Shown here: piece after piece, positions 1 through 64,000 of the stretch
Layout: each line of letters opens with the position of its first letter
Position numbering within the stretch: position 1 is the stretch's first letter
Assembly: GCF_001412655.1 (NCBI RefSeq)
Contig: NZ_CP012996.1
Location: 2,232,001 to 2,296,000, forward strand
Source: Pedobacter sp. PACM 27299
GTDB taxonomy: Bacteria > Bacteroidota > Bacteroidia > Sphingobacteriales > Sphingobacteriaceae
Length of the DNA: 64,000 nucleotides
Direction: 5' to 3'
The notes under the pieces: model-generated
What the model was told of the DNA's origin: nothing
Seen by the model: only the letters and a program-made list of their open reading frames with translations
Databases searched by the model: none
Translations under genes and position numbers: made by a program

Positions 1-2
1 AG

Positions 3-110
3 GTTGATGGCGGGCAGTGGGGGAATTTCCCTCAGGCTTACAGTCATGTGGGCTTGATGAATGCCGCACATCGGATTGCAGTGAAGTTAGACAGACCTTC
101 TTTTTTATAA
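3..110 (+). CDS. C-terminal end of a GH15 glucoamylase-like protein (5' truncated by window edge)
   Basis: The frame is open from the window edge and ends at a TAA at 108-110. The last 35 residues contain GQWGNFPQAYSHVGLMNAAH, which resembles the C-terminus of bacterial glycoside hydrolase family 15 glucan 1,4-alpha-glucosidase/trehalase-like proteins. Those often lie beside trehalose-6-phosphate synthase genes, as here. It is transcribed toward the convergent otsA-otsB fusion and shares a terminator with it. The catalytic domain is outside the window, so the assignment rests on the tail and the neighbour. Confidence 0.7.
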   Translation, partial: VDGGQWGNFPQAYSHVGLMNAAHRIAVKLDRPSFL

Positions 111-126
111 ACCTTTCTTTATTGAA

Positions 127-163
127 ATGCGCTGGCCTTTTTTTGGACCAGCGCATTTTTTTA
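127..163. terminator. Bidirectional intrinsic terminator
   Basis: The stem ATGCGCTGG (127-135) pairs with CCAGCGCAT (148-156) and is followed by a run of seven T. The loop carries T on one side and the sequence before the stem is A-rich, so it can serve both the plus-strand GH15 gene and the minus-strand trehalose gene that converge here. Confidence 0.8.
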
Positions 164-2341
164 TTGGATGAGTTCCTGGAGCAGTGTTCTAACTTCTCTA
201 AAATCTTTCAGATAGTATCTTGCTTCGGAGATGTTGCTGCCTACTTTAATGGTGTAGGCTTCTTTAGGCAGTGCTTTAAAAATATCTTCGTCGGTATGGT
301 CGTCGCCAAGGGCCAGGATAAAATCAGGATTTTGTCCATAAAGCCAATTTTGTGCGGCTTTTCCTTTATTGACCTCAATGTTCTTGAACTCTATAACCTT
401 GTTTCCGGGCATCATCTGCAGTCCTTTGTCGGCAATGACCATACGGAGGTGATTGATGATTTCGTTGGCTCTGAGGGCTCCTAAGCCTTCTTCTACTTTT
501 CTGTAATGCCAAACCAGGGAATAACTTTTCTCTTCAATGAAGGATCCTGGCGTACGGTCGGTATAGGTATCCAGGACTATTTTTATCTCCTGTTTCCATT
601 TATCTGTGAGTAATGGGAGGGGCTTCCAATCGGTGTGTTTGTATTTTTGCCATGCGCCATGTTCTGCAATCATGTCCACATCTAAATGTCCAAACCATTG
701 TTCTAAGGTTTGGTAATTACGGCCGCTGATGATGATGACCTGGTTTGCAGGATCTTTCGCCAGGTTTTTTAGAATTTCATATAACTCTTCATCAGGTGAG
801 GCTTTGTTGATATCAGCATTAAAGCCAACCAATGTTCCGTCGTAATCGAGGAATATATACCTGTCTTTTGCATTTTTATAATCATTTCTGATCTGATTTT
901 TAATCGATGCCACTGCGTGTTTGGTATGTAATGATTCCTGCATCGTTTTGACTTCTTTTAATTTATCCATAAAGTTTTTCACCCAAAGGTGTATGTTGAA
1001 TTTGCTGACAATTGCCCGCATACTTTTCATTCTGTTCTGCTGTTCTTCTAAAGGCATATTGATGGCCTGAATGATGGCATCAACTAAGTCTCCGATGTTA
1101 TTGGGATTGACGATCAGGGCATCATTGAGCTCTTTTGAGGCACCAGCCATTTCGCTTAAAATCAATACACCATCTTCATTTACCCTGGAAGCCACATATT
1201 CCTTGCTCACCAGATTCATCCCGTCGCGCATTGGCGTCACCAGACAGATGTCTGCAGCACTGTAAATGGCGGAAAGGAATTCGATGGAAAACGAGCGGTA
1301 GAAGTAATGAACAGGTACCCAGTTGATGGTTCTGAATTTTGCATTGATATTGCCAACCAGCTGATCGATCTGGTCTTTCAATTCTTTATATTTTGGAACA
1401 GTATCCCTGGATGGGACTACAATCATATAAAGCGCCAGCTTTCCAATGTATTGCGGATGTGTCTGCAGTAAAAGTTCTAAAGCCTGCAGCCTTTGTAAAA
1501 TCCCCTTGCTATAATCCAGGCGATCTATAGTCAGAATTGTTTTTATATTTTTAAGGGTGTTTTTTATGGAAACCGTGAATTTCGCCACTTTAGCATCTCT
1601 GGTCAGCTGGTCAAATTTTTCATTATCGATCCCCATCGGAAATGCTTCAACTACGACTTGCCTGTTTTTGTAGTTCAGGATATTGTCGGAAGGATTGCTG
1701 CTCGACAAACGGGATGCGGCACTGATAAAATGTCTGGCATCGTCAAAGGTATGAAAGCCTAAAAGGTCTGCCCCGAGCATCCCAGCGATGATTTCTTCCC
1801 TCCATGGGATAAGTCTGAAGATTTCAAAGGAGGGGAATGGGATGTGCTGAAAGAAGCCAATCGTCACTGAAGGCAGTTCTTCGCGTATTAAATTGGGCAG
1901 TAACAATAGCTGGTAATCCTGAATCCATATTTTATCGCCACTGGAAAGGTGCTGCGTGATTACCCCCTTGAATTTCTCATTTACCGTCTGATAGGAATCC
2001 CAATAGGATTGCTCGAAATTTGCATAGGTAACCAGGTAATGAAATACCGGCCATAAAATCTCATTAGAGAATCCTTCGTAATATCCGTTAATATCTTCGG
2101 TGGTTAAAAACACTGGAATGAGGTTTAATTCTGCCAGTTTTTCGGTCACTTCTGCCTGTCTTTCCTCAGGGACTTCTATGCCTGGCCAGCCAATCCAAAT
2201 GTTGTTACCTTCTTTGTAAATGGAGCCGAGGCCGGTAGCGAGGCCGCCTTCGCTGGGACTTAATTGATAAACGCCGTTTTCTTCTTTTATTTTGACCGGT
2301 AGCCGGTTGGAGATGATGATGGTTTTACTTTCTCTTATCAT
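161..2341 (-). CDS. Bifunctional trehalose-6-phosphate synthase/trehalose-phosphatase
   Basis: This is a fusion of OtsA (GT20) and OtsB (HAD phosphatase) that should make trehalose from UDP-glucose and glucose-6-phosphate through trehalose-6-P, in the cytosol. Numbered from the upstream ATG at 2371, GT20 spans about residues 17-475, with ISNRLPV at the N-terminus, GFFQHIPFP near 172-180 and [10 protein letters not shown] near 383-392. The HAD domain covers about 503-735 with the motif LDYDGT (D509, D511) and a late [10 protein letters not shown]. The ATG at 2341 (MIRESK) fits the family N-terminus best; 2371 would add ten residues. Both domains look intact. A role in osmoprotection is inferred from the pathway. 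Confidence 0.93.
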
Positions 2342-2505
2342 TATACTAAATAGTAACGTATCGTATTGCATTTTGTTTTGCTTTTTTTAACCAATGGGTA
2401 TCTACTGACGATTTTTATACTTCAATAGGGTTCTTTTTGGAAGTAAAAATACCTGTTTTAGAGTGTTTTTTAAGTAAAAATAGTTTCTTTAAAAATTACA
2501 TTGAT

Positions 2506-2513
2506 TAATTTTG
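2506..2513 (+). promoter_or_regulatory. Bacteroidota -7 promoter element
   Basis: TAATTTTG matches TAnnTTTG exactly. The transcript would begin near 2519, which excludes the in-frame TTG at 2511 as start codon and supports the ATG at 2544. No clear -33 TTTG is visible upstream. Confidence 0.55.
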
Positions 2514-2543
2514 TATTATTGTATTCAACAAAGTAGAGATCGT

Positions 2544-3053
2544 ATGAAAGCTTTAGAAGACAGAGTCATAGCACTAGAAGCGGCAATTCCAGAAATTTTG
2601 CGCGCAATTCAGGAATTACATGTTTTTATGGTTAAAGGTTTTAATGAAATAAATAGGAATTTGGTTTTGGTACATGAGCGTCTGGATCGATTGGAAGCGC
2701 GGGTGGATCAGCTGGAACTGCGAATGGATCGGTTGGAAGATCGGGTAGATCAGTTGGAAATTCGTTTAAGCACAAAAATAGAATCTTTAGAGGTTAAGCT
2801 AAATATGATGAAAGGAAATTCCGTAGCAAGTCTGGAAACCATAGATCGGAAGATCAATCGGATGCAGGTGAATGTATCCGGGCAGCTGGAAATTATGGAA
2901 GAAAAGATAACCGTGCTACATGTCAATTTATCTGCAGGTTTTGACAGGCTGGACACTAAGGTCGACTATTTAACAGTCGAGGTTTCTAAGATCAATGCGG
3001 TTAAAGGTTATGAAGGGATTTTTGAGAACACAATAATTATCCCAAAAAAATAG
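2544..3053 (+). CDS. Coiled-coil protein of unknown function
   Basis: A 169-residue protein composed almost entirely of heptad-like repeats. The unit L-x-x-R-V-D-Q-L-E recurs four or more times between about residues 45 and 90, giving a long predicted coiled coil with no signal peptide or membrane segment. The start is set at ATG 2544 because a -7 box sits at 2506-2513. I recognise no enzymatic domain. Such proteins usually oligomerise, so a scaffold role is possible but unsupported. A short membrane-peptide gene follows 40 nt later on the same strand. Confidence 0.75.
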   Translation: MKALEDRVIALEAAIPEILRAIQELHVFMVKGFNEINRNLVLVHERLDRLEARVDQLELRMDRLEDRVDQLEIRLSTKIESLEVKLNMMKGNSVASLETIDRKINRMQVNVSGQLEIMEEKITVLHVNLSAGFDRLDTKVDYLTVEVSKINAVKGYEGIFENTIIIPKK

Positions 3054-3064
3054 AATGATCAGCC

Positions 3065-3072
3065 TATATTTG
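3065..3072 (+). promoter_or_regulatory. -7 promoter element for the small membrane peptide gene
   Basis: TATATTTG is an exact TAnnTTTG match 20 nt before the ATG at 3093. No -33 TTTG is evident. Confidence 0.45.
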
Positions 3073-3092
3073 CTGATTAATCCTGAGAAACC

Positions 3093-3218
3093 ATGATGCC
3101 GATGCCAAAACAAGAAGAGTCCTTTTGGAAAAAATACAAGAAATTTGCGACTACTGAGATTCTGATGTACCTGATTATGATCATAGGGATTGCCTTAGGA
3201 ATACTTATTCTCAGCTAG
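3093..3218 (+). CDS. Small single-pass membrane peptide (41 aa)
   Basis: The frame begins ATGATGCCG and encodes 41 residues: a polar N-terminal half with FWKKYKKF, then a hydrophobic helix (about residues 23-41, MYLIMIIGIALGILILS). A C-terminal helix after a basic stretch predicts an inner-membrane protein with its N-terminus in the cytosol. It has its own promoter-like box. I recognise no family. ATG codons at 3096 and 3102 are alternative starts. Confidence 0.5.
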   Translation: MMPMPKQEESFWKKYKKFATTEILMYLIMIIGIALGILILS

Positions 3219-3243
3219 TGTCGTTATCAATCAGCTAATGCGA

Positions 3244-5142
3244 TTATAACTTATAAACCACTCTGCTGTGATCGGCCGCATTGATATCATTTATAAAAGT
3301 GCTGAATTCCTGGTACTCCTCAGCTGGATAGGTACCGTCTTTCAGGACCATTTTCCTTTTGTAAATCAAAGTTCTTCCTTCTAATAGAATCGTTGCGCTA
3401 TAACTGCCAAATGCAGAATTGATCTGTTTGTTTTTTGGTAAGGCTTCTAATTTAAAATCTTTAGGAAGGAGATAAGTTAATTCATCTTCATCCGTATATC
3501 CTCTATTGACGTAAACTTTTAAGGTTCTGTTTTTTATTTCTGGAATAATATTAGATCTATTGAACAGGTTGATTTCCAGATAAAACAGCTGATTGTTTCT
3601 TGCAGCATATTTCTGGATGTCAAAATTAAAGGATGCTGTAGTGCTGGGTGCAGCACTTTTATCCTGACTGAGTTTAAAATCACTGAAACTGATATTGTCT
3701 ATATCGTAACTGGCTTTTAACAGCTTCAGTTGCTCGGATAGGGGCAGGCCGATGAAGTTGTTGTCATTGTCGTACTGAGCACCACTATAAGTAGTTTTGA
3801 GGTTACCTTTTATATTTCCAAGCGTATCAATATCGAGATGTGCCTTTCTAAGCAATCGATTCATATCGGTTGTCAGTTTAGGTGTACGTAGTATTTTACC
3901 GCCATCTGGCGTACAGGCGAAGACCGTTCTGTCTTCTGTGAAATCACCGAGAAAGCCAAAAGGGCTTTCTGAGCTGGTACATTCTAGCCAGACGGTATCC
4001 GTTTTTAGTGGGACCGCTAAAATGATATGGTTGCCCTGGTCCATACTTGCAAAGTTGAGGTCTATGTCTTTTCTGGTGCTTCCAGCATTTACTACACAGT
4101 ACAAAGAGGGAATACCCACGCTCTTTAGCAGGGTCTGTGTATAGTTGACTAATGCTTTACAATCTCCATAGGCCAATTGCTGCACTTCTGCTGCGGGCAT
4201 AGGCTGAAAACCGCCAATACCTATTTGTACACTAATATATCTTGTTTTTTTCTGGACATATTCGTAGATTATTTTCGCTTTTTCACGGTCGTCATTTATA
4301 CCATTAACAAGTGCTTTTACTTCCTGAAGAGTTGATTCTGGGAGCTGCTGCCTGTTTTTTATCAGGTTGTCATAAACCCATTTCCCCAATTCTTCCCAAT
4401 TTTGATAGCTGCCTTTATAGCCATAATAACTGAACTGTTTTGCGGCAATCTTTACTGATGTTTTATAATCGTCAGGATCGGGAGCAAAGGGTTCTTTTTT
4501 CATCGCAGGCTTATTACTGAGCTGCCAGGTATAGGTTTTTGTTTTCTCAGTACTGATTACTTCCGCCTTTCCTAGATAATTGTTTTCTTTGATTCGGACT
4601 TCCTCTCCAGGCTTCGTTATAAAAAGATATTTACTGTTTTCTATGGATTGATCTGGATATGAGTTAGGGTACCAATCTGGAAGAATGAGATTTTGTTTAT
4701 TTCTTAATTCATATTCATAAACAATGGTATAAGGATAGCTGAGTACACGCGGTACATAATACTTAACCCGGTAATCCACATATAGACTTCCATTGCTTAC
4801 GGCACTTTCATCGCTGAAATCACTTTGTGTAAATTTATAAGTCAGCGCTCCAAAAGCATTGAGCATTTGTCCTTTTATACGCTGAATTGTCGTGCTTTTA
4901 TCGTAGTGTAAAGCCAATTCTGCTTTAGCATCTCCATTTTTGTTCCATACGGTAACCACCTTTTTAACGCTGATCATCACCTGGTCTATGCCTTTCATTT
5001 CTACGGTCGTTTCCATATCTCTGATCACGGAGTTGGCATTAATTTTTAGGCTTGCTGGTATTTTATCAACGGGATAGCTGGATTGGGAAAAACCGGATAT
5101 ACCTGTCGATAGCGTCAATAGGATTAGGAGCAGCTTCTTCAT
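3244..5142 (-). CDS. Secreted DUF3857/transglutaminase-like protein
   Basis: This 632-residue protein begins with a signal peptide (MKKLLLILLTLSTGISGFS). A DUF3857 beta domain covers about residues 60-210. A transglutaminase-like core follows with YGDCKALVNYTQTLL, which keeps the catalytic Cys. The expected His lies in GNHIILAV, and the third position reads WLECTS, Glu where Asp is usual. The remainder is a beta-rich C-terminal domain. The ATG overlaps the last base of the upstream paralogue at 5142, so the two form an operon. It is probably periplasmic or surface-associated; the substrate is unknown. Confidence 0.85.
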   Translation of the reverse strand: MKKLLLILLTLSTGISGFSQSSYPVDKIPASLKINANSVIRDMETTVEMKGIDQVMISVKKVVTVWNKNGDAKAELALHYDKSTTIQRIKGQMLNAFGALTYKFTQSDFSDESAVSNGSLYVDYRVKYYVPRVLSYPYTIVYEYELRNKQNLILPDWYPNSYPDQSIENSKYLFITKPGEEVRIKENNYLGKAEVISTEKTKTYTWQLSNKPAMKKEPFAPDPDDYKTSVKIAAKQFSYYGYKGSYQNWEELGKWVYDNLIKNRQQLPESTLQEVKALVNGINDDREKAKIIYEYVQKKTRYISVQIGIGGFQPMPAAEVQQLAYGDCKALVNYTQTLLKSVGIPSLYCVVNAGSTRKDIDLNFASMDQGNHIILAVPLKTDTVWLECTSSESPFGFLGDFTEDRTVFACTPDGGKILRTPKLTTDMNRLLRKAHLDIDTLGNIKGNLKTTYSGAQYDNDNNFIGLPLSEQLKLLKASYDIDNISFSDFKLSQDKSAAPSTTASFNFDIQKYAARNNQLFYLEINLFNRSNIIPEIKNRTLKVYVNRGYTDEDELTYLLPKDFKLEALPKNKQINSAFGSYSATILLEGRTLIYKRKMVLKDGTYPAEEYQEFSTFINDINAADHSRVVYKL

Positions 5143-7115
5143 TATTTTGCTTTTTTAAGGATAATATCCGTTTTTTGATTTTGAATGATCTGACTATAAA
5201 ACTCTTTTAAAGAGAAATATTCCGAAGGGTCATAAATAGGTTTATTGAGTTGCAAAACCTGGTTAAAGCTAATGGCATGATCAGAAAAGTTGGTGCTGGT
5301 CAGGTAACGGCCACCACTATCTGGCAAACCAATGCTCATGTCTTTTGGCTGATCTGCCAGGGTATAATCATCAGGGACATTTAATATGATTGTGACGCGA
5401 CGCTCGGAAGCGGCACCTAAATCTACCGGGTAATTTCTTTCACTGAGGTTGAAAGGGTTTTTGCTGGTACGGTCAATGAAGAATGGGTTAAAGAAAATTT
5501 GTGATAGGCCATCACTTTCCTGAGAATTGATCACCAATTCATATTTCTCTATCAATGTTAAATTAAGGCTATTTACATTAATGATCTCATGGTTGGTAAT
5601 GCTAATCTTGGGCATTTTTTCATCCAGTTTCTCTACATATTCAGCAATGGTGCCTGCAGCTTCAATTGCTTTTCTTTTTTGAAATGCGGAGTAGCCGGTA
5701 GAATAGGTAAGGAGTTCTCCTTTTATCTTTCCGTCTTTTGTTAAGGTTGCTGTGAAATTATATCGGATATAATCTTTTTGGCCAGAGCTGATGTCGTACC
5801 AGTAAGATGGCTTTTTCAAGTTAATGACCCTTCCTTGTCCGTTCACACAGTGTAAAGGAAGCATCCCAAAGGGTAAAAGGGGAACTGAAGCATCTAATAA
5901 ATAACTCTTCTCTCCAATATTTAATTTAACGACTACATAATTGAAATTACTGATGACTGGAAATAACTTGTTCAGTTCGCCATTATTTCGGGTGGATAAA
6001 ATGAGGGCTTCCGCATCTAGATCAGCAGCGCTGAGTGCAGAAATTAAAGCCAGATTGATATCTCCGGTATTGCCAGAATGGCTTTCTAATGCTTTTTTTA
6101 CGGCAGTTTCGCTGTAAATGCCAATGTATCCGTTAGATTTTATGTTTTTCGCAATGTAATTATATATGGCCTGCGCTTTTGAAAGATCATCTGTTGTATT
6201 CTTCAGGATCTCAGGCATTAATTCTTTGAAAGCATCTTTCTTTTTCATTTGTACGCCAAAAGATCGATCGGAAGTCAACTCATTGTCTACATTTTTCCAG
6301 GTTTTCGTGACATTGACTTTTCCTCCAGTTAACATCACGTAATCGGAAAGCTCAAAATAGATAGCGGAGATAAAATTGGTGGGCGCAGTCATGTGTTCCT
6401 CTTCTATAAAGGCAGGAATGTTTTCCATGGTATAGGTCATCTTTGAGCAATCAATCTGGGTACCATTGATTCTCAGACATTCTTTACTGAGCTCGGCTTT
6501 CGTGTCTTTAAGCTTTAAAGCGCCTCTAAGCACTACATTGTAATTGTATAAAGCAGGTATGGAGGCAATATACTGACTGTGTAATTTTGGGATATCAGTT
6601 TGAAAGTTCCAGCTTTTAAAGTTGAAAATATAAGGAATGTGTACGGTATAACTATATTCAATGATACTGCCGTCCATGATATTCGGCAGGGTAAACTTGG
6701 TATTGGCGTCGTACTTACTGACTTTTACGTTAAATACTTTTTTTGGATCCAGCTGGCTTTGTTTGAACTGGCCATCAATAAAGTTAATGGTGACTGCTTT
6801 TAGTTCAGATACCTGAGCTGGTACATCGTTGTAAATGCGCTGTGGAATGCTGATGTTTGCCTGTTCATATCCTTGCTTATTAAATATTTTCAGGCGTACA
6901 TGGTAACGGTAAACGACAACAAGCCTGCCACCTCCAGCGTCTTCTTCTATGGCGGCAGTACCAAATTCCCGAAGGACAATGGCATTTGCATTGGAATCAA
7001 TAACGGTGTTTTTCAGCGCAATGTCTTCGAGTGTAATGGCGGCAAAGGGGAAGTCCTGTGCGTAAGTAGGAAGCCCGGCCAGAAGTAGAAAGCCACAGTA
7101 TAAGAGGTATTTCAT
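5142..7115 (-). CDS. Secreted DUF3857 protein with a degenerate transglutaminase core
   Basis: This 657-residue protein has a signal peptide (MKYLLYCGFLLLAGLPTYAQ), a DUF3857-type N-terminal half, and a transglutaminase-like fold around residues 310-430. The Cys-bearing motif is replaced by SGNTGDINLALI, so the usual nucleophile is missing; later motifs (NYVVVKLN, YLLDASVPLLPFG) are retained. It is therefore likely a non-catalytic relative of the downstream gene, with which it overlaps by one base. The two may form a complex, but this is inferred only from pairing. Confidence 0.85.
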   Translation of the reverse strand: MKYLLYCGFLLLAGLPTYAQDFPFAAITLEDIALKNTVIDSNANAIVLREFGTAAIEEDAGGGRLVVVYRYHVRLKIFNKQGYEQANISIPQRIYNDVPAQVSELKAVTINFIDGQFKQSQLDPKKVFNVKVSKYDANTKFTLPNIMDGSIIEYSYTVHIPYIFNFKSWNFQTDIPKLHSQYIASIPALYNYNVVLRGALKLKDTKAELSKECLRINGTQIDCSKMTYTMENIPAFIEEEHMTAPTNFISAIYFELSDYVMLTGGKVNVTKTWKNVDNELTSDRSFGVQMKKKDAFKELMPEILKNTTDDLSKAQAIYNYIAKNIKSNGYIGIYSETAVKKALESHSGNTGDINLALISALSAADLDAEALILSTRNNGELNKLFPVISNFNYVVVKLNIGEKSYLLDASVPLLPFGMLPLHCVNGQGRVINLKKPSYWYDISSGQKDYIRYNFTATLTKDGKIKGELLTYSTGYSAFQKRKAIEAAGTIAEYVEKLDEKMPKISITNHEIINVNSLNLTLIEKYELVINSQESDGLSQIFFNPFFIDRTSKNPFNLSERNYPVDLGAASERRVTIILNVPDDYTLADQPKDMSIGLPDSGGRYLTSTNFSDHAISFNQVLQLNKPIYDPSEYFSLKEFYSQIIQNQKTDIILKKAK

Positions 7116-7355
7116 AAGAGCGTGTAATTTGAACGACCAAGTTAAGTTACTTTAAGCTATAAAAGAATTTTTGACGTTAATAATGGGAACAGCTCTTCTT
7201 TGCTTTCTTAGAATGGAATTCATTGCCATGGTATTTAGTACATTACTAAATAAGTTCAGGTTTAATGGATGATTTTTACGACTTTTGAAGTGCTACCAAA
7301 GCGTTAAGAATGGATTCTTTGGGATTCAAACCTTTAAAAATAGCAACATATACGA

Positions 7356-8345
7356 ATGAAATTAAATTTAAACCGCCCTCTTGCTTTTTTTGATCTGGAA
7401 ACTACAGGTGTTAATGTAGGTGCAGATCGCATTGTTGAAATTGCCATTTTAAAAGCTATGCCCGATGGTACGGAGCAAATCAAAACGATGCGCATCAATC
7501 CTGAAATGCCGATTCCTTTAGCTTCTTCCCTGATTCATGGGATTTATGATAAGGATATTGCTAATGAACCAACCTTTAAAGAGGTAGCCGCTGAACTGGC
7601 CGAGTTTATTGGCGATGCTGATCTTGCAGGTTACAATTCCAACAGATTTGACATTCCGGTATTACTGGAAGAGTTTTTAAGAGCAGGAGTAGATTTTGAT
7701 ATGTCTGACAGAAAATTTGTTGACGTACAGAATGTTTTTCACCAAATGGAACAACGCACCTTACGTGCTGCATATAAGTTTTATTGCGATAAAGATATTG
7801 TAAATGCACACTCTGCTGAGGCAGATATTACCGCTACTTACCATGTATTGCTTGCGCAGATTGAGCGCTATAAGGATACAGAGTTTGAAGATAAACAAGG
7901 GAATATCTCTAAACCGGTTCAGAATGATGTAGATGCGCTACATACTTTCACAAATATGAACAAACCAGTAGATTTTGCTGGCAGAATGGTATTTAATGAG
8001 CAAGGACAAGAGACTTTTAACTTTGGTAAGCATAAAGGTAAAACTGTGGAACAGGTTTTTGATACTGAGCCAAGTTATTATGCCTGGATGAGACAAGGAG
8101 ATTTTCCTTTATATACCAAGAAAAAGTTAGAAGAGATCTGGTCCAGATGGAATAAGAAAAAGGAACAGCTGAAACAGGAAAAACAACAGCAAACGGTAGT
8201 GAATAAGCCTAAGCCAGCTGTAAATTCTGGAGCAAGCAATGTAGTTAAACCTGCAGCAGCAGCCCCACAGCAAAAAAAGCCTAAGCCAGCAGTTGAAGTA
8301 ACTAATGACATGCTGGAACAACTGAAAATGAAATTCGGTAAATAA
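7356..8345 (+). CDS. DnaQ-family 3'-5' exonuclease
   Basis: Residues 8-170 form a DEDDh exonuclease: FFDLETTG carries the first two acidic residues, GYNSNRFDIPVL the third, and NAHSAEADITATY the final His and Asp. A second small domain near 220-265 (FNFGKHKGKTVEQV, YYAWMRQGDFP) resembles the C-terminal domain of exodeoxyribonuclease X-like proteins. The tail from about 270 is Lys/Gln/Pro/Ala-rich low-complexity sequence ending in a short conserved LEQLKMKFGK. It is a cytosolic DNA repair or proofreading exonuclease; it lacks PHP or polymerase domains and stands alone. Confidence 0.88.
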   Translation: MKLNLNRPLAFFDLETTGVNVGADRIVEIAILKAMPDGTEQIKTMRINPEMPIPLASSLIHGIYDKDIANEPTFKEVAAELAEFIGDADLAGYNSNRFDIPVLLEEFLRAGVDFDMSDRKFVDVQNVFHQMEQRTLRAAYKFYCDKDIVNAHSAEADITATYHVLLAQIERYKDTEFEDKQGNISKPVQNDVDALHTFTNMNKPVDFAGRMVFNEQGQETFNFGKHKGKTVEQVFDTEPSYYAWMRQGDFPLYTKKKLEEIWSRWNKKKEQLKQEKQQQTVVNKPKPAVNSGASNVVKPAAAAPQQKKPKPAVEVTNDMLEQLKMKFGK

Positions 8346-8367
8346 AAGAATACCAAAAAGTAGAAAA

Positions 8368-8412
8368 AGAGGCTGCCCGGAAGTTAAGAAAACTTTAGGC
8401 AACCTCTTTTTT
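8368..8412 (+). terminator. Intrinsic terminator after the exonuclease gene
   Basis: AGAGGCTGCC (8368-8377) pairs with GGCAACCTCT (8398-8407) with one mismatch and is followed by a T run. Confidence 0.75.
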
Positions 8413-8429
8413 GTTAAAACAATATTTAT

Positions 8430-10298
8430 ATGATGATCAAAAGAATCTCTTTCTTTATCCTTTCTATCGGATGGTCTGTTATTGCCTCTGCGCAGCAAAG
8501 TTTGCCAATTCCTCCGGAAATTCAGGCAGCTTACACTAAAGGAACCAGGGATGTTTCTGGAAAACCAGGTCCCAAATATTGGCAGAACACCGCCAATTAT
8601 GATTTAAAGGTGAACTTTAACCCCGAAAGCAGAGCGTTGAAAGGAGTGGTGGAAGTTGTTTATTTTAACAATAGTCCGGATACCTTGAAACAATTGTGGT
8701 TCAAACTTTACCCAAATCTTTATAAAAAAGGGGTGGAGCGCAATACTAAATTTAATAGCCGCGACTTAAATGATGGGGTGGATATTATAGCGATGCAGGC
8801 GGATGGTCATCAGCTGGATAAGAAAGCGATTACTATTGATGGTACCAATATGCAGACTAGTATTGCTCCCCTGGCTCCTGGGAAATCTATTAAACTAAAA
8901 ATCAGCTATCAATATGACTTGAATAAAGGTTCTCATATGCGTACCGGACAAGTAGATGAAGGTTCTCATTTTGTAGCCTATTTCTTCACTCGCATTGCGG
9001 TATATGATGATATTGACGGTTGGAATAAATATCCTTATACCGGAGATGTAGAGTTTTACAATGACTTCTGTAATTTCAAGGGAGAGATTACCGTTCCGAA
9101 AAACTTTGTGGTTTGGGCAACAGGTGATTTAATAAACTCAAAACAAGTGCTGCGTAAAGATATTGCAGCACGTTTGGCGAAAGCGGAAAAAGAAGATGCG
9201 GTCATAGATGTGATCAATGACCAGGACTTAGCCAATAAAGCTGTGACTGCAGATCAGGCTTATAATACCTGGAAATTTGACGCTAAAAATGTGACTGATT
9301 TTGTGTTTGCTACCAGTGACCATTACCTGTGGAAGTCAACCAGCTTAGTAGTTGATCCTAAAACGGGTAGAAGAACAAGGGTAGATGCTGCTTTTAATCC
9401 TATTCATAAAGATTACTATGAAGTGATTGATTTCGCCCGTCAAACGGTACATGCGATGAGTTATACTTTCCCAAAATGGCCTTTCCCGTATGCACATGAA
9501 ACGATTTTTGATGGATTAGACCAGATGGAATATCCAATGATGGTGAACGATAATCCGGTAGAAAAAAGACAGGATGCGATCACCCTTACTGTTCATGAAA
9601 TTTTTCATACGATGTTTCCTTTTTACATGGGCATCAATGAAACCAAGTACGCCTGGATGGACGAAGGCTGGGCAACCATCGGAGAATGGCTGATTGGACC
9701 AATGATCGACACCACAATGGTGGATGAATATGGGATTGCACCTACAGGGATGGCTTCAGGTACAAAAGATGACACCCCGATTGTGACTTTAACGACTGAA
9801 CTAAAAGGTTCAGGAACTTTCACTAATTCTTATCCAAAACCAGGATTGGGTTATTTATTTGTGAAGGATTACCTGGGAGACGAATTGTTTCTCAAAGCGC
9901 TGCACCATTATATTAAATTGTGGAATGGGAAACACCCGATGCCTTATGATTTCTTCAACAGTATGAATGAAGGTTCTGGCAAAAACCTGAATTGGTTCTG
10001 GAAACGCTGGTTCTTTGAAGAGGGGGTTACAGATATGGCTATTGAACGCGCCGATAAAGTAGCGGATGGCTATGAGATTACCATTAAGAATAAGAGCAAT
10101 AAACCTTTGCCAATTGATTTAAAATTCACTTATGATGATGATACCACTGAAGATCTTCATAAAAGTATTGGAATTTGGGAAAAAGAAGCCGATCAGGTAA
10201 CGATTAAACTAAAGACAGCTAAGAAATTGGAGAAAGTGGAATTGGGCAGTGCTCATGTGCCAGATAAAGATAAATCTGATAATATGCTGCGTCTTTAA
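8430..10298 (+). CDS. Secreted M1-family zinc metallopeptidase
   Basis: This 622-residue protein has an N-terminal signal peptide (cleavage near ASAQQS). The zinc site is HEIFH (389-393) with E412 exactly 18 residues beyond the second His, in DEGWATIGEW, the M1 HEXXH-X18-E arrangement. The exopeptidase motif corresponding to GxMEN reads LDQMEYP just upstream. N-terminal beta domain and C-terminal helical domain are in the usual order. It is likely a periplasmic aminopeptidase. An ATG at 8433 is an equally possible start. Confidence 0.92.
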   Translation: MMIKRISFFILSIGWSVIASAQQSLPIPPEIQAAYTKGTRDVSGKPGPKYWQNTANYDLKVNFNPESRALKGVVEVVYFNNSPDTLKQLWFKLYPNLYKKGVERNTKFNSRDLNDGVDIIAMQADGHQLDKKAITIDGTNMQTSIAPLAPGKSIKLKISYQYDLNKGSHMRTGQVDEGSHFVAYFFTRIAVYDDIDGWNKYPYTGDVEFYNDFCNFKGEITVPKNFVVWATGDLINSKQVLRKDIAARLAKAEKEDAVIDVINDQDLANKAVTADQAYNTWKFDAKNVTDFVFATSDHYLWKSTSLVVDPKTGRRTRVDAAFNPIHKDYYEVIDFARQTVHAMSYTFPKWPFPYAHETIFDGLDQMEYPMMVNDNPVEKRQDAITLTVHEIFHTMFPFYMGINETKYAWMDEGWATIGEWLIGPMIDTTMVDEYGIAPTGMASGTKDDTPIVTLTTELKGSGTFTNSYPKPGLGYLFVKDYLGDELFLKALHHYIKLWNGKHPMPYDFFNSMNEGSGKNLNWFWKRWFFEEGVTDMAIERADKVADGYEITIKNKSNKPLPIDLKFTYDDDTTEDLHKSIGIWEKEADQVTIKLKTAKKLEKVELGSAHVPDKDKSDNMLRL

Positions 10299-10330
10299 TC
10301 AGCGTAATTATGATAAAAGCAATAAAAAAA

Positions 10331-10356
10331 GCACCATTTCATAATGGTGCTTTTTT
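10331..10356. terminator. Bidirectional terminator
   Basis: GCACCATT (10331-10338) pairs with AATGGTGC (10343-10350), with T6 on the right and a run of A on the left, so it can end both the M1 peptidase transcript and the convergent queG operon. Confidence 0.85.
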
Positions 10357-10388
10357 GTTAAGCTCTATTTTTTAAGTAATGGTAATGA

Positions 10389-10610
10389 TTAAGTCTTTAA
10401 GGTTTTTTGATTGTTCAGCAGCATCAGCAATGCTTTTTGTGCCCTCGTAGTTCTGGTTGCTTCTTGTTTTGCAGATCCTACCCAATCGCAATAACCTTGC
10501 TTATAAGATTTCGCAAGACTTTCAAAAAAGGCATTTGCAGTTGGATTTTGGTCTAATAGTAATTGAAGTTCTTCTGGTATGCCTTCAATATGTTCTCCTT
10601 TTTTGAGCAT
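10389..10610 (-). CDS. Small YdeI/OmpD-associated-family protein
   Basis: This 73-residue protein contains FFESLAKSYKQGYCDWVGSA followed by RAQKALLML, the signature of the C-terminal domain of YdeI/OmpD-associated (bacteriocin-protection-like) proteins. The usual N-terminal DUF1905-like domain is absent, so this is a stand-alone domain. Its start lies 1 nt after the queG stop, so it is co-transcribed and probably translationally coupled. Its biochemical role is unknown. Confidence 0.75.
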   Translation of the reverse strand: MLKKGEHIEGIPEELQLLLDQNPTANAFFESLAKSYKQGYCDWVGSAKQEATRTTRAQKALLMLLNNQKTLKT

Positions 10611-10611
10611 T

Positions 10612-11550
10612 TTAATTGGTTTTTTTTATAAAATCTATGTTCCGGGTTAAGCCTTTAAATTTTGTGCGTTTTACGGCAGAATTCTTAAATATCGTCTTGA
10701 ATACATCCTCAGTAATGTCCATCCAATCTTCTTTTTTCATGTTTAGTAAAGTCTGATTGGCTTGGAATTGAGGTTCAGTATGTGGCGCAGAAAATCTGTT
10801 CCAAGGGCATACATCCTGACATATATCACAGCCAAACATCCAGTTTTCCATTTTATCATTAAATGATTTCGGAATTTCTTCTCTAAGTTCTATGGTGAGG
10901 TAAGAAATACATTTTTTTGCATCAATAATAAATGGGGATAAGATGGCATCGGTAGGGCAGGCATCAATACATTTTGTACAGGTACCACAATGGTCTGTTT
11001 GAAAAGGCTGGTCATATTCCAGCTCGAGGTCTACGATCAGTTCGGCGAGAAAAAAGAAAGAACCGCTTTTTTTATTGATGAGGTTACTGTTTTTTCCTAT
11101 CCAGCCGATACCGGCACGTTTTGCCCAGGCACGGTCTAAAACGGGAGCTGAATCTACAAAAGCGCGACCAGACACCTCACCGATTTCCTCCGAGATAAAG
11201 TTCAGTAATTGAAAAAGTTTCTCTTTGATCACCAGATGGTAATCCATGCCATAAGCATATTTAGATATTTTTGGTGCTTCTGGATCTTGCTGCTGACTTT
11301 CCGGATAATAGTTGAGCGTCAAAGAAATAACAGATTTTGCGTCATCCACCAATAGCCTTGGATCCAGCCTTTTGTCGAAATGATTCTCCATATAATTCAT
11401 TTCTCCATGGTGCTGATTTTTTAGCCAATTTTCCAATCTTGGTGCTTCGTCCTCCAGAAAATCGGCTTTGGCAATGCCGCATTGCATGAAGCCTAGTCGG
11501 AGGGCCTCCGCTTTAATTAACGCACTATATCTTGCCGAATTGTTCAACAT
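10612..11550 (-). CDS. queG: Epoxyqueuosine reductase QueG
   Basis: QueG reduces epoxyqueuosine to queuosine in tRNA using cobalamin and two 4Fe-4S clusters. The cluster ligands are visible as [12 protein letters not shown] and CDICQDVCP in the second half, and the N-terminal half has the family motif RLDPRLL and conserved YAYGMDYH. The ATG at 11550 (MLNNSARY) is preferred because the in-frame TTG at 11559 lies within a -7 promoter box. The mRNA would then be nearly leaderless. The small YdeI-like gene follows directly. Confidence 0.93.
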
Positions 11551-11556
11551 CTGGTA

Positions 11557-11564
11557 CAAAGATA
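11557..11564 (-). promoter_or_regulatory. -7 promoter element of queG
   Basis: On the minus strand TATCTTTG is an exact TAnnTTTG match, and the queG ATG starts 6 nt after it. Confidence 0.5.
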
Positions 11565-11620
11565 GGATTTACGAATAAAACCTTTTAAAAGATGTGCTGT
11601 TATTAATGTAGACCAAATCT

Positions 11621-11836
11621 ATGAACACAATGGAAAATCAAAATGATCAGGATGGCCAGGAGCCACTAAAACCACATAAGCCAATAGAAACAGATTACGC
11701 CAAGCATCAGGAAGATCCCGGACCTTCCCGCGAAGCTGTGCATGAATATGATAAGAATGGGGCAGCAGTTGCGCTAAAATGGATTATTCCATTATTGATT
11801 ATTGCCTTGCTCATTTACTGGCTGTTTTTTAAGTAG
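11621..11836 (+). CDS. Small tail-anchored membrane protein, unknown
   Basis: This 71-residue protein has a highly polar N-terminal 45 residues (Asp, Glu, Gln, Pro and His rich) and one C-terminal transmembrane helix (ALKWIIPLLIIALLIYWLFF), so it is a predicted tail-anchored inner-membrane protein. An in-frame ATG three codons downstream is an alternative start. It is divergent from queG. I recognise no family. Confidence 0.6.
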   Translation: MNTMENQNDQDGQEPLKPHKPIETDYAKHQEDPGPSREAVHEYDKNGAAVALKWIIPLLIIALLIYWLFFK

Positions 11837-11865
11837 CACCAGAACCATAATTGGCTATGGTGCTA
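11834..11865 (+). terminator. Hairpin after the small membrane protein gene
   Basis: TAGCACCA (11834-11841) pairs with TGGTGCTA (11858-11865), and an inner CCATA/TATGG pairing is also possible. No T run follows, so termination is uncertain. Confidence 0.4.
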
Positions 11866-11918
11866 CGCTGAGCTTATCATTTATAATAGGAAGTTCAAGC
11901 TAATTTCAGGGGCGTTTA

Positions 11919-13427
11919 TTATTTAAGTAAACGAACTTCGTAAAGATCTTTTCGTCGATCTTTCAGGATTCTTACCGTTCCAAAGTGATGGATTTCATCT
12001 AACAGGTGTAGATCCACATCCACTACCAACATCATTTCTGTATTCGGTGTCGTTTCTGCTTTTACCGCATTGGTTGGGAAAGCAAAATCTGATGGTGTAA
12101 ATACCGCGGATTGTGCAAACTGGATATCCATGTTGTTTACCTTAGGTAAATTACCTACGCAACCTGCAATAGCGACATAACATTCGTTTTCTATTGCTCT
12201 TGCCTGTGCACATCTTCTTACCCTGGTATAACCGTTTTGAGTATCTGTAAGGAAGGGTACAAATAGGATCTGCATGCCCTGATCGGCATAAATTCTGCTC
12301 AGTTCCGGGAACTCCACATCATAACAGATCAGAATTCCTACTTTACCACAGTCGGTATCAAAAACCTGGATTTTATCTCCACCTACCATTCCGTAGTATT
12401 TCTGCTCGTTTGGCGTGATGTGAATCTTTCTGAATTCATCTGTTTTTCCGCTTCTATGGCATAAGTAAGTCACATTGTAGAGCTTGTTGTTCTCCAATAC
12501 GGGCATACTTCCGGAGATGATATTTACATTATAGGATACGGCATATTCCTGCATTCTATCCACAATCTCTTCCGTAAATTCTGCTAATTTTCGCATGGCC
12601 TCCATTTCTGGAAGGTCGTTGTAAGGTTCCAGTAATGGCGTGTTAAAGAATTCAGGGAACATGATAAAGTCCGACTGGTATCCGCTTACTGCATCCACAA
12701 AGAATTTCACTTGCTCATAAAAGCCTTCAATATCTGGGAATAAACGCATTTGCCATTGCACCAATCCGATTCTAATCGTTTTTGCAGAACGTGCAGAAGC
12801 ATCCACACCTCTATAATAAATGTTATTCCACTCTAAAAGCGTTGCATAATCTTTAGATTCATGATCTCCTGGAAGGTAGTTTTTCAATACTTTTCTAACG
12901 TGAAAATCATTAGAAAGCTGGAAGGTAAGGGTAGGGTCGAAAATCTCTTTCGCTTTTACCTTGTCGATATATTGCCTGGGGGTTAAAGTATCTGCGTATT
13001 GGTGGTAATTTGGAATTCTGCCACCGGCAACAATACTTTTCAGGTTTAAAGTTTCGCAAAGTTCTTTTCTGGCTTCATATAACCTACGTCCTAATCTTAG
13101 TCCACGGTATTCCGGATGTACAAAAATTTCTATGCCATAGAGTACATCGCCTTCTCTGTCGTGTGTAGAAAAGGAATAGTCGCCGGTAATGTTTTTGTAA
13201 GTATGTTTATCGCCATATTCGTCGTAATCTACAATAATAGATAAGGAACAAGCTACTACTTTATCATCTACGGAGATGCAGAGCTGACCTTCAGGGAATA
13301 GTTTAAGCAATCTTTCGATGCTGGCTTTGCTCCATATTTGTCCGCCTAATGTATCGTAGGCCTGGCTCATGGATTCCTTTAAATCATTATAATCTGCTAA
13401 AGTGAGTTTTCTTAATTCTATGTTCAT
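11919..13427 (-). CDS. GNAT acetyltransferase-carbon-nitrogen hydrolase fusion
   Basis: This 502-residue protein has a GNAT domain at about residues 1-165 (acetyl-CoA motif around EYRGLRLGRRLYEA, 106-119) joined to a nitrilase-superfamily amidohydrolase at about 218-500. The nitrilase triad is complete: E259 in MFPEF, K334 in RKIH, C368 in LICYDVE. This fusion is known in Bacteroidota, but the amide substrate is not established. It is cytosolic, with no signal sequence. It is followed downstream by the unrelated 11.6-kb gene on the other strand. Confidence 0.9.
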   Translation of the reverse strand: MNIELRKLTLADYNDLKESMSQAYDTLGGQIWSKASIERLLKLFPEGQLCISVDDKVVACSLSIIVDYDEYGDKHTYKNITGDYSFSTHDREGDVLYGIEIFVHPEYRGLRLGRRLYEARKELCETLNLKSIVAGGRIPNYHQYADTLTPRQYIDKVKAKEIFDPTLTFQLSNDFHVRKVLKNYLPGDHESKDYATLLEWNNIYYRGVDASARSAKTIRIGLVQWQMRLFPDIEGFYEQVKFFVDAVSGYQSDFIMFPEFFNTPLLEPYNDLPEMEAMRKLAEFTEEIVDRMQEYAVSYNVNIISGSMPVLENNKLYNVTYLCHRSGKTDEFRKIHITPNEQKYYGMVGGDKIQVFDTDCGKVGILICYDVEFPELSRIYADQGMQILFVPFLTDTQNGYTRVRRCAQARAIENECYVAIAGCVGNLPKVNNMDIQFAQSAVFTPSDFAFPTNAVKAETTPNTEMMLVVDVDLHLLDEIHHFGTVRILKDRRKDLYEVRLLK

Positions 13428-13480
13428 ATACCTAAGTTTAGATAATGAACACAGAAATGATGCCTAAAGCGGTTAATCGA

Positions 13481-14503
13481 CTAAAATAGTTGACCTGTAT
13501 GTCCTGGGAAGTTCTTTTGAAGATGTTTATAGGCGGCTTCAGTGACCTCTCTTCCACGGGAAGTACGCATCAGAAAGCCTTCCTGAATCAAGAAAGGTTC
13601 ATAAACTTCTTCGATGGTACCTTCATCTTCACCTACGGCAGTGGCAATGGTTTTTAGACCTACCGGACCGCCTTTAAACTTGTCGATAATGGTGACCAGG
13701 ATTCTATTGTCCATTTCGTCCAATCCGTGCTCATCTACGTTTAATGCTTTTAGTGCGTATCTGGAAATGGCGGTATCAATTTGTCCATTACCTTTAATTT
13801 GCGCAAAATCACGGGTACGTCTGAGTAAAGCATTGGCAATACGAGGTGTTCCCCTGCTTCGGCGTGCAATCTCATAGGCACCTTCTTCGGTGATGGGTGT
13901 TTTTAGAATGTCTGAAGAGCGCAGCACGATGGTGGTCAGTAGTTTCGCGTCGTAATAAGCCAGGCGGGAGTTGATTCCAAACCTCGCTCTTAGCGGCGCT
14001 GTCAATAATCCGGAACGGGTAGTGGCACCTACTAAAGTGAAAGGGTTGAGGCTGATTTGTACGGAACGGGCATTAGGGCCGCTTTCCAGCATGATATCGA
14101 TCTTAAAATCCTCCATTGCAGAATACAGGTATTCTTCTACCAATGGGCTCAGCCTGTGAATCTCATCAATAAATAGAATATCTCCTTCATCCAGGCCGGT
14201 TAATAAACCAGCAAGGTCGCCGGGTTTATCCAGTACCGGACCTGAGGTGACTTTAATTCCAACGCCCATTTCATTGGCAATGATATAGGATAGGGTGGTT
14301 TTGCCAAGTCCCGGAGGACCATGTAATAAAACATGGTCTAAAGGTTCTCCGCGTAACTTTGCAGCCTCTACAAAGATCTTTAGGTTCTCCATGATCTTTT
14401 CCTGTCCTGTAAAGTCTTCAAATGCCTGCGGACGCAATACTTTTTCAATATCGCGTTCAATAGGGGTTAAACTTTCAGCGTTCGGGTCCAGATTCTCGTT
14501 CAT
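13481..14503 (-). CDS. ruvB: Holliday junction branch-migration helicase RuvB
   Basis: RuvB is the hexameric AAA+ motor that drives branch migration with RuvA. At 340 residues it is full length. Walker A is GPPGLGKTT (62-70), Walker B is FIDEIH (111-116), the sensor region reads VGATTR, and the C-terminal winged helix ends with [13 protein letters not shown]. Motif order and length are standard. It stands alone; ruvA and ruvC are not in the window. Confidence 0.97.
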
Positions 14504-14538
14504 GGGGTAAAGTTAGTATAAATGGCTTAAAATTGATA

Positions 14539-15429
14539 TTATTTGCTAAATTTATTAGCCACAACGGCATCTTTTATGCCATTTGAATAGTTGTAAAAGC
14601 CTTCTCCGGATTTTACTCCTTTGTTTCCGGCAGTCACCATATTGACCAATAGTGGGCATGGTGCATACTTAGGATTCCCAAAACCATCATGCAAGACGTT
14701 TAATATCGCCAGACAAACATCAAGGCCGATAAAATCTGCCAGTTGAAGTGGTCCCATTGGATGTGCCATTCCCAGTTTCATTACCGTATCAATTTCGGCC
14801 ACGCCAGCCACACTTTCGTATAGTGTATAAATTGCTTCATTGATCATCGGCATCAAAATACGGTTGGCAACAAATCCAGGATAGTCGTTCACTTCTACAG
14901 GCGTTTTGGCCAGTTTAGTCGACAATTCCATGACGATCGCAGTGGTTTCATTACTGGTCGCATACCCTCTGATCACTTCAACCAGTTTCATCACTGGAAC
15001 AGGATTCATGAAATGCATACCAATCACTTTATCGCCGCGATTGGTTACGGAAGCTATTTTAGTAATAGAAATAGAAGAAGTATTGCTGGCCAGTATGGCT
15101 TCTGGCTTGGCAAAGCCGTCGAGGTCTTTAAAGATTTTCAGTTTAAGGTCCAGATTTTCTGTAGCGGCTTCTACGATCAGGTCAGCATCGGCAACGCCAG
15201 CCTTCATATCTGTAAAATTAACGATGTTTTTAAGCGTATTTGCTTTATCGGCTTCCGTAATCGTACCTTTAGCCACCTGGCGATCCAAATTCTTAGCAAT
15301 CGTTGAAATGGCACGTTCTAAAGCCTCATTGTTGACATCAATTAAGTTTACCTGATAACCAAACTGCGCAAAAGTATGCGCGATTCCATTGCCCATTGTT
15401 CCTGAGCCAATCACTGCGATGTTCTTCAT
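14539..15429 (-). CDS. 3-hydroxybutyryl-CoA dehydrogenase
   Basis: This 296-residue single-function 3-hydroxyacyl-CoA dehydrogenase oxidises 3-hydroxybutyryl-CoA or reduces acetoacetyl-CoA. The NAD(P) Rossmann motif is VIGSGTMGNGIAHTFA at the N-terminus. The catalytic His lies in GMHFMNPVPVMKLVEV, and the C-terminal domain has NRILMPMINEA and the conserved KLGMAHPMGPLQLADFIGLD. No enoyl-CoA hydratase domain is attached. It lies between pdxH and ruvB on the same strand. Confidence 0.93.
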   Translation of the reverse strand: MKNIAVIGSGTMGNGIAHTFAQFGYQVNLIDVNNEALERAISTIAKNLDRQVAKGTITEADKANTLKNIVNFTDMKAGVADADLIVEAATENLDLKLKIFKDLDGFAKPEAILASNTSSISITKIASVTNRGDKVIGMHFMNPVPVMKLVEVIRGYATSNETTAIVMELSTKLAKTPVEVNDYPGFVANRILMPMINEAIYTLYESVAGVAEIDTVMKLGMAHPMGPLQLADFIGLDVCLAILNVLHDGFGNPKYAPCPLLVNMVTAGNKGVKSGEGFYNYSNGIKDAVVANKFSK

Positions 15430-15452
15430 TTATGTTTCTTTAAGGTAATAAG

Positions 15453-16103
15453 TTATGGTGCTAATCTATTGATAATCCATGAACCTTCCACTAAATGGTA
15501 ATTTATTCGGTCGTGAAGTCGACTTGGGCGACCCTGCCAGAATTCAATATGCGTTGGGCTGAGTAAATATCCTCCCCAATGCAGCGGACGAGGGATTTCC
15601 TGGCCTTCTAATTCAGCGGTTAATTGTTTCACCTTTTCTTCTAATACTGCTCTATTTGGAATTACACTGCTTTGTGGCGAGGCTGTAGCTCCAATCTGAC
15701 TACCTACCGGACGTGAGTGAAAATAAGCTGTAGAATCTTCTGCTGCGATTTTGTTCACTAAACCGTCAATACGTACTTGTCTTTCCAGCTCTGGCCAGAA
15801 GAATACTAAAGAAGCTTGCGGGTTTTCTGCCAGGTCCTTTCCTTTATCACTGTTGTAATTGGTAAAGAAGACAAAGCCATCTTCATCGAATCCTTTGAGC
15901 AGTAGAATGCGTGCGGAGGGTTTTCCGCTGGCATTTGCCGTTGCGAGGGTCATCACATTTGGTTCAAATAATTTGGCCTCTACCGCTTCGGTAAACCATT
16001 TCTTGAATTGCAGGATGGGATTGCTTTCCACATCAGTTTCGGCCAGTTCTGCTGAGCGATATTCCTGTCTTAGGTCTTGTAGATTTTGTTTATTCAGCTC
16101 CAT
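15453..16103 (-). CDS. pdxH: Pyridoxamine 5'-phosphate oxidase
   Basis: PdxH is the FMN enzyme that converts pyridoxine/pyridoxamine phosphate to pyridoxal phosphate. It is full length (216 residues from ATG 16103). FMN-binding stretches [20 protein letters not shown] and [12 protein letters not shown] are present, and the C-terminal signature [12 protein letters not shown] is intact. The in-frame TTG at 16109 overlaps a promoter box and is rejected as the start. It diverges from the YqgE-family gene. Confidence 0.95.
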
Positions 16104-16106
16104 GTA

Positions 16107-16114
16107 CAAAAATA
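16107..16114 (-). promoter_or_regulatory. -7 promoter element of pdxH
   Basis: TATTTTTG on the minus strand matches TAnnTTTG and lies 3 nt before the pdxH ATG, implying a leaderless or nearly leaderless mRNA. The flanks (CCTATNTTTGTAC) resemble the queG promoter. Confidence 0.45.
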
Positions 16115-16152
16115 GGTTTTAGTTTATTTAATATTATCACTAAATTTCCGAA

Positions 16153-16716
16153 ATGTTAAGTCGATTAGCGCCATCAGCAGGTAAATTGTTAATTTCAGAG
16201 CCATTTTTAATGGACCCTAACTTTAAACGTTCTGTAGTTTTTATGACGGAGCATCAGGAAGAGGGAACGGTTGGTTTTATTTTAAACCATAAAAGTTCTT
16301 TGTTGCTGAGTGATTTGGTGCCTGATTTTACAGGAGGAGATTTTCCCGTTTTTCTGGGCGGACCGGTTGCCGTGGATACGATTCATTTCATTCATCGCTG
16401 TGCGAATCTGTTAACAGATGGGGAGGAAATTGCAAAGGGGATTTATTGGGGGGGTAATTTTGAGGCTTTAAAGGTGCTGGTGAACAGTCATCATATTAAA
16501 CCGGAAGACATTAAGTTTTTTATTGGCTATTCTGGATGGTCTGGAGAACAGCTGGAAGAAGAAATGAAAGAGAATACCTGGATTGTATCCGACCAGTTTG
16601 ATGCTGATTTGGTATTCTCTAACAATGAAGAGGAGCTGTGGAAGGAAGTGATCATTAACCTCGGACCTAAATATGCCCATGTTAGTAATTTTCCTCAGAA
16701 TCCTAATCTGAATTAA
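16153..16716 (+). CDS. YqgE/AlgH family protein (DUF179)
   Basis: This 187-residue cytosolic protein has the family motifs GKLLISEPFLMDPNF, VGFILNHKS, VFLGGPV and FIGYSGWSGEQLEEE, in order and at normal length. The molecular function of YqgE/AlgH proteins is not established; AlgH has been linked to regulation in Pseudomonas. It diverges from pdxH and converges with purE. Confidence 0.92.
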   Translation: MLSRLAPSAGKLLISEPFLMDPNFKRSVVFMTEHQEEGTVGFILNHKSSLLLSDLVPDFTGGDFPVFLGGPVAVDTIHFIHRCANLLTDGEEIAKGIYWGGNFEALKVLVNSHHIKPEDIKFFIGYSGWSGEQLEEEMKENTWIVSDQFDADLVFSNNEEELWKEVIINLGPKYAHVSNFPQNPNLN

Positions 16717-16721
16717 CTGAA

Positions 16722-16742
16722 ATCGGACCTGATAGATCCGAT
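16722..16742. terminator. Weak convergent hairpin between yqgE-type gene and purE
   Basis: ATCGGA (16722-16727) pairs with TCCGAT (16737-16742). No T run follows on either side, so a terminator role is only suggested by its position between convergent genes. Confidence 0.35.
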
Positions 16743-16753
16743 CTTAAGATAGT

Positions 16754-17248
16754 TTATGAGTAATTTTCAAGATCGATTGCGCTTTCTTCAATCTTTTTCT
16801 TTAAATCATCTTTATACTGCTGCATTTTTGCAGAAAGGTCAGCATTTGCAGTCGCTAAGATTTGTACTGCTAATAAGCCTGCATTCTTAGCTGCGTTTAG
16901 TGCTACGGTAGCCACAGGAATACCATTTGGCATTTGAAGGATAGAAAGGATAGAATCCCATCCATCAATAGAATTAGATGATTTTACCGGTACGCCAATT
17001 ACAGGCAGGGTAGTGATTGAAGCCACCATTCCAGGTAAATGTGCTGCACCACCTGCTCCCGCGATGATTACTTTTAAACCTCGTGATGCTGCGTCTTTGG
17101 CGTATTCGAACATTTTTTCAGGCGTACGGTGAGCAGACACAACGGTCATTTCAAATTGGATACCGAATTCTTTCATGACATCGGCTGCGTCTTTCATGAT
17201 ATGAAGGTCAGACTTGCTGCCCATTATAATACCTACTTGTATGCTCAT
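16754..17248 (-). CDS. purE: N5-carboxyaminoimidazole ribonucleotide mutase
   Basis: PurE moves the carboxyl group of N5-CAIR to give CAIR in purine biosynthesis. The class I signatures [17 protein letters not shown] and [11 protein letters not shown] are visible, and the length (164 residues) is standard. The ATG overlaps the last base of the purK stop codon (TAATG), so the pair is translationally coupled. Confidence 0.97.
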
Positions 17249-18387
17249 TAGGAAATAACTTTTAGTGTTTCTTTGATGTAATTGGCTTTTTCAATTGCTT
17301 TCTCGCGGTTTTGATCCACAATCGTGATGTGTCCCATTTTGCGGAAAGGTTTGGTGTATTTTTTACCGTAAAGGTGAACGTAAACGCCTTCAATGGCCAT
17401 TACTTTTTCTAATCCTTTATATTTCGCTACACCATTGTGGTTTTTCTCTCCCAATAGGTTGATCATCACCGCATTATTTGTAGCGCGGGTATCTCCCAGT
17501 GGAAGGTTGAATATCGCACGTAAATGCTGGTTAAACTGCGACACGTAGTTACCTTCAATGGTTTGGTGTCCGCTGTTGTGTGGACGAGGTGCTAATTCAT
17601 TGACTAAAATTTCTCCTGATCTGGTCACAAACATTTCTACCGCCAATAAGCCAGTGATGTTTAATGAAGTTGCAATATTTTTTGCAATGATTTCTGCTCT
17701 TTCCTGAATTGCTTCCGGGTAAGTAGAAGGAGAAATCAGGAATTCTACCAGGTTTGCCTCGGCATTGAATTCCATTTCCACCATTGGGAAGGTTTTCATA
17801 TCGCCGTTAGGATTTCTGGAAACAATGACTGCGATTTCTTTTTCAAAATCTACCAGTTCTTCGATTAAACATGGGGCATCGAAAGCGTTATCAATGTCTG
17901 CCAGGTTGTTTATTTTCATTACTCCTTTGCCATCATAACCATCTTTACGCTGTTTCAGTATATAAGGGAATGGAATGTGGCTATTGCGCATGTCTTCTTT
18001 GGTATTTACCAATTGGAAAGGTGCAGTAGGGATGTTGTTTTCTTTAAAAAATTGTTTTTGAACACCTTTGTCCTGAATCAGACGGATTACCCTAGATTGT
18101 GGGTAAACTAATTTTCCTTCTTTTTCCAGTTGTTCCAGTGCCTCAATATTTACCTTTTCTATTTCAATAGTAATGATGTCTGCTTTCTTGCCGAAGTTAT
18201 AAACGGTGTCGAAATCAGTAATAGAACCACATTCAAAGTAGTTTGCGAGGTGTTTACATGGAGCGTCTGTATCCGGATCTAAAATTAAAGTGGTTAAATT
18301 ATAATTGATGGCTTCCTGGATCAACATCCTGCCCAATTGACCGCCACCTAATATGCCTAATTTTAAATCACTTATTTGTTTTGCCAT
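17248..18387 (-). CDS. purK: N5-carboxyaminoimidazole ribonucleotide synthase
   Basis: PurK is the ATP-grasp enzyme that carboxylates AIR to N5-CAIR. It opens with [17 protein letters not shown] and contains the ATP-grasp stretch [25 protein letters not shown] and [15 protein letters not shown]. Length (379 residues) is normal. It is first in the purK-purE operon and divergent from the HI0933-type flavoprotein, with a shared promoter region of about 60 nt. Confidence 0.97.
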
Positions 18388-18443
18388 ATCGATATGAAAA
18401 AGTTATGCTTATTTTGCACAAAAATAACAATATAAACGGATTG

Positions 18444-19634
18444 ATGGAGGCAGATGCTATAATTATTGGTGCTGGAGCATGCGGTTTAATGTGTGCAGTA
18501 CAAGCGGGCTATTTGGGAAAGCGAGTAATATTGTTGGAAAAAAACGATAAACCAGGTGCAAAAATTTTGATTTCCGGCGGAGGTAGGTGCAACTATACCA
18601 ACCTGTTTGCCAGTGATGAACAGTTTATTTCTAACAACAAACATTTTTCAAAATCGGCATTTACACAGTGGACAGTCGAGGATACGATCAGTTTTTTTGA
18701 GACTTACGGCATCAGCGGAAAAGAGAAAACTTTAGGACAACTTTTTCCTGATGGCAAGAATGCAAAAGATATTGTGGCTGCATTTACAGAGATTTGTAAT
18801 GATTTTGGTCAGCAGATTATTTGTGATGCACAGGTGACGGGCATCGAGCAAACCGCCGATGGTTTTTCGGTGAGCTTTGATAAAGCAAACAAATCGAAAA
18901 CTTTGAAAGCGCCGAAATTGGTGATTGCTACAGGAGGCTTGCCAATTCCAAAAATGGGCGCCACGGATTTCGCCTTGCGATTTGCCAGGAAACATGGCTT
19001 AAATATCATAGAAACGGCTCCTGCGTTGGTGCCATTGACGATTACGGGAAAAGATGAGGACTGGTATGCTGCTTTATCGGGGAATACTGTATGCTGTGAA
19101 GTCAGCAATGACCGCATCTCTTTTGAGGAGAATATTTTGTTTACGCACTGGGGATTAAGCGGTCCGGCGATCTTACAGATTTCTTCGTATTGGAGAAGAG
19201 GGGAATCGATCAATATTGACTTGCTGCCCAAACAATCTATCATGGAATTGATCGAGGAAGAACGGAAGTTTAATGGGAAGCTATTGCTTTCGACCTTGCT
19301 CAACCGTTATTATCCAAAGAAATTCACGGATGCACTGGGGAAATTCCTTCCTTTAGAGAAGCAGGTGGCTGCTTTGACGAAAATAGAATTGGAAACGATT
19401 CAGCAGACCATTCATTTTTTCAAGGTGAAACCGGCCGGAGATAAAGGATACGATAAAGCGGAAGTGATGAGGGGCGGTATTGATACGAATGAGTTGTCGT
19501 CTAAAACACTAGAATGTAAAAGCATTCCAGGATTATATTTTGGCGGGGAATGCCTGGATGTAACCGGATGGCTAGGAGGATATAATTTCCAATGGGCCTG
19601 GGCAAATGGTTATGTGATTGCGCAAAACATTTAA
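18444..19634 (+). CDS. HI0933-type FAD-dependent oxidoreductase
   Basis: This 396-residue flavoprotein of the HI0933/aminoacetone-oxidase-like family has an N-terminal dinucleotide motif (AIIIGAGACGLMCAVQAG), then GAKILISGGGRCNYTN, FTHWGLSGPAILQIS and the C-terminal GGECLDVTGWLGGYNFQWA. The ATG at 18444 (MEADAII) places the Rossmann motif right at the N-terminus. A longer frame from 18381 would begin inside the divergent purK coding region and upstream of a promoter-like TATTTTG at about 18410. The substrate is unknown. Confidence 0.88.
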   Translation: MEADAIIIGAGACGLMCAVQAGYLGKRVILLEKNDKPGAKILISGGGRCNYTNLFASDEQFISNNKHFSKSAFTQWTVEDTISFFETYGISGKEKTLGQLFPDGKNAKDIVAAFTEICNDFGQQIICDAQVTGIEQTADGFSVSFDKANKSKTLKAPKLVIATGGLPIPKMGATDFALRFARKHGLNIIETAPALVPLTITGKDEDWYAALSGNTVCCEVSNDRISFEENILFTHWGLSGPAILQISSYWRRGESINIDLLPKQSIMELIEEERKFNGKLLLSTLLNRYYPKKFTDALGKFLPLEKQVAALTKIELETIQQTIHFFKVKPAGDKGYDKAEVMRGGIDTNELSSKTLECKSIPGLYFGGECLDVTGWLGGYNFQWAWANGYVIAQNI

Positions 19635-19748
19635 AACTTACTGAAAAGGCGTCTGGCTTTAGACCAATTGGTCGTAAATAAAGCAAATATCAATTCGAAA
19701 ATAACTTCCATAAGTAGTTGATTTAGAATACGAATATAAGTTTAACAA

Positions 19749-19782
19749 AGCTGGATTCCAATAGTTTGGGATCCAGCTTTTT
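19749..19782. terminator. Bidirectional intrinsic terminator
   Basis: AGCTGGAT (19749-19756) pairs with ATCCAGCT (19771-19778), with T-rich sequence on the right and A-rich on the left. It serves the flavoprotein gene and the convergent cupin gene. Confidence 0.8.
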
Positions 19783-19785
19783 ATT

Positions 19786-20676
19786 TTAAAATTTCATTCC
19801 CATAAGTTCACCTAACTTAAAAGCGTTTCCAATCGCTGTTGCAGCGCCATAATCTAAGATTGCACGGTACTTGTTGTGGTATTTTTTATACACGTATACA
19901 TCTCTTCTCCAGGCTTTATAATTGGAGCTATTCACCTGATCGATAATCGTAGAAATATTCTGACCATGCGCTTTCGTAGTGTGCCATATTCCACTTGGGA
20001 TATATAGTACTTCTCCTGCTCTTAAAGTAATGGTGGTAGGGGTGGCCTCTCTGAACCTGGGGTATTTTTCGTAATCAGGGTTAGAGATATCTATTGGCGA
20101 TCTCGATTCTAATAACCCGCCTTTTCCAGGATACATTAATTCTTCCTGATCCCTTGGGAAAATAATCACATCTTTTTCACCATACAGCTGAATCAGCCAG
20201 GCATGAACATCATAAGCGTCTTTATGGACTGAATAATGATTACCTGCACCGCCAATGTGTAAATCCATCCCGTTTCCTAGTTTATTCTTCAGGATTTTGT
20301 GGTTCAGCCAATTCGGTTTTACCAAGGTCATGTCCATGGGATCCATGTATCCCAGGATTTCCGGAAGCTGGGTGAGGATGTTGAACTTAACAGGGTATGG
20401 GGCTGGGTTTTCTTTAGTGCTATTGGCTGTTAAATCCAGCAATTCCGATATCGTGTATTGCTTGTTGGAAAACCAAGTGGTTCGGTCACCAAAATTTTTT
20501 CTGAAAAATTCGGGTGTAAAAATTAGATTGGATTTCCATACCTGGGTTGCATTTTCAAGGATGACCGGAATACCGGGTTTTTGATACTTCTCTATGAATT
20601 CCGTGTAAGAGAGGTCTTTCCTTCTTTCAATTGTTGTCATACGTTCCCTATGTTGAGCTATTGTTTGCGCAAACAT
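19786..20676 (-). CDS. Cupin-8/JmjC-like Fe(II)-dependent oxygenase-family protein
   Basis: This 296-residue protein has a cupin-like (JmjC-type) fold. An HxD iron-binding motif lies in SVHKDAYDVHAW and the distal His in IPSGIWHTTKAHG, followed by the beta strand of the jelly roll. Such proteins are 2-oxoglutarate hydroxylases of proteins or small molecules; the target here is unknown. An ATG at 20640 (MTTIERR) is an alternative start. It ends against a shared terminator. Confidence 0.82.
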   Translation of the reverse strand: MFAQTIAQHRERMTTIERRKDLSYTEFIEKYQKPGIPVILENATQVWKSNLIFTPEFFRKNFGDRTTWFSNKQYTISELLDLTANSTKENPAPYPVKFNILTQLPEILGYMDPMDMTLVKPNWLNHKILKNKLGNGMDLHIGGAGNHYSVHKDAYDVHAWLIQLYGEKDVIIFPRDQEELMYPGKGGLLESRSPIDISNPDYEKYPRFREATPTTITLRAGEVLYIPSGIWHTTKAHGQNISTIIDQVNSSNYKAWRRDVYVYKKYHNKYRAILDYGAATAIGNAFKLGELMGMKF

Positions 20677-20764
20677 TGAAATACCAGGTGTAAAAAGGTA
20701 TAAGAATTTTGCGTTAATCCCTATATGAAGTTAAGTATTTTTTAGAATAGTTAAAAACATATTA

Positions 20765-20772
20765 TATATTTG
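20765..20772 (+). promoter_or_regulatory. -7 promoter element of tRNA-Leu
   Basis: TATATTTG matches TAnnTTTG 21 nt before the tRNA 5' end and is followed by GCGAC, resembling other stable-RNA promoters in this window (for example TATATTTGCGCG at 25.26 kb). Confidence 0.6.
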
Positions 20773-20779
20773 CGACCCG

Positions 20780-22375
20780 CTAAGGAAATAAATGCCCGGA
20801 TGGCGGAATTGGTAGACGCGCTGGTCTCAAACACCTGTGGGAAACCGTGCCGGTTCGACTCCGGCTCCGGGTACATACCGGACTGATGTCCGAAGAATCA
20901 AAGGGTTGCTCGTAAAGAAGCAACCCTTTTTTATTGATTCTCTGGAGGTTATGCCGGAAGTTCGGGTCGATGAAAGCGGTTCTAAGTAGACCCCCAGCCC
21001 ATACCAGATTATCTTTGAACACCCCCCTCACAATCGCATGTTTTTGAAAGATGTTACATTTTTCATAGATCTCAAAAATATTGGTAAGCGCGGGCAGAAC
21101 CCGATCAATCAGACTGTCTATTTCTATTTTTTGTTTGGGATTTCCATTGAGGCTCATTTCCAATGTTGCTTTTTCTTCTTGATATTTTTTAAACCAGGTC
21201 TGATAAGTTGAATTTTCGATGTGATTATTCATGAATTTCTCTTCCAACTCTAGAATTTTGACATTAATTGCGCTGATCGCATTGAGTTTTTCTTTTAATG
21301 TTTCCTGTTTTTGTTTTAGCGGCTCAGCTAATAATGCTTTTGAAGCGAGCCTAAGAAATTCTACTTGCTGCGGTTCAAAGCAAATGTCTTTAAGGACTTC
21401 GTCAAATTGTTCATGCAATAATTTACCTGGTACATTCACGCTGGTATGGATATGGCATCTATAATATAGATAGTATTGCCTTCTCCCTTTTGACCATCCA
21501 GCAGTCATACTTTGTCCACACCAGCATTTTAAAACTCCTCTTAAGGGGAATTCTTCGTCGGGACGTACTTTCTCCGGACGTTTGTTGTTGAGCATTTTGT
21601 TTGCTGTCCAGTATTCAGCTTCTGTGATTATTGGTTTATGAATGCCCTTGACATATTTTTCAGGTAAATCTTTAAGGGCAGGAACTTTAATTAATCCAGC
21701 ATACAGGCAGTTGTTCAATATATCATGAATGGCGCTGTTTCCTTTGTTGGAGAATCCCATAGCCCTAACTGTTTTGTAGATGATGTAAGGAGCAATGCCA
21801 AGCAGGTAATCATTAAATATTCTTTCTACAATAATGGCTTGGTTTTGATCGATCTGGATATGATTCTTTTTTGAGCCATCATTAATGTTTTTATAGCCAT
21901 AAGGCGCGCGTCCAAGATAGCGTCCGTTTTCTTTAGCATTTCTTATCCCTTGCCTGGTTCTGTTGCGGATGGTGAAAAGTTCTTTATTGGCAATCATGTA
22001 ATCAAAAGCTCTTTTCATGAATACATCTGGATCAGATGTATCCAGATCCACCCGTTCATTTGTAGATAGCACTTTAACCCCATGAGTGCTTTCCAGATCT
22101 GCAATTTTCATTAAAGCTTCAGGTAGATTACGGCTGAAACGGTCATGATCCAATACAATGAGGTATTGGCATTCCCCTTTAAACTTCTTTAGGAAGTCCT
22201 CTAAGGCGCGATAATCTGGCCGGTCGAAGGTATAGCTGTCTTGTCCGTTATCTTTAAATAGCGCAATTATATTTAAGTTATTCCTTCGGCAATACTCTCG
22301 CACCGTCGATTCCTGGTATTCTAAAGATTTTGACTGGTCTTTGGTGCTTAATCTCAGGTATCCAATAGCGTTCAT
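20780..22375 (-). CDS. Large serine recombinase (site-specific integrase)
   Basis: The N-terminal resolvase domain (about residues 1-150) has the catalytic serine in GYLRLSTKDQS (S10) and LDHDRFSRN. A recombinase domain (about 155-290) includes APYGYKN. A zinc-ribbon-like region follows (LKCWCGQSM, YRCHIH), then a coiled coil (about 345-405). This is the architecture of large serine integrases. The frame continues through the antisense of the tRNA terminator and tRNA-Leu, so its last ~35 residues are encoded by tRNA sequence, which is typical of integrases inserted against a tRNA. The upstream partner gene overlaps by 4 nt (ATGA). Confidence 0.88.
   Translation of the reverse strand: MNAIGYLRLSTKDQSKSLEYQESTVREYCRRNNLNIIALFKDNGQDSYTFDRPDYRALEDFLKKFKGECQYLIVLDHDRFSRNLPEALMKIADLESTHGVKVLSTNERVDLDTSDPDVFMKRAFDYMIANKELFTIRNRTRQGIRNAKENGRYLGRAPYGYKNINDGSKKNHIQIDQNQAIIVERIFNDYLLGIAPYIIYKTVRAMGFSNKGNSAIHDILNNCLYAGLIKVPALKDLPEKYVKGIHKPIITEAEYWTANKMLNNKRPEKVRPDEEFPLRGVLKCWCGQSMTAGWSKGRRQYYLYYRCHIHTSVNVPGKLLHEQFDEVLKDICFEPQQVEFLRLASKALLAEPLKQKQETLKEKLNAISAINVKILELEEKFMNNHIENSTYQTWFKKYQEEKATLEMSLNGNPKQKIEIDSLIDRVLPALTNIFEIYEKCNIFQKHAIVRGVFKDNLVWAGGLLRTAFIDPNFRHNLQRINKKGLLLYEQPFDSSDISPVCTRSRSRTGTVSHRCLRPARLPIPPSGHLFP
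20794..20873 (+). tRNA. tRNA-Leu (anticodon CAA)
   Basis: An 80-nt cloverleaf can be drawn. The acceptor GCCCGGA pairs with TCCGGGT (first pair G-T), the D arm is GCG/CGC, the anticodon loop CTCAAAC carries CAA, a long class II variable arm follows, and the T arm is GCCGG-TTCGACT-CCGGC. The discriminator is A and CCA is not encoded. The anticodon stem CTGGT/ACCTG has a T-T mismatch at 28-42. The 3' portion acts as the probable integration target of the adjacent island. Confidence 0.93.
20852..20865 (+). repeat. tRNA-Leu T-arm copy of the 14-bp direct repeat (candidate attL core)
   Basis: GGTTCGACTCCGGC within tRNA-Leu recurs exactly at 44069-44082, and both copies are followed within 10 nt by GGTACA or GGGTACA. 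A tRNA 3' end duplicated at the far side of a recombinase-bearing island is the classical attL/attR pattern. Confidence 0.55.
20901..20933 (+). terminator. Intrinsic terminator downstream of tRNA-Leu
   Basis: AAGGGTTGCT (20901-20910) pairs with AGCAACCCTT, followed by T6. The hairpin also lies inside the antisense end of the recombinase reading frame. Confidence 0.8.
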
Positions 22376-22677
22376 GCTTCCTCCTTTAATATGATTTGAA
22401 TTATAATTTGTGCGAACAAGGTCAATAAGACCTGCTCGCTTTGACTAAACTTATGTTCGCTTTTTTCCAGTACTTTTTGAACTGGCAAGGGCAAAAAATC
22501 AAGTATGTACCCTTCGTCTGGTATCAAGATTATTTCTGGTTTGATGATTTTTGGATTTTCCTTTATTGCTGCCATAAAAACTGTTTTCAGCAATTTGAGT
22601 TTAATCTCAGTTTCTTTGTCCCATATGGGAGAATTACATTTCGTTAACAGAATTTTCTGCGATTTACCTTGGTTCAT
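22372..22677 (-). CDS. Small protein coupled to the serine recombinase, unknown
   Basis: This 101-residue protein has a 4-nt ATGA overlap with the recombinase start, so the two are translationally coupled. It is Lys/Ile/Leu-rich, without a signal peptide or recognisable motif. The C-terminal half (residues 60-101) looks amphipathic helical. An accessory role in recombination, such as a directionality or expression-control protein, is inferred only from coupling. Confidence 0.6.
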   Translation of the reverse strand: MNQGKSQKILLTKCNSPIWDKETEIKLKLLKTVFMAAIKENPKIIKPEIILIPDEGYILDFLPLPVQKVLEKSEHKFSQSEQVLLTLFAQIIIQIILKEEA

Positions 22678-22789
22678 TTTCAGAACTTTAACTCTTTTCG
22701 TAGTCCAATTTTCTTAAAAAAAATTGGAGCAAGCGGAAGTTGGGCAGTGCCTCACTTTTCCCTCCTGGCGCTATCGCTAAGGGGGTATG

Positions 22790-22880
22790 GGATATACTCC
22801 GGATATATCCTGCTAGCCTTTGGCTAGTTTAAGCGCACAAAAGAGTATATCCATGGATATATCCACAGCCAAAATTTGGC
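22790..22880. promoter_or_regulatory. Cluster of palindromic 10-bp sites upstream of the recombinase operon
   Basis: GGATATACTC (22790) and its exact reverse complement GAGTATATCC (22843) each sit beside the palindrome GGATATATCC (22801 and 22855). Between them is the hairpin CTAGCC-TTT-GGCTAG (22813-22827), and a near-palindrome GCCAAAATTTGGC follows at 22868. Four related half-site pairs ahead of an integrase operon suggest an operator or recombination-accessory site. The function is inferred. Confidence 0.5.
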
Positions 22881-23004
22881 AATGATTTAGTTTAATTATG
22901 TTTTAATTTCTTCAACAGCATAGCTCTACGAAAATCATTGATGTCCCTGAAATATTATACTATAAATAATTCCTCTCCTTAATAGATTGGAATTACAGCA
23001 GCCC

Positions 23005-23072
23005 GTTGTATAATCGATGACAATTTTAGTGAGCATCATTTGATCTCACCCTACGGCTGTACAAGCAGCCTC
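23005..23072 (-). ncRNA. Candidate guide RNA unit 2 of the dCas12f-like system
   Basis: Read on the minus strand, a 48-nt scaffold (23072 down to 23025) forms hairpin GGCTG-CTTGTA-CAGCC and hairpin GTGAG...CTCAC with an inner ATCA/TGAT pairing, ending CTCACTAAA. It matches unit 1 in the first hairpin and the CTCACTAAA end, with paired changes in the second stem. Sequence then diverges completely: the next 20 nt, ATTGTCATCGATTATACAAC, would be the guide if the TnpB/Cas12f order of scaffold then guide applies. The exact transcript ends are unknown. Confidence 0.55.
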
Positions 23073-23159
23073 TTATATTTTTAAATTCATTTAAGATAGT
23101 ATTTGTCAAGATCTTAAGTGAAGCCCAACATTGTCTATGTACTCAAAGAATTCCTACTC

Positions 23160-23228
23160 TTGTGGTTTCCTCCTGAACATTTAGTGAGTACAGATTTTGT
23201 CTCACTCTATGGCTGTACAAGCAGCCTC
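23160..23228 (-). ncRNA. Candidate guide RNA unit 1 of the dCas12f-like system
   Basis: This unit begins 10 nt after the dCas12f-like stop codon on the same strand. The 49-nt scaffold (23228 down to 23180) has the hairpin GGCTG-CTTGTA-CAGCC and a second hairpin GTGAG-ACA...TGT-A-CTCAC, ending CTCACTAAA. The following unique 20 nt, TGTTCAGGAGGAAACCACAA, is the putative guide. Units 1 and 2 start exactly 156 nt apart. Placement directly 3' of the effector gene matches how TnpB-family guide RNAs are encoded. Confidence 0.6.
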
Positions 23229-23237
23229 AAAAATTAT

Positions 23238-24335
23238 TTATTCCACTATTAATTGTATGCCTGCTTTTTCAGCTTTATAATTTATTTTGTCTTTCAGACT
23301 GTAATAACTCCAGTTCTGCAACAGAAAAGGGTCTTGTTTTGCGATTTCTTCCTTTTGTTCCTGATTGACCAGAATTAAAGTAGCGGCCTCATGTTTTACG
23401 CAAAGGTCTATTAGCATACGACTGTATAGGTGTAATTTATACTCTACATACCTTTTCTCCTGATGTTGATAGTCTTCTAAACTTTTTAGCTTTCTTTTTT
23501 TGCCATGACCACCTCTGTTAAAAGTAACCGCTTTTTTTACCCTATAGATGGCAGCCTGTATGGCTAATCTACGGTGCAAGAATTCTTCTTTATTACCAAT
23601 GGCGTATTGGTTATTACCAATTTTAACATTAACTGGATGTTCAATGGAAAGAGCGGCTTCTGCAATTACAGCGGTATCCAAAACATGTTGCTCTTTTTCA
23701 ATTTCGATGACTGCTAATAAAAATATTTTACTCTTATCCAACTGGATATTGCTGGTAAGGAGTTTCATCGTCCCATTCTTGATTCTGTTCAGAATAACCT
23801 TTTTATCTGATTTATCTTTCCCTAGATAGGTTCGGAATGGAATTTTAAAGAGTTTAAAACAGAAGTTTCTGTGGTCAGGTGTATGGTCTATTTTTGTAAT
23901 TGCTTCACCAGCAAAGGGCAGTGGAATGTCCTTTTTGTAATTTCTCAGAGATTTTTCACCTTTCCAATAGGCGACTTTCTCTTTATTAAAGTTTGCCAGC
24001 AATGTACTATTTAAGTTGCTAAGGATATTTGTTGGAATATGACCTTTAAAATGATTAGAGAGGAGTCGGTAGGTGGTGTTTATTCGGGAAGACTTGAGGA
24101 TACCATTCGGTTCTTTTTTTTCGTCAGCAATTTTAAGTTTGATTTCATCTGTTAAGTAGAAGAAGTCTTTGACTTGTTCTTGTACAAAATGATGGGTCAT
24201 AATCATGTTGGCAGAACGAAAACAGATCCATTGCCAATGGTATAGTTTTTCTTTAATTTCCTTGACAAAATGAGGGTCATCAGAATCGATCAGTAGCTGG
24301 ATCTTGCGGGTGATAATTATTTTATTATTTTCCAT
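23238..24335 (-). CDS. Nuclease-dead, truncated Cas12f/TnpB-like RNA-guided protein
   Basis: This 365-residue protein has the C-terminal layout of Cas12f/TnpB. The bridge-like region FNRGGHGKKRKLKSLEDYQ (272-290) is followed by a helical HxxSRxxxD-like stretch (YKLHLYSRMLIDLC, 299-312) and then NWSYYSLKDKINYKAEKAGI (341-360), the segment that precedes RuvC-III in TnpB/Cas12f. It ends at residue 365, so the zinc finger and RuvC-III Asp are absent. By eye the RuvC-I Asp position reads LSIEHP (E232) and the RuvC-II Glu position reads LVNQEQ, so cleavage is unlikely. Its start lies 4 nt after the sigma-like gene, indicating an operon. The inferred role is RNA-guided DNA binding that recruits the sigma partner. 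Confidence 0.75.
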   Translation of the reverse strand: MENNKIIITRKIQLLIDSDDPHFVKEIKEKLYHWQWICFRSANMIMTHHFVQEQVKDFFYLTDEIKLKIADEKKEPNGILKSSRINTTYRLLSNHFKGHIPTNILSNLNSTLLANFNKEKVAYWKGEKSLRNYKKDIPLPFAGEAITKIDHTPDHRNFCFKLFKIPFRTYLGKDKSDKKVILNRIKNGTMKLLTSNIQLDKSKIFLLAVIEIEKEQHVLDTAVIAEAALSIEHPVNVKIGNNQYAIGNKEEFLHRRLAIQAAIYRVKKAVTFNRGGHGKKRKLKSLEDYQHQEKRYVEYKLHLYSRMLIDLCVKHEAATLILVNQEQKEEIAKQDPFLLQNWSYYSLKDKINYKAEKAGIQLIVE

Positions 24336-24339
24336 GGCA

Positions 24340-24786
24340 TTACATTTTTACCTTTTTTATCTTGGTATAAGCCTGTACAAAAACCTTTTGAATATGATTT
24401 TGACTTAGGTTTAATGTTCTGGCAATTTCTTCAAAGCTGTATTGAAGCTCATAGCGCATATGTAGAATTGTAGATTGCTCTTCGCATAGATCGCCTTCGA
24501 ATTTGACCTTATTGGTTTTTCCGACAGTATTGAGCTTCTGGCTATTCTTTAAAATAGATTTTAAAGATTCCAGTGTTTTTTCAACTGTTTTTGCTACCTG
24601 ATAATCTGTTATGCCGCCAACATGCCATGCGATGCGTTCATAGCTAAATGAATACTTTATGCAGAGTCGTATGAATAACTGCTGGTTTTCGGGAAGGTTG
24701 GGAAGCACACTTTCCACCGGCCTCCATTGCTCGCTCATATTGGTATAGTGTATCAGTTTCTTCTTCTTCCCAAGGGTTGTATCCAC
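24340..24786 (-). CDS. Sigma region 4-like part of a split or frameshifted ECF sigma factor
   Basis: The 148-residue frame contains two helix-turn-helix segments of sigma-region-4 type: residues 29-80 (LPNLPENQQLFIRL, SYERIAWHVGG) and 100-146 (CEEQSTILHMRYELQYSFEE, IARTLNLSQNHIQKVF). It overlaps the upstream sigma-2-like frame by about 140 nt and lies one base ahead (+1). Joining the frames near 24715 gives a continuous ECF protein of about 260 residues. An internal ATG at 24738 (MSEQWRP) is an alternative independent start. It could be a genuine split sigma, a programmed shift, a mutation or a sequencing error. Confidence 0.65.
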   Translation of the reverse strand: MDTTLGKKKKLIHYTNMSEQWRPVESVLPNLPENQQLFIRLCIKYSFSYERIAWHVGGITDYQVAKTVEKTLESLKSILKNSQKLNTVGKTNKVKFEGDLCEEQSTILHMRYELQYSFEEIARTLNLSQNHIQKVFVQAYTKIKKVKM

Positions 24787-25126
24787 CTATATATTCCTGG
24801 TAATTTTCTAAATCATCCAGTTTTAGCATGTTTCGCTGGAATTTAGTGTTGGAAGTTTTGTAATAAGCTTTGCAACCGTCTGAAGTCCATTTTTTAACAA
24901 ATGTTTCAATATGAGCTGGGTCACTAATACTCTTTCTGATTAGCCAGAGTCTGAGAAAAGCGTCATTAACAATACAATCAGCATTGGTGTCGTCCTTTAT
25001 ATATCTTAAGCCTTTAAAATATAATGATGGATACAGGAGTTTGTAGAAAAAGTCAAGTCCCTTTTCATTTCCTTCTTGAAATTTGTTGAAATAATACTGC
25101 TGGTCAGTTAGCTTTTTACTTTTCAT
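24644..25126 (-). CDS. Sigma region 2-like part of a split or frameshifted ECF sigma factor
   Basis: Residues 12-95 of this 160-residue frame resemble ECF sigma region 2: YFNKFQEGNEKGLDFFYKLL, then LYFKGLRYIKDDTNADCIVN with the DAFLRLW helix that contacts core RNA polymerase and the -10 region. After about residue 137 the frame runs out of phase with the region-4 part and ends in unrelated sequence (PAVIHTTLHKVFI). It is first in the operon with the dCas12f-like gene, downstream of a promoter and a terminator-like hairpin. No anti-sigma gene is adjacent, in contrast to the FecI/FecR pair at 29.4 kb. Confidence 0.7.
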   Translation of the reverse strand: MKSKKLTDQQYYFNKFQEGNEKGLDFFYKLLYPSLYFKGLRYIKDDTNADCIVNDAFLRLWLIRKSISDPAHIETFVKKWTSDGCKAYYKTSNTKFQRNMLKLDDLENYQEYIGGYNPWEEEETDTLYQYERAMEAGGKCASQPSRKPAVIHTTLHKVFI

Positions 25127-25163
25127 GCTCGTAGTTTATACGAGTCTTATTGGAACTTGTGCT

Positions 25164-25254
25164 CAAAAAATAAGGGAGAGACACTATCTCCAATCAGTTC
25201 CCGGGGTCTAACTCCCATAAACGTGATTTTCAACGATAGTGCCCACTCCCTTAT
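25164..25254 (-). ncRNA. Structured small RNA or leader attenuator upstream of the sigma/dCas12f operon
   Basis: On the minus strand TAAGGGAG (25253-25246) pairs with CTCCCTTA and, inside it, CACTATC pairs with GATAGTG, enclosing a ~45-nt loop with a possible GGG/CCC pairing. The structure ends in a run of six T. A perfect -7 box lies just 5-6 nt upstream, so transcription would start at the base of the stem. It is either a ~90-nt stable RNA or an attenuator 38 nt before the sigma-2 start. It matches no RNA family I know. Confidence 0.6.
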
Positions 25255-25258
25255 CGCG

Positions 25259-25266
25259 CAAATATA
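25259..25266 (-). promoter_or_regulatory. -7 promoter element for the structured RNA/sigma operon
   Basis: TATATTTG on the minus strand, followed by GCGCG, matches TAnnTTTG and places the start of transcription at the first base pairs of the hairpin. No -33 TTTG is apparent. Confidence 0.55.
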
Positions 25267-25474
25267 GCACAATATGGTATGTGGGCATAATTTATCGCTC
25301 TCCGTTTATTTTAAATGTTAGACTTGGGAACGTGAGACTCTTTATTATACCTTAAAACGTTATTAACTTTTTCAACCTTAAATCATAAATCAAATATAAC
25401 AAAGAAAACTTGTATATGCAATTCATTCTTATTTAAGTTCATAATTGCATTATAATTATTATTCTTTTTGATTG

Positions 25475-25996
25475 ATGTCGAAAAGAGCGAAAATTTATGA
25501 AGCTGGTGGAGTGAAACAGATTATAGGGGCGAAATTGAAAGATAGACGCCTATTACTGGAGTATTCACTAAGCGATATTTCTGATATGACAGACTTTTCA
25601 AAATCAACCGTCATTAATTTAGAGAAAGGGATCGCTACTAATTTGGATTATTACATTGGCTACGCTAAGGCGGTCGACTTGAAACTCCCAAAGTTATTCG
25701 ACATTCCAATTCTATATAAACCAAAGTATGAGCTTTCTGAAGATAAAAAGAATAGAATATTTTTATCAAAAAAAATGCGGCAATTATATGCTAAGCATGA
25801 TTTCTTTAGAAATAATGTGACTGTGGATGATATTATATTGCATTTTGAAAAGACCAGTGAATTAAACAGATCCAGGAAATTGAGCATAGATGTTTCTAGG
25901 ATATTACTGAACTGGGTAGAAGATGGAGTTTTATATATTGCTGAAAAGCGGGGGCGTATCAATGTTTATTGTAAAGCTGAAAAGCTGCCAGGTTGA
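25475..25996 (+). CDS. XRE-family HTH transcriptional regulator
   Basis: This 173-residue protein has an N-terminal HTH of XRE type (about residues 18-68: LKDRRLLLEYSLSDISDMTD, FSKSTVINLEKG). The C-terminal half is of unknown fold. The ATG at 25475 is preferred over the TTG at 25472. It is divergent from the sigma/dCas12f operon across a 348-nt region, so it may control that operon or the island. This is inferred from position. Confidence 0.7.
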   Translation: MSKRAKIYEAGGVKQIIGAKLKDRRLLLEYSLSDISDMTDFSKSTVINLEKGIATNLDYYIGYAKAVDLKLPKLFDIPILYKPKYELSEDKKNRIFLSKKMRQLYAKHDFFRNNVTVDDIILHFEKTSELNRSRKLSIDVSRILLNWVEDGVLYIAEKRGRINVYCKAEKLPG

Positions 25997-26137
25997 TATC
26001 TATGTATTTCTCCGACGCTCATTTGTGACTTGCGAAATCCCCTAGCTCAAAATGCCTATAATGTTCCCGCCTTTAGTAATTATGGAATAGGGTAGATAAT
26101 GCGGAAGATCGCTCCTTATTTGTGTTGGTTTTGTCTT

Positions 26138-27332
26138 GACCTCACCCTGTTCAAAATATTTCAAGTGAAAGAAGCAACTTTTAATAAAATTGTAATTGAC
26201 AATATCGATCGGTAAGGCTTTTTCCCTCAGATTGTAATTCAAGACTTTCCTATCCGTGGGCATAAAGTGTTTTTTCATATCCGCAGACGCCGATGGCTCA
26301 ATACAGAAACGTCCAAGGTGATTTAACGGAATTGGACTTTAGTAGAAAAGGGAACGCGAATGACTGGAGATTTCGCGGCTTTTTTAAAAGAAATCAATCG
26401 ATACAGCGCCGAGTAGCGTTGATGCCATCAGGTCATTCTATGGTGTAAGAGTTAAGAATCTACTTCGTCAATATCGTGATTACCTCAGTGACTTTAAAAG
26501 CTGGGATCAAAAATCGCATGCAAAAAAGTGACTGTTATATCCGGAAAATCTTGGTGAACAGCTTTCTATAGACGAGACCAGTCTATCCCATGGTGAACTT
26601 TACAACATCCTTACCAACAAAGCCGCAAAACCGTTATTTCCGTGTTGAAAAGAATACAGGAAAGGGCAAGAAAAAAGGTCACTGAAGTCAACTTGGATAT
26701 GGCTGGTAACATGGAATTGATCTGCAAACGTTGTTTTCCGCAAGCAACCAGAGTGACCGATCGGTTTCATGTACAGAAACTGGCTACCGAGGCACTACAG
26801 GAAATGCGGATCAAATACAGATGGGAAGCTATGGATCAGGAAAATGAGGCTATAGAAAGATCAAAAAAGACAGGTAGGCCATTTCAAGCGGAAGTACTCT
26901 ATAATGGAGATACCATCAAGCAGTTGCTTGCCCGTAGGAGATATGTATTGTATAAAAAGCCTTCTGCCTGGATAGAAAGTCAAAAGGATCGTGCAGAGCT
27001 CTTATTCGAGAGGTTTCCCGATCTTAAAAACAGCCTATGGCCTCAGTTTTGGGCTTAGTCAAATCTTTGAAAATACAACTGACAAAATCTTTGCATTGGC
27101 CAGACTGGCCAAATGGCATGAAAAAGTAAGGCAAACAGGATTTAAAGTCTTCAATACAGTTGCAAGATCTATACAGAACCATTATCAGACTATATTGAAT
27201 TACTTTGACAACAGATCTAATAATGCTGCCGCAGAATCTTTTAATGCAAAAATAGAGGCTTTCAGAAATCTGTTTAGAGGTGTGAAAAACATAGAATTCT
27301 TCCTGTACAGACTAACTCAATTGTATGCTTAA
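26138..27332 (+). pseudogene. Degenerate ISAon1-type transposase
   Basis: The plus strand encodes broken pieces of an ISAon1/ISL3-like transposase. The N-terminal part reads DFPIRGHKVFFHIRRRRWLN and GTRMTGDFAAFLKEINRYS, interrupted by in-frame stops. The catalytic part contains LSIDETSLSHGELYNILTN, then, after a missing segment, VTDRFHVQKLATEALQEMRI, and after another frameshift FNAKIEAFRNLFRGVKN. At least three stops, one deletion and two frameshifts make it inactive. Boundaries are approximate; terminal repeats were not identified. Confidence 0.8.
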
Positions 27333-27375
27333 CAACAGAAAATCAGTCTTGCTCCACAACATTTGGGATTGATCC

Positions 27376-27629
27376 TATCCAGATCAACACGTTCATTTGT
27401 GGATAGGACTTTAACGCCATGATTTCTTTCCAGATCTGCAATTTTCATTAAAGCCTCCCGTAGATTACGGCTGAAGCGGTCATGATCCAGTACAATGAGG
27501 TATTGACATTCTCCCTTAAACTTCTTTAAGAAGTCCTCTAAGGCACGATAATCGGGGCGATCGAATGTATAACTATCCTCGCCATTATCTTTAAATACAG
27601 CAATTATGTTTAAGTTATTTCTTCTGTAC
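27376..27629 (-). pseudogene. Fragment of a second serine recombinase gene
   Basis: About 250 nt are closely similar to 22038-22300 within the intact recombinase (roughly residues 25-112), including the segments for LDHDRFSRNL and the nearby DRPDYRALEDF. The reading frame is preserved locally but lacks both ends. It is a relic of a related element or of a partial duplication, abutting a mobilization-gene remnant. Confidence 0.8.
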
Positions 27630-27630
27630 T

Positions 27631-27750
27631 TCTGAAACCGAAAGGTCTTTTCACTCTATTAAAACTGCTGAAACATATAAATCTATTGAACCAAAAATAG
27701 ATCTTCTTATGGTGATCGTTTCAAAACTCGATGACAAATGGTTACAATAA
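27631..27750 (+). pseudogene. C-terminal remnant of a mobilization accessory protein
   Basis: The frame SETERSFHSIKTAETYKSIE ending KLDDKWLQ-stop overlaps the start of the relaxase remnant (ATG inside the last codons), as a mobC-type accessory gene does with its relaxase. The 5' part is lost to the recombinase fragment. The identity is inferred from position. Confidence 0.5.
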
Positions 27751-28939
27751 TAAAAACAGGAACCAGCATAAGAGGTGTACTTCATTATAATGAAAACAAA
27801 GTTGCGGATGGGGAAGTGAAGTTAATTCTGGCAAGTGGCTTTGCTGGTGAAATTGAGAATATGACTTATTCAAAATAAGGTACCTCGGTTTCAGCTTTTA
27901 ACGGAGTTAAAACCAAGTGTTGAAACGAATGCTTTGCACATATCCTGAAATTTTGATGCGTCTGAAAATATCAGTAGCGCTAAGATGCAGGATATTGCAA
28001 TAGCTTATATGGAACGTATTGGATTAGGTGATCAACCTTTTTTAGTATACCGACATAATGATGCAGGTCACCAACACTTGCACATAGCAACGGTTAGTAT
28101 ATAAAGGGATGGTGAAGCCCTTAAGACCCATAATATCGGCAGAGATTTATCTGAACCCGCTAGAAAGTCTATAGAAAAGGATTTTAATATAGTTGTTGCG
28201 GAACGCAAAGTGTACAAGCAAGAGCCAAGTATTAAACCTGCTGATTTGAAACAAGTAAAATATGGGAGGTTATCAACCAAACGCCAAATTAGTAACGTTT
28301 TAGCGGGTGTTATAAATGAGTATAAATTCACCTCACTCGCAGAGTTTAATGCAGTGCTTAAGCAGTTTAATGTTATTGCTGATCGTGGTAAAGAAGATTC
28401 GGAAATGTTCCAAAACAAGGGATTGATTTATTCTTTAGTTGGTGTTAATGGCTAGAAAGTTGGAATTCCGATTAAATCAAGTTCATTTTACATTAAGCCT
28501 ACTTTACGCAATCTGGAGTCTAAATTCGAGAAGAACAAAGAAAAACGCAATCCATTTAAACAGAATCTAATTGAACGGATTAATAAGGTATTCACAAAGT
28601 ATGAGTGTATCAAAAAGGAAACCTTAATTGGCTGAACTTAAAAAGGACGGAATAAACCTAGTCTTACATCAAAATGTTCACGGCCGTATTTATGGTACTA
28701 CTTTCATTGACCATCAAAATAAAGCCGTTTTTAATGGAAGTGATTTAGGGAAGCTTTACACTGCTAATGCCATGATTGAACGGATTAGCTCGGAAGATAG
28801 AATTAGATCATTCTTAAAGCCTGTAATCCAACAAAAAATATATCTAAAAGCACATTCGGATAAACTTCTGGATAATTACTTACAGAAAACAGCGTCAACA
28901 AATTTCCTCAGGGATTCGCTTGATAAATTTCCAACCTGA
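27738..28939 (+). pseudogene. Degenerate relaxase/mobilization nuclease
   Basis: Pieces of a Bacteroidota MobB-type relaxase are recognisable in order: TGTSIRGVLHYNENKVADGE and LILASGFAGEIENM, then MQDIAIAYMERIG and the His-rich DAGHQHLHIATV. Next are KPADLKQVKYGRL, FTSLAEFNAVLKQFN and, last, VHGRIYGTTFIDHQNKAVFN. Several stops and frameshifts separate them. The island was once mobilizable and is now defective for its own mobilization. Confidence 0.85.
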
Positions 28940-29008
28940 CTATACCACGAATATTAAACGCAAAAAGAAGAAGAAAAAAAAGAGGATTAACCTTATAAAA
29001 CGAAATTT

Positions 29009-29347
29009 ATGAACACCGGAGAAGATAGCCAGAGCTTGCGAAAAATCATAGAATTTACAAGACTCATTAGCATTTTTATCTTAAGCATTCATTTTTATAT
29101 CTGTTGTTATGTCGCATTTAAACAATGGGGATTCACAGTCGAAATTACTGACCGCTTAATTTCAAATATCGCCAAAACCGGCTTATTTGATAACTTAATA
29201 ACACCCAAGTTAGCAGCTTTACTATTTCTAGCAATATCCCTTTTAGGAGTTAAAGGAAAAAAGGACTAGAAAATACAAAAGAAGGCAATTGTTGCATATA
29301 TAATTAGTGGGCTGATTTTATACTTTGTGAGTGTTTTTTGCTTATAA
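29009..29347 (+). pseudogene. Truncated type IV coupling protein N-terminus (YWFCY-type)
   Basis: The first 86 residues (MNTGEDSQSLRKIIEFTRLI, two membrane helices, LLGVKGKKD) resemble the N-terminus of Bacteroidota MobC/TraG-like coupling proteins. A stop or frameshift follows, and the next frame continues the family pattern with KKAIVAYIISGLILYFVSV to a stop at 29347. The ATPase domain is absent. It directly follows the relaxase remnant in the usual mobilization gene order. Confidence 0.7.
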
Positions 29348-29394
29348 TTTGGACATTTCGATTTTGCGATTATATATTGTAAATTGGTCCTTTC

Positions 29395-29982
29395 ATGCTA
29401 CAGCCAAATGCATTCAACGACCAGGATCTAGTCGCGTTATTAAAAACGGACGAACAAGTTGCACTTAAGTGTATTTATGATAAATACTGGGAAAATTTAT
29501 ATCTGGCTGCCTTTAACATCATAAGGGATGAAGCCCAAAGTAAGGACATAGTCCAGGACGTCTTGTTGCAAATGTGGATACGCAGAAACGATGTGGCGAT
29601 CTTAACGCTGAAATCTTACCTGTTTTCAGCGGTGCGTTATAAAGTACTAACCCATATTAAATGTGCAGACAACCGTAAGGTCTTTGTGGAACCAGGTGAG
29701 CTTGAACAGCTGGCGGGTAGCACGGAGTTGTCAGATCGTTTGAATGAACACGATATTAATGAGATACTTGAACAAGTAGTTGTTACTTTGCCAGGGCGGT
29801 GCCGGGAAATTTTTCTTTTGAGCAGAAAGCAATTCCTCAGTAATAAACAGATTGGAGAGCGCTTGGGAATTAGTGTGAAAACCGTAGAAAACCAGATGAC
29901 AATTGCGCTAAAGCACCTTCGTGCAGCCATGAATGAATATCTTTTCTGGGCATGCCTGCTCTTTGAAATTGGCATCAGATAA
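29395..29982 (+). CDS. ECF RNA polymerase sigma factor, FecI-like
   Basis: This 195-residue ECF sigma has region 2 at about residues 25-90 (IYDKYWENLYLAAFNIIRDE, DIVQDVLLQMW) and region 4 at about 125-178 (LPGRCREIFLLS, SNKQIGERLGISVKTVENQM). A FecR-type anti-sigma gene follows 49 nt downstream, then SusC/SusD genes. This is the standard Bacteroidota arrangement for glycan-induced expression through TonB-transporter signalling. Confidence 0.92.
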   Translation: MLQPNAFNDQDLVALLKTDEQVALKCIYDKYWENLYLAAFNIIRDEAQSKDIVQDVLLQMWIRRNDVAILTLKSYLFSAVRYKVLTHIKCADNRKVFVEPGELEQLAGSTELSDRLNEHDINEILEQVVVTLPGRCREIFLLSRKQFLSNKQIGERLGISVKTVENQMTIALKHLRAAMNEYLFWACLLFEIGIR

Positions 29983-30031
29983 AAAATAATTTCTTTTTGG
30001 GGGTTGTGCCATTCTATTCAGACGTATAGTT

Positions 30032-31201
30032 ATGAATAAGATTATAACTGATCAGGAATTCAGGATATTGGCGATTAAATGTCAGGATGGAACAGCAACG
30101 GAAGAAGAGATAGAGGCTTTTGAAGCCGCCTATACTCTGCTGTTAAAAAGGTATAAAGGATGGGATAGCGAGTTGATGGGGCCTAAAGAAGCAGTAAAGA
30201 CAGAGATGTTTACTGTGCTTATGGATAATGTATCGACGTTAAAAAGACGCAGTATCAGGTTAAATTTCTTTAAATATGCCTCAGCTGCCATCCTGCTCTT
30301 AACACTCGGGATAGGTTCCTATTTTTATTTTAAACCGAATTCATTATCCCAGCTTCAAAACTCAACCGCATTTGACGTATTACCAGGCAGTAATAAAGCA
30401 GTACTTACGCTTGCTGACGGTAAGAAGATCATCCTTACGGATGTAAAAAATGGAGAATTGGCAAAGCAGACAGGTCTTAGTATCACAAAATCCAAAGATG
30501 GACAGATCATTTATAAAGTGACAGAGGAGGCTGGGCAAAGGTCAGGCCAAATCTCCTACAATACTATTGAAACGCCCAGAGGAGGTCAATACGAGGTTGT
30601 GCTGCAGGATGGGACTAAGGTGTGGCTTAATGCAGGGTCCTCTTTGAAGTTCCCTACATCCTTTGTTGGCGCTGAACGTAAGGTAGAACTAAGTGGTGAA
30701 GGCTATTTCGAAGTTGCGCATAATAAATTAAAACCATTTAAAGTGATTTCCTCAGTAAATGCGATAAAGCAAGAAATAGAGGTGCTAGGTACTCAGTTTA
30801 ACGTAAACGTTTATGGAGATGAATCGTCGGCGAAGACAACGCTGCTGGAAGGTTCTGTGAGAATTAATGCTAATGGAGATAAACGGGTGTTACATCCAGG
30901 TCAGCAATCAGTGTTGAAAGCGAACGGAGTAATGAATATGGCAGAAGTAGATGTTGAAGAAGCCGTGGCCTGGAAAAATGGGTACTTCCTGTGTAATGAT
31001 GAGAGTATGGAAAGTATTATGCGTAAAGTTTCCAGATGGTACGATGTGGATGTAGTTTACCAGAGTGAGGCACTCAAAGCACATTTATTTAGCGGAAGGT
31101 TATCCAGATATAATAATGTATCCAAAGTGTTGAAGGTTATAGAACTCACCAATGCTGTGCATTTTAAAATCACTAACGATAAAATATTCGTCGTTAATTA
31201 A
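30032..31201 (+). CDS. FecR-type anti-sigma factor
   Basis: This 389-residue inner-membrane protein has a cytosolic N-terminus that should bind the FecI-like sigma, one transmembrane helix (about residues 80-100), a periplasmic FecR domain (about 180-275, with TPRGGQYEVVLQDGTKVWLN) and a C-terminal DUF4974 domain (about 315-388). Together with the sigma it links SusC signalling to transcription of the downstream locus. Confidence 0.93.
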   Translation: MNKIITDQEFRILAIKCQDGTATEEEIEAFEAAYTLLLKRYKGWDSELMGPKEAVKTEMFTVLMDNVSTLKRRSIRLNFFKYASAAILLLTLGIGSYFYFKPNSLSQLQNSTAFDVLPGSNKAVLTLADGKKIILTDVKNGELAKQTGLSITKSKDGQIIYKVTEEAGQRSGQISYNTIETPRGGQYEVVLQDGTKVWLNAGSSLKFPTSFVGAERKVELSGEGYFEVAHNKLKPFKVISSVNAIKQEIEVLGTQFNVNVYGDESSAKTTLLEGSVRINANGDKRVLHPGQQSVLKANGVMNMAEVDVEEAVAWKNGYFLCNDESMESIMRKVSRWYDVDVVYQSEALKAHLFSGRLSRYNNVSKVLKVIELTNAVHFKITNDKIFVVN

Positions 31202-31299
31202 TTCTAATTTATAAATCACCAAATATTTAACCTAAAAACCAACAACCATGAAAGCAAAAGATTCCTGAGAAAATGTAGCCCGAATCAGGACATAAAAAA

Positions 31300-31322
31300 C
31301 AGGGATGCTACCAACATCCCTG
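31300..31322 (+). promoter_or_regulatory. Hairpin in the leader before susC
   Basis: CAGGGATG (31300-31307) pairs with CATCCCTG (31315-31322) in the 179-nt gap between the FecR and SusC genes. No long T run follows. A tiny frame (MKAKDS) precedes it. It may be an attenuator or mRNA-processing hairpin separating regulator and transporter transcripts. Confidence 0.45.
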
Positions 31323-31380
31323 AGTCTATCTGATCAATTAACAGAGTGTCTAAACCATTTTAATTTAAACAGATTACCAA

Positions 31381-34300
31381 ATGTATAAAATTTATACTAA
31401 GATTTTGTGCTGGCCTGACCGCCGCATGCTAAAATTGCTATTGATCATGTATGACGGTTTACCAGTCTTACATGCATCATATAAAAGACGATTGATAATG
31501 AGCATTAAACTGACCATAGTGATGTTGATTACAACTTTGATGCAGGTGAGTGCCAGCTCGTTTGCACAAAGATTGAATTTACAACAAAAAGATGTAAGCC
31601 TTAAAGAGGTCTTTACAGAGATTAAAAAGCAAACCGGATATGATGTTTTCTATAGAGAAGGCAAGTTGAACTCCAAACAGAGAATCCATGCTAATTTTAA
31701 CAATGCCTCGTTGCAGGAGGTGATGAAAGTTTGTTTATCAAAACAGGCCATGGATTTTGTGCTTTTTGAAAAAACCATTGTAATTAAAGAAAAAGATCAG
31801 TTTGGTTTGTCTGCCTCTAATCTGCAGGCCTGGGTCAGCATCACCGGTAAGGTCATAGATAGTAAAGGTCAGCCTTTTCCTGGAGTAGGTGTAAAGCTAA
31901 AGGGGACTTCGAATTCGACGAATACTGATACAGATGGAAACTATGTGCTTACCGGACCCGATGAGACTGGGACACTGGTGTTTAGTTATATGGGTTATGC
32001 AACCCAGGAAATTAATATAACTGCAGGAAGTAAAACCATTAATGTTACCATGCAGGAAGAACCCAAGAATCTTAGTGAGGTTGTTGTGGTGGCCTATGGA
32101 ACTCAAAAGAAGTCCAGTCTTACTGCTGCGGTTTCGACTGTTAAAATGGATGATATAAGAAATATACCCAGACCAAATATACTTCAATCCTTATCAGGCC
32201 GGGTACCTGGTTTAACCGTTCACGAAACGAATGGTGAACCTGGAAGTTCTCCTGAAATTTTGGTCCGTGGTATTGGAACTATTGACGGAAACGATAATGG
32301 TCCCCTTGTGCTGATTGACGGAAGTCCCAGTACTGGTCTTTCCAATCTTGCTCCAGCTGATATTGAAAGTATTTCAGTATTGAAAGATGCCGCTGCAGCG
32401 GCCATTTATGGCTCCCGAGCTGCAAATGGGGTGCTTTTAGTTACTACTAAGCGTGGTGGACAAATGGATAAGGCGGTGATAGAATTCAATACCTACGCTG
32501 GAATTCAATCGCCTACCCGATTTCCCAAGACGGTGAGTTCTTTCGAATATGCAACATTAGTGAATGAAGCCATGAGCAATGAGGGCAAGGCGCCAGTTTA
32601 CAATGAGAATGACCTGAGGTTATTTAAGGACGGGACAGACCCTGTCATGCATGCCAATACCAACTGGCTGGAAGAAGTTACGCAAAAGCAAGCTCCAATA
32701 GTGAATAACTACCTGAGTGCAAGCGGAAATAGCGCGATAGGAAGATACTTTGTGTCGGGAGAGTATATGTATCAGAAAGGTTCCATCAAACACATAGACA
32801 ATTTTAACCGCGTTAACCTCAGAGCAAATATAACCAGCAAGATCAGCGATAAGCTGGAACTGCAAATGCTGACCTCTTATCAGACCTCTAAAAGAGATGC
32901 TGATGGGGTAATGAACATATTCAGTAATGTACTGAGGGCATCACCCACAGCTGCCGTACGATACCCGAATGGATATTACGGAGGAACCATGTTTGCCAAT
33001 GGCAATTACTTATGGAAAACAGGAAACCAGGTACAGGTTATTGAGAACTATGGTCCTGTCGACTACAGGAAATCAACCTATACCATCAATGGAAGCTTGC
33101 AATACAAACCGATAGAGCCGCTTACCTTAAAATTGATGAGCGTTTATCAGGCGGGTAATGATGAATATAGTTCGTACCAGGGTAAGTTTGAAACGTATGA
33201 CTTTTTTGATCGTACATTGGAGATCGGTCGCAACAGTTTGACTGAAAAATGGACTAAAAGAAATAAGTATGACCTTCAGGCCACAGCGACCTATGAAAAA
33301 AGATTCGGAAAGCATTATCTGAATGTGCTGACGGGATATTCACAGGAATTATTCAGAGAGGATCGAATCAATGCATACAGAGGTGATTTCATTAACGATG
33401 AGCTTTTTGAATTGGGTGCCGGAGATGCAGCGACGCAAACCAATGGAGGAGGCGCAGACCACTGGGCATTCATGTCGGGTTTTGGACGTCTGACCTATAA
33501 TTTTAATGAAAAATACCTCTTTGAAGCGACCGGAAGATATGACGGATCTTCAAGGCTGGCAGCTGGAAATCGATGGGATTTCTTCCCTTCCGTTTCCGCT
33601 GGCTGGAACATACAGAAAGAAGGTTTCATGAAGAATATAAAATGGCTCGACGTGCTGAAATTCCGTGCATCGATTGGAACCCTCGGTAATGCAGAAAAAT
33701 TAGGTTTCTATGAACCTTACCCAAGACTGAACGTGGGACCGAAATACAGCTTCAATGATAAGCAGGTAGTAGGTGTACTTTACGGTAATCCCGCCAATCC
33801 TGAGCTTACCTGGGAAACTTCAACCACCTATAATCTCGGTTTGGATGCCAGTATAAAAAATGGTTTACTGGGTTTTGAATTAGATATCTGGCAAAAGAGG
33901 ACTAATGACATCCTGCTGACTGTTCCCGTGTCTTCTATCGTAGGTTTACCTAAGGCGGAAGTAACCACAAATGCAGGGAAAGTGGGGAGTCATGGGTTCG
34001 ATTTGATCCTTACTCATCAGAAACAGGTAAATGATGATTTCAGTTACAATGCTTCATTTACCATATCAGGTTGGAGAAGCTGGGTTATTGACCTGAAAGA
34101 CAGAGCCACTCCCTTTGGTTCGCTAAGGCCTACGGGTGACCTTGGTGACTACTATGGTTATGAGGCTACAGGAATCATCAACTCTGATCAACAGCTGGCC
34201 AATTACAGAAATCTTGACGGTGTTCCCCCTCAGATCGGCATGGGTGATTTGATGTACAAAGATCAGAATGGTGACGGTAAAATAGATTACATGGACCAGG

Positions 34301-34797
34301 TAAAAATCGGTAACAGGTATGTCAAAACGCAGTATGGTCTAAATTTAGGGTTTAAATATAAATCCTTCGACCTGGGAGTGCTATTTCAGGGTACTTTCAA
34401 TACCGATAGGGTATGGGATGGCTATACCCGGAATGTACTGATGAACTACAATTCGCCACTTGCGCTTCACCTGGACCGCTGGACTCCGGAAAATAGAAAC
34501 GCTGATGCCAGCATTCCACGTTTGCTGCAAAACTATGCACACAACAGGGAAAATTCGAGCTGGTGGATAAAATCAGGAGAGTACATTCGCTTGAAGAACC
34601 TTCAATTGGGATATACTTTGCCTTCAAATGTGTTGCGTAAGCTCAAGGTTCAAAGTTTACGCGCCTATTTTGCTGCAACAAACCTGCTGACTTACGCTCC
34701 TGATTATGTAGATGGTTTTGATCCTGAACGGGACATCTATGACCAATGGTATCCAAATTATACAGTTGTTTCTTTGGGACTTAACTTAAGATTTTAA
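31381..34797 (+). CDS. SusC/RagA-family TonB-linked outer-membrane transporter
   Basis: This 1138-residue protein has an extended N-terminus typical of Pedobacter relatives, with the hydrophobic signal at about residues 40-63. An STN domain (about 65-115, LKEVFTEIKKQTGYDVFYRE) is followed by a carboxypeptidase-regulatory domain (about 152-238), a plug with the SusC signature LSGRVPGLTV and LVLIDGSP, and a TonB-dependent beta-barrel ending LNLRF. The STN domain indicates signalling to the FecR/FecI pair upstream. With SusD it imports oligosaccharides. Confidence 0.95.
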   Translation: MYKIYTKILCWPDRRMLKLLLIMYDGLPVLHASYKRRLIMSIKLTIVMLITTLMQVSASSFAQRLNLQQKDVSLKEVFTEIKKQTGYDVFYREGKLNSKQRIHANFNNASLQEVMKVCLSKQAMDFVLFEKTIVIKEKDQFGLSASNLQAWVSITGKVIDSKGQPFPGVGVKLKGTSNSTNTDTDGNYVLTGPDETGTLVFSYMGYATQEINITAGSKTINVTMQEEPKNLSEVVVVAYGTQKKSSLTAAVSTVKMDDIRNIPRPNILQSLSGRVPGLTVHETNGEPGSSPEILVRGIGTIDGNDNGPLVLIDGSPSTGLSNLAPADIESISVLKDAAAAAIYGSRAANGVLLVTTKRGGQMDKAVIEFNTYAGIQSPTRFPKTVSSFEYATLVNEAMSNEGKAPVYNENDLRLFKDGTDPVMHANTNWLEEVTQKQAPIVNNYLSASGNSAIGRYFVSGEYMYQKGSIKHIDNFNRVNLRANITSKISDKLELQMLTSYQTSKRDADGVMNIFSNVLRASPTAAVRYPNGYYGGTMFANGNYLWKTGNQVQVIENYGPVDYRKSTYTINGSLQYKPIEPLTLKLMSVYQAGNDEYSSYQGKFETYDFFDRTLEIGRNSLTEKWTKRNKYDLQATATYEKRFGKHYLNVLTGYSQELFREDRINAYRGDFINDELFELGAGDAATQTNGGGADHWAFMSGFGRLTYNFNEKYLFEATGRYDGSSRLAAGNRWDFFPSVSAGWNIQKEGFMKNIKWLDVLKFRASIGTLGNAEKLGFYEPYPRLNVGPKYSFNDKQVVGVLYGNPANPELTWETSTTYNLGLDASIKNGLLGFELDIWQKRTNDILLTVPVSSIVGLPKAEVTTNAGKVGSHGFDLILTHQKQVNDDFSYNASFTISGWRSWVIDLKDRATPFGSLRPTGDLGDYYGYEATGIINSDQQLANYRNLDGVPPQIGMGDLMYKDQNGDGKIDYMDQVKIGNRYVKTQYGLNLGFKYKSFDLGVLFQGTFNTDRVWDGYTRNVLMNYNSPLALHLDRWTPENRNADASIPRLLQNYAHNRENSSWWIKSGEYIRLKNLQLGYTLPSNVLRKLKVQSLRAYFAATNLLTYAPDYVDGFDPERDIYDQWYPNYTVVSLGLNLRF

Positions 34798-34807
34798 TTG
34801 ACGTATT

Positions 34808-36484
34808 ATGAAAAAGTTTAAAGCACTATATATATTACTGTTGGCTCTTTCTCTAGCCTCCTGTAAGAAATTTCTGGATAGACCGCCTTTATCTGAACTA
34901 TCGGAAGGCTCATTCTATAAGTCGCCTGGAGATGCCGCATTTGCGGTAAATGCCATGTATGAGGGATTTTATGAGCTGGAGGGAGACGGAGCTCCATATC
35001 TGGATATATTAACAGATTTGTTATTTCTAAAAAACTCATGGGAGGCTGGTTTTTTCCCGGCTACAAACGGCTCACTCACTAGCGACAACTGGTGGCCGAA
35101 TGACAGGATGTGGAGTAAAAAATACATCTACATCAGGAATGCAAATGTTCTTTTTGAAAACATTGACAAATTTAAGGGTCAGGTTCCCGATGCTGAACTG
35201 AACAATTACAAAGGACAGGCCAGAGCCATAAGGGCTTTTCAATATACCAGACTGATGCAGATATTCGGAGATGTACCATTGATAACAAAGTCATTGAGTG
35301 TAAACGAATGGCCAGCTAAAAACACTGCAGACGAGGTGATCAGTTTCATCATGACGGAGTTTGATCAGGCGATTACAGAGCTACCGGCTGATCCAGCTGA
35401 TGCTAAGCATGGTCGTCTCACCAAATATGCTGCTTATGTATTGAAGGCGCGTGCGGCGATTTATGTAGCAGGATTCTATAATAAACCAGAATATTATACC
35501 ATTGCCGCAGATGCGCTTAAAGAAGTGGTGAATTCAGGTAAATTTGAACTGTTTCAAAAATCGGGTGATCCGAAAAAAGATTTTGGACATCTCTTTCTGG
35601 AAGAAAACGAAGGAGCAGAAAACAAGGAAATTCTGCTTTCATTGCAGTTCTTCAAAGACCTTCGTGCCAACAGTATCAGTATGGTTTTCGCAGGTAATGG
35701 ATGGAAAGGCATACAAGCACACCAGAACTATATCGACCTTTTCGAATGTAAGCATGGCTGGCAGGCACACGGGATCAGCTTTGCTGAGCTCAATAAGTAC
35801 CGCGATACCAAAACAAACCTGAGCCCGCTTGCAGGGAAGTGCCCGGATTATAATCCACAGGATGAATTCGGTAATCGTGATCCGCGTTTGAACCAGACAT
35901 TCTTTGATCCCAATATCACCGGATCCGCAGGCAATATTACCAAGAGCGGAGAACTATGGCCTGAAGCCAACAAAACGTTTTATCCCGATTCAGAAAATGA
36001 TGCTTACTATTTCAAAAAAATGGTAGAGCCTTCATTGTTTACCCCGACTTATATTCCATGGAATGGAGGCAATAATTATGTATTGATCAGGTATGCTGAT
36101 GTGCTCTTGTTGTATGCAGAATCTTTAAATGCGACAGGCAAAACCACAGAAGCGCTGCCTTTCATCAATAAGGTCCGTTCAAGGGTTGGTATGCCTGCGG
36201 TCAGTACAGGGGATCCAACCGAACTGCTGGAGATCATCAAACATGAGCGTAAAATCGAGTTGATTCAGGAACAACAGCTGTATTATGATTATAAGCGCTG
36301 GAAAGATCTGGAAAAGACCATGCCATTTGGAGCCGTTTTTTATGGTTTCCGACGAGAACAATTTGGTCAGGAATCAAAAGTAATGGAGACAAAGTATCTG
36401 GTATATCCTAAGTATTATAATTGGGCCATACCTACAGGGGAACTCAGGAACAATCCAAATTTAACTCCTAGTCCGAACTGGTAA
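34808..36484 (+). CDS. SusD/RagB-family glycan-binding lipoprotein
   Basis: This 558-residue surface lipoprotein has a lipobox (LSLASC, Cys19) followed by KKFLDRPPLSELSEGSF, the standard SusD N-terminus. The TPR-like helical core includes KGQARAIRAFQYTRLMQIFG and YVLIRYADVLLLYAESLNAT; the C-terminal region contains HERKIELIQEQQLYYDYKRW. It should bind glycans over the SusC barrel. It starts 10 nt after the SusC stop. Confidence 0.95.
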   Translation: MKKFKALYILLLALSLASCKKFLDRPPLSELSEGSFYKSPGDAAFAVNAMYEGFYELEGDGAPYLDILTDLLFLKNSWEAGFFPATNGSLTSDNWWPNDRMWSKKYIYIRNANVLFENIDKFKGQVPDAELNNYKGQARAIRAFQYTRLMQIFGDVPLITKSLSVNEWPAKNTADEVISFIMTEFDQAITELPADPADAKHGRLTKYAAYVLKARAAIYVAGFYNKPEYYTIAADALKEVVNSGKFELFQKSGDPKKDFGHLFLEENEGAENKEILLSLQFFKDLRANSISMVFAGNGWKGIQAHQNYIDLFECKHGWQAHGISFAELNKYRDTKTNLSPLAGKCPDYNPQDEFGNRDPRLNQTFFDPNITGSAGNITKSGELWPEANKTFYPDSENDAYYFKKMVEPSLFTPTYIPWNGGNNYVLIRYADVLLLYAESLNATGKTTEALPFINKVRSRVGMPAVSTGDPTELLEIIKHERKIELIQEQQLYYDYKRWKDLEKTMPFGAVFYGFRREQFGQESKVMETKYLVYPKYYNWAIPTGELRNNPNLTPSPNW

Positions 36485-36503
36485 CATTTTAAAATTAGAT
36501 CTC

Positions 36504-36866
36504 ATGAAAAAAATTATATTGTTACTGCTTGTGTGCGCAACCCTGACATACAGCTGTAATAAAGATGCAGAAATTTATCCGGCTACCAACAGTAGTCTGG
36601 CCAAGATCAGTTCGTTCAGACTGGTTACGGAAACGGGACAAAACGCCGCGGCAAACGTAACAATCGATGCCGAAAAAGGTACAATAACCGTCAAAGCAAA
36701 TACAGGTATTTCATTGGGTCGCTTATTCCCCTCGGCAACTGTTTCGGAAGGGGCGATCGTAGAGCCTGCATTGGGTACGTATACCGACTTTAGCAAACCG
36801 GTTGTATATACCGTTATAGCCGGTAACAGACAGGATAAAAAGACATGGACAGTTAAGGTTAATTAA
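36504..36866 (+). CDS. DUF5018-like surface lipoprotein
   Basis: This 120-residue lipoprotein has a lipobox at LTYSC. The rest is a small beta-sandwich with FRLVTETGQNAAANVTIDAE and TDFSKPVVYTVIAG, resembling DUF5018 domains found in SusE/F-like positions. It lies between SusD and GH16 in the same operon and is probably an auxiliary glycan-binding protein. Confidence 0.7.
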   Translation: MKKIILLLLVCATLTYSCNKDAEIYPATNSSLAKISSFRLVTETGQNAAANVTIDAEKGTITVKANTGISLGRLFPSATVSEGAIVEPALGTYTDFSKPVVYTVIAGNRQDKKTWTVKVN

Positions 36867-36884
36867 CAATACAAAATTAGACAG

Positions 36885-37727
36885 ATGAAAAAAATAATAG
36901 GATTTGCAGGACTGCTAACGGTTATTTTGGGCCTTAGTTTTTGCAAAAAGAGTGAAAAGCCTGCCGTTATCGGTAAGAATTTCCCAACTGAATCTATTAC
37001 TCCAAAGGGAGCAACCTGGGTAATGGACGCTACAAAAAGCGATGAATTTGATAAATTTGATGTGAGTAAATGGTCTGCTGCACCCTTATGGTATTATGGT
37101 GGTGTCACCGGAGATTTTGCCTATAAAACAGCAAATACAGAGGTAAACGGGGGCAAAGCTCACCTAATCGCGAAAAAAGAAGTGCATAACAATATCGCCG
37201 ACCCTGACTTTCAGCGCCAGTACACAGCGGGGTGCTTAAAATCAAAATTTGAAGTAGGGGGAGATTCTTACATTGAAGTAAGGGCTAAGATGATCAATGC
37301 TCTGGCAAATGTGTGCGCTGCCATATGGTTGGGTGACGATCCTGTACTAGAAAAGAACCCTAATATTGAGATTGACATGCAGGAAACCAAGAATGCCGAC
37401 AATAAACCCCATTTATTAAATACCAGTTTATTGACCTGGCCCAAACCCGGTAATGGCAACACAGTCCCCGGTTTTACGAACTACTATTTTTCGTGGGGAC
37501 TAGACGAAGACTTTCACCTGTACGGTTTAGAGCGCAGGAATGGTAAGCTGAAGTTTTACCTTGACGGTTTGCAATACTGGGAATACGATGCTAAAGATGT
37601 TCCGGAATTTATTACCCAGATGAGACCCATTATCCTGAGTATCGAGGGACATGCAGGTGCGCCGAATGCTGCACTTCTGCCCTCAAATTTTGAGATTGAC
37701 TGGGTGCGGGTTTTTAAATTGAAATAG
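36885..37727 (+). CDS. GH16-family glycoside hydrolase lipoprotein
   Basis: This 280-residue protein has a lipobox (LGLSFC, Cys20). The GH16 active-site signature reads E162-I-D164-M-Q-E167, matching the family E-x-D-x-x-E pattern with nucleophile and acid/base Glu. Surrounding strands (YIEVRAKMINALANVCAAIW, FEIDWVRVFKL) are typical. GH16 enzymes cut beta-1,3/1,4 glucans or algal galactans; the region resembles agarase/porphyranase-type members, but the substrate cannot be fixed by eye. Confidence 0.88.
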   Translation: MKKIIGFAGLLTVILGLSFCKKSEKPAVIGKNFPTESITPKGATWVMDATKSDEFDKFDVSKWSAAPLWYYGGVTGDFAYKTANTEVNGGKAHLIAKKEVHNNIADPDFQRQYTAGCLKSKFEVGGDSYIEVRAKMINALANVCAAIWLGDDPVLEKNPNIEIDMQETKNADNKPHLLNTSLLTWPKPGNGNTVPGFTNYYFSWGLDEDFHLYGLERRNGKLKFYLDGLQYWEYDAKDVPEFITQMRPIILSIEGHAGAPNAALLPSNFEIDWVRVFKLK

Positions 37728-37731
37728 AACA

Positions 37732-39009
37732 ATGATCAGAAAGAGTATATTTTTTATTATCCTTTTTACAGCCTGTTTGCGCATAACCCATGCGCAAACA
37801 GGTTTTGTAAATGACTTAGATACCCTATTGGAATGGAAAAAAGGCTATCTCGATATTCACCACTTTCATACAGGCAGAGGAAACTCTGCCTTCTTTATTT
37901 TGCCGGACGGCACCACCATGATGATTGACGCAGGGGAAATGGGCGGGAGTTTTGGCACCGGTCAGACCCTCCATATTTCTCCGGCCTATCCTGACGAATC
38001 CCGGACAGCCGCCGGCTGGATTAGCAGCTATGTCAAACAGTTGATTCCGAAGGGTAAAAAACCTAAAATTGATTACGCGCTGATTACCCATTTTCATGCC
38101 GATCATTACGGAAGTATTACTGCCGCATCGAAAACATCTGCAAAAGGTGAATATAAATTATCAGGGATTACAGCTATAGCGGAGGAAATCCCCGTTGGTT
38201 ATTTGATAGACCGCAACTATCCGCTGTATAATTTCCCTGTTGACCTTAGGAAGTATTATAAAGCAGATGCTACTTTTCTAAACTATTTGGCTTTTGTGGA
38301 TTACCAGCGGCGGCATAATCATATATTGGTTGATTCCTTGCATACCGGAGCAACAGACCAGATCAGGTTGCTGAATCAACCAGATTTATATCCTTCTTTT
38401 CAGATCTTGGGTATCAAATCAGGTCCCATGCTCTGGGATAGTAAGAAAGGCAGAAATATTCAATTGCTTCATGCAGACAAGCTGTTAGAAAAGGGTAGCT
38501 TCAATGAAAACCCGCTTAGTCTGGCTATAAAACTTTCTTACGGTGATTTTGACTATTTCACTGGCGGGGATAATACAGGTTTAAGTAATTATGAAACCCC
38601 AGAATGGTTTGATGTGGAGACACCTATGGGGGAGACGGTAGATAAGGTAGACGTTACGACGTTTAACCATCATGGAAACAGAGATGCGATGAATGAGAAT
38701 TTTTTAAAGAAGCTCAGTCCAAGGGTGTTGGTGCAGCAATCCTGGTGTTCGGACCATCCCGGACAGGAGTTAGCGTACCGCTTAGGTTCAGAAAAGTTAT
38801 ATGCTGGCCCACGGGATGTTTTTGCAACTTATATTCATCCTGAAACGAAAATAACCTATGGTTCCTGGTTTGTAAATGCTTATGCCAGTACTGAAGGGCA
38901 TGTGATGATTCGTGTTTATCCCGGAGGTCGCGAGTATATAGTGGTCATTCTGCAAACAATAGGAGGTGTATTAACGCCCAAAAAAGTCTATGGACCATAC
39001 CGTTCATAA
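37732..39009 (+). CDS. Secreted MBL-fold metallohydrolase
   Basis: This 425-residue protein has a signal peptide (cleavage near THAQT). The metallo-beta-lactamase metal site is H120-F-H122-A-D124-H125 (ALITHFHADHYG), with TFNHHGNRDAMN later and a ComEC/Rec2-like arrangement. It starts 4 nt after the GH16 stop, in the same operon. MBL proteins in such loci may be sulfatases or esterases acting on the glycan; the activity is not determined. Confidence 0.8.
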   Translation: MIRKSIFFIILFTACLRITHAQTGFVNDLDTLLEWKKGYLDIHHFHTGRGNSAFFILPDGTTMMIDAGEMGGSFGTGQTLHISPAYPDESRTAAGWISSYVKQLIPKGKKPKIDYALITHFHADHYGSITAASKTSAKGEYKLSGITAIAEEIPVGYLIDRNYPLYNFPVDLRKYYKADATFLNYLAFVDYQRRHNHILVDSLHTGATDQIRLLNQPDLYPSFQILGIKSGPMLWDSKKGRNIQLLHADKLLEKGSFNENPLSLAIKLSYGDFDYFTGGDNTGLSNYETPEWFDVETPMGETVDKVDVTTFNHHGNRDAMNENFLKKLSPRVLVQQSWCSDHPGQELAYRLGSEKLYAGPRDVFATYIHPETKITYGSWFVNAYASTEGHVMIRVYPGGREYIVVILQTIGGVLTPKKVYGPYRS

Positions 39010-39032
39010 AATTACAGATGTGTTGATTTATT

Positions 39033-39053
39033 GGCAAAATAAATCATTTTGCC
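39033..39053 (+). terminator. Hairpin at the end of the glycan-utilization operon
   Basis: GGCAAAAT (39033-39040) pairs with ATTTTGCC (39046-39053), 24 nt after the MBL stop. The T run is short, so termination efficiency is uncertain. Confidence 0.45.
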
Positions 39054-39177
39054 TGCTTGTTGAGGTAGTTTAATAAACTTTGAAAAAAGACTAATAGTAT
39101 GAATACATAATCTTTATAGGTTCGTCGACGACCGTCACCCGTTTTTACTTTAATTTCTGGATTTCGAAAAATATCGA

Positions 39178-39185
39178 TATGTTTG
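39178..39185 (+). promoter_or_regulatory. -7 promoter element of the ArsR-type regulator
   Basis: TATGTTTG matches TAnnTTTG only 4 nt before the ATG at 39190, implying a nearly leaderless transcript. Confidence 0.45.
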
Positions 39186-39189
39186 TGAA

Positions 39190-39495
39190 ATGGAATTAAT
39201 TATGGTTTTTAAGGCGCTGAGTAATGAAACTAGAATAAACATACTTATCTGGCTCAAGCACCCTGGCCTCCACTTTCCTGCTGAGGAATTGCGAGACTAT
39301 GATGCAAATCTCGGTGTTTGTGTAAGCGACATTACCAAAAAAGCCGGTCTATCTCCCTCCACAACATCAGATTACCTGAGTATACTACAGAAATGCGGGC
39401 TTATCGAAGCTACCCGGGCCGGTCAGTGGACATATTACAGACGTAATGAAGGGGCGATTGAGACGCTAAACACATTAATCCGAAAATCGCTCTGA
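39190..39495 (+). CDS. ArsR-family winged-helix regulator
   Basis: This 101-residue protein is one winged-helix domain: MVFKALSNETRINILIWL at the start, then DITKKAGLSPSTTSDYLSIL as the recognition helix and ATRAGQWTYYRRNE as the wing. The metal-binding Cys pair of classical ArsR (ELCVCDL) is absent; only one Cys precedes the recognition region and one lies within it. ATG 39202 is an alternative start. The adjacent quinone-reductase-like gene is a likely target. Confidence 0.85.
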   Translation: MELIMVFKALSNETRINILIWLKHPGLHFPAEELRDYDANLGVCVSDITKKAGLSPSTTSDYLSILQKCGLIEATRAGQWTYYRRNEGAIETLNTLIRKSL

Positions 39496-39538
39496 TTTTT
39501 TTAACTATACATTTCGAGAATAAGCGAAACTTCTAAAT

Positions 39539-40501
39539 ATGAAAACAATTGTAATCAAAAATTATGGAGGACCCGAAGTCCTCCAATTAGCGGAAGTGAC
39601 TACTCCTTCCATAACAGATCCTTCCCAAGTGTTAGTGAAGGTACGGGCTACCTCAGTAAATCCACTTGATTGTCAGATAAGACGGGGGGATTATGCGTCA
39701 CTGTTTGATTTACCAATTATAACCGGTCACGATATTTCGGGCGAAGTTGTAGCAGTGGGTGAAGCCGTGAAAAATTGGCTGCCCGGTGATAAAGTCTATT
39801 ATTCTCCTCGCTTTGGCGGAACCGGCAGTTATGCAGAATATCACCTCACAGACGAATCCTCTTTGTCAAGGATGCCGGATAATCTTAGCTACGAGGAAGC
39901 TGCTGCTGTTCCGCTTGTTGGAGGTACGGTATGGGAAATACTTGTAGTAAGGGCTAAACTAAAAAAAGGAGATACCATTCTGATCCTTGGAGGCGCGGGC
40001 GGAGTGGGAACACTCGCAATACAGGTCGCTAAATCACTGGGTGCCTTTGTGTACACAACAGGGCAAAGTATTTTGCATGAGAAACTTCAGAATCTTGGAG
40101 CGGATGTAGTCATTGATCATCATAGAAAAAACTACATTGAAGAAATACAGGCTTATACCAACGGAAAAGGGGTAGATGTAATTATTGATACTGTAGGAGG
40201 AAGCACGCTCTCGGATGGTCCGCACGCCTTAACTAACTATGGCAGAATTGTAACACTAGTCGATATTGCCCAGCCGCAAAACCTTATACACGCATGGGAA
40301 AAAAATGCTACGTATCATTTCGTTTTTACCCGACAAAGCAGGGATGAGCTCTATAACATTACCAGGTTAATAGAAAGCGGACATGTAAAGCCAATTATAG
40401 ATAGTATCTATCCAATTGAAGAGGTTAAAAATGCACATCAAAGAATAGAATATGCTATGCGGGACAGACCTTTATTTGGTAAAATTGTACTGTCCTTCTA
40501 A
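39539..40501 (+). CDS. Zinc-independent medium-chain (quinone oxidoreductase-like) dehydrogenase
   Basis: This 320-residue MDR protein has a GroES-like N-terminal domain (VRATSVNPLDCQIRRGDY, GHDISGEVVAVG) and a Rossmann domain with ILGGAGGVGTLAIQVAKSLG. The Cys/His zinc ligands of alcohol dehydrogenases are absent, so an NADPH:quinone reductase or enone reductase activity is expected. It lies 43 nt behind the ArsR-type regulator in the same direction. Confidence 0.87.
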   Translation: MKTIVIKNYGGPEVLQLAEVTTPSITDPSQVLVKVRATSVNPLDCQIRRGDYASLFDLPIITGHDISGEVVAVGEAVKNWLPGDKVYYSPRFGGTGSYAEYHLTDESSLSRMPDNLSYEEAAAVPLVGGTVWEILVVRAKLKKGDTILILGGAGGVGTLAIQVAKSLGAFVYTTGQSILHEKLQNLGADVVIDHHRKNYIEEIQAYTNGKGVDVIIDTVGGSTLSDGPHALTNYGRIVTLVDIAQPQNLIHAWEKNATYHFVFTRQSRDELYNITRLIESGHVKPIIDSIYPIEEVKNAHQRIEYAMRDRPLFGKIVLSF

Positions 40502-40530
40502 AAAGTTGTTTGAAGTTGCTACATGTGGCG

Positions 40531-40710
40531 CAGGCGCAACAATTAAAACCTATAGTACGTATTGTTCTTATCGCGAATATTGAATTTGCTGATGCTGAAA
40601 CATAAGGGACGGGCTATTACAGGAATTCGTTAAATAAATTGAGGGCATGCGTTGACGACCTGAATAAACAACGGGGTGCGGTTTTTACTAATCTGGGAGA
40701 TAGTATTTAG
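40531..40710 (+). pseudogene. Remnant of a calcineurin-like metallophosphoesterase
   Basis: One frame reads LKPIVRIVLIANIEFADAET, stop, GTGYYRNSLNKLRACVDDLN, then FTNLGDSI and a stop. This matches the N-terminus of cytosolic metallophosphoesterases (…LIADIQYAD…YYRNSL…LGDLID) with the first metal Asp changed to Asn. Only about 60 codons remain, and nothing of the rest follows. Confidence 0.6.
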
Positions 40711-40855
40711 GTAAATCTATTGTTTATCTCCCAAATATTAGCCAGGTGTTCGTTACCCGTTGTGCCCTTATCATTTCTTTATTCTGCTGCATCACTTTCT
40801 GATTCTGCTAAATCATCTGGCCATTTTGCTATATCTGATGATGCTGGTTTTTAAG

Positions 40856-41199
40856 TTAATTTCCTATGGCATCAACGGCCTGACGTGTCCTATATTTATC
40901 AGGTAAAAGTGTAAACTGGTCAAGTTGTTCAACCAAGCTGTTCATCTGTTTTGATTTTTGTATCAGTTCTGGCTTTATTTCACTGGCCAGCTTTTTCCGT
41001 TTAAAATAGTCCAGCACATCACCCATCCCAAACCTGAAAAACATATAGAATATAGGTCACATCGTTATTGCCGCTACAATGTTTGTTTTTGGACTCGGAC
41101 CTGTAGTAATTATCAGTATTATTAAAGCAGTTGCAGCTAATGACAATAGATTGAATAATCGCTTTCTGTTGTAATGCTGTACATACTGGATAAACCACA
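40856..41199 (-). pseudogene. 3' part of an unknown membrane-protein gene interrupted by IS21
   Basis: One minus-strand frame runs from the IS21 left end: WFIQYVQHYNRKRLF, then a hydrophobic helix (LLSLAATALIILIITTG), an in-frame stop at 41057, and then MGDVLDYFKRKKLASEIKPE to a stop at 40856. Its 5' part lies on the other side of IS21 (43838-43949). I recognise no family. The additional internal stop shows decay beyond the insertion. Confidence 0.55.
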
Positions 41200-41395
41200 C
41201 CAAAATGGTCCCTCTTCGCCACTCGAAAATGATCCCCTCTGCCAGAGCAAAGTGATCCCTTTCCTCCAAATGAAAGTGTCCCCCTTTCGGCAGAGCAAAG
41301 TGACCCCCTGAAAAGAATTTAAAGTATTGTACTGACGGGTTTCCCCGGACGGGGTTTTTGTTTAGCTTTTTGATGAACAAAAACCTGCGATTGCC

Positions 41396-42940
41396 ATGTC
41401 CAATAACCCGATCAAAATGAATAAATTACGTCAGATTATCCGTCTTTATTGCCAGGGAACCGGCACCAAGACGATCCATGGAATGGTTGGTACTTCCCGT
41501 ACCACCGTCAAGAAGTATGTGCATGTATGGCACAAACTAGGTATTACTCATGATGAGTTCAATGAAAAAAGCGATAATGAACTATCCGTTCTTTTTACCA
41601 CTCCAGCCGCTAAAACTATCAATAGTCCACGCATGCAGGAACTGGAGCTATTACATCCTGGATACTGTAAGCGGCTTAAAAAGAAGGGAGTCACCCGGGA
41701 GGCACTTCATCTTGAGTACATACAACAACACCCTGGGGGATACGCACGTTCCCGTTTCAATAATGCCATAGATACCTACCTTCAGCTTTCCAAGCCGGTA
41801 ATGCACATTGATCATAAGTCTGGTGACAAGATGTATATCGACTTTGCAGGAAGTAAACTACAGTTTCATCCGGCAGATGGGCACCAATGTGATGCAGAAG
41901 TCTTTGTAGCCATTTTGGGTTGCAGCCAACTTACGTACGTGGAAGCCGTAGAAAGCCAGCGCAAAGAAGATCTGATCAAGGCCTGTGAGAATGCACTTCA
42001 TTATTTCGGGGGAGTGCCAGCAGCCATAGTTCCTGACAACCTGCGCTCAGCGGTGACTAAAGGGAGCAAGTATGAGGCTGTGCTTAATGACGAATTTGCT
42101 GCCTTTGCTGAACATTATGCGGTTACGATTATTCCAGCACGTGTTTATAAGCCACGAGATAAGGCTTTAGTTGAAGGAGCGGTTAAGTTGATCTACCGAA
42201 GTATCTATCAGAGATTAGAAGGTCGCAGGTTCAATGACCTGGAATCATTGAATGCAGCCATACGCTCTGCACTGGAGATCCATAATAACAAACCTTTTTC
42301 AGGGCGTAGTTATTCCCGTTCTGAGCAGTTTGAGGAGATTGAGCGGGAAGCACTGAGGGTACTCAATCCTATCCGTTACGAAGTACACAAGCAAGTAATG
42401 GTAACAGTGATGAAGAACGGATATATTCGTCTGGGTGAAGATATTCACTATTACAGTGTGCCATATACCTACATCGGGAAGAAAGTAAAAGTACTCTATA
42501 CTTCAGGGATAGTCCAGATCTATTATCACTATACTCAAATTGCAACCCATAAACGCGATAGAGCTAGGTATCATTACACAACGAACAAAGATCATCTGGC
42601 CTCGCAACATCGTTTTCTAACTGAATGGACACCAGAAAAGTTTATTCAGGAAGCCGAACAGATCCATGAAGATGTGGCCCGCTACATATCTCAGGTCCTG
42701 GAAAATAAATCCTATCCTGAACAAGCTTACAAATCATGTTCAGGTATATTGAGCTTTGCCAGACGCGTTGGACCTGAGCGTTTGGCTAATGCCTGCCGCT
42801 GGGCCGACAATCTTAGTCAGTACAATTATCCCGTTATTGAAGAGATACTGAGAAAACAACTGGACCAATTGCAGCCTGAAGGCGAACAAGTAGCTATTCC
42901 TTCGCATAAAAACATAAGAGGCAAAGAATATTACCAATAA
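41396..42940 (+). CDS. istA: IS21-family transposase IstA
   Basis: This 514-residue protein has an N-terminal HTH (TKTIHGMVGTSRTTVKKYVH), a DDE integrase core (KMYIDFAGSK, IVPDNLRSAV, LVEGAVKLIYR supply the acidic residues in order) and a C-terminal beta-barrel region with GYIRLGEDIHYYSVPY. Length is normal for IstA. It catalyses strand transfer with IstB, encoded 23 nt downstream. Confidence 0.95.
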   Translation: MSNNPIKMNKLRQIIRLYCQGTGTKTIHGMVGTSRTTVKKYVHVWHKLGITHDEFNEKSDNELSVLFTTPAAKTINSPRMQELELLHPGYCKRLKKKGVTREALHLEYIQQHPGGYARSRFNNAIDTYLQLSKPVMHIDHKSGDKMYIDFAGSKLQFHPADGHQCDAEVFVAILGCSQLTYVEAVESQRKEDLIKACENALHYFGGVPAAIVPDNLRSAVTKGSKYEAVLNDEFAAFAEHYAVTIIPARVYKPRDKALVEGAVKLIYRSIYQRLEGRRFNDLESLNAAIRSALEIHNNKPFSGRSYSRSEQFEEIEREALRVLNPIRYEVHKQVMVTVMKNGYIRLGEDIHYYSVPYTYIGKKVKVLYTSGIVQIYYHYTQIATHKRDRARYHYTTNKDHLASQHRFLTEWTPEKFIQEAEQIHEDVARYISQVLENKSYPEQAYKSCSGILSFARRVGPERLANACRWADNLSQYNYPVIEEILRKQLDQLQPEGEQVAIPSHKNIRGKEYYQ

Positions 42941-42963
42941 CAACCCCTAAACCATAAAAGACA

Positions 42964-43710
42964 ATGAATAATGAAACATTAGACAAAATGCGTCAGCTCC
43001 GTCTGTACGGGATGTATGATGCCTTTAAAACCAATTTGGAGACTTCAGTGAAAGACGCTCTTACTGCGGATCAATTTGTTTCGCTACTGGTGGCCAGTGA
43101 ATGGGATGACCGGCGAAACCGATCTGTGGAAAGGGCAATCAGAATCGCCAGTTTCCGTTATAAAGCTTCGTTAGAGCAGGTGGACTACTCTTTTGACCGT
43201 GGCCTGGATAAGAACGAGGTCCACAGGCTAGCAGGGCTCGACTTTATCAAGGAACGCAAAGATCTGTTCATCACCGGTTCCACTGGAACCGGTAAAAGCT
43301 ATCTGGCAACGGCTCTCGGGTACCACGCCTGCCAGAGTGGTTACAAAGTGATGTATGTCAATACGGCTAAACTTATGGGCCAGTTAAAACTTGCTAAAGC
43401 AAAAGGGACCATGCTTGCAGAACTCAAACGGATAGAGCGTTTAGATATGCTGATCCTGGATGACTTTGGCTTACAGCCATTTGATCCTCAGTCCAGGCTC
43501 GCTCTTCTTGATATCATTGAAGATCGGCACCAAAAAAGGTCCACAGTGATCACATCGCAGATTCCGGTGAAAGAATGGTATGACATTATCGGCGAAAAAA
43601 CAATCGCTGATGCAGTTCTTGATCGTATCGTTCATCACTCATTAAGGATCGAATTGTTTGGAGAATCACTAAGGAGAAAAAAAACTAAAACGGAAAATGT
43701 ATTTTTGTAA
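42964..43710 (+). CDS. istB: IS21-family helper ATPase IstB
   Basis: This 248-residue AAA+ protein has Walker A FITGSTGTGKSYLATALG and Walker B LDMLILDDFGLQPFD, with the N-terminal IstB-specific helices (MRQLRLYGMYDAF). It remodels target DNA for IstA. The gene is intact and forms a transposition operon with istA. Confidence 0.96.
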   Translation: MNNETLDKMRQLRLYGMYDAFKTNLETSVKDALTADQFVSLLVASEWDDRRNRSVERAIRIASFRYKASLEQVDYSFDRGLDKNEVHRLAGLDFIKERKDLFITGSTGTGKSYLATALGYHACQSGYKVMYVNTAKLMGQLKLAKAKGTMLAELKRIERLDMLILDDFGLQPFDPQSRLALLDIIEDRHQKRSTVITSQIPVKEWYDIIGEKTIADAVLDRIVHHSLRIELFGESLRRKKTKTENVFL

Positions 43711-43837
43711 AAACAATAGTTGTTAATCAGGACAAAAAACATCCGTCTAGGAAGCTCGTTTGTACAACAACTTTTAGTTCTTTTCATCCCTCAACTCTGA
43801 GGGGACAGTTTGCTGTGGCGAACGGGGGTCAGTTTCA

Positions 43838-43949
43838 TTGGTATATCCACATACATCTGCCTTCGCCAGATATTTTCACTCAAGTCCGCATATTCAGCAA
43901 TAACAGCTCGGGACTTGTTCAAGTTGTTGAATATTTCTTGTAATTCCAT
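43838..43949 (-). pseudogene. 5' part of the gene interrupted by IS21
   Basis: On the minus strand an ATG at 43949 opens MELQEIFNNLNKSRAVIAEY, then ADLSENIWRRQMYVDIP, running straight into the IS21 right end. The 3' part lies beyond the left end at 41199-40856. The two halves together predict a protein of about 150 residues with a soluble helical N-terminus and a membrane helix. Confidence 0.55.
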
Positions 43950-44068
43950 GTATTACCCCAAGATAGTTCCCGATCTCCTGCGAGTATCTAATGAAATTTA
44001 TTGACCTAAGTTGGATTTGGGTATAAATCTATTAAAATCAAAGTTGTTAGACAATTAGATATCTATTT

Positions 44069-44127
44069 GGTTCGACTCCGGCACATGGTACAGAAATCTT
44101 TCCCATATGGGAAAGATTATTAAAAAA
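44069..44127 (+). repeat. tRNA-Leu 3'-end fragment plus 41-bp repeat (candidate attR)
   Basis: GGTTCGACTCCGGC (44069-44082) duplicates the tRNA-Leu T arm. From 44087 a 41-bp stretch beginning GGTACAGAAATC and ending TATTAAAAAA recurs identically at 46240-46280. It contains a perfect 24-bp palindrome centred on CCCATATGGG (44095-44118). The fragment ends like another tRNA-Leu acceptor (ACATGGTA), so the original target tRNA may have differed from the CAA isoacceptor. Confidence 0.6.
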
Positions 44128-44139
44128 TATATTTATTAG

Positions 44140-44170
44140 AGCCTTTAGATGATATCTAAAGGCTTTTTTT
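44140..44170 (+). terminator. Intrinsic terminator next to the att-like repeat
   Basis: AGCCTTTAGAT (44140-44150) pairs with ATCTAAAGGCT (44154-44164), followed by seven T. A related hairpin without the T run lies beside the second repeat copy at 46288-46312, so the terminator was duplicated with the repeat. Confidence 0.75.
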
Positions 44171-44309
44171 GGTTTTAATTGTTGCTTTTTTGAAACCCAT
44201 GCTTTTGATCAGGAAGAATTCTCATCGCCTGAACAGGTTCGGAAAAAGGGAGGGTACAATGGAATATCAGTAGCGCTGAGTAGTATCATATGTAATGTGA
44301 TTTTTTTTA

Positions 44310-45560
44310 TTACTTCATGATTTTAGTTTTAAAGCAAAATGGAATAGCATAATTGTCATTGGGAATTTTTTCTAATTTCATCGCACCTTTAGATTGATCA
44401 AAAGTTAATGATGCTGTTTTCTCGACTGGAAGTGTTTTGATATCCTCCTCATTATAAAAATTGCCATCAATAAAGACGCCTAACTTATCTTCTGTACCAA
44501 GCTTGGCGGAAGCAGCCCCATCGACTAGCTTAAATGTAACTTCATCATAATTTTTGCCGTTTTTGTCATGGACATGTTTACGGGAATAAAATTGGGAAGT
44601 CGAATTTTGTGAGTCTAAATCTGCAGACGATTTATAATAGACCTCATGATTTCGATGAGCATCTGTTTGCCCATTATTATTGCTTTTTTTCTCAGTTTTC
44701 AGATTGGAAAAAGCTAGGCAGCTTAGTACCCCTATCGGCAGTACAAGCACATAAATGATTTTTTTCATACTTTTTGTAGGTTGGTTAAATAACATAGTAA
44801 TACGTTTTTCTAGGGGCACCTTACTAAAGGTGTGGTAAAAAGTTTGTTGGCTTGAAATAGATAGTTTCAATAGCAAGTTTGCGTATTTATTTTTATCGGC
44901 TAAGCGACCTATTTCACCATCCACCTCAAATTCGTGGTTTTCTTCTACAGCATGTGAGTACAGATATATAAATGGATTGAACCATAATATGATCTTTGAA
45001 AGTTCAAGAATGATTCTATCTACAGAATGCAATCGTTGAACATGAAGCATTTCATGCTGAATTATTTGTTGTACTTCAGCCTGTTCAAGTTTTTCGTCTT
45101 TAAGGAATATTAAATTTAGAAATGAACCGTTACTTATATTTTTATGGCCACGAATAAGATGGATGCGGCCAATTTTTGTGCTGTTTTTGAGTGTGGTATT
45201 TCCGAAAAAGACTGACATTACGATTATCAATCTGACTAAGAGTGCAATTGCAATTATCAAATAAACAATGGTTGAAATATCGAACCAATTAATTTGGGGT
45301 TGTGCAATTGTTTTTTCTACCTCAATGCCCTGCAGTTTCGCTGATAAGTCGTGAAGTTGATTAAAGTATATAGAACTTTGTACATATTCGTTACGAATAG
45401 TTAAGGTCAATAGAGGTATAATAAAACTGAAGGCCAATGCTGCCAGCAAATACCACCTGTTGATCGTGAAAAAAGTTAATTTTCGCAATATGAAATGATA
45501 TAACGCTAAGAAGAATCCCACACAGGCGCTTACCTGCAATAGATATACAATTATTTTCAT
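44310..45560 (-). CDS. BlaR1-like M56-family membrane metallopeptidase
   Basis: This 416-residue protein has several N-terminal transmembrane helices (VYLLQVSACVGFFLALYHFI, WYLLAALAFSFIIPLLTLTI and others) and the M56 zinc motif HEMLHVQRLHSVDRI. After a further membrane helix (about 270-290, IYVLVLPIGVLSCLAF) comes a periplasmic tail of unknown fold without a penicillin-binding SxxK domain. It overlaps the BlaI-type gene by 4 nt. By analogy it senses an envelope signal and cleaves its repressor. Confidence 0.88.
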   Translation of the reverse strand: MKIIVYLLQVSACVGFFLALYHFILRKLTFFTINRWYLLAALAFSFIIPLLTLTIRNEYVQSSIYFNQLHDLSAKLQGIEVEKTIAQPQINWFDISTIVYLIIAIALLVRLIIVMSVFFGNTTLKNSTKIGRIHLIRGHKNISNGSFLNLIFLKDEKLEQAEVQQIIQHEMLHVQRLHSVDRIILELSKIILWFNPFIYLYSHAVEENHEFEVDGEIGRLADKNKYANLLLKLSISSQQTFYHTFSKVPLEKRITMLFNQPTKSMKKIIYVLVLPIGVLSCLAFSNLKTEKKSNNNGQTDAHRNHEVYYKSSADLDSQNSTSQFYSRKHVHDKNGKNYDEVTFKLVDGAASAKLGTEDKLGVFIDGNFYNEEDIKTLPVEKTASLTFDQSKGAMKLEKIPNDNYAIPFCFKTKIMK

Positions 45561-45925
45561 GACAATTTGTTTTTATTAATGATGTCTTTAATCTTACTGA
45601 TGTCGCTGTCACTTAGTTGTTCTTCTTTTACTATATAGGAGAGCAAGCTTTCTAAGGAGTTGTCAAAGTATCCAGCTACCATCTTCTTAAAGAATAATTT
45701 TCGATATTCCAATTTTGAAATCAAGGGGAAATATTCATGTGTTTTTCCATATGCTTTGAATCCCACATATTTGTTTTTCTCTAATAATCTTACAACAGAT
45801 GAAATGGTATTGTATGGCGGTTTAGGGTCATCAGGTAAAGCTTCGATAATATCCTTCACAAAACCCTTTTTAAGCTTCCACAATATTAACATTACCCGTT
45901 CTTCATTTCTAGTCAATTCTTCCAT
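45557..45925 (-). CDS. BlaI/MecI-family repressor
   Basis: This 122-residue winged-helix repressor (MEELTRNEERVMLILWKLKK, FVKDIIEAL, PPYNTISSVVRLLEKNKYVG as recognition helix) has a C-terminal dimerisation/protease-site half. The ATG at 45925 is preferred to the TTG at 45940 because it fits the family start and leaves room for the operators at 45939-45972. It is translationally coupled to the BlaR1-like gene by the ATGA overlap. Confidence 0.92.
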   Translation of the reverse strand: MEELTRNEERVMLILWKLKKGFVKDIIEALPDDPKPPYNTISSVVRLLEKNKYVGFKAYGKTHEYFPLISKLEYRKLFFKKMVAGYFDNSLESLLSYIVKEEQLSDSDISKIKDIINKNKLS

Positions 45926-45938
45926 GAGTTGAAGATAC

Positions 45939-45972
45939 AACTATTTATTAGTTATGTAACTATTTTTTAGTT
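45939..45972. promoter_or_regulatory. Tandem BlaI-type operator
   Basis: Two inverted repeats with the same arms lie just upstream of the repressor gene: AACTA-TTTAT-TAGTT (45939-45953) and AACTA-TTTTT-TAGTT (45958-45972). Their centres are 19 bp apart, close to two helical turns, as expected for autoregulation by a dimeric repressor. Confidence 0.65.
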
Positions 45973-46112
45973 TATTGGGTGTATGCAATGGAACTTCAAG
46001 TTGGATCGTATGATATTGTATTCTAGAGGGCTGGTAACTTCAACCAAAACTATAAATTTTTTCATCTCCAAGTTTTTGGTTCAACCGTAGTCCGGTTAAG
46101 GTTAATTTTCGC

Positions 46113-46120
46113 TAAATTTG
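46113..46120 (+). promoter_or_regulatory. Orphan stable-RNA-like -7 promoter element
   Basis: TAAATTTG followed by GCGCG matches TAnnTTTG and resembles the tRNA-Leu promoter, but no tRNA can be folded between it and the 41-bp repeat at 46240. It may be the promoter of the tRNA whose body was lost. The rest of 45973-46534 holds a short decayed frame around 46390-46500 and nothing else recognisable. Confidence 0.4.
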
Positions 46121-46239
46121 CGCGATTAATAACTAGAGTAAAGGCAAATTCAAATAAAACCTTTGACACTTAAATCATTAATAATAGGCTCAATAAGCCT
46201 TAAGAAACGATCTAAATGTTCAAAGTAATCCGGAGAAAC

Positions 46240-46280
46240 GGTACAGAAATCTTTCCCATATGGGAAAGATTATTAAAAAA
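46240..46280 (+). repeat. Second copy of the 41-bp att-like repeat
   Basis: Identical over 41 bp to 44087-44127, including the 24-bp palindrome. A near-palindromic hairpin (CGCCTTTAGATA, 46288-46312) follows, as at the first copy. The two copies bracket a 2.1-kb segment with the BlaI/BlaR1-like pair. Confidence 0.7.
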
Positions 46281-46534
46281 CTAAAAACGCCTTTAGATAA
46301 TATCTAAAGGCGTCCATAGTGCACACCGTATTGAACTCAAAGGAGAATCAATGAGAAAGAAAAGAAGAACTGATGTTCAAGAAACCGGCTATCAATAGCC
46401 AAATTATTAGCTAACTTTGAAAACGCTTTTACAGCTTTAGTCCGCCAGCAAATTGACTGGTCACTTTGCCACGGAATTAGGTGGCATACAACAATTAGAT
46501 CTTTATACTGAACCTTTTTTTAAGCTATTAATCC

Positions 46535-47839
46535 CTATTTGTGATTTTCAGTAAGTTTTCTGATTTGATAAAAAAACCGTTCAATTAATCTTAAATCTTC
46601 TGTTACAATTTCTGCGTTGCCTTTTAATTCTTTGTCAAAAGTTAGGGTTTTGTGATATGAGGTGGTTAATCCTTTGGGTAAATTAACATCTACATAATAA
46701 TTTCCTTTTTCATCTGGAGCGAAGGAAATATTTTGAACTCTACCTTCTACAATTCCATATTCTTGAAAACGATAATTATCTAGTTTGATCAGCACTTTTT
46801 CGCCACGTGCTATTTTACCCGAATTGGCTGCAGAAATGAACATTTTGCCAATTAAAGCTCTTTTGTGGTCTGGTAGTATAGTTAAAATAGCATCGCCGCT
46901 TTTTACAAATTGATTTTCACCCCAAAATTGCTGAAAACTGGCCAAACCATCTGTTGAAGAGATGATTAAATAATTTTGTTCCCATTCTCTTAAAGACCTT
47001 TTCAATTGTTCAAATAATTGTAAGGTTTGCAAAGTAAAATTACTTTTGTCCTTCTCATTATTAATATTTGTTCCACTTCTTGTTTTATTGAGATTTGCAA
47101 CCGTCTCCTGTGTTTGAGACAAGGAAATTTCTATATTTTCTAAACTTTGCTCTGCTTGTATAAATTTAATTTTTTCAGTCTCAAATTCGGCGGTCGAAAT
47201 TACCTTTAGGCTTAGGAGCTGCACTGTCCGCTGATAGTTTTTCTTAACTAGCTCGAATTTGGCCAGTTCCAGTTTTTTTTGCTGTTTTAAGGCGAGCATC
47301 CTGCTTTTATTGGCGTCGATATTTTGCTCGGTTGCTTTATTTTCTGGTTCATAGGGTTTTAGGCTGACAAACAATTTCTCGTCTTGAAATGCCTTAGCAA
47401 AATTATTGTAGTCACCCTGAAGCTCACCTAATTTAAAAGTTGCTAGTTTATGAACAGGAAAAGAGGGCATATGAGCTGGTGATATGGAATCAATTACTTT
47501 TTTAAGCTGTAAAATGTCTTTATAATTGGCGGTGGACTGTAAAACCATTAAAATCTGGTTTTTTTTAACTTGCTGATGGTCTTTGATGAAAAGCTTTTCC
47601 AGTCTGGAATTTATTCGTGACTCTAGTTTTTCTGGAGGATTTTGCGAGGTTACGATAATAGTTGCGGGCACAAATTCTGGATATTTGATGAAATAGCTCA
47701 TCATTAAGATCATTAATAGGATCACCAAAATTACCACATTGCCCCAGCGGAACATCCAATGTGGTGGCTCTGCCAATACATCCTGCACACTCTCCGAGCG
47801 AAGATTGATCTCATCTAATTTATCTTTTTTAGTTTCCAA
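46535..47839 (-). CDS. HlyD-family secretion adaptor
   Basis: This 434-residue protein has a short cytosolic N-terminus, one membrane helix (VVILVILLMILMMSYFI), a lipoyl-like half-motif (ESRINSRLEKLFIKDHQQVK), a long periplasmic coiled coil (about 165-285) and the distal barrel (IISSTDGLASFQQFWGENQF, VKSGDAILTILPD). It should connect the C39-type ABC exporter to an outer-membrane channel. It overlaps the exporter gene by 11 nt and is last in the RiPP operon. Confidence 0.9.
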   Translation of the reverse strand: METKKDKLDEINLRSESVQDVLAEPPHWMFRWGNVVILVILLMILMMSYFIKYPEFVPATIIVTSQNPPEKLESRINSRLEKLFIKDHQQVKKNQILMVLQSTANYKDILQLKKVIDSISPAHMPSFPVHKLATFKLGELQGDYNNFAKAFQDEKLFVSLKPYEPENKATEQNIDANKSRMLALKQQKKLELAKFELVKKNYQRTVQLLSLKVISTAEFETEKIKFIQAEQSLENIEISLSQTQETVANLNKTRSGTNINNEKDKSNFTLQTLQLFEQLKRSLREWEQNYLIISSTDGLASFQQFWGENQFVKSGDAILTILPDHKRALIGKMFISAANSGKIARGEKVLIKLDNYRFQEYGIVEGRVQNISFAPDEKGNYYVDVNLPKGLTTSYHKTLTFDKELKGNAEIVTEDLRLIERFFYQIRKLTENHK

Positions 47840-50021
47840 GTTCGAGCTGATTTTTGATTAGTCTGTAATATTCTCCCTTTTGGGCTACCAATTCCTGGTG
47901 ATTGCCCTCTTCGATAGCCTTTCCCTTATCCAGTACAATAATTTTATCGGCATGTTTAACGGTAGATAGCCTGTGCGCAATAACGATAGCCGTTTTACCT
48001 TTAAAAAACTGCTCAAGATTTTCGATAATGATCTTTTCGTTATTGGCATCCAGGGCGCTGGTCGCTTCATCGAAAAATATATATTCGGGCGACTTGTAAA
48101 CTGCCCTGGCAATAAATAAGCGCTGTTTCTGACCACCACTTATTCCGATCCCTTCATTCCCGATCTTGGTATTGTAACTTAGTGGCAAACTTTCTATAAA
48201 ACCTTGTATGTTGGCAATTTCGATTGCTTTTCTTAGTTTTTGCTTGTCAATGGTATCTTCGCCAATGGCGATGTTGTTGGCTATAGTATCGTTAAATACA
48301 TAACCTTCCTGCATCACCACCCCACAGTGATCCCGCCAAAATCTGGGCGAAATGTTTTTCATATTAGTATTGCCAATTTTGATGTCACCCTGGTTAGGTT
48401 CGTAAAATTTAGTGATGAGTTTTAAAAGCGTTGTTTTACCACTGCCACTGGCCCCAACTATGGCCGTGGTTTTTTGATAGGGGATAACCAGGTTTAAATC
48501 CTGAAAAACAAAAGCATCAGAACCTGTATATTTAAATGAAATATTAGTTAACTCGATATCTTTTTGTGGAATTTCAGTGGCATACTGCTCATCGCTGTCT
48601 TCCTCGTCTTCTTTATCATGTATTTCCCCTAGGCGTTCCAGCGATATTTTAGCATCCTGCGTTTGCTTAATAAAATCGATTAATTGTAGTAAAGGGCTAT
48701 TGAGCTGCCCGATAATATACTGCACAGAAAGCATCATCCCCAGGGTAAGGTTTCCACTTAATACCAGTTTTGCGGCCAGGAAACTTACCAGGATATCTTT
48801 AATCTGATTAATGAAACCCCCACCAACGGATTGCCATTGCTCTAAGGAAAGCGCCTTTATTTTGATTTTAAATAACTTTACCTGTAAAAACTCCCAAGCC
48901 CATCGCTTCTGTTTTTCTGCATTGTGCATTTTTATCTCCTGCATACCGTTAATGAGTTCTATGACGGTACTTTGCTCTTGCGCAACCTGCGAGAACATTT
49001 TATAATCCAATTCTTTTCTCTTTTTAAGGAAAAAACTGATCCAGGCAATGTAAAGAATAGCGCCAATTAAATAAACCACAAACAGACGGTAATCGTACAC
49101 CAAAAGCACAATGCTAAAAACGATCAGATTAACCATGGAGAATAGCGTGTTTAACGAGGAATTAGTTAGTAATTGCTCAATCCTATGATGATCGTTTATG
49201 CGTTGCATGATGTCTCCTGTCATTCTGGTATCAAAGAAACTGATGGGAAGTCTCATTAATTTGATAAAGAAATCTGATATGATGGAGATGTTAATTCGAG
49301 TGGAAAGGTGCAGTAAAATCCAGCTTCTGATAATATCAATGCCAATTTTGCCCATAAAAAGCATCACCTGAGCCAATAAAATTAAATAGATGAAATTAAT
49401 ATCCTGATTTTGTATTCCAACGTCTACAATACTTTGGGTTAGAAAAGGGAAAATAAGTGACAATAAACTTCCTGCCAACAGCCCAATTGCTAACTGAATA
49501 ACAAGTGATTTATATTTAATCAAATACCTGAATAGGAATGAGAAACTTGTTTTTTTCTCTTCTTCCTCAAATTCGTTTTTATAGAATGATGGGCTGGTTT
49601 CTAAAATTAGCGCAATACCTTCTTCAGTTTTATCATTCGCATTTTCGCCAATCCAATGTTTAATAAATTCTTCTTTCGGGTAAGTGATTAAGCCATAACT
49701 AGGATCTGAGATATAAACCTTTCCAGCTTTATCAATTTTATAAACCACCACATAGTGGTTTTTATTCCAATGCACAATACAGGGCAATGGCGCTTCTGCA
49801 ACCAAAGTATCAAAATCTATTTTAACCCCTAAAGTTCTAAACCCCAAATTCTCTGCGGCGTTGCTAAGCCCTAACAAACCACTTCCTTCTCTGGTAGTTT
49901 CAGATAGTGTTCTTAAATGCTGAAGCGGAATACTCTTTTTATAGTATTTTGCTATGATACGTAAGCAAGTAGGACCACAGTCTTTTGCATCTGGTTGTTT
50001 ATAAAAGGGGAATTTTTTCAT
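47829..50021 (-). CDS. Peptidase-containing ABC exporter (C39 type)
   Basis: This 730-residue protein has an N-terminal C39 peptidase domain with C15 (DCGPTCL), H89 (NKNHYVVV) and D106 (SDPSYG), a six-helix ABC membrane domain (about 165-450) and an ATPase domain with Walker A GASGSGKTTLL, signature SGGQKQR and Walker B IFFDEATSALD. It should cut RiPP leaders after the double glycine and export the cores. The start lies 1 nt after the SPASM-protein stop, within the same operon. Confidence 0.95.
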   Translation of the reverse strand: MKKFPFYKQPDAKDCGPTCLRIIAKYYKKSIPLQHLRTLSETTREGSGLLGLSNAAENLGFRTLGVKIDFDTLVAEAPLPCIVHWNKNHYVVVYKIDKAGKVYISDPSYGLITYPKEEFIKHWIGENANDKTEEGIALILETSPSFYKNEFEEEEKKTSFSFLFRYLIKYKSLVIQLAIGLLAGSLLSLIFPFLTQSIVDVGIQNQDINFIYLILLAQVMLFMGKIGIDIIRSWILLHLSTRINISIISDFFIKLMRLPISFFDTRMTGDIMQRINDHHRIEQLLTNSSLNTLFSMVNLIVFSIVLLVYDYRLFVVYLIGAILYIAWISFFLKKRKELDYKMFSQVAQEQSTVIELINGMQEIKMHNAEKQKRWAWEFLQVKLFKIKIKALSLEQWQSVGGGFINQIKDILVSFLAAKLVLSGNLTLGMMLSVQYIIGQLNSPLLQLIDFIKQTQDAKISLERLGEIHDKEDEEDSDEQYATEIPQKDIELTNISFKYTGSDAFVFQDLNLVIPYQKTTAIVGASGSGKTTLLKLITKFYEPNQGDIKIGNTNMKNISPRFWRDHCGVVMQEGYVFNDTIANNIAIGEDTIDKQKLRKAIEIANIQGFIESLPLSYNTKIGNEGIGISGGQKQRLFIARAVYKSPEYIFFDEATSALDANNEKIIIENLEQFFKGKTAIVIAHRLSTVKHADKIIVLDKGKAIEEGNHQELVAQKGEYYRLIKNQLELGN

Positions 50022-50022
50022 T

Positions 50023-51102
50023 CTATTCAGACCAGATTTTATTAAAGGTTTCGGATAATTTATCTTTATTTATAGCACAGCCTGAAGCAGAAACAGTGAT
50101 CCCGGATTCTTTAAGATTGAGGTAGCCTTCTTCATAGTTCCATCTAGAAATAAAAGGATTATAAACACATTCAAAATGATGAAACCAGTAATTAGCTCCT
50201 TTTTCAGGCACGCGTGTATCGGTACACATATATCTGAATTCGCAGTGCTGGCAAACAAGGGTTTGTTTCTTGTTGAGGTTGCTAAGATCCAAAAATGAAC
50301 TGCCATTGATTATTTGATGAAATTCATCATAAGTCATCGAAGTAATGTTGCCGAAATTTTGTATATTATTAAGCCCGTTTTTAATATTGCCACTTTGATC
50401 AATATAAATTTTTCCGTTGTAATAGGAGTGTTTGTTATAAGCTTCCAGAAAAAAATCTTGGTTTACAAATAATTTGTCCTTGCTGAGCAGCTGTTGGTAA
50501 TCTGCAAAATTCTCAGTGAAAAAATTGTAATAAATGTTATCTTTTAGTATGGTGTGCGGACTATCTGCCCCAAAAAAATTAACTGAAAATACGCGCTGTC
50601 GAGCTAATTCCCGCTCATATTTGTCAAGGGTTTTTTCATCAAATTTTTCGATATAAAGATATATACCATCAATTTCCAGATGGGCAAATGACTTTATCAA
50701 ATGGATCACTTTATCGTCTATTTGCGGCGAAATTATGCTTAAGTTTTGAAGGTGATGTTGACTTATAAAATCAATAAAATTGTGGTTAATATTGACATGT
50801 ACTACAGCATGCGTTAGCTGGTTAGTGTGGTGTAAGGCATTCGATATTTTCGGAAATCTTTTCTTTTCCTGAGCTGATGCCACTTCAAAAATAACCTCTA
50901 AATTTAAAAGATAATCTATCAGTTCGCTGCGCTCAGATAGATCAGAAATCCTGGTAAAATCTATAAAGCTATCGGTGTTTAAAATATGGTAATGTTCGTT
51001 TGAAATAAAATGGTAGTCTTTACGACCCAAATCGTAAATTACAGCCCTGTTGAACCCAATTACTGGAACGCACAGTTGGTTTCGAAGATATAATTTGATC
51101 AT
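50023..51102 (-). CDS. gwsS: Grasp-with-spasm SPASM-domain peptide maturase
   Basis: This 359-residue protein carries a C-terminal SPASM-type cysteine cluster (CQHCEFRYMCTD, FECVYNP, SGCAINK). No CxxxCxxC radical-SAM motif is visible, as known for this family, in which the SPASM domain is paired with an ATP-grasp partner. The ATG overlaps the stop of a 53-residue frame (ATGA), and the exporter follows immediately. It modifies the GG-leader precursors encoded upstream; the chemistry is not established. Confidence 0.85.
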   Translation of the reverse strand: MIKLYLRNQLCVPVIGFNRAVIYDLGRKDYHFISNEHYHILNTDSFIDFTRISDLSERSELIDYLLNLEVIFEVASAQEKKRFPKISNALHHTNQLTHAVVHVNINHNFIDFISQHHLQNLSIISPQIDDKVIHLIKSFAHLEIDGIYLYIEKFDEKTLDKYERELARQRVFSVNFFGADSPHTILKDNIYYNFFTENFADYQQLLSKDKLFVNQDFFLEAYNKHSYYNGKIYIDQSGNIKNGLNNIQNFGNITSMTYDEFHQIINGSSFLDLSNLNKKQTLVCQHCEFRYMCTDTRVPEKGANYWFHHFECVYNPFISRWNYEEGYLNLKESGITVSASGCAINKDKLSETFNKIWSE

Positions 51103-51260
51103 ATCGGGGATTTAAAGTATAGGTCCAGTTGTAATCTATTGGTATGGTAGATCTTAGAAATCCTCGTTCTAATAAGGTAGCTAGGTTTAGGCTTTTTTAC
51201 CAATGATTTTAGGTGCAATGGTGCTTGTCCGGTACCTATCAGTTCTTTTATTTTTTTCAT
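51099..51260 (-). CDS. Small basic protein between the two maturase genes (53 aa)
   Basis: The ATG at 51260 opens a 53-residue frame (MKKIKELIGTGQAPLHLKSL … LYFKSPI) that ends with the ATGA overlap at the SPASM maturase start and begins 27 nt after the ATP-grasp stop. It is basic, has no membrane helix or cysteine, and lacks a GG leader, so it is not a fourth precursor of the same type. It may be an accessory or coupling protein. I recognise no family. Confidence 0.55.
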   Translation of the reverse strand: MKKIKELIGTGQAPLHLKSLVKKPKPSYLIRTRISKIYHTNRLQLDLYFKSPI

Positions 51261-51287
51261 AGGTTTTATCTTTATATGGGTTAAAAA

Positions 51288-52219
51288 TTAAAGTGCCAAT
51301 GCAATCTCTTTCTCCAAATTGTAATTGCAAGGGGATGATACCATACCAAATTGCCCAACGGGATTTAAGTCTAAAAAATAATACTTAGCATCATCACTGG
51401 AGTAAATCACATCAAACGATGCACAGTTCAGTCCGCATGCATCAAGCATTTTTTTTAGTTTTTTTTCATATGTTTTTTCTAAAGTATAGGGTGCAACCCT
51501 ATTTGGTTTATCTCTATCATAATTTCTGAAATCAACATTGGTATTGCTATTGTTTTGGGAGAATATGGCCATGGCGTAAAATTTACCATTCAGGTAAAAA
51601 ACCCTAATCTCATAGGCTTTAGTGATGGCCTGCTGAAAAAAAGTAGGCACAAATCGCTCGGGAGGGCATCAATATCTTCTGGACTAACCATGGAGGTATA
51701 GGCCATGTGCGAGAAATCTTCCTCATCTTGTATGGAAAAAGGGGTGCTAATAGGCTTAGAAATAATACACTTTTCTTGCTCGAAAAAATTGGCAACTGTG
51801 TTTTTGCAACCTGTAACTAAGTATTTAGGAGCTAAAACACCATATTGTTCACAAAGTTCCATTAAATATAGTTTGTTGATATCGCTGTTTTTGAATTTAT
51901 TTACCGAAGGAATTTTATCCAGCCTGTAATAAAAATATTCTATCAGAGCGGTATGCTCAGTGCGTAGATAATCTTTAATTAAAATGTTCTTAAATCTGGC
52001 AAAAAGATCCAATCCGCCCCTGCGGTACCACATTTTGTTAATCTGGCTGCCCAAAACTGTTTTCCCATTTATGGTGATGGCAAAATCTGAAGAGGTAAGC
52101 CATAGAAGTTCTAATAAGGTATCCTCATTGATTCTAATAAACGGCTTATTTAGCCGTATAAGCCAGCTGATTACAGAACTGGTAGAATAATCGCTATTTA
52201 TTGAAAATATTAATATCAC
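51288..52219 (-). pseudogene. gwsG: Grasp-with-spasm ATP-grasp maturase, frameshifted
   Basis: Two minus-strand frames together make one ATP-grasp maturase. The first part (from about 52219) begins VILIFSINSDYSTSSVISWL and runs through FIRINEDT and NKLYLMELCEQYGVLAPKYL to SPEDIDALPSDL. The second resumes as PTFFQQAITKAYEIRVFYLN and ends with the metal/ATP site YYFLDLNPVGQF. One base appears missing near 51651. The GTG at 52219 fits the family start; a longer frame to 52366 begins inside a terminator hairpin. If the shift is real the cluster lacks a working ligase partner. Confidence 0.8.
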
Positions 52220-52343
52220 GTAACTGGATTTATGATTTTTAATTGCCAGCTTATTCAGCCACCTATTTTTTTGCCTGTTTAGTTGTGCTTGAGAAACAAG
52301 GAGTTTAAAACATAATAGACCTGTAGCTCCTGTTTCAAAGGCC

Positions 52344-52376
52344 AATAAAACCATCGAGCCTATCATAGCTCGATGG
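52344..52376 (-). terminator. Terminator/attenuator between precursor and maturase genes
   Basis: On the minus strand CCATCGAGC pairs with GCTCGATGG (52376-52368 with 52359-52351) and is followed by TTTTATT. It lies directly after the last precursor stop, a position that would make precursor mRNA more abundant than maturase mRNA. Confidence 0.65.
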
Positions 52377-52393
52377 GTATTTGAGTTAGTTAA

Positions 52394-52591
52394 TTAAGTT
52401 TGCCATGATGAATTAGCGACAGTGCCAATTGTTTGACCCTGATCGTTGTACATTGCTGTTGATTTATCTCCACAGTTTTCACCATAGGTATAGGTGCTGC
52501 ATACGGCGTGGGTTCCCATAGCAAGGCCGCCGTTAACTTGGCTGTTTTCTAGTGCTATTTTTTTCTCCAACAATTTTTTGCTGTTTTTCAT
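52394..52591 (-). CDS. RiPP precursor peptide 3 (grasp-with-spasm type)
   Basis: This 65-residue peptide has the leader MKNSKKLLEKKIALENSQVN ending in GG at 21-22. The core begins LAMGTHAVCSTYTYGENCG, is rich in Thr, Ser, Tyr and Gly, and contains two Cys. The leader is nearly identical to precursor 2. It is last of the three precursor genes, directly before the terminator hairpin. Confidence 0.85.
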   Translation of the reverse strand: MKNSKKLLEKKIALENSQVNGGLAMGTHAVCSTYTYGENCGDKSTAMYNDQGQTIGTVANSSWQT

Positions 52592-52624
52592 ATCTTATAA
52601 ATTAAGTTTTTAATAGATGGGTTG

Positions 52625-52822
52625 TTATGGACAATTTGTGAAAAAGCATTCTTCAACAAGTTGTTTACCGTCTGTAACTACTTGTGAGCTGATCACAGTG
52701 CAACCTTGATTATTTGTATAGGTGTGGCTTGTGTTTTTATAAGTTACATTAGCAAGTCCTCCACTAATTTGACTATTCTGTAGTTCGATTTTTTTCTCGA
52801 ACAATTTTTTGCTGTTTTTCAT
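52625..52822 (-). CDS. RiPP precursor peptide 2 (grasp-with-spasm type)
   Basis: The ATG at 52822 is chosen because it begins the conserved leader MKNSKKLFEKKIELQNSQIS followed by GG; a frame extending to 52900 adds 26 residues without leader character. The 43-residue core contains a Thr/Ser/Tyr-rich first half (KNTSHTYTNN) and three Cys (GCTV, EECFF, TNCP). It lies 33 nt upstream of precursor 3. Confidence 0.85.
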   Translation of the reverse strand: MKNSKKLFEKKIELQNSQISGGLANVTYKNTSHTYTNNQGCTVISSQVVTDGKQLVEECFFTNCP

Positions 52823-52950
52823 TTTTTTCTGATTATTATTCATTCGATTGACAACTTTTAAATTTTGAAACTTTAAATAGAGATCTTGATGGTTATTCAT
52901 GAAATCTAATTTTGCGTCAAATTTTAAAATAAGAAGGGATTATTTTCCTG

Positions 52951-53142
52951 TTAACGTAGCCCGAAACCTATTGGTACGTTAGTTCCAGGCTGGTCAAAGC
53001 CAATGTCCGTGCAAGTGTCAGGATTTTCTCTTGTTCCTGTTTCTGCTACAGATAATTGATTGCTGAATCCAAGTTTGCCGCCGTTGATTTGGCATTCTTT
53101 TAATTCAATACTTTTTTCGAATAATCTTTTGGTTGTTTTCAT
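52951..53142 (-). CDS. RiPP precursor peptide 1 (grasp-with-spasm type)
   Basis: This 63-residue peptide has the leader MKTTKRLFEKSIELKECQIN followed by GG at 21-22. The core (KLGFSNQLSVAETGTR… PIGFGLR) differs strongly from the other two: one Cys, several Asp/Glu, Pro and Gly. It is first in the operon, 128 nt upstream of precursor 2. The conserved leader with a diverged core is the hallmark of RiPP precursors. Confidence 0.85.
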   Translation of the reverse strand: MKTTKRLFEKSIELKECQINGGKLGFSNQLSVAETGTRENPDTCTDIGFDQPGTNVPIGFGLR

Positions 53143-53697
53143 AATTAAACTTGAGTTAATAGTTAGATCGCCAACATACCCTGGCGTTTAGGTTTTTGCT
53201 GATCAGCCATTTATAACTGCATTCTTTGTACGTCTACAAGCACAGGATATAAATTGCATATTTAGGTGGTAATTAAATCTCGAACCAATGGTTACAAGTT
53301 TAATCACATCTTAAAATTCGACACAAACTATTGGCTACACAAGTGACAGTTGATATATGATGGGTTTGAACCCATATTCGTAAAGTATCTGTGAATATTC
53401 GCTAATGAAAACTGGTTTAGTAGTGTAATCTTGCTTTTTGACTAAAAAAAATTGATAAATATTACATTTAATTATATTTTTAGATAAGCGTAAGCAGTCA
53501 ATTCTGGATGCGGAGCCAACTGTTATTCCTAACTGGAAGGGCTTGATTTTTAAATATTCCTAAGCCAAATAAAGGGCCGATTTAATCGAATAAAGGTTAA
53601 AATGTAACGAATATTTAATAAGGCTATCATTTAAAGTGTACTGTTAATATATTTAGGAAATGGTTTCGATATACTTTGATACATCAATACACAATTA
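53143..53697. other. Long divergent intergenic region between RiPP operon and kinase gene
   Basis: No coding frame is supported. It must hold the promoters for the precursors (leftward) and the kinase (rightward). A near-palindrome ATGGGTTTGAACCCAT lies at 53360-53375. TATACTTTG at 53669-53677, close to TAnnTTTG, could be the kinase -7 box. The region is strongly AT-rich; nothing else stands out. Confidence 0.5.
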
Positions 53698-55623
53698 ATG
53701 AATAGCTATAGAAAAAGTGCAGTTCCTGTCTTATGCCTTATATTAAGTTTGTTTTTACTTAGTTCCTGTAACCGGCAAGATGCCAGTTCTACGAGCAAAA
53801 ATGTAACTATCGTAAACACTGAAAATCCAAAAGACTACTTAGCCCTGATCATTTCTTTTGATACACTTGCCGCCGCTAATGTGAAGAAAATCATTTATCA
53901 AGAAGATAGGCTACTTTCGCAGCAACCCAGCCGAGATCAAAATCCTTATTTCCACTATTTTAGAGCGAGAAAATTTAATCTCGAAAAAAAGAGAGACAGT
54001 GCAGTGGCAGAATTTGAACTGATGAAAGGAGGGCAGACGCCCAATGAAGTTGAACTATTGAAAAAATTCCAAACACTAGACCTTGCAATGGGCAACGGAG
54101 CGATGGTCGAATCTACTGTAATGAAACGTGTTTTTTCTGCAATTGAAGAAGCTGAGCGTTTAAAAAGTAAATTGACCTATCGTTTTTATGATTTACTGGC
54201 CAGGGCGTACTATCAAAATCAGAATGAGGAAAATTCTTTGGCTTATGCCGCTTTGTATTTTAAAAACCATCCTTATAAATCACATTCGGTTATTCAGCAA
54301 AGGTATTTTGATATCTCTTTCTTATTAGCATATCGTCTAAGAAATTTTAAGAAAATGGCCTATTATAATTCTCAGGCCCGAATTTTGGCTCAAAAGGTTG
54401 GTGATAGTTTGGCTATTGCTCGTACTTACGATAACGAGGCTCAAATTTATAGCGCACAAATGCAACATGCAAAAGCCTTGGTCTGTAGTAAAATTTATTT
54501 CAACTACCTTAAAAAAACAAATAATCTAAACGATGTAGCCTTCAATAATTTAGCTACAGCTTTTAATCTCAATAAGCAACCGGATTCTGCAATTTATTAT
54601 TATAAAGAAGGTATTGCTCTAGAGCGCAAAGAAGCATCTGGTAAACAAAAAACAGTTTATTATTTAGGTTTAATAGACGCTTATAAAATGAAAGGTGATC
54701 TTGTAAAAGCCTTGCAAGCCGCAGATTCTGCTCATAGGATTGAAATTCGTAATAATAAAGCCATTGAGGCAGTCAAAGTGGCGGAGATGCATGAGCAATA
54801 CGAAACTGAAAATAAAGACCAAAATATACAGCAGCTAAAAAGTAGGAACCAGCTGAATGAAACGATCATTAAACAACAACGTTGGACCATATTCTTAAGT
54901 TTATTGGTTTTCATAGGTGTACTTTCCTTTCTATATGGTTTTTATCGCCAACAAAGATTGAAAGAGAAGAATAAGTTGTTGAAATCTGATGTCGACCGGT
55001 TGAATATGGAGCAGAAAATGTTGCAGTCACAACTAAATCCGCATTTTATTTTCAATGCTATCGCTAATTTGCAGAGCCTAATCGCATCAGGACATACAGA
55101 TGAATCGGTAAGTTACCTGAAGTCATTTTCTGGACTGTTGAGAGGTGTTTTAGAGCAAAATAGAAAGGATTTCATTGAAATCGAAGAAGAAATCACTTCC
55201 TTAGAAAACTATATTCAACTACAGCAAATGCGTTATGCTGGAGCTTTCGATTATAAAATTACAGTGGACGACCAGTTAGATCAAAACGAGATTTTAATTC
55301 CACCCATGTTAATACAACCCTTTGTCGAAAATGCCATAGAACATGGTTTTAGGAACATTGCCTATAAAGGTTTGTTGACTATTTCTTTCAGATTGGAAGA
55401 CAATAGTTTAATGATTGAGATTGATGATAATGGTAGTGGCTTAACCAAAATGGAAACCGATAAGCAGAAAAAGCAATCGTTAGCACAGATTATTTTGAAA
55501 GAGCGGTTCGACCTTTTATTTACATCCCGCAGACAAAAGGCCCACTTTAAAGTTGCAGATAATATAGGCCCTGATGCAAAAGGTGTGCGGGTTGAAATTA
55601 CAATACCAATAATTAATGAATAA
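53698..55623 (+). CDS. TPR-containing LytS-type sensor histidine kinase
   Basis: This 641-residue protein has a lipobox-like signal (LFLLSSC, Cys24), a periplasmic helical-repeat (TPR-like) region (about 80-365), one membrane helix (about 396-416) and a short coiled coil. The His_kinase domain of the LytS/YehU type follows, with H449 in QSQLNPHFIFNAIANL and an N box FVENAIEHG. The LytTR regulator gene overlaps its end by 8 nt or follows at once. It is divergent from the RiPP operon and may sense peptide or envelope signals. Confidence 0.9.
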   Translation: MNSYRKSAVPVLCLILSLFLLSSCNRQDASSTSKNVTIVNTENPKDYLALIISFDTLAAANVKKIIYQEDRLLSQQPSRDQNPYFHYFRARKFNLEKKRDSAVAEFELMKGGQTPNEVELLKKFQTLDLAMGNGAMVESTVMKRVFSAIEEAERLKSKLTYRFYDLLARAYYQNQNEENSLAYAALYFKNHPYKSHSVIQQRYFDISFLLAYRLRNFKKMAYYNSQARILAQKVGDSLAIARTYDNEAQIYSAQMQHAKALVCSKIYFNYLKKTNNLNDVAFNNLATAFNLNKQPDSAIYYYKEGIALERKEASGKQKTVYYLGLIDAYKMKGDLVKALQAADSAHRIEIRNNKAIEAVKVAEMHEQYETENKDQNIQQLKSRNQLNETIIKQQRWTIFLSLLVFIGVLSFLYGFYRQQRLKEKNKLLKSDVDRLNMEQKMLQSQLNPHFIFNAIANLQSLIASGHTDESVSYLKSFSGLLRGVLEQNRKDFIEIEEEITSLENYIQLQQMRYAGAFDYKITVDDQLDQNEILIPPMLIQPFVENAIEHGFRNIAYKGLLTISFRLEDNSLMIEIDDNGSGLTKMETDKQKKQSLAQIILKERFDLLFTSRRQKAHFKVADNIGPDAKGVRVEITIPIINE

Positions 55624-55633
55624 GATGATAGCT

Positions 55634-56380
55634 ATGAAACTTTATATTTTAGAAGATGAAATTCGAATTTTACAACATATCCAGCAAATTGTAAAAAAGA
55701 TAGATTATATCGAAGTAGTTGGTTTTGCAGGGGAAATTGCAATTGCAAAAAAAGAAATCCCTGTTTTAAAGCCAAATATGATTTTGGCTGATATTAGGCT
55801 TAAAGATGGAGATAGTTTTCATTTATTTAATGAAATAGGTGTTGCCGATTTTCAGGTTATTTTTCTAACAGCGTATGATCAATATGCCATCCAGGCGCTT
55901 AATTTGGGCGCATTTGGTTATTTACTCAAGCCAATTGATGAAATAGCATTGATATCGTATTTGAATAAATGTTTTCATCACCATTATCAGGAGACTATTG
56001 AACAGCAGCAACTTGAAATTGCTAAAGAACATTATCTTGCTAAAGGTGTGGCAGAAATAAAACGTATTGCACTAAAAAGTCTTGAATATATAGAGGTAGT
56101 GGCAATTGAAGATATCATGTTTTGCAAAAGCGATAGAGGCTACACTACATTTTATTTGAAAAATGGTAGCGAGATTTTAGTTTCCAGAGGACTGAAAGAA
56201 TATGAAATTTTGCTGACTCAGTTTGGTTTTTTAAGGTGTCATCAGTCTTATTTAGTCAATTTTAAATACGTTAAAAAATATTATAGAGAAGGATATCTGC
56301 AAATGGAAAACAAGGAAAATATACTCGTTTCTAGCAGGAAAAAGGATGAGGTTTTGAGATATCTTGAAAACATTACATAA
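55634..56380 (+). CDS. LytTR-family response regulator
   Basis: The receiver domain (about residues 1-120 from MKLYILEDE) carries the phospho-acceptor in MILADIRLKDGDS; the LytTR DNA-binding domain (about 145-245) contains IMFCKSDRGYTTFYLKNG and FLRCHQSYLVNFKYVK. The ATG at 55634 is preferred because it fits the receiver N-terminus; 55616 is an alternative. It is the cognate partner of the adjacent kinase and a likely regulator of the RiPP cluster. Confidence 0.93.
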   Translation: MKLYILEDEIRILQHIQQIVKKIDYIEVVGFAGEIAIAKKEIPVLKPNMILADIRLKDGDSFHLFNEIGVADFQVIFLTAYDQYAIQALNLGAFGYLLKPIDEIALISYLNKCFHHHYQETIEQQQLEIAKEHYLAKGVAEIKRIALKSLEYIEVVAIEDIMFCKSDRGYTTFYLKNGSEILVSRGLKEYEILLTQFGFLRCHQSYLVNFKYVKKYYREGYLQMENKENILVSSRKKDEVLRYLENIT

Positions 56381-56392
56381 GTCATAACACAT

Positions 56393-56422
56393 AAAGAAAG
56401 CAATAGGCCTATTGCTTTCTTT
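56393..56422 (+). terminator. Intrinsic terminator, 30-bp perfect palindrome
   Basis: AAAGAAAGCAATAG pairs with CTATTGCTTTCTTT around a central GC, followed by ATTAAATT. It lies 12 nt after the LytTR gene stop and, being palindromic with T-rich and A-rich flanks, could act in both directions. Confidence 0.8.
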
Positions 56423-56503
56423 ATTAAATTCATTTTTTTTGAAGACACCGCTAATGTTTTGGTAAAATCAATGATTTTTGCAATCTATTCTGAATGATGA
56501 GTA

Positions 56504-58909
56504 TCAATGCTTTATTTTTTCAAAAAATAGATGTTTAATCCTATCAGAATTTATATAAAACCCTGTAATGTTTTTTTGTTTGTCGCGGGTAAATCGAATA
56601 CCACCTAAATTCCTGGCGCTACTTAAGAATATATCCTTCTGAATAGGACTGAGGCTAATCAGAGGTTGATTTTTATTGCTTGTGAATAAGCCTTTTTCAT
56701 TTAGGGACAATGTATATGTTGTATTTAACGCATGATTATAGAAGTTGCCCGTAAATTCATTCAGAGCAGCAGGAGAATGCTTGACCGGTTGGTAGGCTTC
56801 GTATACATACTCATCACTTTCACCATAAGTGTAAATCATTTTCATTCTGCCATCTTCCTTACGAAATTTCACCATGATCTCATCATCTCCATCTACCACC
56901 ATTTGAAAAACATTTTCTGATAATGGTACGAGCTGACTCTCGTCATTGCCGTCTAAAGTTTGGTATTTTAAGGTGTCATTTTCTACATAAAGCTTTCTGG
57001 CCGCTGCATTTTCATTGTCCCAATAATGGCCACTGTAGATGTCTAATTGCTGGGGTGTTAATTTTATGGTTTCTAGCTGATTAAAATCAATGGTTGCGGG
57101 TTTAGGAAATATATCTCCAAGCACTTCGAGCGCCAAATTCATGGCCAGTCGACCATTGTATCTATTGTTGTTGCCAAGAACAAATGAAGTGACATTCTGA
57201 TGTGGGAATATGAAAATATTACTGGCATAACCACCTTCTAAGCCATAAGTCCAAAATTTGGGAACACCTCGTTCAGCATGCTGATATTGTTGCCCATATA
57301 ACAACTTTCCTGCAGTAGGGTTAAAAGTTGTGCGGTCATCATCTAATGTAACAGGTAGATTTAGTTTTTCAATTAACTTCTTGCTGCCTATTTTAGGGTT
57401 TTCAAAATTGAGATACCAACGACTTAAATCTGCAGCCGAAGTGTAAAGATTGGTAGTTCCAACAATAGAATAGTTGATCGGATTATTCTTTATCCCGTTT
57501 TTTTCGACTTGATAGGAGACTGCGATGTTAGGTATGATCTGTTCATGGTCGTCAATAAACAAAGTATTGGTCATACCCAAAGGTCCAAAAATATGCTGTT
57601 GAGAAAAGGTTGCGAAGGTCTGGCCGGTCAGTTGTTTTACCACTTCAGTTAGTAAAATGAGTCCTGATGCAGTTTGGGAAAATCTTGTACCTGGTATATA
57701 ATCCAGTTTTTTCTGCTGAAAGATTAGTTTCAATGCATCTTGCTGGGTAAAAACATCTTTACTTCTCCATCCTGCTATTTCTTTTAGGGCTAAAAAATCA
57801 GGCAATCCGCTGGATTGGCTTAGCAAATGTTTAATAGTGATGGTATGTCCATAATCAGGTAACTGAGGAATATATTTACGGACATCATCAGATAGATTGA
57901 GTTTCCCCTGTTCTTCAAGGAGTAAAATGGCAAAGGCGGTAAATTGCTTTGACATGGTACCTATTTGAAATTTCGTGTCTACCGTGATGGGCGATTGGTG
58001 TTTCACATCTGCAGTTCCAAAACCTTTTAAGTAGACAATTTCACCATTCTTCAACAGCGCTGCAGCCACTCCCGGTTTATGCGGAGCGTTGTCCCATTCC
58101 GAGAATACCTGATCTAAGTTTTTGGTTGTCCCTTGCTGTAAGTGGGGGATGGTAGCTTCAATAAGTGCTATAATTTCATGAGTCATTTTTGAGGCAGAAC
58201 TAGGATCTTGCCCGGTTACAAATCTGCCATCAACAATCGTAAAACTGTCCCAGCCTTGATCAGAATAAACAAAGTTGCCCCCATTTTTTTTTATGGCCTG
58301 GTCAATCACAAAAGGAAATGTTTTGTAGTATGCTGCTTTCTGGTTTTCAAACTTGTTTGGAAACCCAGTTATTTTTTTGTCCTTATACAGCGATTTTCCA
58401 GCATCATTCTTTAGATAGACTAAGCCTGCCGTACCATGACAAATGGCGCCAACGACTCCGTTCCTTTCATAAATTTTCCTGGTTATGTTTTGAATAGTTT
58501 GATCCTCTGCCACACCAAACATGGCTGCTCCGCCACCAGTATAAAGAACTGCACTATAATCGTCCGTGTTGATGTCTAATGGCTTTGAAGTATGCTCCAA
58601 TTTATCCATGAAAAAGGCATCGTAGAGATACTTTTTCTGAATACTATCAGATGAATTGATATAACCAATCGGAATTGCGCCACCTTTAGGACTGATGAGG
58701 TCAACTGAATATCCTGCTTTTACAAATAGATGATAAGGAATCACAATCTCCTCAAAGTGATTAGCAGCTGTAATTTTACTATTGCCATAAAACTCCTGAT
58801 TGGAGGTTACAAATAAGATTTTTTTTTGCGCATAAGCAGATTTAAATAATAAGCTGAACAAAATACCAATCATCATTACCTGATAGAATTTAGATGTCGA
58901 TCTATACAT
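56504..58909 (-). CDS. DJ-1/PfpI domain-serine beta-lactamase-like fusion with altered catalytic residues
   Basis: This secreted protein (signal near MIGILFSLLFKSAYAQ) combines a type 1 glutamine-amidotransferase/DJ-1-like domain (about residues 27-255, nucleophile Cys in GAICHGTAG) with a class C beta-lactamase/esterase-like domain (about 265-630) and a beta-rich tail. In the latter the SxxK position reads G-T-M-S-K and the Tyr motif reads F-S-Q instead of Y-x-N, so the usual nucleophile and base are both replaced. It is probably a binding or regulatory pseudo-enzyme in that half. The ATG at 58909 (MYRSTS) is preferred; 58939 adds ten residues. Confidence 0.85.
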   Translation of the reverse strand: MYRSTSKFYQVMMIGILFSLLFKSAYAQKKILFVTSNQEFYGNSKITAANHFEEIVIPYHLFVKAGYSVDLISPKGGAIPIGYINSSDSIQKKYLYDAFFMDKLEHTSKPLDINTDDYSAVLYTGGGAAMFGVAEDQTIQNITRKIYERNGVVGAICHGTAGLVYLKNDAGKSLYKDKKITGFPNKFENQKAAYYKTFPFVIDQAIKKNGGNFVYSDQGWDSFTIVDGRFVTGQDPSSASKMTHEIIALIEATIPHLQQGTTKNLDQVFSEWDNAPHKPGVAAALLKNGEIVYLKGFGTADVKHQSPITVDTKFQIGTMSKQFTAFAILLLEEQGKLNLSDDVRKYIPQLPDYGHTITIKHLLSQSSGLPDFLALKEIAGWRSKDVFTQQDALKLIFQQKKLDYIPGTRFSQTASGLILLTEVVKQLTGQTFATFSQQHIFGPLGMTNTLFIDDHEQIIPNIAVSYQVEKNGIKNNPINYSIVGTTNLYTSAADLSRWYLNFENPKIGSKKLIEKLNLPVTLDDDRTTFNPTAGKLLYGQQYQHAERGVPKFWTYGLEGGYASNIFIFPHQNVTSFVLGNNNRYNGRLAMNLALEVLGDIFPKPATIDFNQLETIKLTPQQLDIYSGHYWDNENAAARKLYVENDTLKYQTLDGNDESQLVPLSENVFQMVVDGDDEIMVKFRKEDGRMKMIYTYGESDEYVYEAYQPVKHSPAALNEFTGNFYNHALNTTYTLSLNEKGLFTSNKNQPLISLSPIQKDIFLSSARNLGGIRFTRDKQKNITGFYINSDRIKHLFFEKIKH

Positions 58910-59023
58910 AAGTTTTTTTGTGTAAATGTATAGGGACACCTATGCCTTGAAGGTTTTCGATCGTAAGATTGGAGTATGATATTATAGAATAGAACTCATA
59001 AAAATCTAAATGTTTAAATCAAT

Positions 59024-59416
59024 CTAATCTATGGTTGCTTTTGGCCAATTACTTTTTATGGCTTCTGCCCTGTGCAGCATTCCCCAATCAATCATCGAGT
59101 CAATTACACTGGTGATACTTTTACCGGACTCCGTGAGTAGGTACTCTATTAATACAGGAGTTTGGTTATATACTTTTCGCTCTACAATGCCATTAATTTC
59201 CAGTTCTTTCAATTCTTTTGAGAGCATCCTGGGAGTTATTTTATCGATGTTGTCCTGTAAATCCTTAAAGCGGGTTTTCCCATGCAAAAGTGAAGCAATT
59301 ATCGGCAGTTTCCATTTTCCGTTCATCACATTTAAAGTGTCGGTTAAGGCCATTACATAATGCTTTGGGCACTGCTGCACTTTATCTCTATCTAATAATT
59401 CCTTGAAATCACTCAT
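59024..59416 (-). CDS. HxlR-family HTH regulator
   Basis: This 130-residue winged-helix protein has the family pattern CPKHYVMALTDTLNVMNGKW (Cys15), LPIIASLLHGKTRFKDLQ, ITPRMLSKELKELEINGIVE and a Tyr-rich wing. HxlR proteins such as HypR/YodB sense quinones or electrophiles through a Cys. It is divergent from an NmrA-type oxidoreductase gene, which it likely regulates along with itself. Confidence 0.92.
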   Translation of the reverse strand: MSDFKELLDRDKVQQCPKHYVMALTDTLNVMNGKWKLPIIASLLHGKTRFKDLQDNIDKITPRMLSKELKELEINGIVERKVYNQTPVLIEYLLTESGKSITSVIDSMIDWGMLHRAEAIKSNWPKATID

Positions 59417-59430
59417 ATTATTGTCTTATG

Positions 59431-59485
59431 CTTAGTATACAAATGTATAGTGCTAATCTTTAGTAACAAAGTATACTTAGTATAT
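59431..59485. promoter_or_regulatory. HxlR promoter overlapped by candidate operators
   Basis: On the minus strand TTTG (59470-59467) is followed after exactly 19 nt by TACATTTG (59447-59440), a complete Bacteroidota promoter for the HxlR gene. Its -7 box lies inside the palindrome TATACA-AA-TGTATA (59436-59449). A second dyad-like site, GTATACTTAGTATA, lies at 59471-59484. The arrangement suggests autorepression and joint control of the divergent oxidoreductase. Confidence 0.65.
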
Positions 59486-59524
59486 TAATATCGCTAGGTT
59501 TGAATTCTAATTAAAACATAAGAT

Positions 59525-60400
59525 ATGATTTTAGTAACCGGTGCAACAGGTCAGTTTGGCTCAAAAGCCATTGAATATTTATTAAATAAAGGTGTTAAAC
59601 CATCTGAAATTTCCGCTTTAGTCAGAGATGCAGCAAATGCAGATCATCTTAAAAGTAAAGGAATTGAAGTAAGAGTTGGGAATTACACAGACTATGATTC
59701 ATTAGTTAAAGCATTTCAGGGAATAGAAAAGCTATTATTGGTTTCTAGTAACGATAGACAAGCGGTCGAAAACAGGACTGCGCATCATATAAACGCCATA
59801 AAGGCTGCGAAATCTGCCAATGTTAAACACGTCGTTTATACTTCTTTTGTAAGGGAAGCAGGTTTTGAGGATTCGGCTATAGCAGCATTCCAGGATTCAC
59901 ATGTACAAACAGAAGCCTATCTGATCGCTAGCGGCCTTGATTATACTATTCTTCAAAATGGCATTTATCTGGAAATGATACCAGTTTTTGCCGGAGAAAA
60001 AGTAGGGGAGACTGGTGTCCTATTATTTCCTGCAGCCGATGGAAAAGCAAGTTATGTGCTTCGAGAAGAGCTGGCAGAAGCTGCTGCAGAGATATTAACC
60101 ATTGATGGACATGAAAAACAAATTTATAGTTTAACTAATTCAGCTTCCGTTTCTTTTAAGGAGATCGCGAAGGCCATAGCTGATCAGCTGGGAAAAGATG
60201 TTGATTATCAATCTTTAGCAGTGGAGACATTTGAAGCCAAACTGAAACAGTTTGGAGTTCCAGACTTATATATTGGTATGTTTACCATGTGGGCAACAGC
60301 GCAGGCGCAAGGTGCAATGGATGTAGTGGACGATACGTTAGAAAGATTCTTAGGTAGGAAACCGACAACCATGTCTCAGTTTATTGCTCAGATTTATTAG
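59525..60400 (+). CDS. NmrA-like/QOR2-type NAD(P)-dependent oxidoreductase
   Basis: This 291-residue atypical SDR has an N-terminal dinucleotide motif ILVTGATGQFGSKAIEYL, then SALVRDAANADHLKSKGIEV, KLLLVSSND and YTILQNGIYLEMIP, which resemble NAD(P)H:quinone oxidoreductase YtfG/QOR2 and azoreductase-like NmrA proteins. It is divergent from the HxlR regulator, as quinone-responsive reductase genes often are. Quinone reduction is inferred. Confidence 0.88.
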   Translation: MILVTGATGQFGSKAIEYLLNKGVKPSEISALVRDAANADHLKSKGIEVRVGNYTDYDSLVKAFQGIEKLLLVSSNDRQAVENRTAHHINAIKAAKSANVKHVVYTSFVREAGFEDSAIAAFQDSHVQTEAYLIASGLDYTILQNGIYLEMIPVFAGEKVGETGVLLFPAADGKASYVLREELAEAAAEILTIDGHEKQIYSLTNSASVSFKEIAKAIADQLGKDVDYQSLAVETFEAKLKQFGVPDLYIGMFTMWATAQAQGAMDVVDDTLERFLGRKPTTMSQFIAQIY

Positions 60401-60463
60401 GCTTCTTTAGCTCAATTGTACTTGTTTTTAAACGGAATTCATAGTTTTGTAAATTCTCTGTCG

Positions 60464-61786
60464 TCAATTGATGATCTTGATATAGGTTTCTAAGATGCCA
60501 TCTTGAAGCAATTTCATCTCCTTCTTTTCCGTAGAAAAACTAAGTGTAATGTTTTCATATTTAAAAATCTTATTGCCCAAATAGTCAAAGGGTACATAAA
60601 TTTGACCTGCTTTTGAATGTTGAAACACTAAACTTTGTCCATTAGAAGAAATGGTTACGGTGTGTTTTTTATTCTCGTCTAAATATGTACCCTTTATTTT
60701 ATCACACTCTTCGGGGGATAGACCAGAGATCTGATCAAAATCGGGGATTTCGGGTTTGATGCCAAAGGCATATCTTGTTAATATATTATTAATATTGAAA
60801 ATACTAATATTTACCGCATTTGTCAAGGTGACTACACCCAGGTCTTCTTTAGGGAAATACCAATAATCTGAAATATAGTTTTCTACCCGCCCGGTATGCG
60901 TGAAGCCAACTGGATTATCGACACTGAGTTTTTCAATACCCATCCCATATTCTCCCTGATTTGCTGGAAGCATCCGGTCTAAACTTTGCTTACTGATGAT
61001 TTTGCCATGGAATAGCGAATAAAGAAATCTGTTTAAATCTGTAGGAGTAGAAACAATTCCGCCACTAGCCGGATGATTGGAAAAGTTGACATTTCCGTTC
61101 TTTATATACTTATTTTGAATATTGTAGGACAGCGCTTCATTTTTTGTGACCTCCACCTTAAAGGTATAATAGGTGTTTTTTAATAGCAATGGTTTGCATA
61201 TTTTTTCATCCAGAATCTCTGCAAAGGTTTTATGATAAATCTTTTGCAGGATAAAACCCAATAAAGCATAATTCGTATTGCTGTAATTATATTCTTTCCC
61301 GGGTTCAGAATTGCTGTTTTGTTTTACAAAAAAAGTGATAAACTCAGCTTCTGTATGGTATTGCTGTTCCCATTCCTGCTCGCCCTCTATTTCTGTGAAA
61401 TTAAAAATTCCTGAACGGTGGTTTAACAACTGCTCAATGGTGATCCTACTTGCATTCTTGATTTGAGGGTAGTAGCTCGCTAATAAATCGCTTAGTTTTA
61501 GTTTATTTTCTTCAATAGCTCTAAGCACTAAAGCAGCAGTGAAGGTTTTTGTTAAGGACCCAATACGGAATTTGGTTTCCGGATTATTGCTTACTTTATT
61601 CTGTACATCTGCATATCCTACAGATTTGGAATAGATCAGGCTATCATTATGGCAAATAGCCACACTTCCCATAAACTTTTGTTTGTTAAAAAGTTGGTCA
61701 AAATAATCGTCCAGTTTTGATTGAGCACAAGATTGCTGCACTCCGGAGGCATAAAAAAATAGAAGAAGAATAAGGGCGCTTTTCAT
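60464..61786 (-). CDS. Secreted beta-lactamase-family serine hydrolase
   Basis: This 440-residue protein has a signal peptide (cleavage near SCAQ, possibly a lipobox at QQSC). The class C beta-lactamase/DD-peptidase-like fold has S77-L-T-K80 (FRIGSLTKTFTA) and Y168-S-N170 (YNYSNTNYALLG), with HTG later (FTHTGRV). All catalytic motifs are present, so an esterase, peptidase or beta-lactamase activity is plausible. A C-terminal beta-rich extension follows residue 340. It is 58 nt downstream of the related gene at 61.8 kb. Confidence 0.9.
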   Translation of the reverse strand: MKSALILLLFFYASGVQQSCAQSKLDDYFDQLFNKQKFMGSVAICHNDSLIYSKSVGYADVQNKVSNNPETKFRIGSLTKTFTAALVLRAIEENKLKLSDLLASYYPQIKNASRITIEQLLNHRSGIFNFTEIEGEQEWEQQYHTEAEFITFFVKQNSNSEPGKEYNYSNTNYALLGFILQKIYHKTFAEILDEKICKPLLLKNTYYTFKVEVTKNEALSYNIQNKYIKNGNVNFSNHPASGGIVSTPTDLNRFLYSLFHGKIISKQSLDRMLPANQGEYGMGIEKLSVDNPVGFTHTGRVENYISDYWYFPKEDLGVVTLTNAVNISIFNINNILTRYAFGIKPEIPDFDQISGLSPEECDKIKGTYLDENKKHTVTISSNGQSLVFQHSKAGQIYVPFDYLGNKIFKYENITLSFSTEKKEMKLLQDGILETYIKIIN

Positions 61787-61844
61787 GATTCACAAACTGT
61801 TATGCAGGATGAAGATAGACAAAACTTCCAGTTGGTGTCTTAGT

Positions 61845-62900
61845 TTAAAGAATTGCTTTCCCGATTTTTAAGGCATAGTCTCCCAGATCTGTCAGATTGG
61901 TGTTCGACAGGATGATGATACTCAGTTCACTGTTTAAATAATGAAACCACACCGCATTCGCACCTGCGATCCTGCCATACCTTTCCATTCGTTTGTGTTT
62001 TTGATGATCCCGAACCCAAACACTGTAGCCATAATCATCTAATCCAGGTGTTAAAAGCTGATCCAAAGTTTCTTTGTTTATCAGTTTAAAAGAAAACAGG
62101 GCATTATTAAACTTAATCAGGTCGGAGGTACAAGAATACATGGCGCCTGCAGCAGAGAAATCTTCTACGTAAATAGGGATGTTGGGAATTAAATGGTCCA
62201 GACTTTTATCCTTATAGTAAGGGGTAGCGAGATTTTTTATCAATTTATAATGAGAAAGCAGTCCTGAGTTCTGCATTCCTAATGGAATAAGGATCTGCTG
62301 ATTTAAGATTTGCTCGTAGGGTAATTGATAGATTACCTCTAAAATCTGACCTAAAATCATGTATTCCCCGTTGTTGTAATCGAATTTAGTTCCTGGTTTA
62401 GTCACCAAATCATTGGAACAAAAACGAGCAACAATTTCCTGTAAGGAATAGGGGGTATGATAAAAGCCAAGTCCATACTTTAAAAAGTTCTCATCTTTAG
62501 CGGTATCCGTATTTTTCATTCCAGAAGTATGATTCAATAACTGATGAATCGTCACTTTTGAACCAGCTTCTCCTTTATAATCAGGTAAATAATCCAGTAT
62601 CTTTTTATTCAAATCAATTTTCCCATGCTCTACTAATTGAAGAATCAGCACTGCTGTAAATGTTTTTGTGATGGAGCAAACCTGGTATTTGGTGTTGTTT
62701 GTGATTGGAGAATTGAAGGCGCGCTCCGCTATGCCAAAGCTTTTGTGGTAGACTATTTTTGAATTCTTCTGCACCAATACAGTTCCGTTAAATTGGTGCT
62801 GTTTGGCATAAATTTCCACCAAATCGTTAACTTTTTGTGTTTGGCCGAAAGCGTAGTGACTAATGATAAAAAGGAACAGGGTATTTAAAAAGATCTTCAT
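61845..62900 (-). CDS. Secreted beta-lactamase-family serine hydrolase
   Basis: This 351-residue protein has a signal peptide (cleavage near YAFGQ). Catalytic motifs S76-I-T-K79 (YQVCSITKTFTA) and YNN (FDYNNGEYMILG) are present, within a single compact domain. It lacks the C-terminal extension of its neighbour. The two genes are probably co-transcribed tandem paralogues. The substrate is unknown; a peptidoglycan or peptide target is a guess. Confidence 0.9.
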   Translation of the reverse strand: MKIFLNTLFLFIISHYAFGQTQKVNDLVEIYAKQHQFNGTVLVQKNSKIVYHKSFGIAERAFNSPITNNTKYQVCSITKTFTAVLILQLVEHGKIDLNKKILDYLPDYKGEAGSKVTIHQLLNHTSGMKNTDTAKDENFLKYGLGFYHTPYSLQEIVARFCSNDLVTKPGTKFDYNNGEYMILGQILEVIYQLPYEQILNQQILIPLGMQNSGLLSHYKLIKNLATPYYKDKSLDHLIPNIPIYVEDFSAAGAMYSCTSDLIKFNNALFSFKLINKETLDQLLTPGLDDYGYSVWVRDHQKHKRMERYGRIAGANAVWFHYLNSELSIIILSNTNLTDLGDYALKIGKAIL

Positions 62901-63005
62901 TTCCAGGGTTTGTTTAATGAAGAGACACCGGTTAATTTGATAAGTTGCACGTAACTTAATGCCTCTGCCTTTTATTTCTCTTTCTATAATCCGATGTCTT
63001 TCTCT

Positions 63006-63013
63006 TACCTTTG
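63006..63013 (+). promoter_or_regulatory. -7 promoter element of the ABC-F gene
   Basis: TACCTTTG is an exact TAnnTTTG match 22 nt before the GTG start codon at 63036. A -33 TTTG is not obvious. Confidence 0.5.
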
Positions 63014-63035
63014 CAAATATTCAATATTCCATACT

Positions 63036-64000
63036 GTGATTAATGTAAACAACATCTCCGTTTCATTTGGCGGAACCACTCTTTTTAGCGACGTTACCTT
63101 TTCGATCAACGAGAACGATAAAATTGCCCTGATGGGTAAGAATGGTGCGGGCAAATCGACCATTTTAAAAATCATTGCCAATGCGTCAAAACCTACCTCT
63201 GGTAACGTAACCGGTCCTAAGGACGCGGTAATTGCGTATTTGCCACAGCATTTCCTGACCCAGGATAAGGCGACCGTTTTTGAAGAAACGATGAAAGCTT
63301 TTGAAGAGGTAAACCAGATGCAAAAAGAGCTTGAGGAGCTGAATGAGCAGCTGACGATTCGTACCGATTACGATAGTGACGATTACATGAAACTAATTGA
63401 ACGCGTTTCCGAACTGAGCGAGAAATTTTATTCGATTGAAGAGGTCAATTATGATGCAGAGGTCGAAAAGGTATTAAAAGGCTTAGGTTTCGAGCGTAAA
63501 GACTTTAGCCGCCAAACTTCTGAGTTTTCGGGCGGATGGAGGATGCGTATCGAGCTTGCTAAAATTCTGTTAAAGAAACCTGATTTGATCTTGTTGGATG
63601 AGCCTACCAACCACATGGATATCGAGAGTATCCAATGGCTGGAAGATTTCCTGATCAACTCTGCTAAAGCAGTAATGGTCATCTCCCATGACCGTGCCTT
63701 TGTAGATAACATTACCAATCGTACCATTGAGGTAACGATGGGCAGAATCTACGATTATAAAGCAAAATATAGTCATTACTTACAGTTGCGCGCAGATCGT
63801 CGTGTTCACCAAGTGAAAGCTTATGAGGAACAGCAGCGTTTTATCGCAGATAATCAGGAGTTCATAGACCGTTTTAGAGGGGTCTACTCGAAAACCTTGT
63901 CGGTACAGTCGCGAGTGAAGATGCTCGAAAAGCTCGAAGTGATCGAGATCGACGAAGTGGATACTTCAGCATTGCGCCTGAAATTCCCGCCATCGCCGCG
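63036..64000 (+). CDS. ABC-F family ATPase (3' truncated by window end)
   Basis: The gene starts with GTG at 63036 (VINVNNISVSFGG), since no ATG fits, and the frame is open to the window end, giving 321 codons. The first nucleotide-binding domain has Walker A GKNGAGKSTI, signature SEFSGGWRMR and Walker B ILLDEPTNHMD, with the ABC-F type SHDRAFVDN. The inter-domain linker helix follows (YEEQQRFIADNQEFIDRFRG). No membrane segments are present. It is a soluble ribosome-associated translation factor of the Uup/YdiF-like group. Confidence 0.93.
   Translation, partial: MINVNNISVSFGGTTLFSDVTFSINENDKIALMGKNGAGKSTILKIIANASKPTSGNVTGPKDAVIAYLPQHFLTQDKATVFEETMKAFEEVNQMQKELEELNEQLTIRTDYDSDDYMKLIERVSELSEKFYSIEEVNYDAEVEKVLKGLGFERKDFSRQTSEFSGGWRMRIELAKILLKKPDLILLDEPTNHMDIESIQWLEDFLINSAKAVMVISHDRAFVDNITNRTIEVTMGRIYDYKAKYSHYLQLRADRRVHQVKAYEEQQRFIADNQEFIDRFRGVYSKTLSVQSRVKMLEKLEVIEIDEVDTSALRLKFPPSP

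Follow-up and report, generated by a model that had tools for sequence, protein, structure and literature searches.

A dCas12f-sigmaE cassette with a broken sigma gene in Pedobacter, and predicted guide RNAs matching SusC/SusD operon leaders

The cassette and its genomic setting

The window (the whole 64,000-nucleotide stretch of Pedobacter sp. PACM 27299 that was analysed) carries, on its reverse strand, a sigma-factor gene in two pieces, then a gene for a 365-aa protein (dCas12f, 23238..24335) and two structured repeats. The dCas12f gene starts 4 nt past the sigma stop codon, in agreement with the preliminary description of this locus, which had also assigned the protein to the TnpB/Cas12f type. 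That assignment is supported by the top PDB match, 9n9c ‘Nuclease-deactivated Cas12f’ (E 5.8e-134, residues 7–364), with nuclease Cas12f chains ranking next (E 6.6e-39 and weaker). Likewise, a Foldseek search with a medium-quality AlphaFold2 model (pLDDT 66) ranked 9n9m and 9n9c first, both of them structures of dCas12f-gRNA(-DNA). The NCBIfam models for TnpB (E 3e-9) and Cas12f2 (E 4.3e-5) matched under their curated cut-offs, and the resemblance to AsCas12f, Un1Cas12f1 and Al3Cas12f, in both fold and sequence, spans residues about 83–363.

The acidic residues of RuvC-I and RuvC-II are replaced, as had been claimed. A228 is the residue aligned to the RuvC-I aspartate in the alignment with the PDB matches, and N324, judged by eye to occupy the RuvC-II glutamate position, is invariant in 14/14 aligned sequences (alignment A2, which leaves out L005, L007, L008 and three copies with internal stop codons, L037, L039 and L040). 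Unlike the CRISPR-Cas12f nucleases, the protein lacks an intact RuvC active site, RuvC-III and a zinc ribbon; on its sequence, it is a dead Cas12f. It shares with TldR a TnpB/Cas12f-type architecture minus the catalytic residues, a guide RNA 3' of the gene and a predicted role in gene regulation, but its best matches are Cas12f rather than TnpB, and the sigma partner of its family points to a predicted activator.

The two sigma pieces comprise an N-terminal piece holding region 2, the final part of which is out of frame (24644..25126, reverse strand), and a C-terminal piece holding region 4 (24340..24786, reverse strand), with both PDB and Pfam matches. RpoE of 9n9q, a solved dCas12f-sigmaE complex, is the sole PDB chain (9n9q_C) matched by either piece (E 1.2e-15 and 1.6e-21, respectively). 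In Pfam, region 4 passes the cut-off and region 2 is weak and below it (E 0.035). The sigma-70 regions 2 and 4 proposed for 24340–25126 are thus both recognisable. We take the PDB entries 9n9c, 9n9m, 9n9o and 9n9q to represent the dCas12f-sigmaE RNA-guided transcription system, reportedly described by Hoffmann et al. 2025. The window shares with it a dead Cas12f of 365 aa that matches over its whole length, an RpoE-like sigma, the gene order sigma then dCas12f, and a guide RNA; it differs in that the sigma gene of this copy is broken. Judged by sequence, the cassette is a Pedobacter member of this known system with one part broken. The family membership first suggested for the locus therefore holds, given the full-length matches to solved complexes, the guide RNA scaffolds and the guide-target matches described below. 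The further suggestion of a distinct branch does not, as the 9n9c protein has the same length, 365 aa, with a match extending over the whole chain, and the 9n9q RpoE (261 aa) aligns over residues 6–251 with the intact sigma of P. gandavensis.

A net deletion of 17 nt at 24741..24742 (reverse strand), as measured against P. gandavensis (L025), splits the sigma gene, whose interruption had already been noticed. A programmed frameshift was ruled out, 17 nt being missing. Because the sigma frame is open beside dCas12f in 14/16 relatives (both genes being open in 12/16), the split resembles damage particular to this copy. In its present state the cassette is consequently unlikely to activate transcription, and the strain has probably lost this function. 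Two-protein sigma factors exist elsewhere, and the two pieces, being open frames that keep their regions, might in principle be made separately and act jointly. We consider this very improbable, as the arrangement is confined to a single copy, the N-terminal piece has an out-of-frame tail and the 17-nt deletion resembles an ordinary lesion.

Divergent from the cassette lies a gene for an XRE-like HTH protein (25472..25996, forward strand; HTH_3, E 8e-4, below the cut-off). On the other side, a large serine recombinase (20780..22375, reverse strand), likely the island integrase, overlaps a tRNA-Leu (20794–20874, forward strand); a search of the window for an att repeat of this tRNA gave only one 14-nt match elsewhere. 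The recombinase, tRNA and divergent regulator named at the outset were all located, but the decayed mobilization genes were not: two ORFs at the supposed site (28210–28455 and 28628–28939) gave no hit to Pfam at E<=0.01, and the broken mobile gene found near the cassette was instead an ISL3 transposase in two pieces.

These surroundings bear on whether the window copy is simply a decaying, inactive island remnant in which dCas12f and the guide RNAs look intact because the lesion is recent. The sigma deletion, the broken transposase and the decay of the other copies with stop codons inside dCas12f are consistent with this, as is the fact that the sigma C-terminal piece matched nothing else in this genome at E<=0.01. 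Low dN/dS values against P. gandavensis (0.08 and 0.06 for the sigma halves, 0.05 for dCas12f) would fit a recent lesion. Against it, dCas12f is open, both guide RNA scaffolds are intact and guide 1 keeps a perfect genomic target. The odds for such a remnant seem to us only slightly short of even, and it would touch this strain alone, not the mechanism of the family.

Predicted guide RNAs and their matches

The structured repeats reported 3' of dCas12f proved to be two copies of a predicted guide RNA scaffold, with two matches to the scaffold pattern in the window against 0.00 expected. The predicted layout consists of two hairpins, a CAAY tag and a 17-nt guide. On the reverse strand, the two hairpins of the first scaffold (23159..23231) are followed by guide 1 (23113..23129), and the second scaffold (23005..23075), ending with the tag ATACAAC, by guide 2 (22988..23004). 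The scaffold hairpin and CAAC tag resemble the tracr/crRNA of Cas12f, with the difference from CRISPR-Cas12f that the guide RNAs here are single fused units rather than a CRISPR array. Compensatory changes were seen in 4/13 scaffold pairs (alignment A3, built on the compact hits, 20 of 49 scaffold-like ones). Among 37 genomes there are 28 scaffold copies, all within the six dCas12f-bearing genomes, every one of which has them, and none in the other 31. Some relatives carry two to ten scaffolds in tandem.

Guide 1 has a perfect match (17/17) in its own genome, within a SusC/SusD operon leader (G000:C1:2148295-2148311(-)), upstream of SusC/SusD, with 0 for the reversed-pattern control. Guide 2 matches, again at 17/17, a SusC/SusD leader of another Pedobacter (G025), and its best match within its own genome is 14/17. 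Same-genome matches of at least 13/17, mostly to SusC/SusD leaders, were found in three of the six genomes tested. The base 5' of the target is G in 13/15 sites and A in the other two, against a background G frequency of 0.30; we take a 5'-G target motif to be a feature of the published dCas12f-sigmaE system. A 16-nt pattern of guide 2, with up to 3 mismatches, occurs at 89 places versus 13 for the reversed pattern. The places examined besides the guide itself (19 of 88, L046-L064) lie mostly in long ORFs, so that coding bias is likely and this excess was set aside as evidence. The preliminary description had overlooked guides and targets as well as the family of leader RNAs.

A structured leader family and its probable switching strand

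The leaders matched by guides 1 and 2 belong to a family of structured RNAs, with 78 leaders in 25/36 Pedobacter genomes. When eight loci holding leaders or guide RNAs were searched against Rfam 15 at E<=1, only tRNAs reached the gathering score, and a narrow literature search found no publication on the family. The A:B helix and the B:C helix each covary (alignment A4, 23 of 25 leaders, L043 and L105 being left out; the leader list holds 25 of 26, without L118), and this covariation supports a three-strand switch in which strand B is common to two alternative pairings. Three strands, two exclusive helices and covariation are shared with riboswitches and attenuators with competing helices; the leaders differ from these in having no Rfam match and in a strand B that is variable between copies and matched by guides.

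The window holds a leader of its own upstream of the sigma gene (25140..25340, reverse strand; GAGTCT ... GACTCGT), with strand B at 25235..25252, the position matched by guides in other leaders, and strand C at 25172..25188. Its B:C score of 17.0 ties with the best of 20 shuffles (17.0). Just before strand B stands a TAnnTTTG box (25259..25266), a promoter −7-like element, which is present in exact form in 50/68 leaders. The idea that strand C generally acts as an intrinsic terminator was rejected, a T5 run within the last 45 nt being found in 13/68 leaders only.

In order to compare guides and leaders across loci, 16-mers 3' of dCas12f from 17 loci were matched to 68 leaders. This gave 425 matches of at least 15/16, of which 400 are coding-strand matches in strand B; two controls gave 11 matches each, one of the 11 for the reversed control lying in strand B. 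Exact matches (16/16) numbered 75, with 71 in strand B, and the controls gave 0 and 0. Overlapping 16-mers and related loci are both counted in these figures, which correspond to 26 distinct places in ten loci; the other 7/17 loci yielded no strand-B match of 15/16 or better from their 16-mers 3' of dCas12f. For the 18/68 leaders lacking an exact TAnnTTTG box, the position was taken from a near match or set to a default. The sets of 68 omit an antisense match in L102 (68 of 69), and the shuffle test covered all 69; L038, left out of an earlier comparison (16 of 17 loci), is part of the full one. Four loci (L043, L122, L123 and L126) were first located via guide matches or a guide-derived YGGG pattern and are partly circular; another leader-finding pattern was built independently of the guides.

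Leaders are present in 20 genomes without dCas12f, and in three dCas12f-bearing genomes none was detected. As leaders also stand without dCas12f, a separate regulator most likely acts on them, for which the divergent HTH protein is a possible candidate (the HTH-neighbour test took in 26 of 68 leaders, those with <900 nt upstream being left out).

Predicted action at SusC/SusD operons

Our main reading, to which we give a probability of roughly two in three, is that guide 1 addresses the SusC/SusD leader, that relatives with an intact sigma switch such operons on, and that here, with sigma broken, this activation is likely lost. In the intact relatives, guide RNAs would be made and bound by dCas12f, and the guide would bring dCas12f together with sigma to strand-B DNA at a 5'-G motif, where an R-loop is expected to form. 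Sigma-dependent initiation might then follow at a set distance downstream of the bound site, a rule that we assume from the published relative, with RNA polymerase starting at the leader and switching on the SusC/SusD operon.

Binding at strand B could also have the opposite effect. TldR proteins are presented as nuclease-dead TnpB relatives acting as repressors (PMC13418256), and a sigma-free dCas12f might in the same way block initiation from the TAnnTTTG box upstream. The guides begin about 10–26 nt past the box, which, as noted, is common among the leaders, and the window copy has lost its sigma. We regard such repression as unlikely, since the sigma frame adjoins dCas12f in 14/16 relatives, the solved relative is complexed with RpoE and the box is a putative promoter only. 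Alternatively, the guides might act on RNA, where copies of strand B could pair with leader strand A or C and flip the switch in trans; the guide sequence would permit this and both helices covary. A G before the target (13/15) is nevertheless a DNA-targeting feature, and Cas12f relatives bind DNA, so that we judge an RNA target to be highly improbable.

Activation through DNA binding at strand B thus remains our preferred reading, and it suggests a further step. Were the new mRNA to start between strands B and C, the switch could not form, and the cassette would override the regulator proper to the leaders. More tentatively still, and with the odds somewhat against it, mobile cassettes may exploit an RNA switch spread across the genus, in that each guide would be a copy of the strand B of one leader, the SusC/SusD mRNA could no longer be turned off, and key and lock would co-diversify across Pedobacter, amounting to an RNA-guided override of a riboregulator. 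Strand B does differ in sequence between leader copies, and guides match it.

The cassette type is already known; what is new is the target side, namely SusC/SusD leaders and their strand B. Natural dCas12f-sigmaE guides here acquire concrete predicted targets in their own genomes, SusC/SusD uptake operons, and these targets fall within the switching strand of leaders whose structured family lacks an Rfam match. What RNA-guided transcription is for in Bacteroidota thereby becomes testable; it is likely a mobile, reprogrammable override that sets the nutrient-uptake systems which are on.

Since the sigma-dCas12f operon itself carries a leader, autoregulation by its own guides was considered and rejected: over eight loci that could be compared with a leader of the same genome, a sigma leader was, with one exception, not the best match of any guide. 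The exception, in P. gandavensis (L025), is a 12/17 match to the sigma leader after a weak tag and is probably due to chance. Across genomes, a single guide, that of L027, matches the sigma leader of another genome (G002, L010) at 16/16.

Dead Cas12f and the split sigma gene

The protein encoded at 23238–24335 (minus strand, 365 aa) was compared with PDB sequences and matched ‘Nuclease-deactivated Cas12f’ (9n9c) from end to end (E 5.8e-134), nuclease Cas12f chains giving poorer matches (E 6.6e-39 and weaker); in NCBIfam, its hits to TnpB (E 3e-9) and to Cas12f2 (E 4.3e-5) stay below the cut-offs of those models. Structure prediction with AlphaFold2 gave a model of moderate confidence (pLDDT 66), whose top Foldseek hits were 9n9m and 9n9c. 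A228 stands in place of the RuvC-I Asp, the RuvC-II Glu position is occupied by N324 (read by eye), and the chain stops where nucleases continue into RuvC-III and the zinc ribbon, with the same terminal residue in all 13 relatives aligned. The preliminary description, a TnpB/Cas12f-type protein lacking both acidic residues and the RuvC-III/zinc-finger end, is thus borne out.

Directly upstream lie two pieces of a sigma gene, an N-terminal one with region 2 (24644–25126, minus strand) and a C-terminal one with region 4 (24340–24786, minus strand). Searched singly, either piece finds one PDB chain only, RpoE of 9n9q; this entry contains the dCas12f sequence as well. The earlier assignment of these frames to sigma regions 2 and 4 therefore holds, as does that of a split gene, 17 nt being absent around 24741 relative to P. 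gandavensis (locus L025). The claimed family layout was likewise found: a dead Cas12f, an adjoining RpoE-type sigma gene and scaffolds 3′ of them.

The 16 closest loci from named genomes (15 Pedobacter and one Mucilaginibacter MAG) were used for comparison. A sigma frame of 251–338 codons ends 1–4 nt ahead of the dCas12f start in 14/16; in L036 the sigma sequence is located farther upstream and L037 is decayed. As dCas12f carries in-frame stops in L037, L039 and L040, both genes are open in 12/16. Relative to P. gandavensis, dN/dS is low for the sigma halves (0.08 and 0.06) and for dCas12f (0.05), values that would fit a recent lesion. A second copy of the C-terminal sigma piece gave no match (E ≤ 0.01) elsewhere in the genome, a single contig of 6.15 Mb. 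Because of the sigma lesion, activation is unlikely in this strain, where dCas12f might bind and repress, or be idle. Pedobacter sp. V48 holds four dCas12f copies, three with stops or frame breaks.

The cassette belongs to a 4.4 kb block (20765–25146) with 85% DNA identity to P. gandavensis (NZ_WNXC01000010.1), spanning tRNA-Leu, recombinase, gRNAs, dCas12f and sigma, and ending at the 3′ end of a leader (25140–25340, minus strand) upstream of the sigma gene. The divergent HTH gene is similar to those of loci L027 and L029, unlike the P. gandavensis pattern of the rest; it is as if this gene and the leader had been exchanged as one module. An ISL3 transposase in two overlapping pieces lies at 26642–27332 (plus strand).

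Predicted guide RNAs and their predicted genomic targets

The structured repeats noted earlier 3′ of dCas12f are two predicted gRNA scaffolds of two hairpins each, at 23159–23231 and 23005–23075 (minus strand). The order is a GGCUGCUUGUACAGCC hairpin, a GUGAG...CUCAC hairpin and then, immediately or ~30 nt later, a CAAY tag and guide; the scaffold hairpin and CAAC tag are presumably similar to those of known Cas12f guide RNAs. An alignment of 20 scaffolds showed compensatory change in 4/13 pairs. A model of the scaffold detected 28 copies in 37 genomes, every one within the six dCas12f-holding genomes and 26 within about 1.6 kb 3′ of dCas12f. One copy (G007:C26:33206-33271) lies 5′ of dCas12f and another (G003:C8:190564-190636) about 16 kb away. 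By eye, the Mucilaginibacter locus also has one scaffold upstream of sigma. Scaffold-like hits within 2.5 kb numbered 10 in P. cryoconitis and 8 in Pedobacter sp. PAMC26386; in both, successive tag-plus-guide units follow some scaffolds without a fresh one, like a degenerate crRNA array.

Guide 1 (23113–23129, minus strand) matches 17/17 at a second place in its genome, G000:C1:2148295-2148311 (minus strand); a search with a 20-nt pattern (≤3 mismatches) yielded this target and the guide itself, and a reversed control none. A 983-aa SusC-type receptor starts ~350 nt downstream, followed by a SusD-type protein. Guide 2 (22988–23004, minus strand) reached at best 14/17 among leaders of its own genome and 17/17 in a SusC/SusD operon leader of another (G025). 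Its 16-nt string occurs at 89 places in its own genome (≤3 mismatches) versus 13 for the reversed pattern, an excess probably due to coding bias. Same-genome guide–leader matches of at least 13/17 were found in 3/6 genomes tested (G000, G002 and G006), all to SusCD leaders with the exception of guide 2 of the window.

A leader RNA with rival helices

Both guide target places and the region upstream of sigma have a common layout: GAGTCT comes first, a TAnnTTTG box begins 72–75 nt after it, and the target and a closing GACTCRT follow. As a pattern this gave 21 hits in 12/37 genomes (reversed control 2). The folding energies of two leaders lie far under those of shuffles (z −5.6 and −6.8), and RNAalifold on 23 aligned leaders yielded 29 pairs, 16 with compensatory change. 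The closing helix P1 is paired in 100% of cells with no compensatory changes, P2 in 93.7% (compensatory in 6/9 pairs) and A:B in 98.8% (5/7). An alternative helix B:C of 18 pairs is paired in 87.9% (10/18 compensatory; slid controls 38–48%) and occupies the same B columns, 116–120, as A:B. Among elements gathered with a model lacking B:C, the strongest pairing of the B region with the C region exceeded all 20 shuffles in 60/69, although in some it is displaced in the 5′ direction relative to the guide target; in the window's own sigma leader it ties with the best shuffle. No Rfam family fits the leader or gRNA loci searched.

So that no guide had to be selected by eye, all 16-mers from the 2.5 kb that follow dCas12f on its 3′ side were taken from 17 loci and matched against both strands of 68 leaders. 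At ≥15/16 there were 425 matches, of which 400 are on the coding strand and fall within strand B (reversed control 11, one in strand B; complement 11), and at 16/16 there were 75, with 71 in strand B (controls 0 and 0); these counts take in overlapping 16-mers and related loci, and originate from 26 distinct places in 10/17 loci. An earlier, looser test (≥14/16) gave 475 hits versus 110 for the reversed control. Guides were oriented in the gene sense in every case, and the base preceding the target was G at 13/15 sites and A at two (one guide, shared by two loci).

The dCas12f–sigmaE machine is already known. In a relative, dCas12f–gRNA reportedly binds DNA at a 5′-G motif, sigmaE is said to bring RNA polymerase, and the distance from the R-loop reportedly sets the start site. 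Taken with the guide targets here, this mechanism suggests that the cassette would activate SusCD operons. With strand B serving as target and also as pivot of the RNA switch, an mRNA begun downstream of the R-loop would keep strand C but lack A and B, and hence the switch. A narrow literature search turned up no source describing the leader family or the overlap between guide target and switch strand.

Leader distribution and gene context

A leader model found 78 leaders in 25/59 genomes (maximum 15 per genome): 25/36 Pedobacter, the present genome counted, and 0/23 others. Twenty of the 25 have no dCas12f, and 3/8 dCas12f genomes have no detected leader; one was detected upstream of sigma in 7/17 cassettes (the window and 16 named loci). 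Within ≤7 kb downstream of 68 leaders, the genes were SusC-type (23), HEPN protein (17, two also with TssD/Hcp) and dCas12f (9), and 19 leaders had none of five query proteins. At two loci (L128 in G013, L129 in G019) the leader is followed by a 298-aa HEPN protein and then a TssD/Hcp gene. Among 26 leaders with enough upstream sequence, every one has an ORF of ≥60 codons running divergently from it, and 16 of these ORFs match a Pfam HTH family (E ≤ 0.01).

Two further leaders of the present genome, for which no full guide match was found, precede a 169-aa protein without Pfam match beside an ORF named IstB-like by eye (L049, G000:C1:1947407-1947605) and a SusC/SusD operon with, by eye, two short sigma-like ORFs between (L133, G000:C1:3043393-3043581). 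A second TAnnTTTG box, likely the promoter of a long leader RNA, was seen 30–110 nt ahead of 26/68 leaders versus 4/68 in a control stretch farther upstream.
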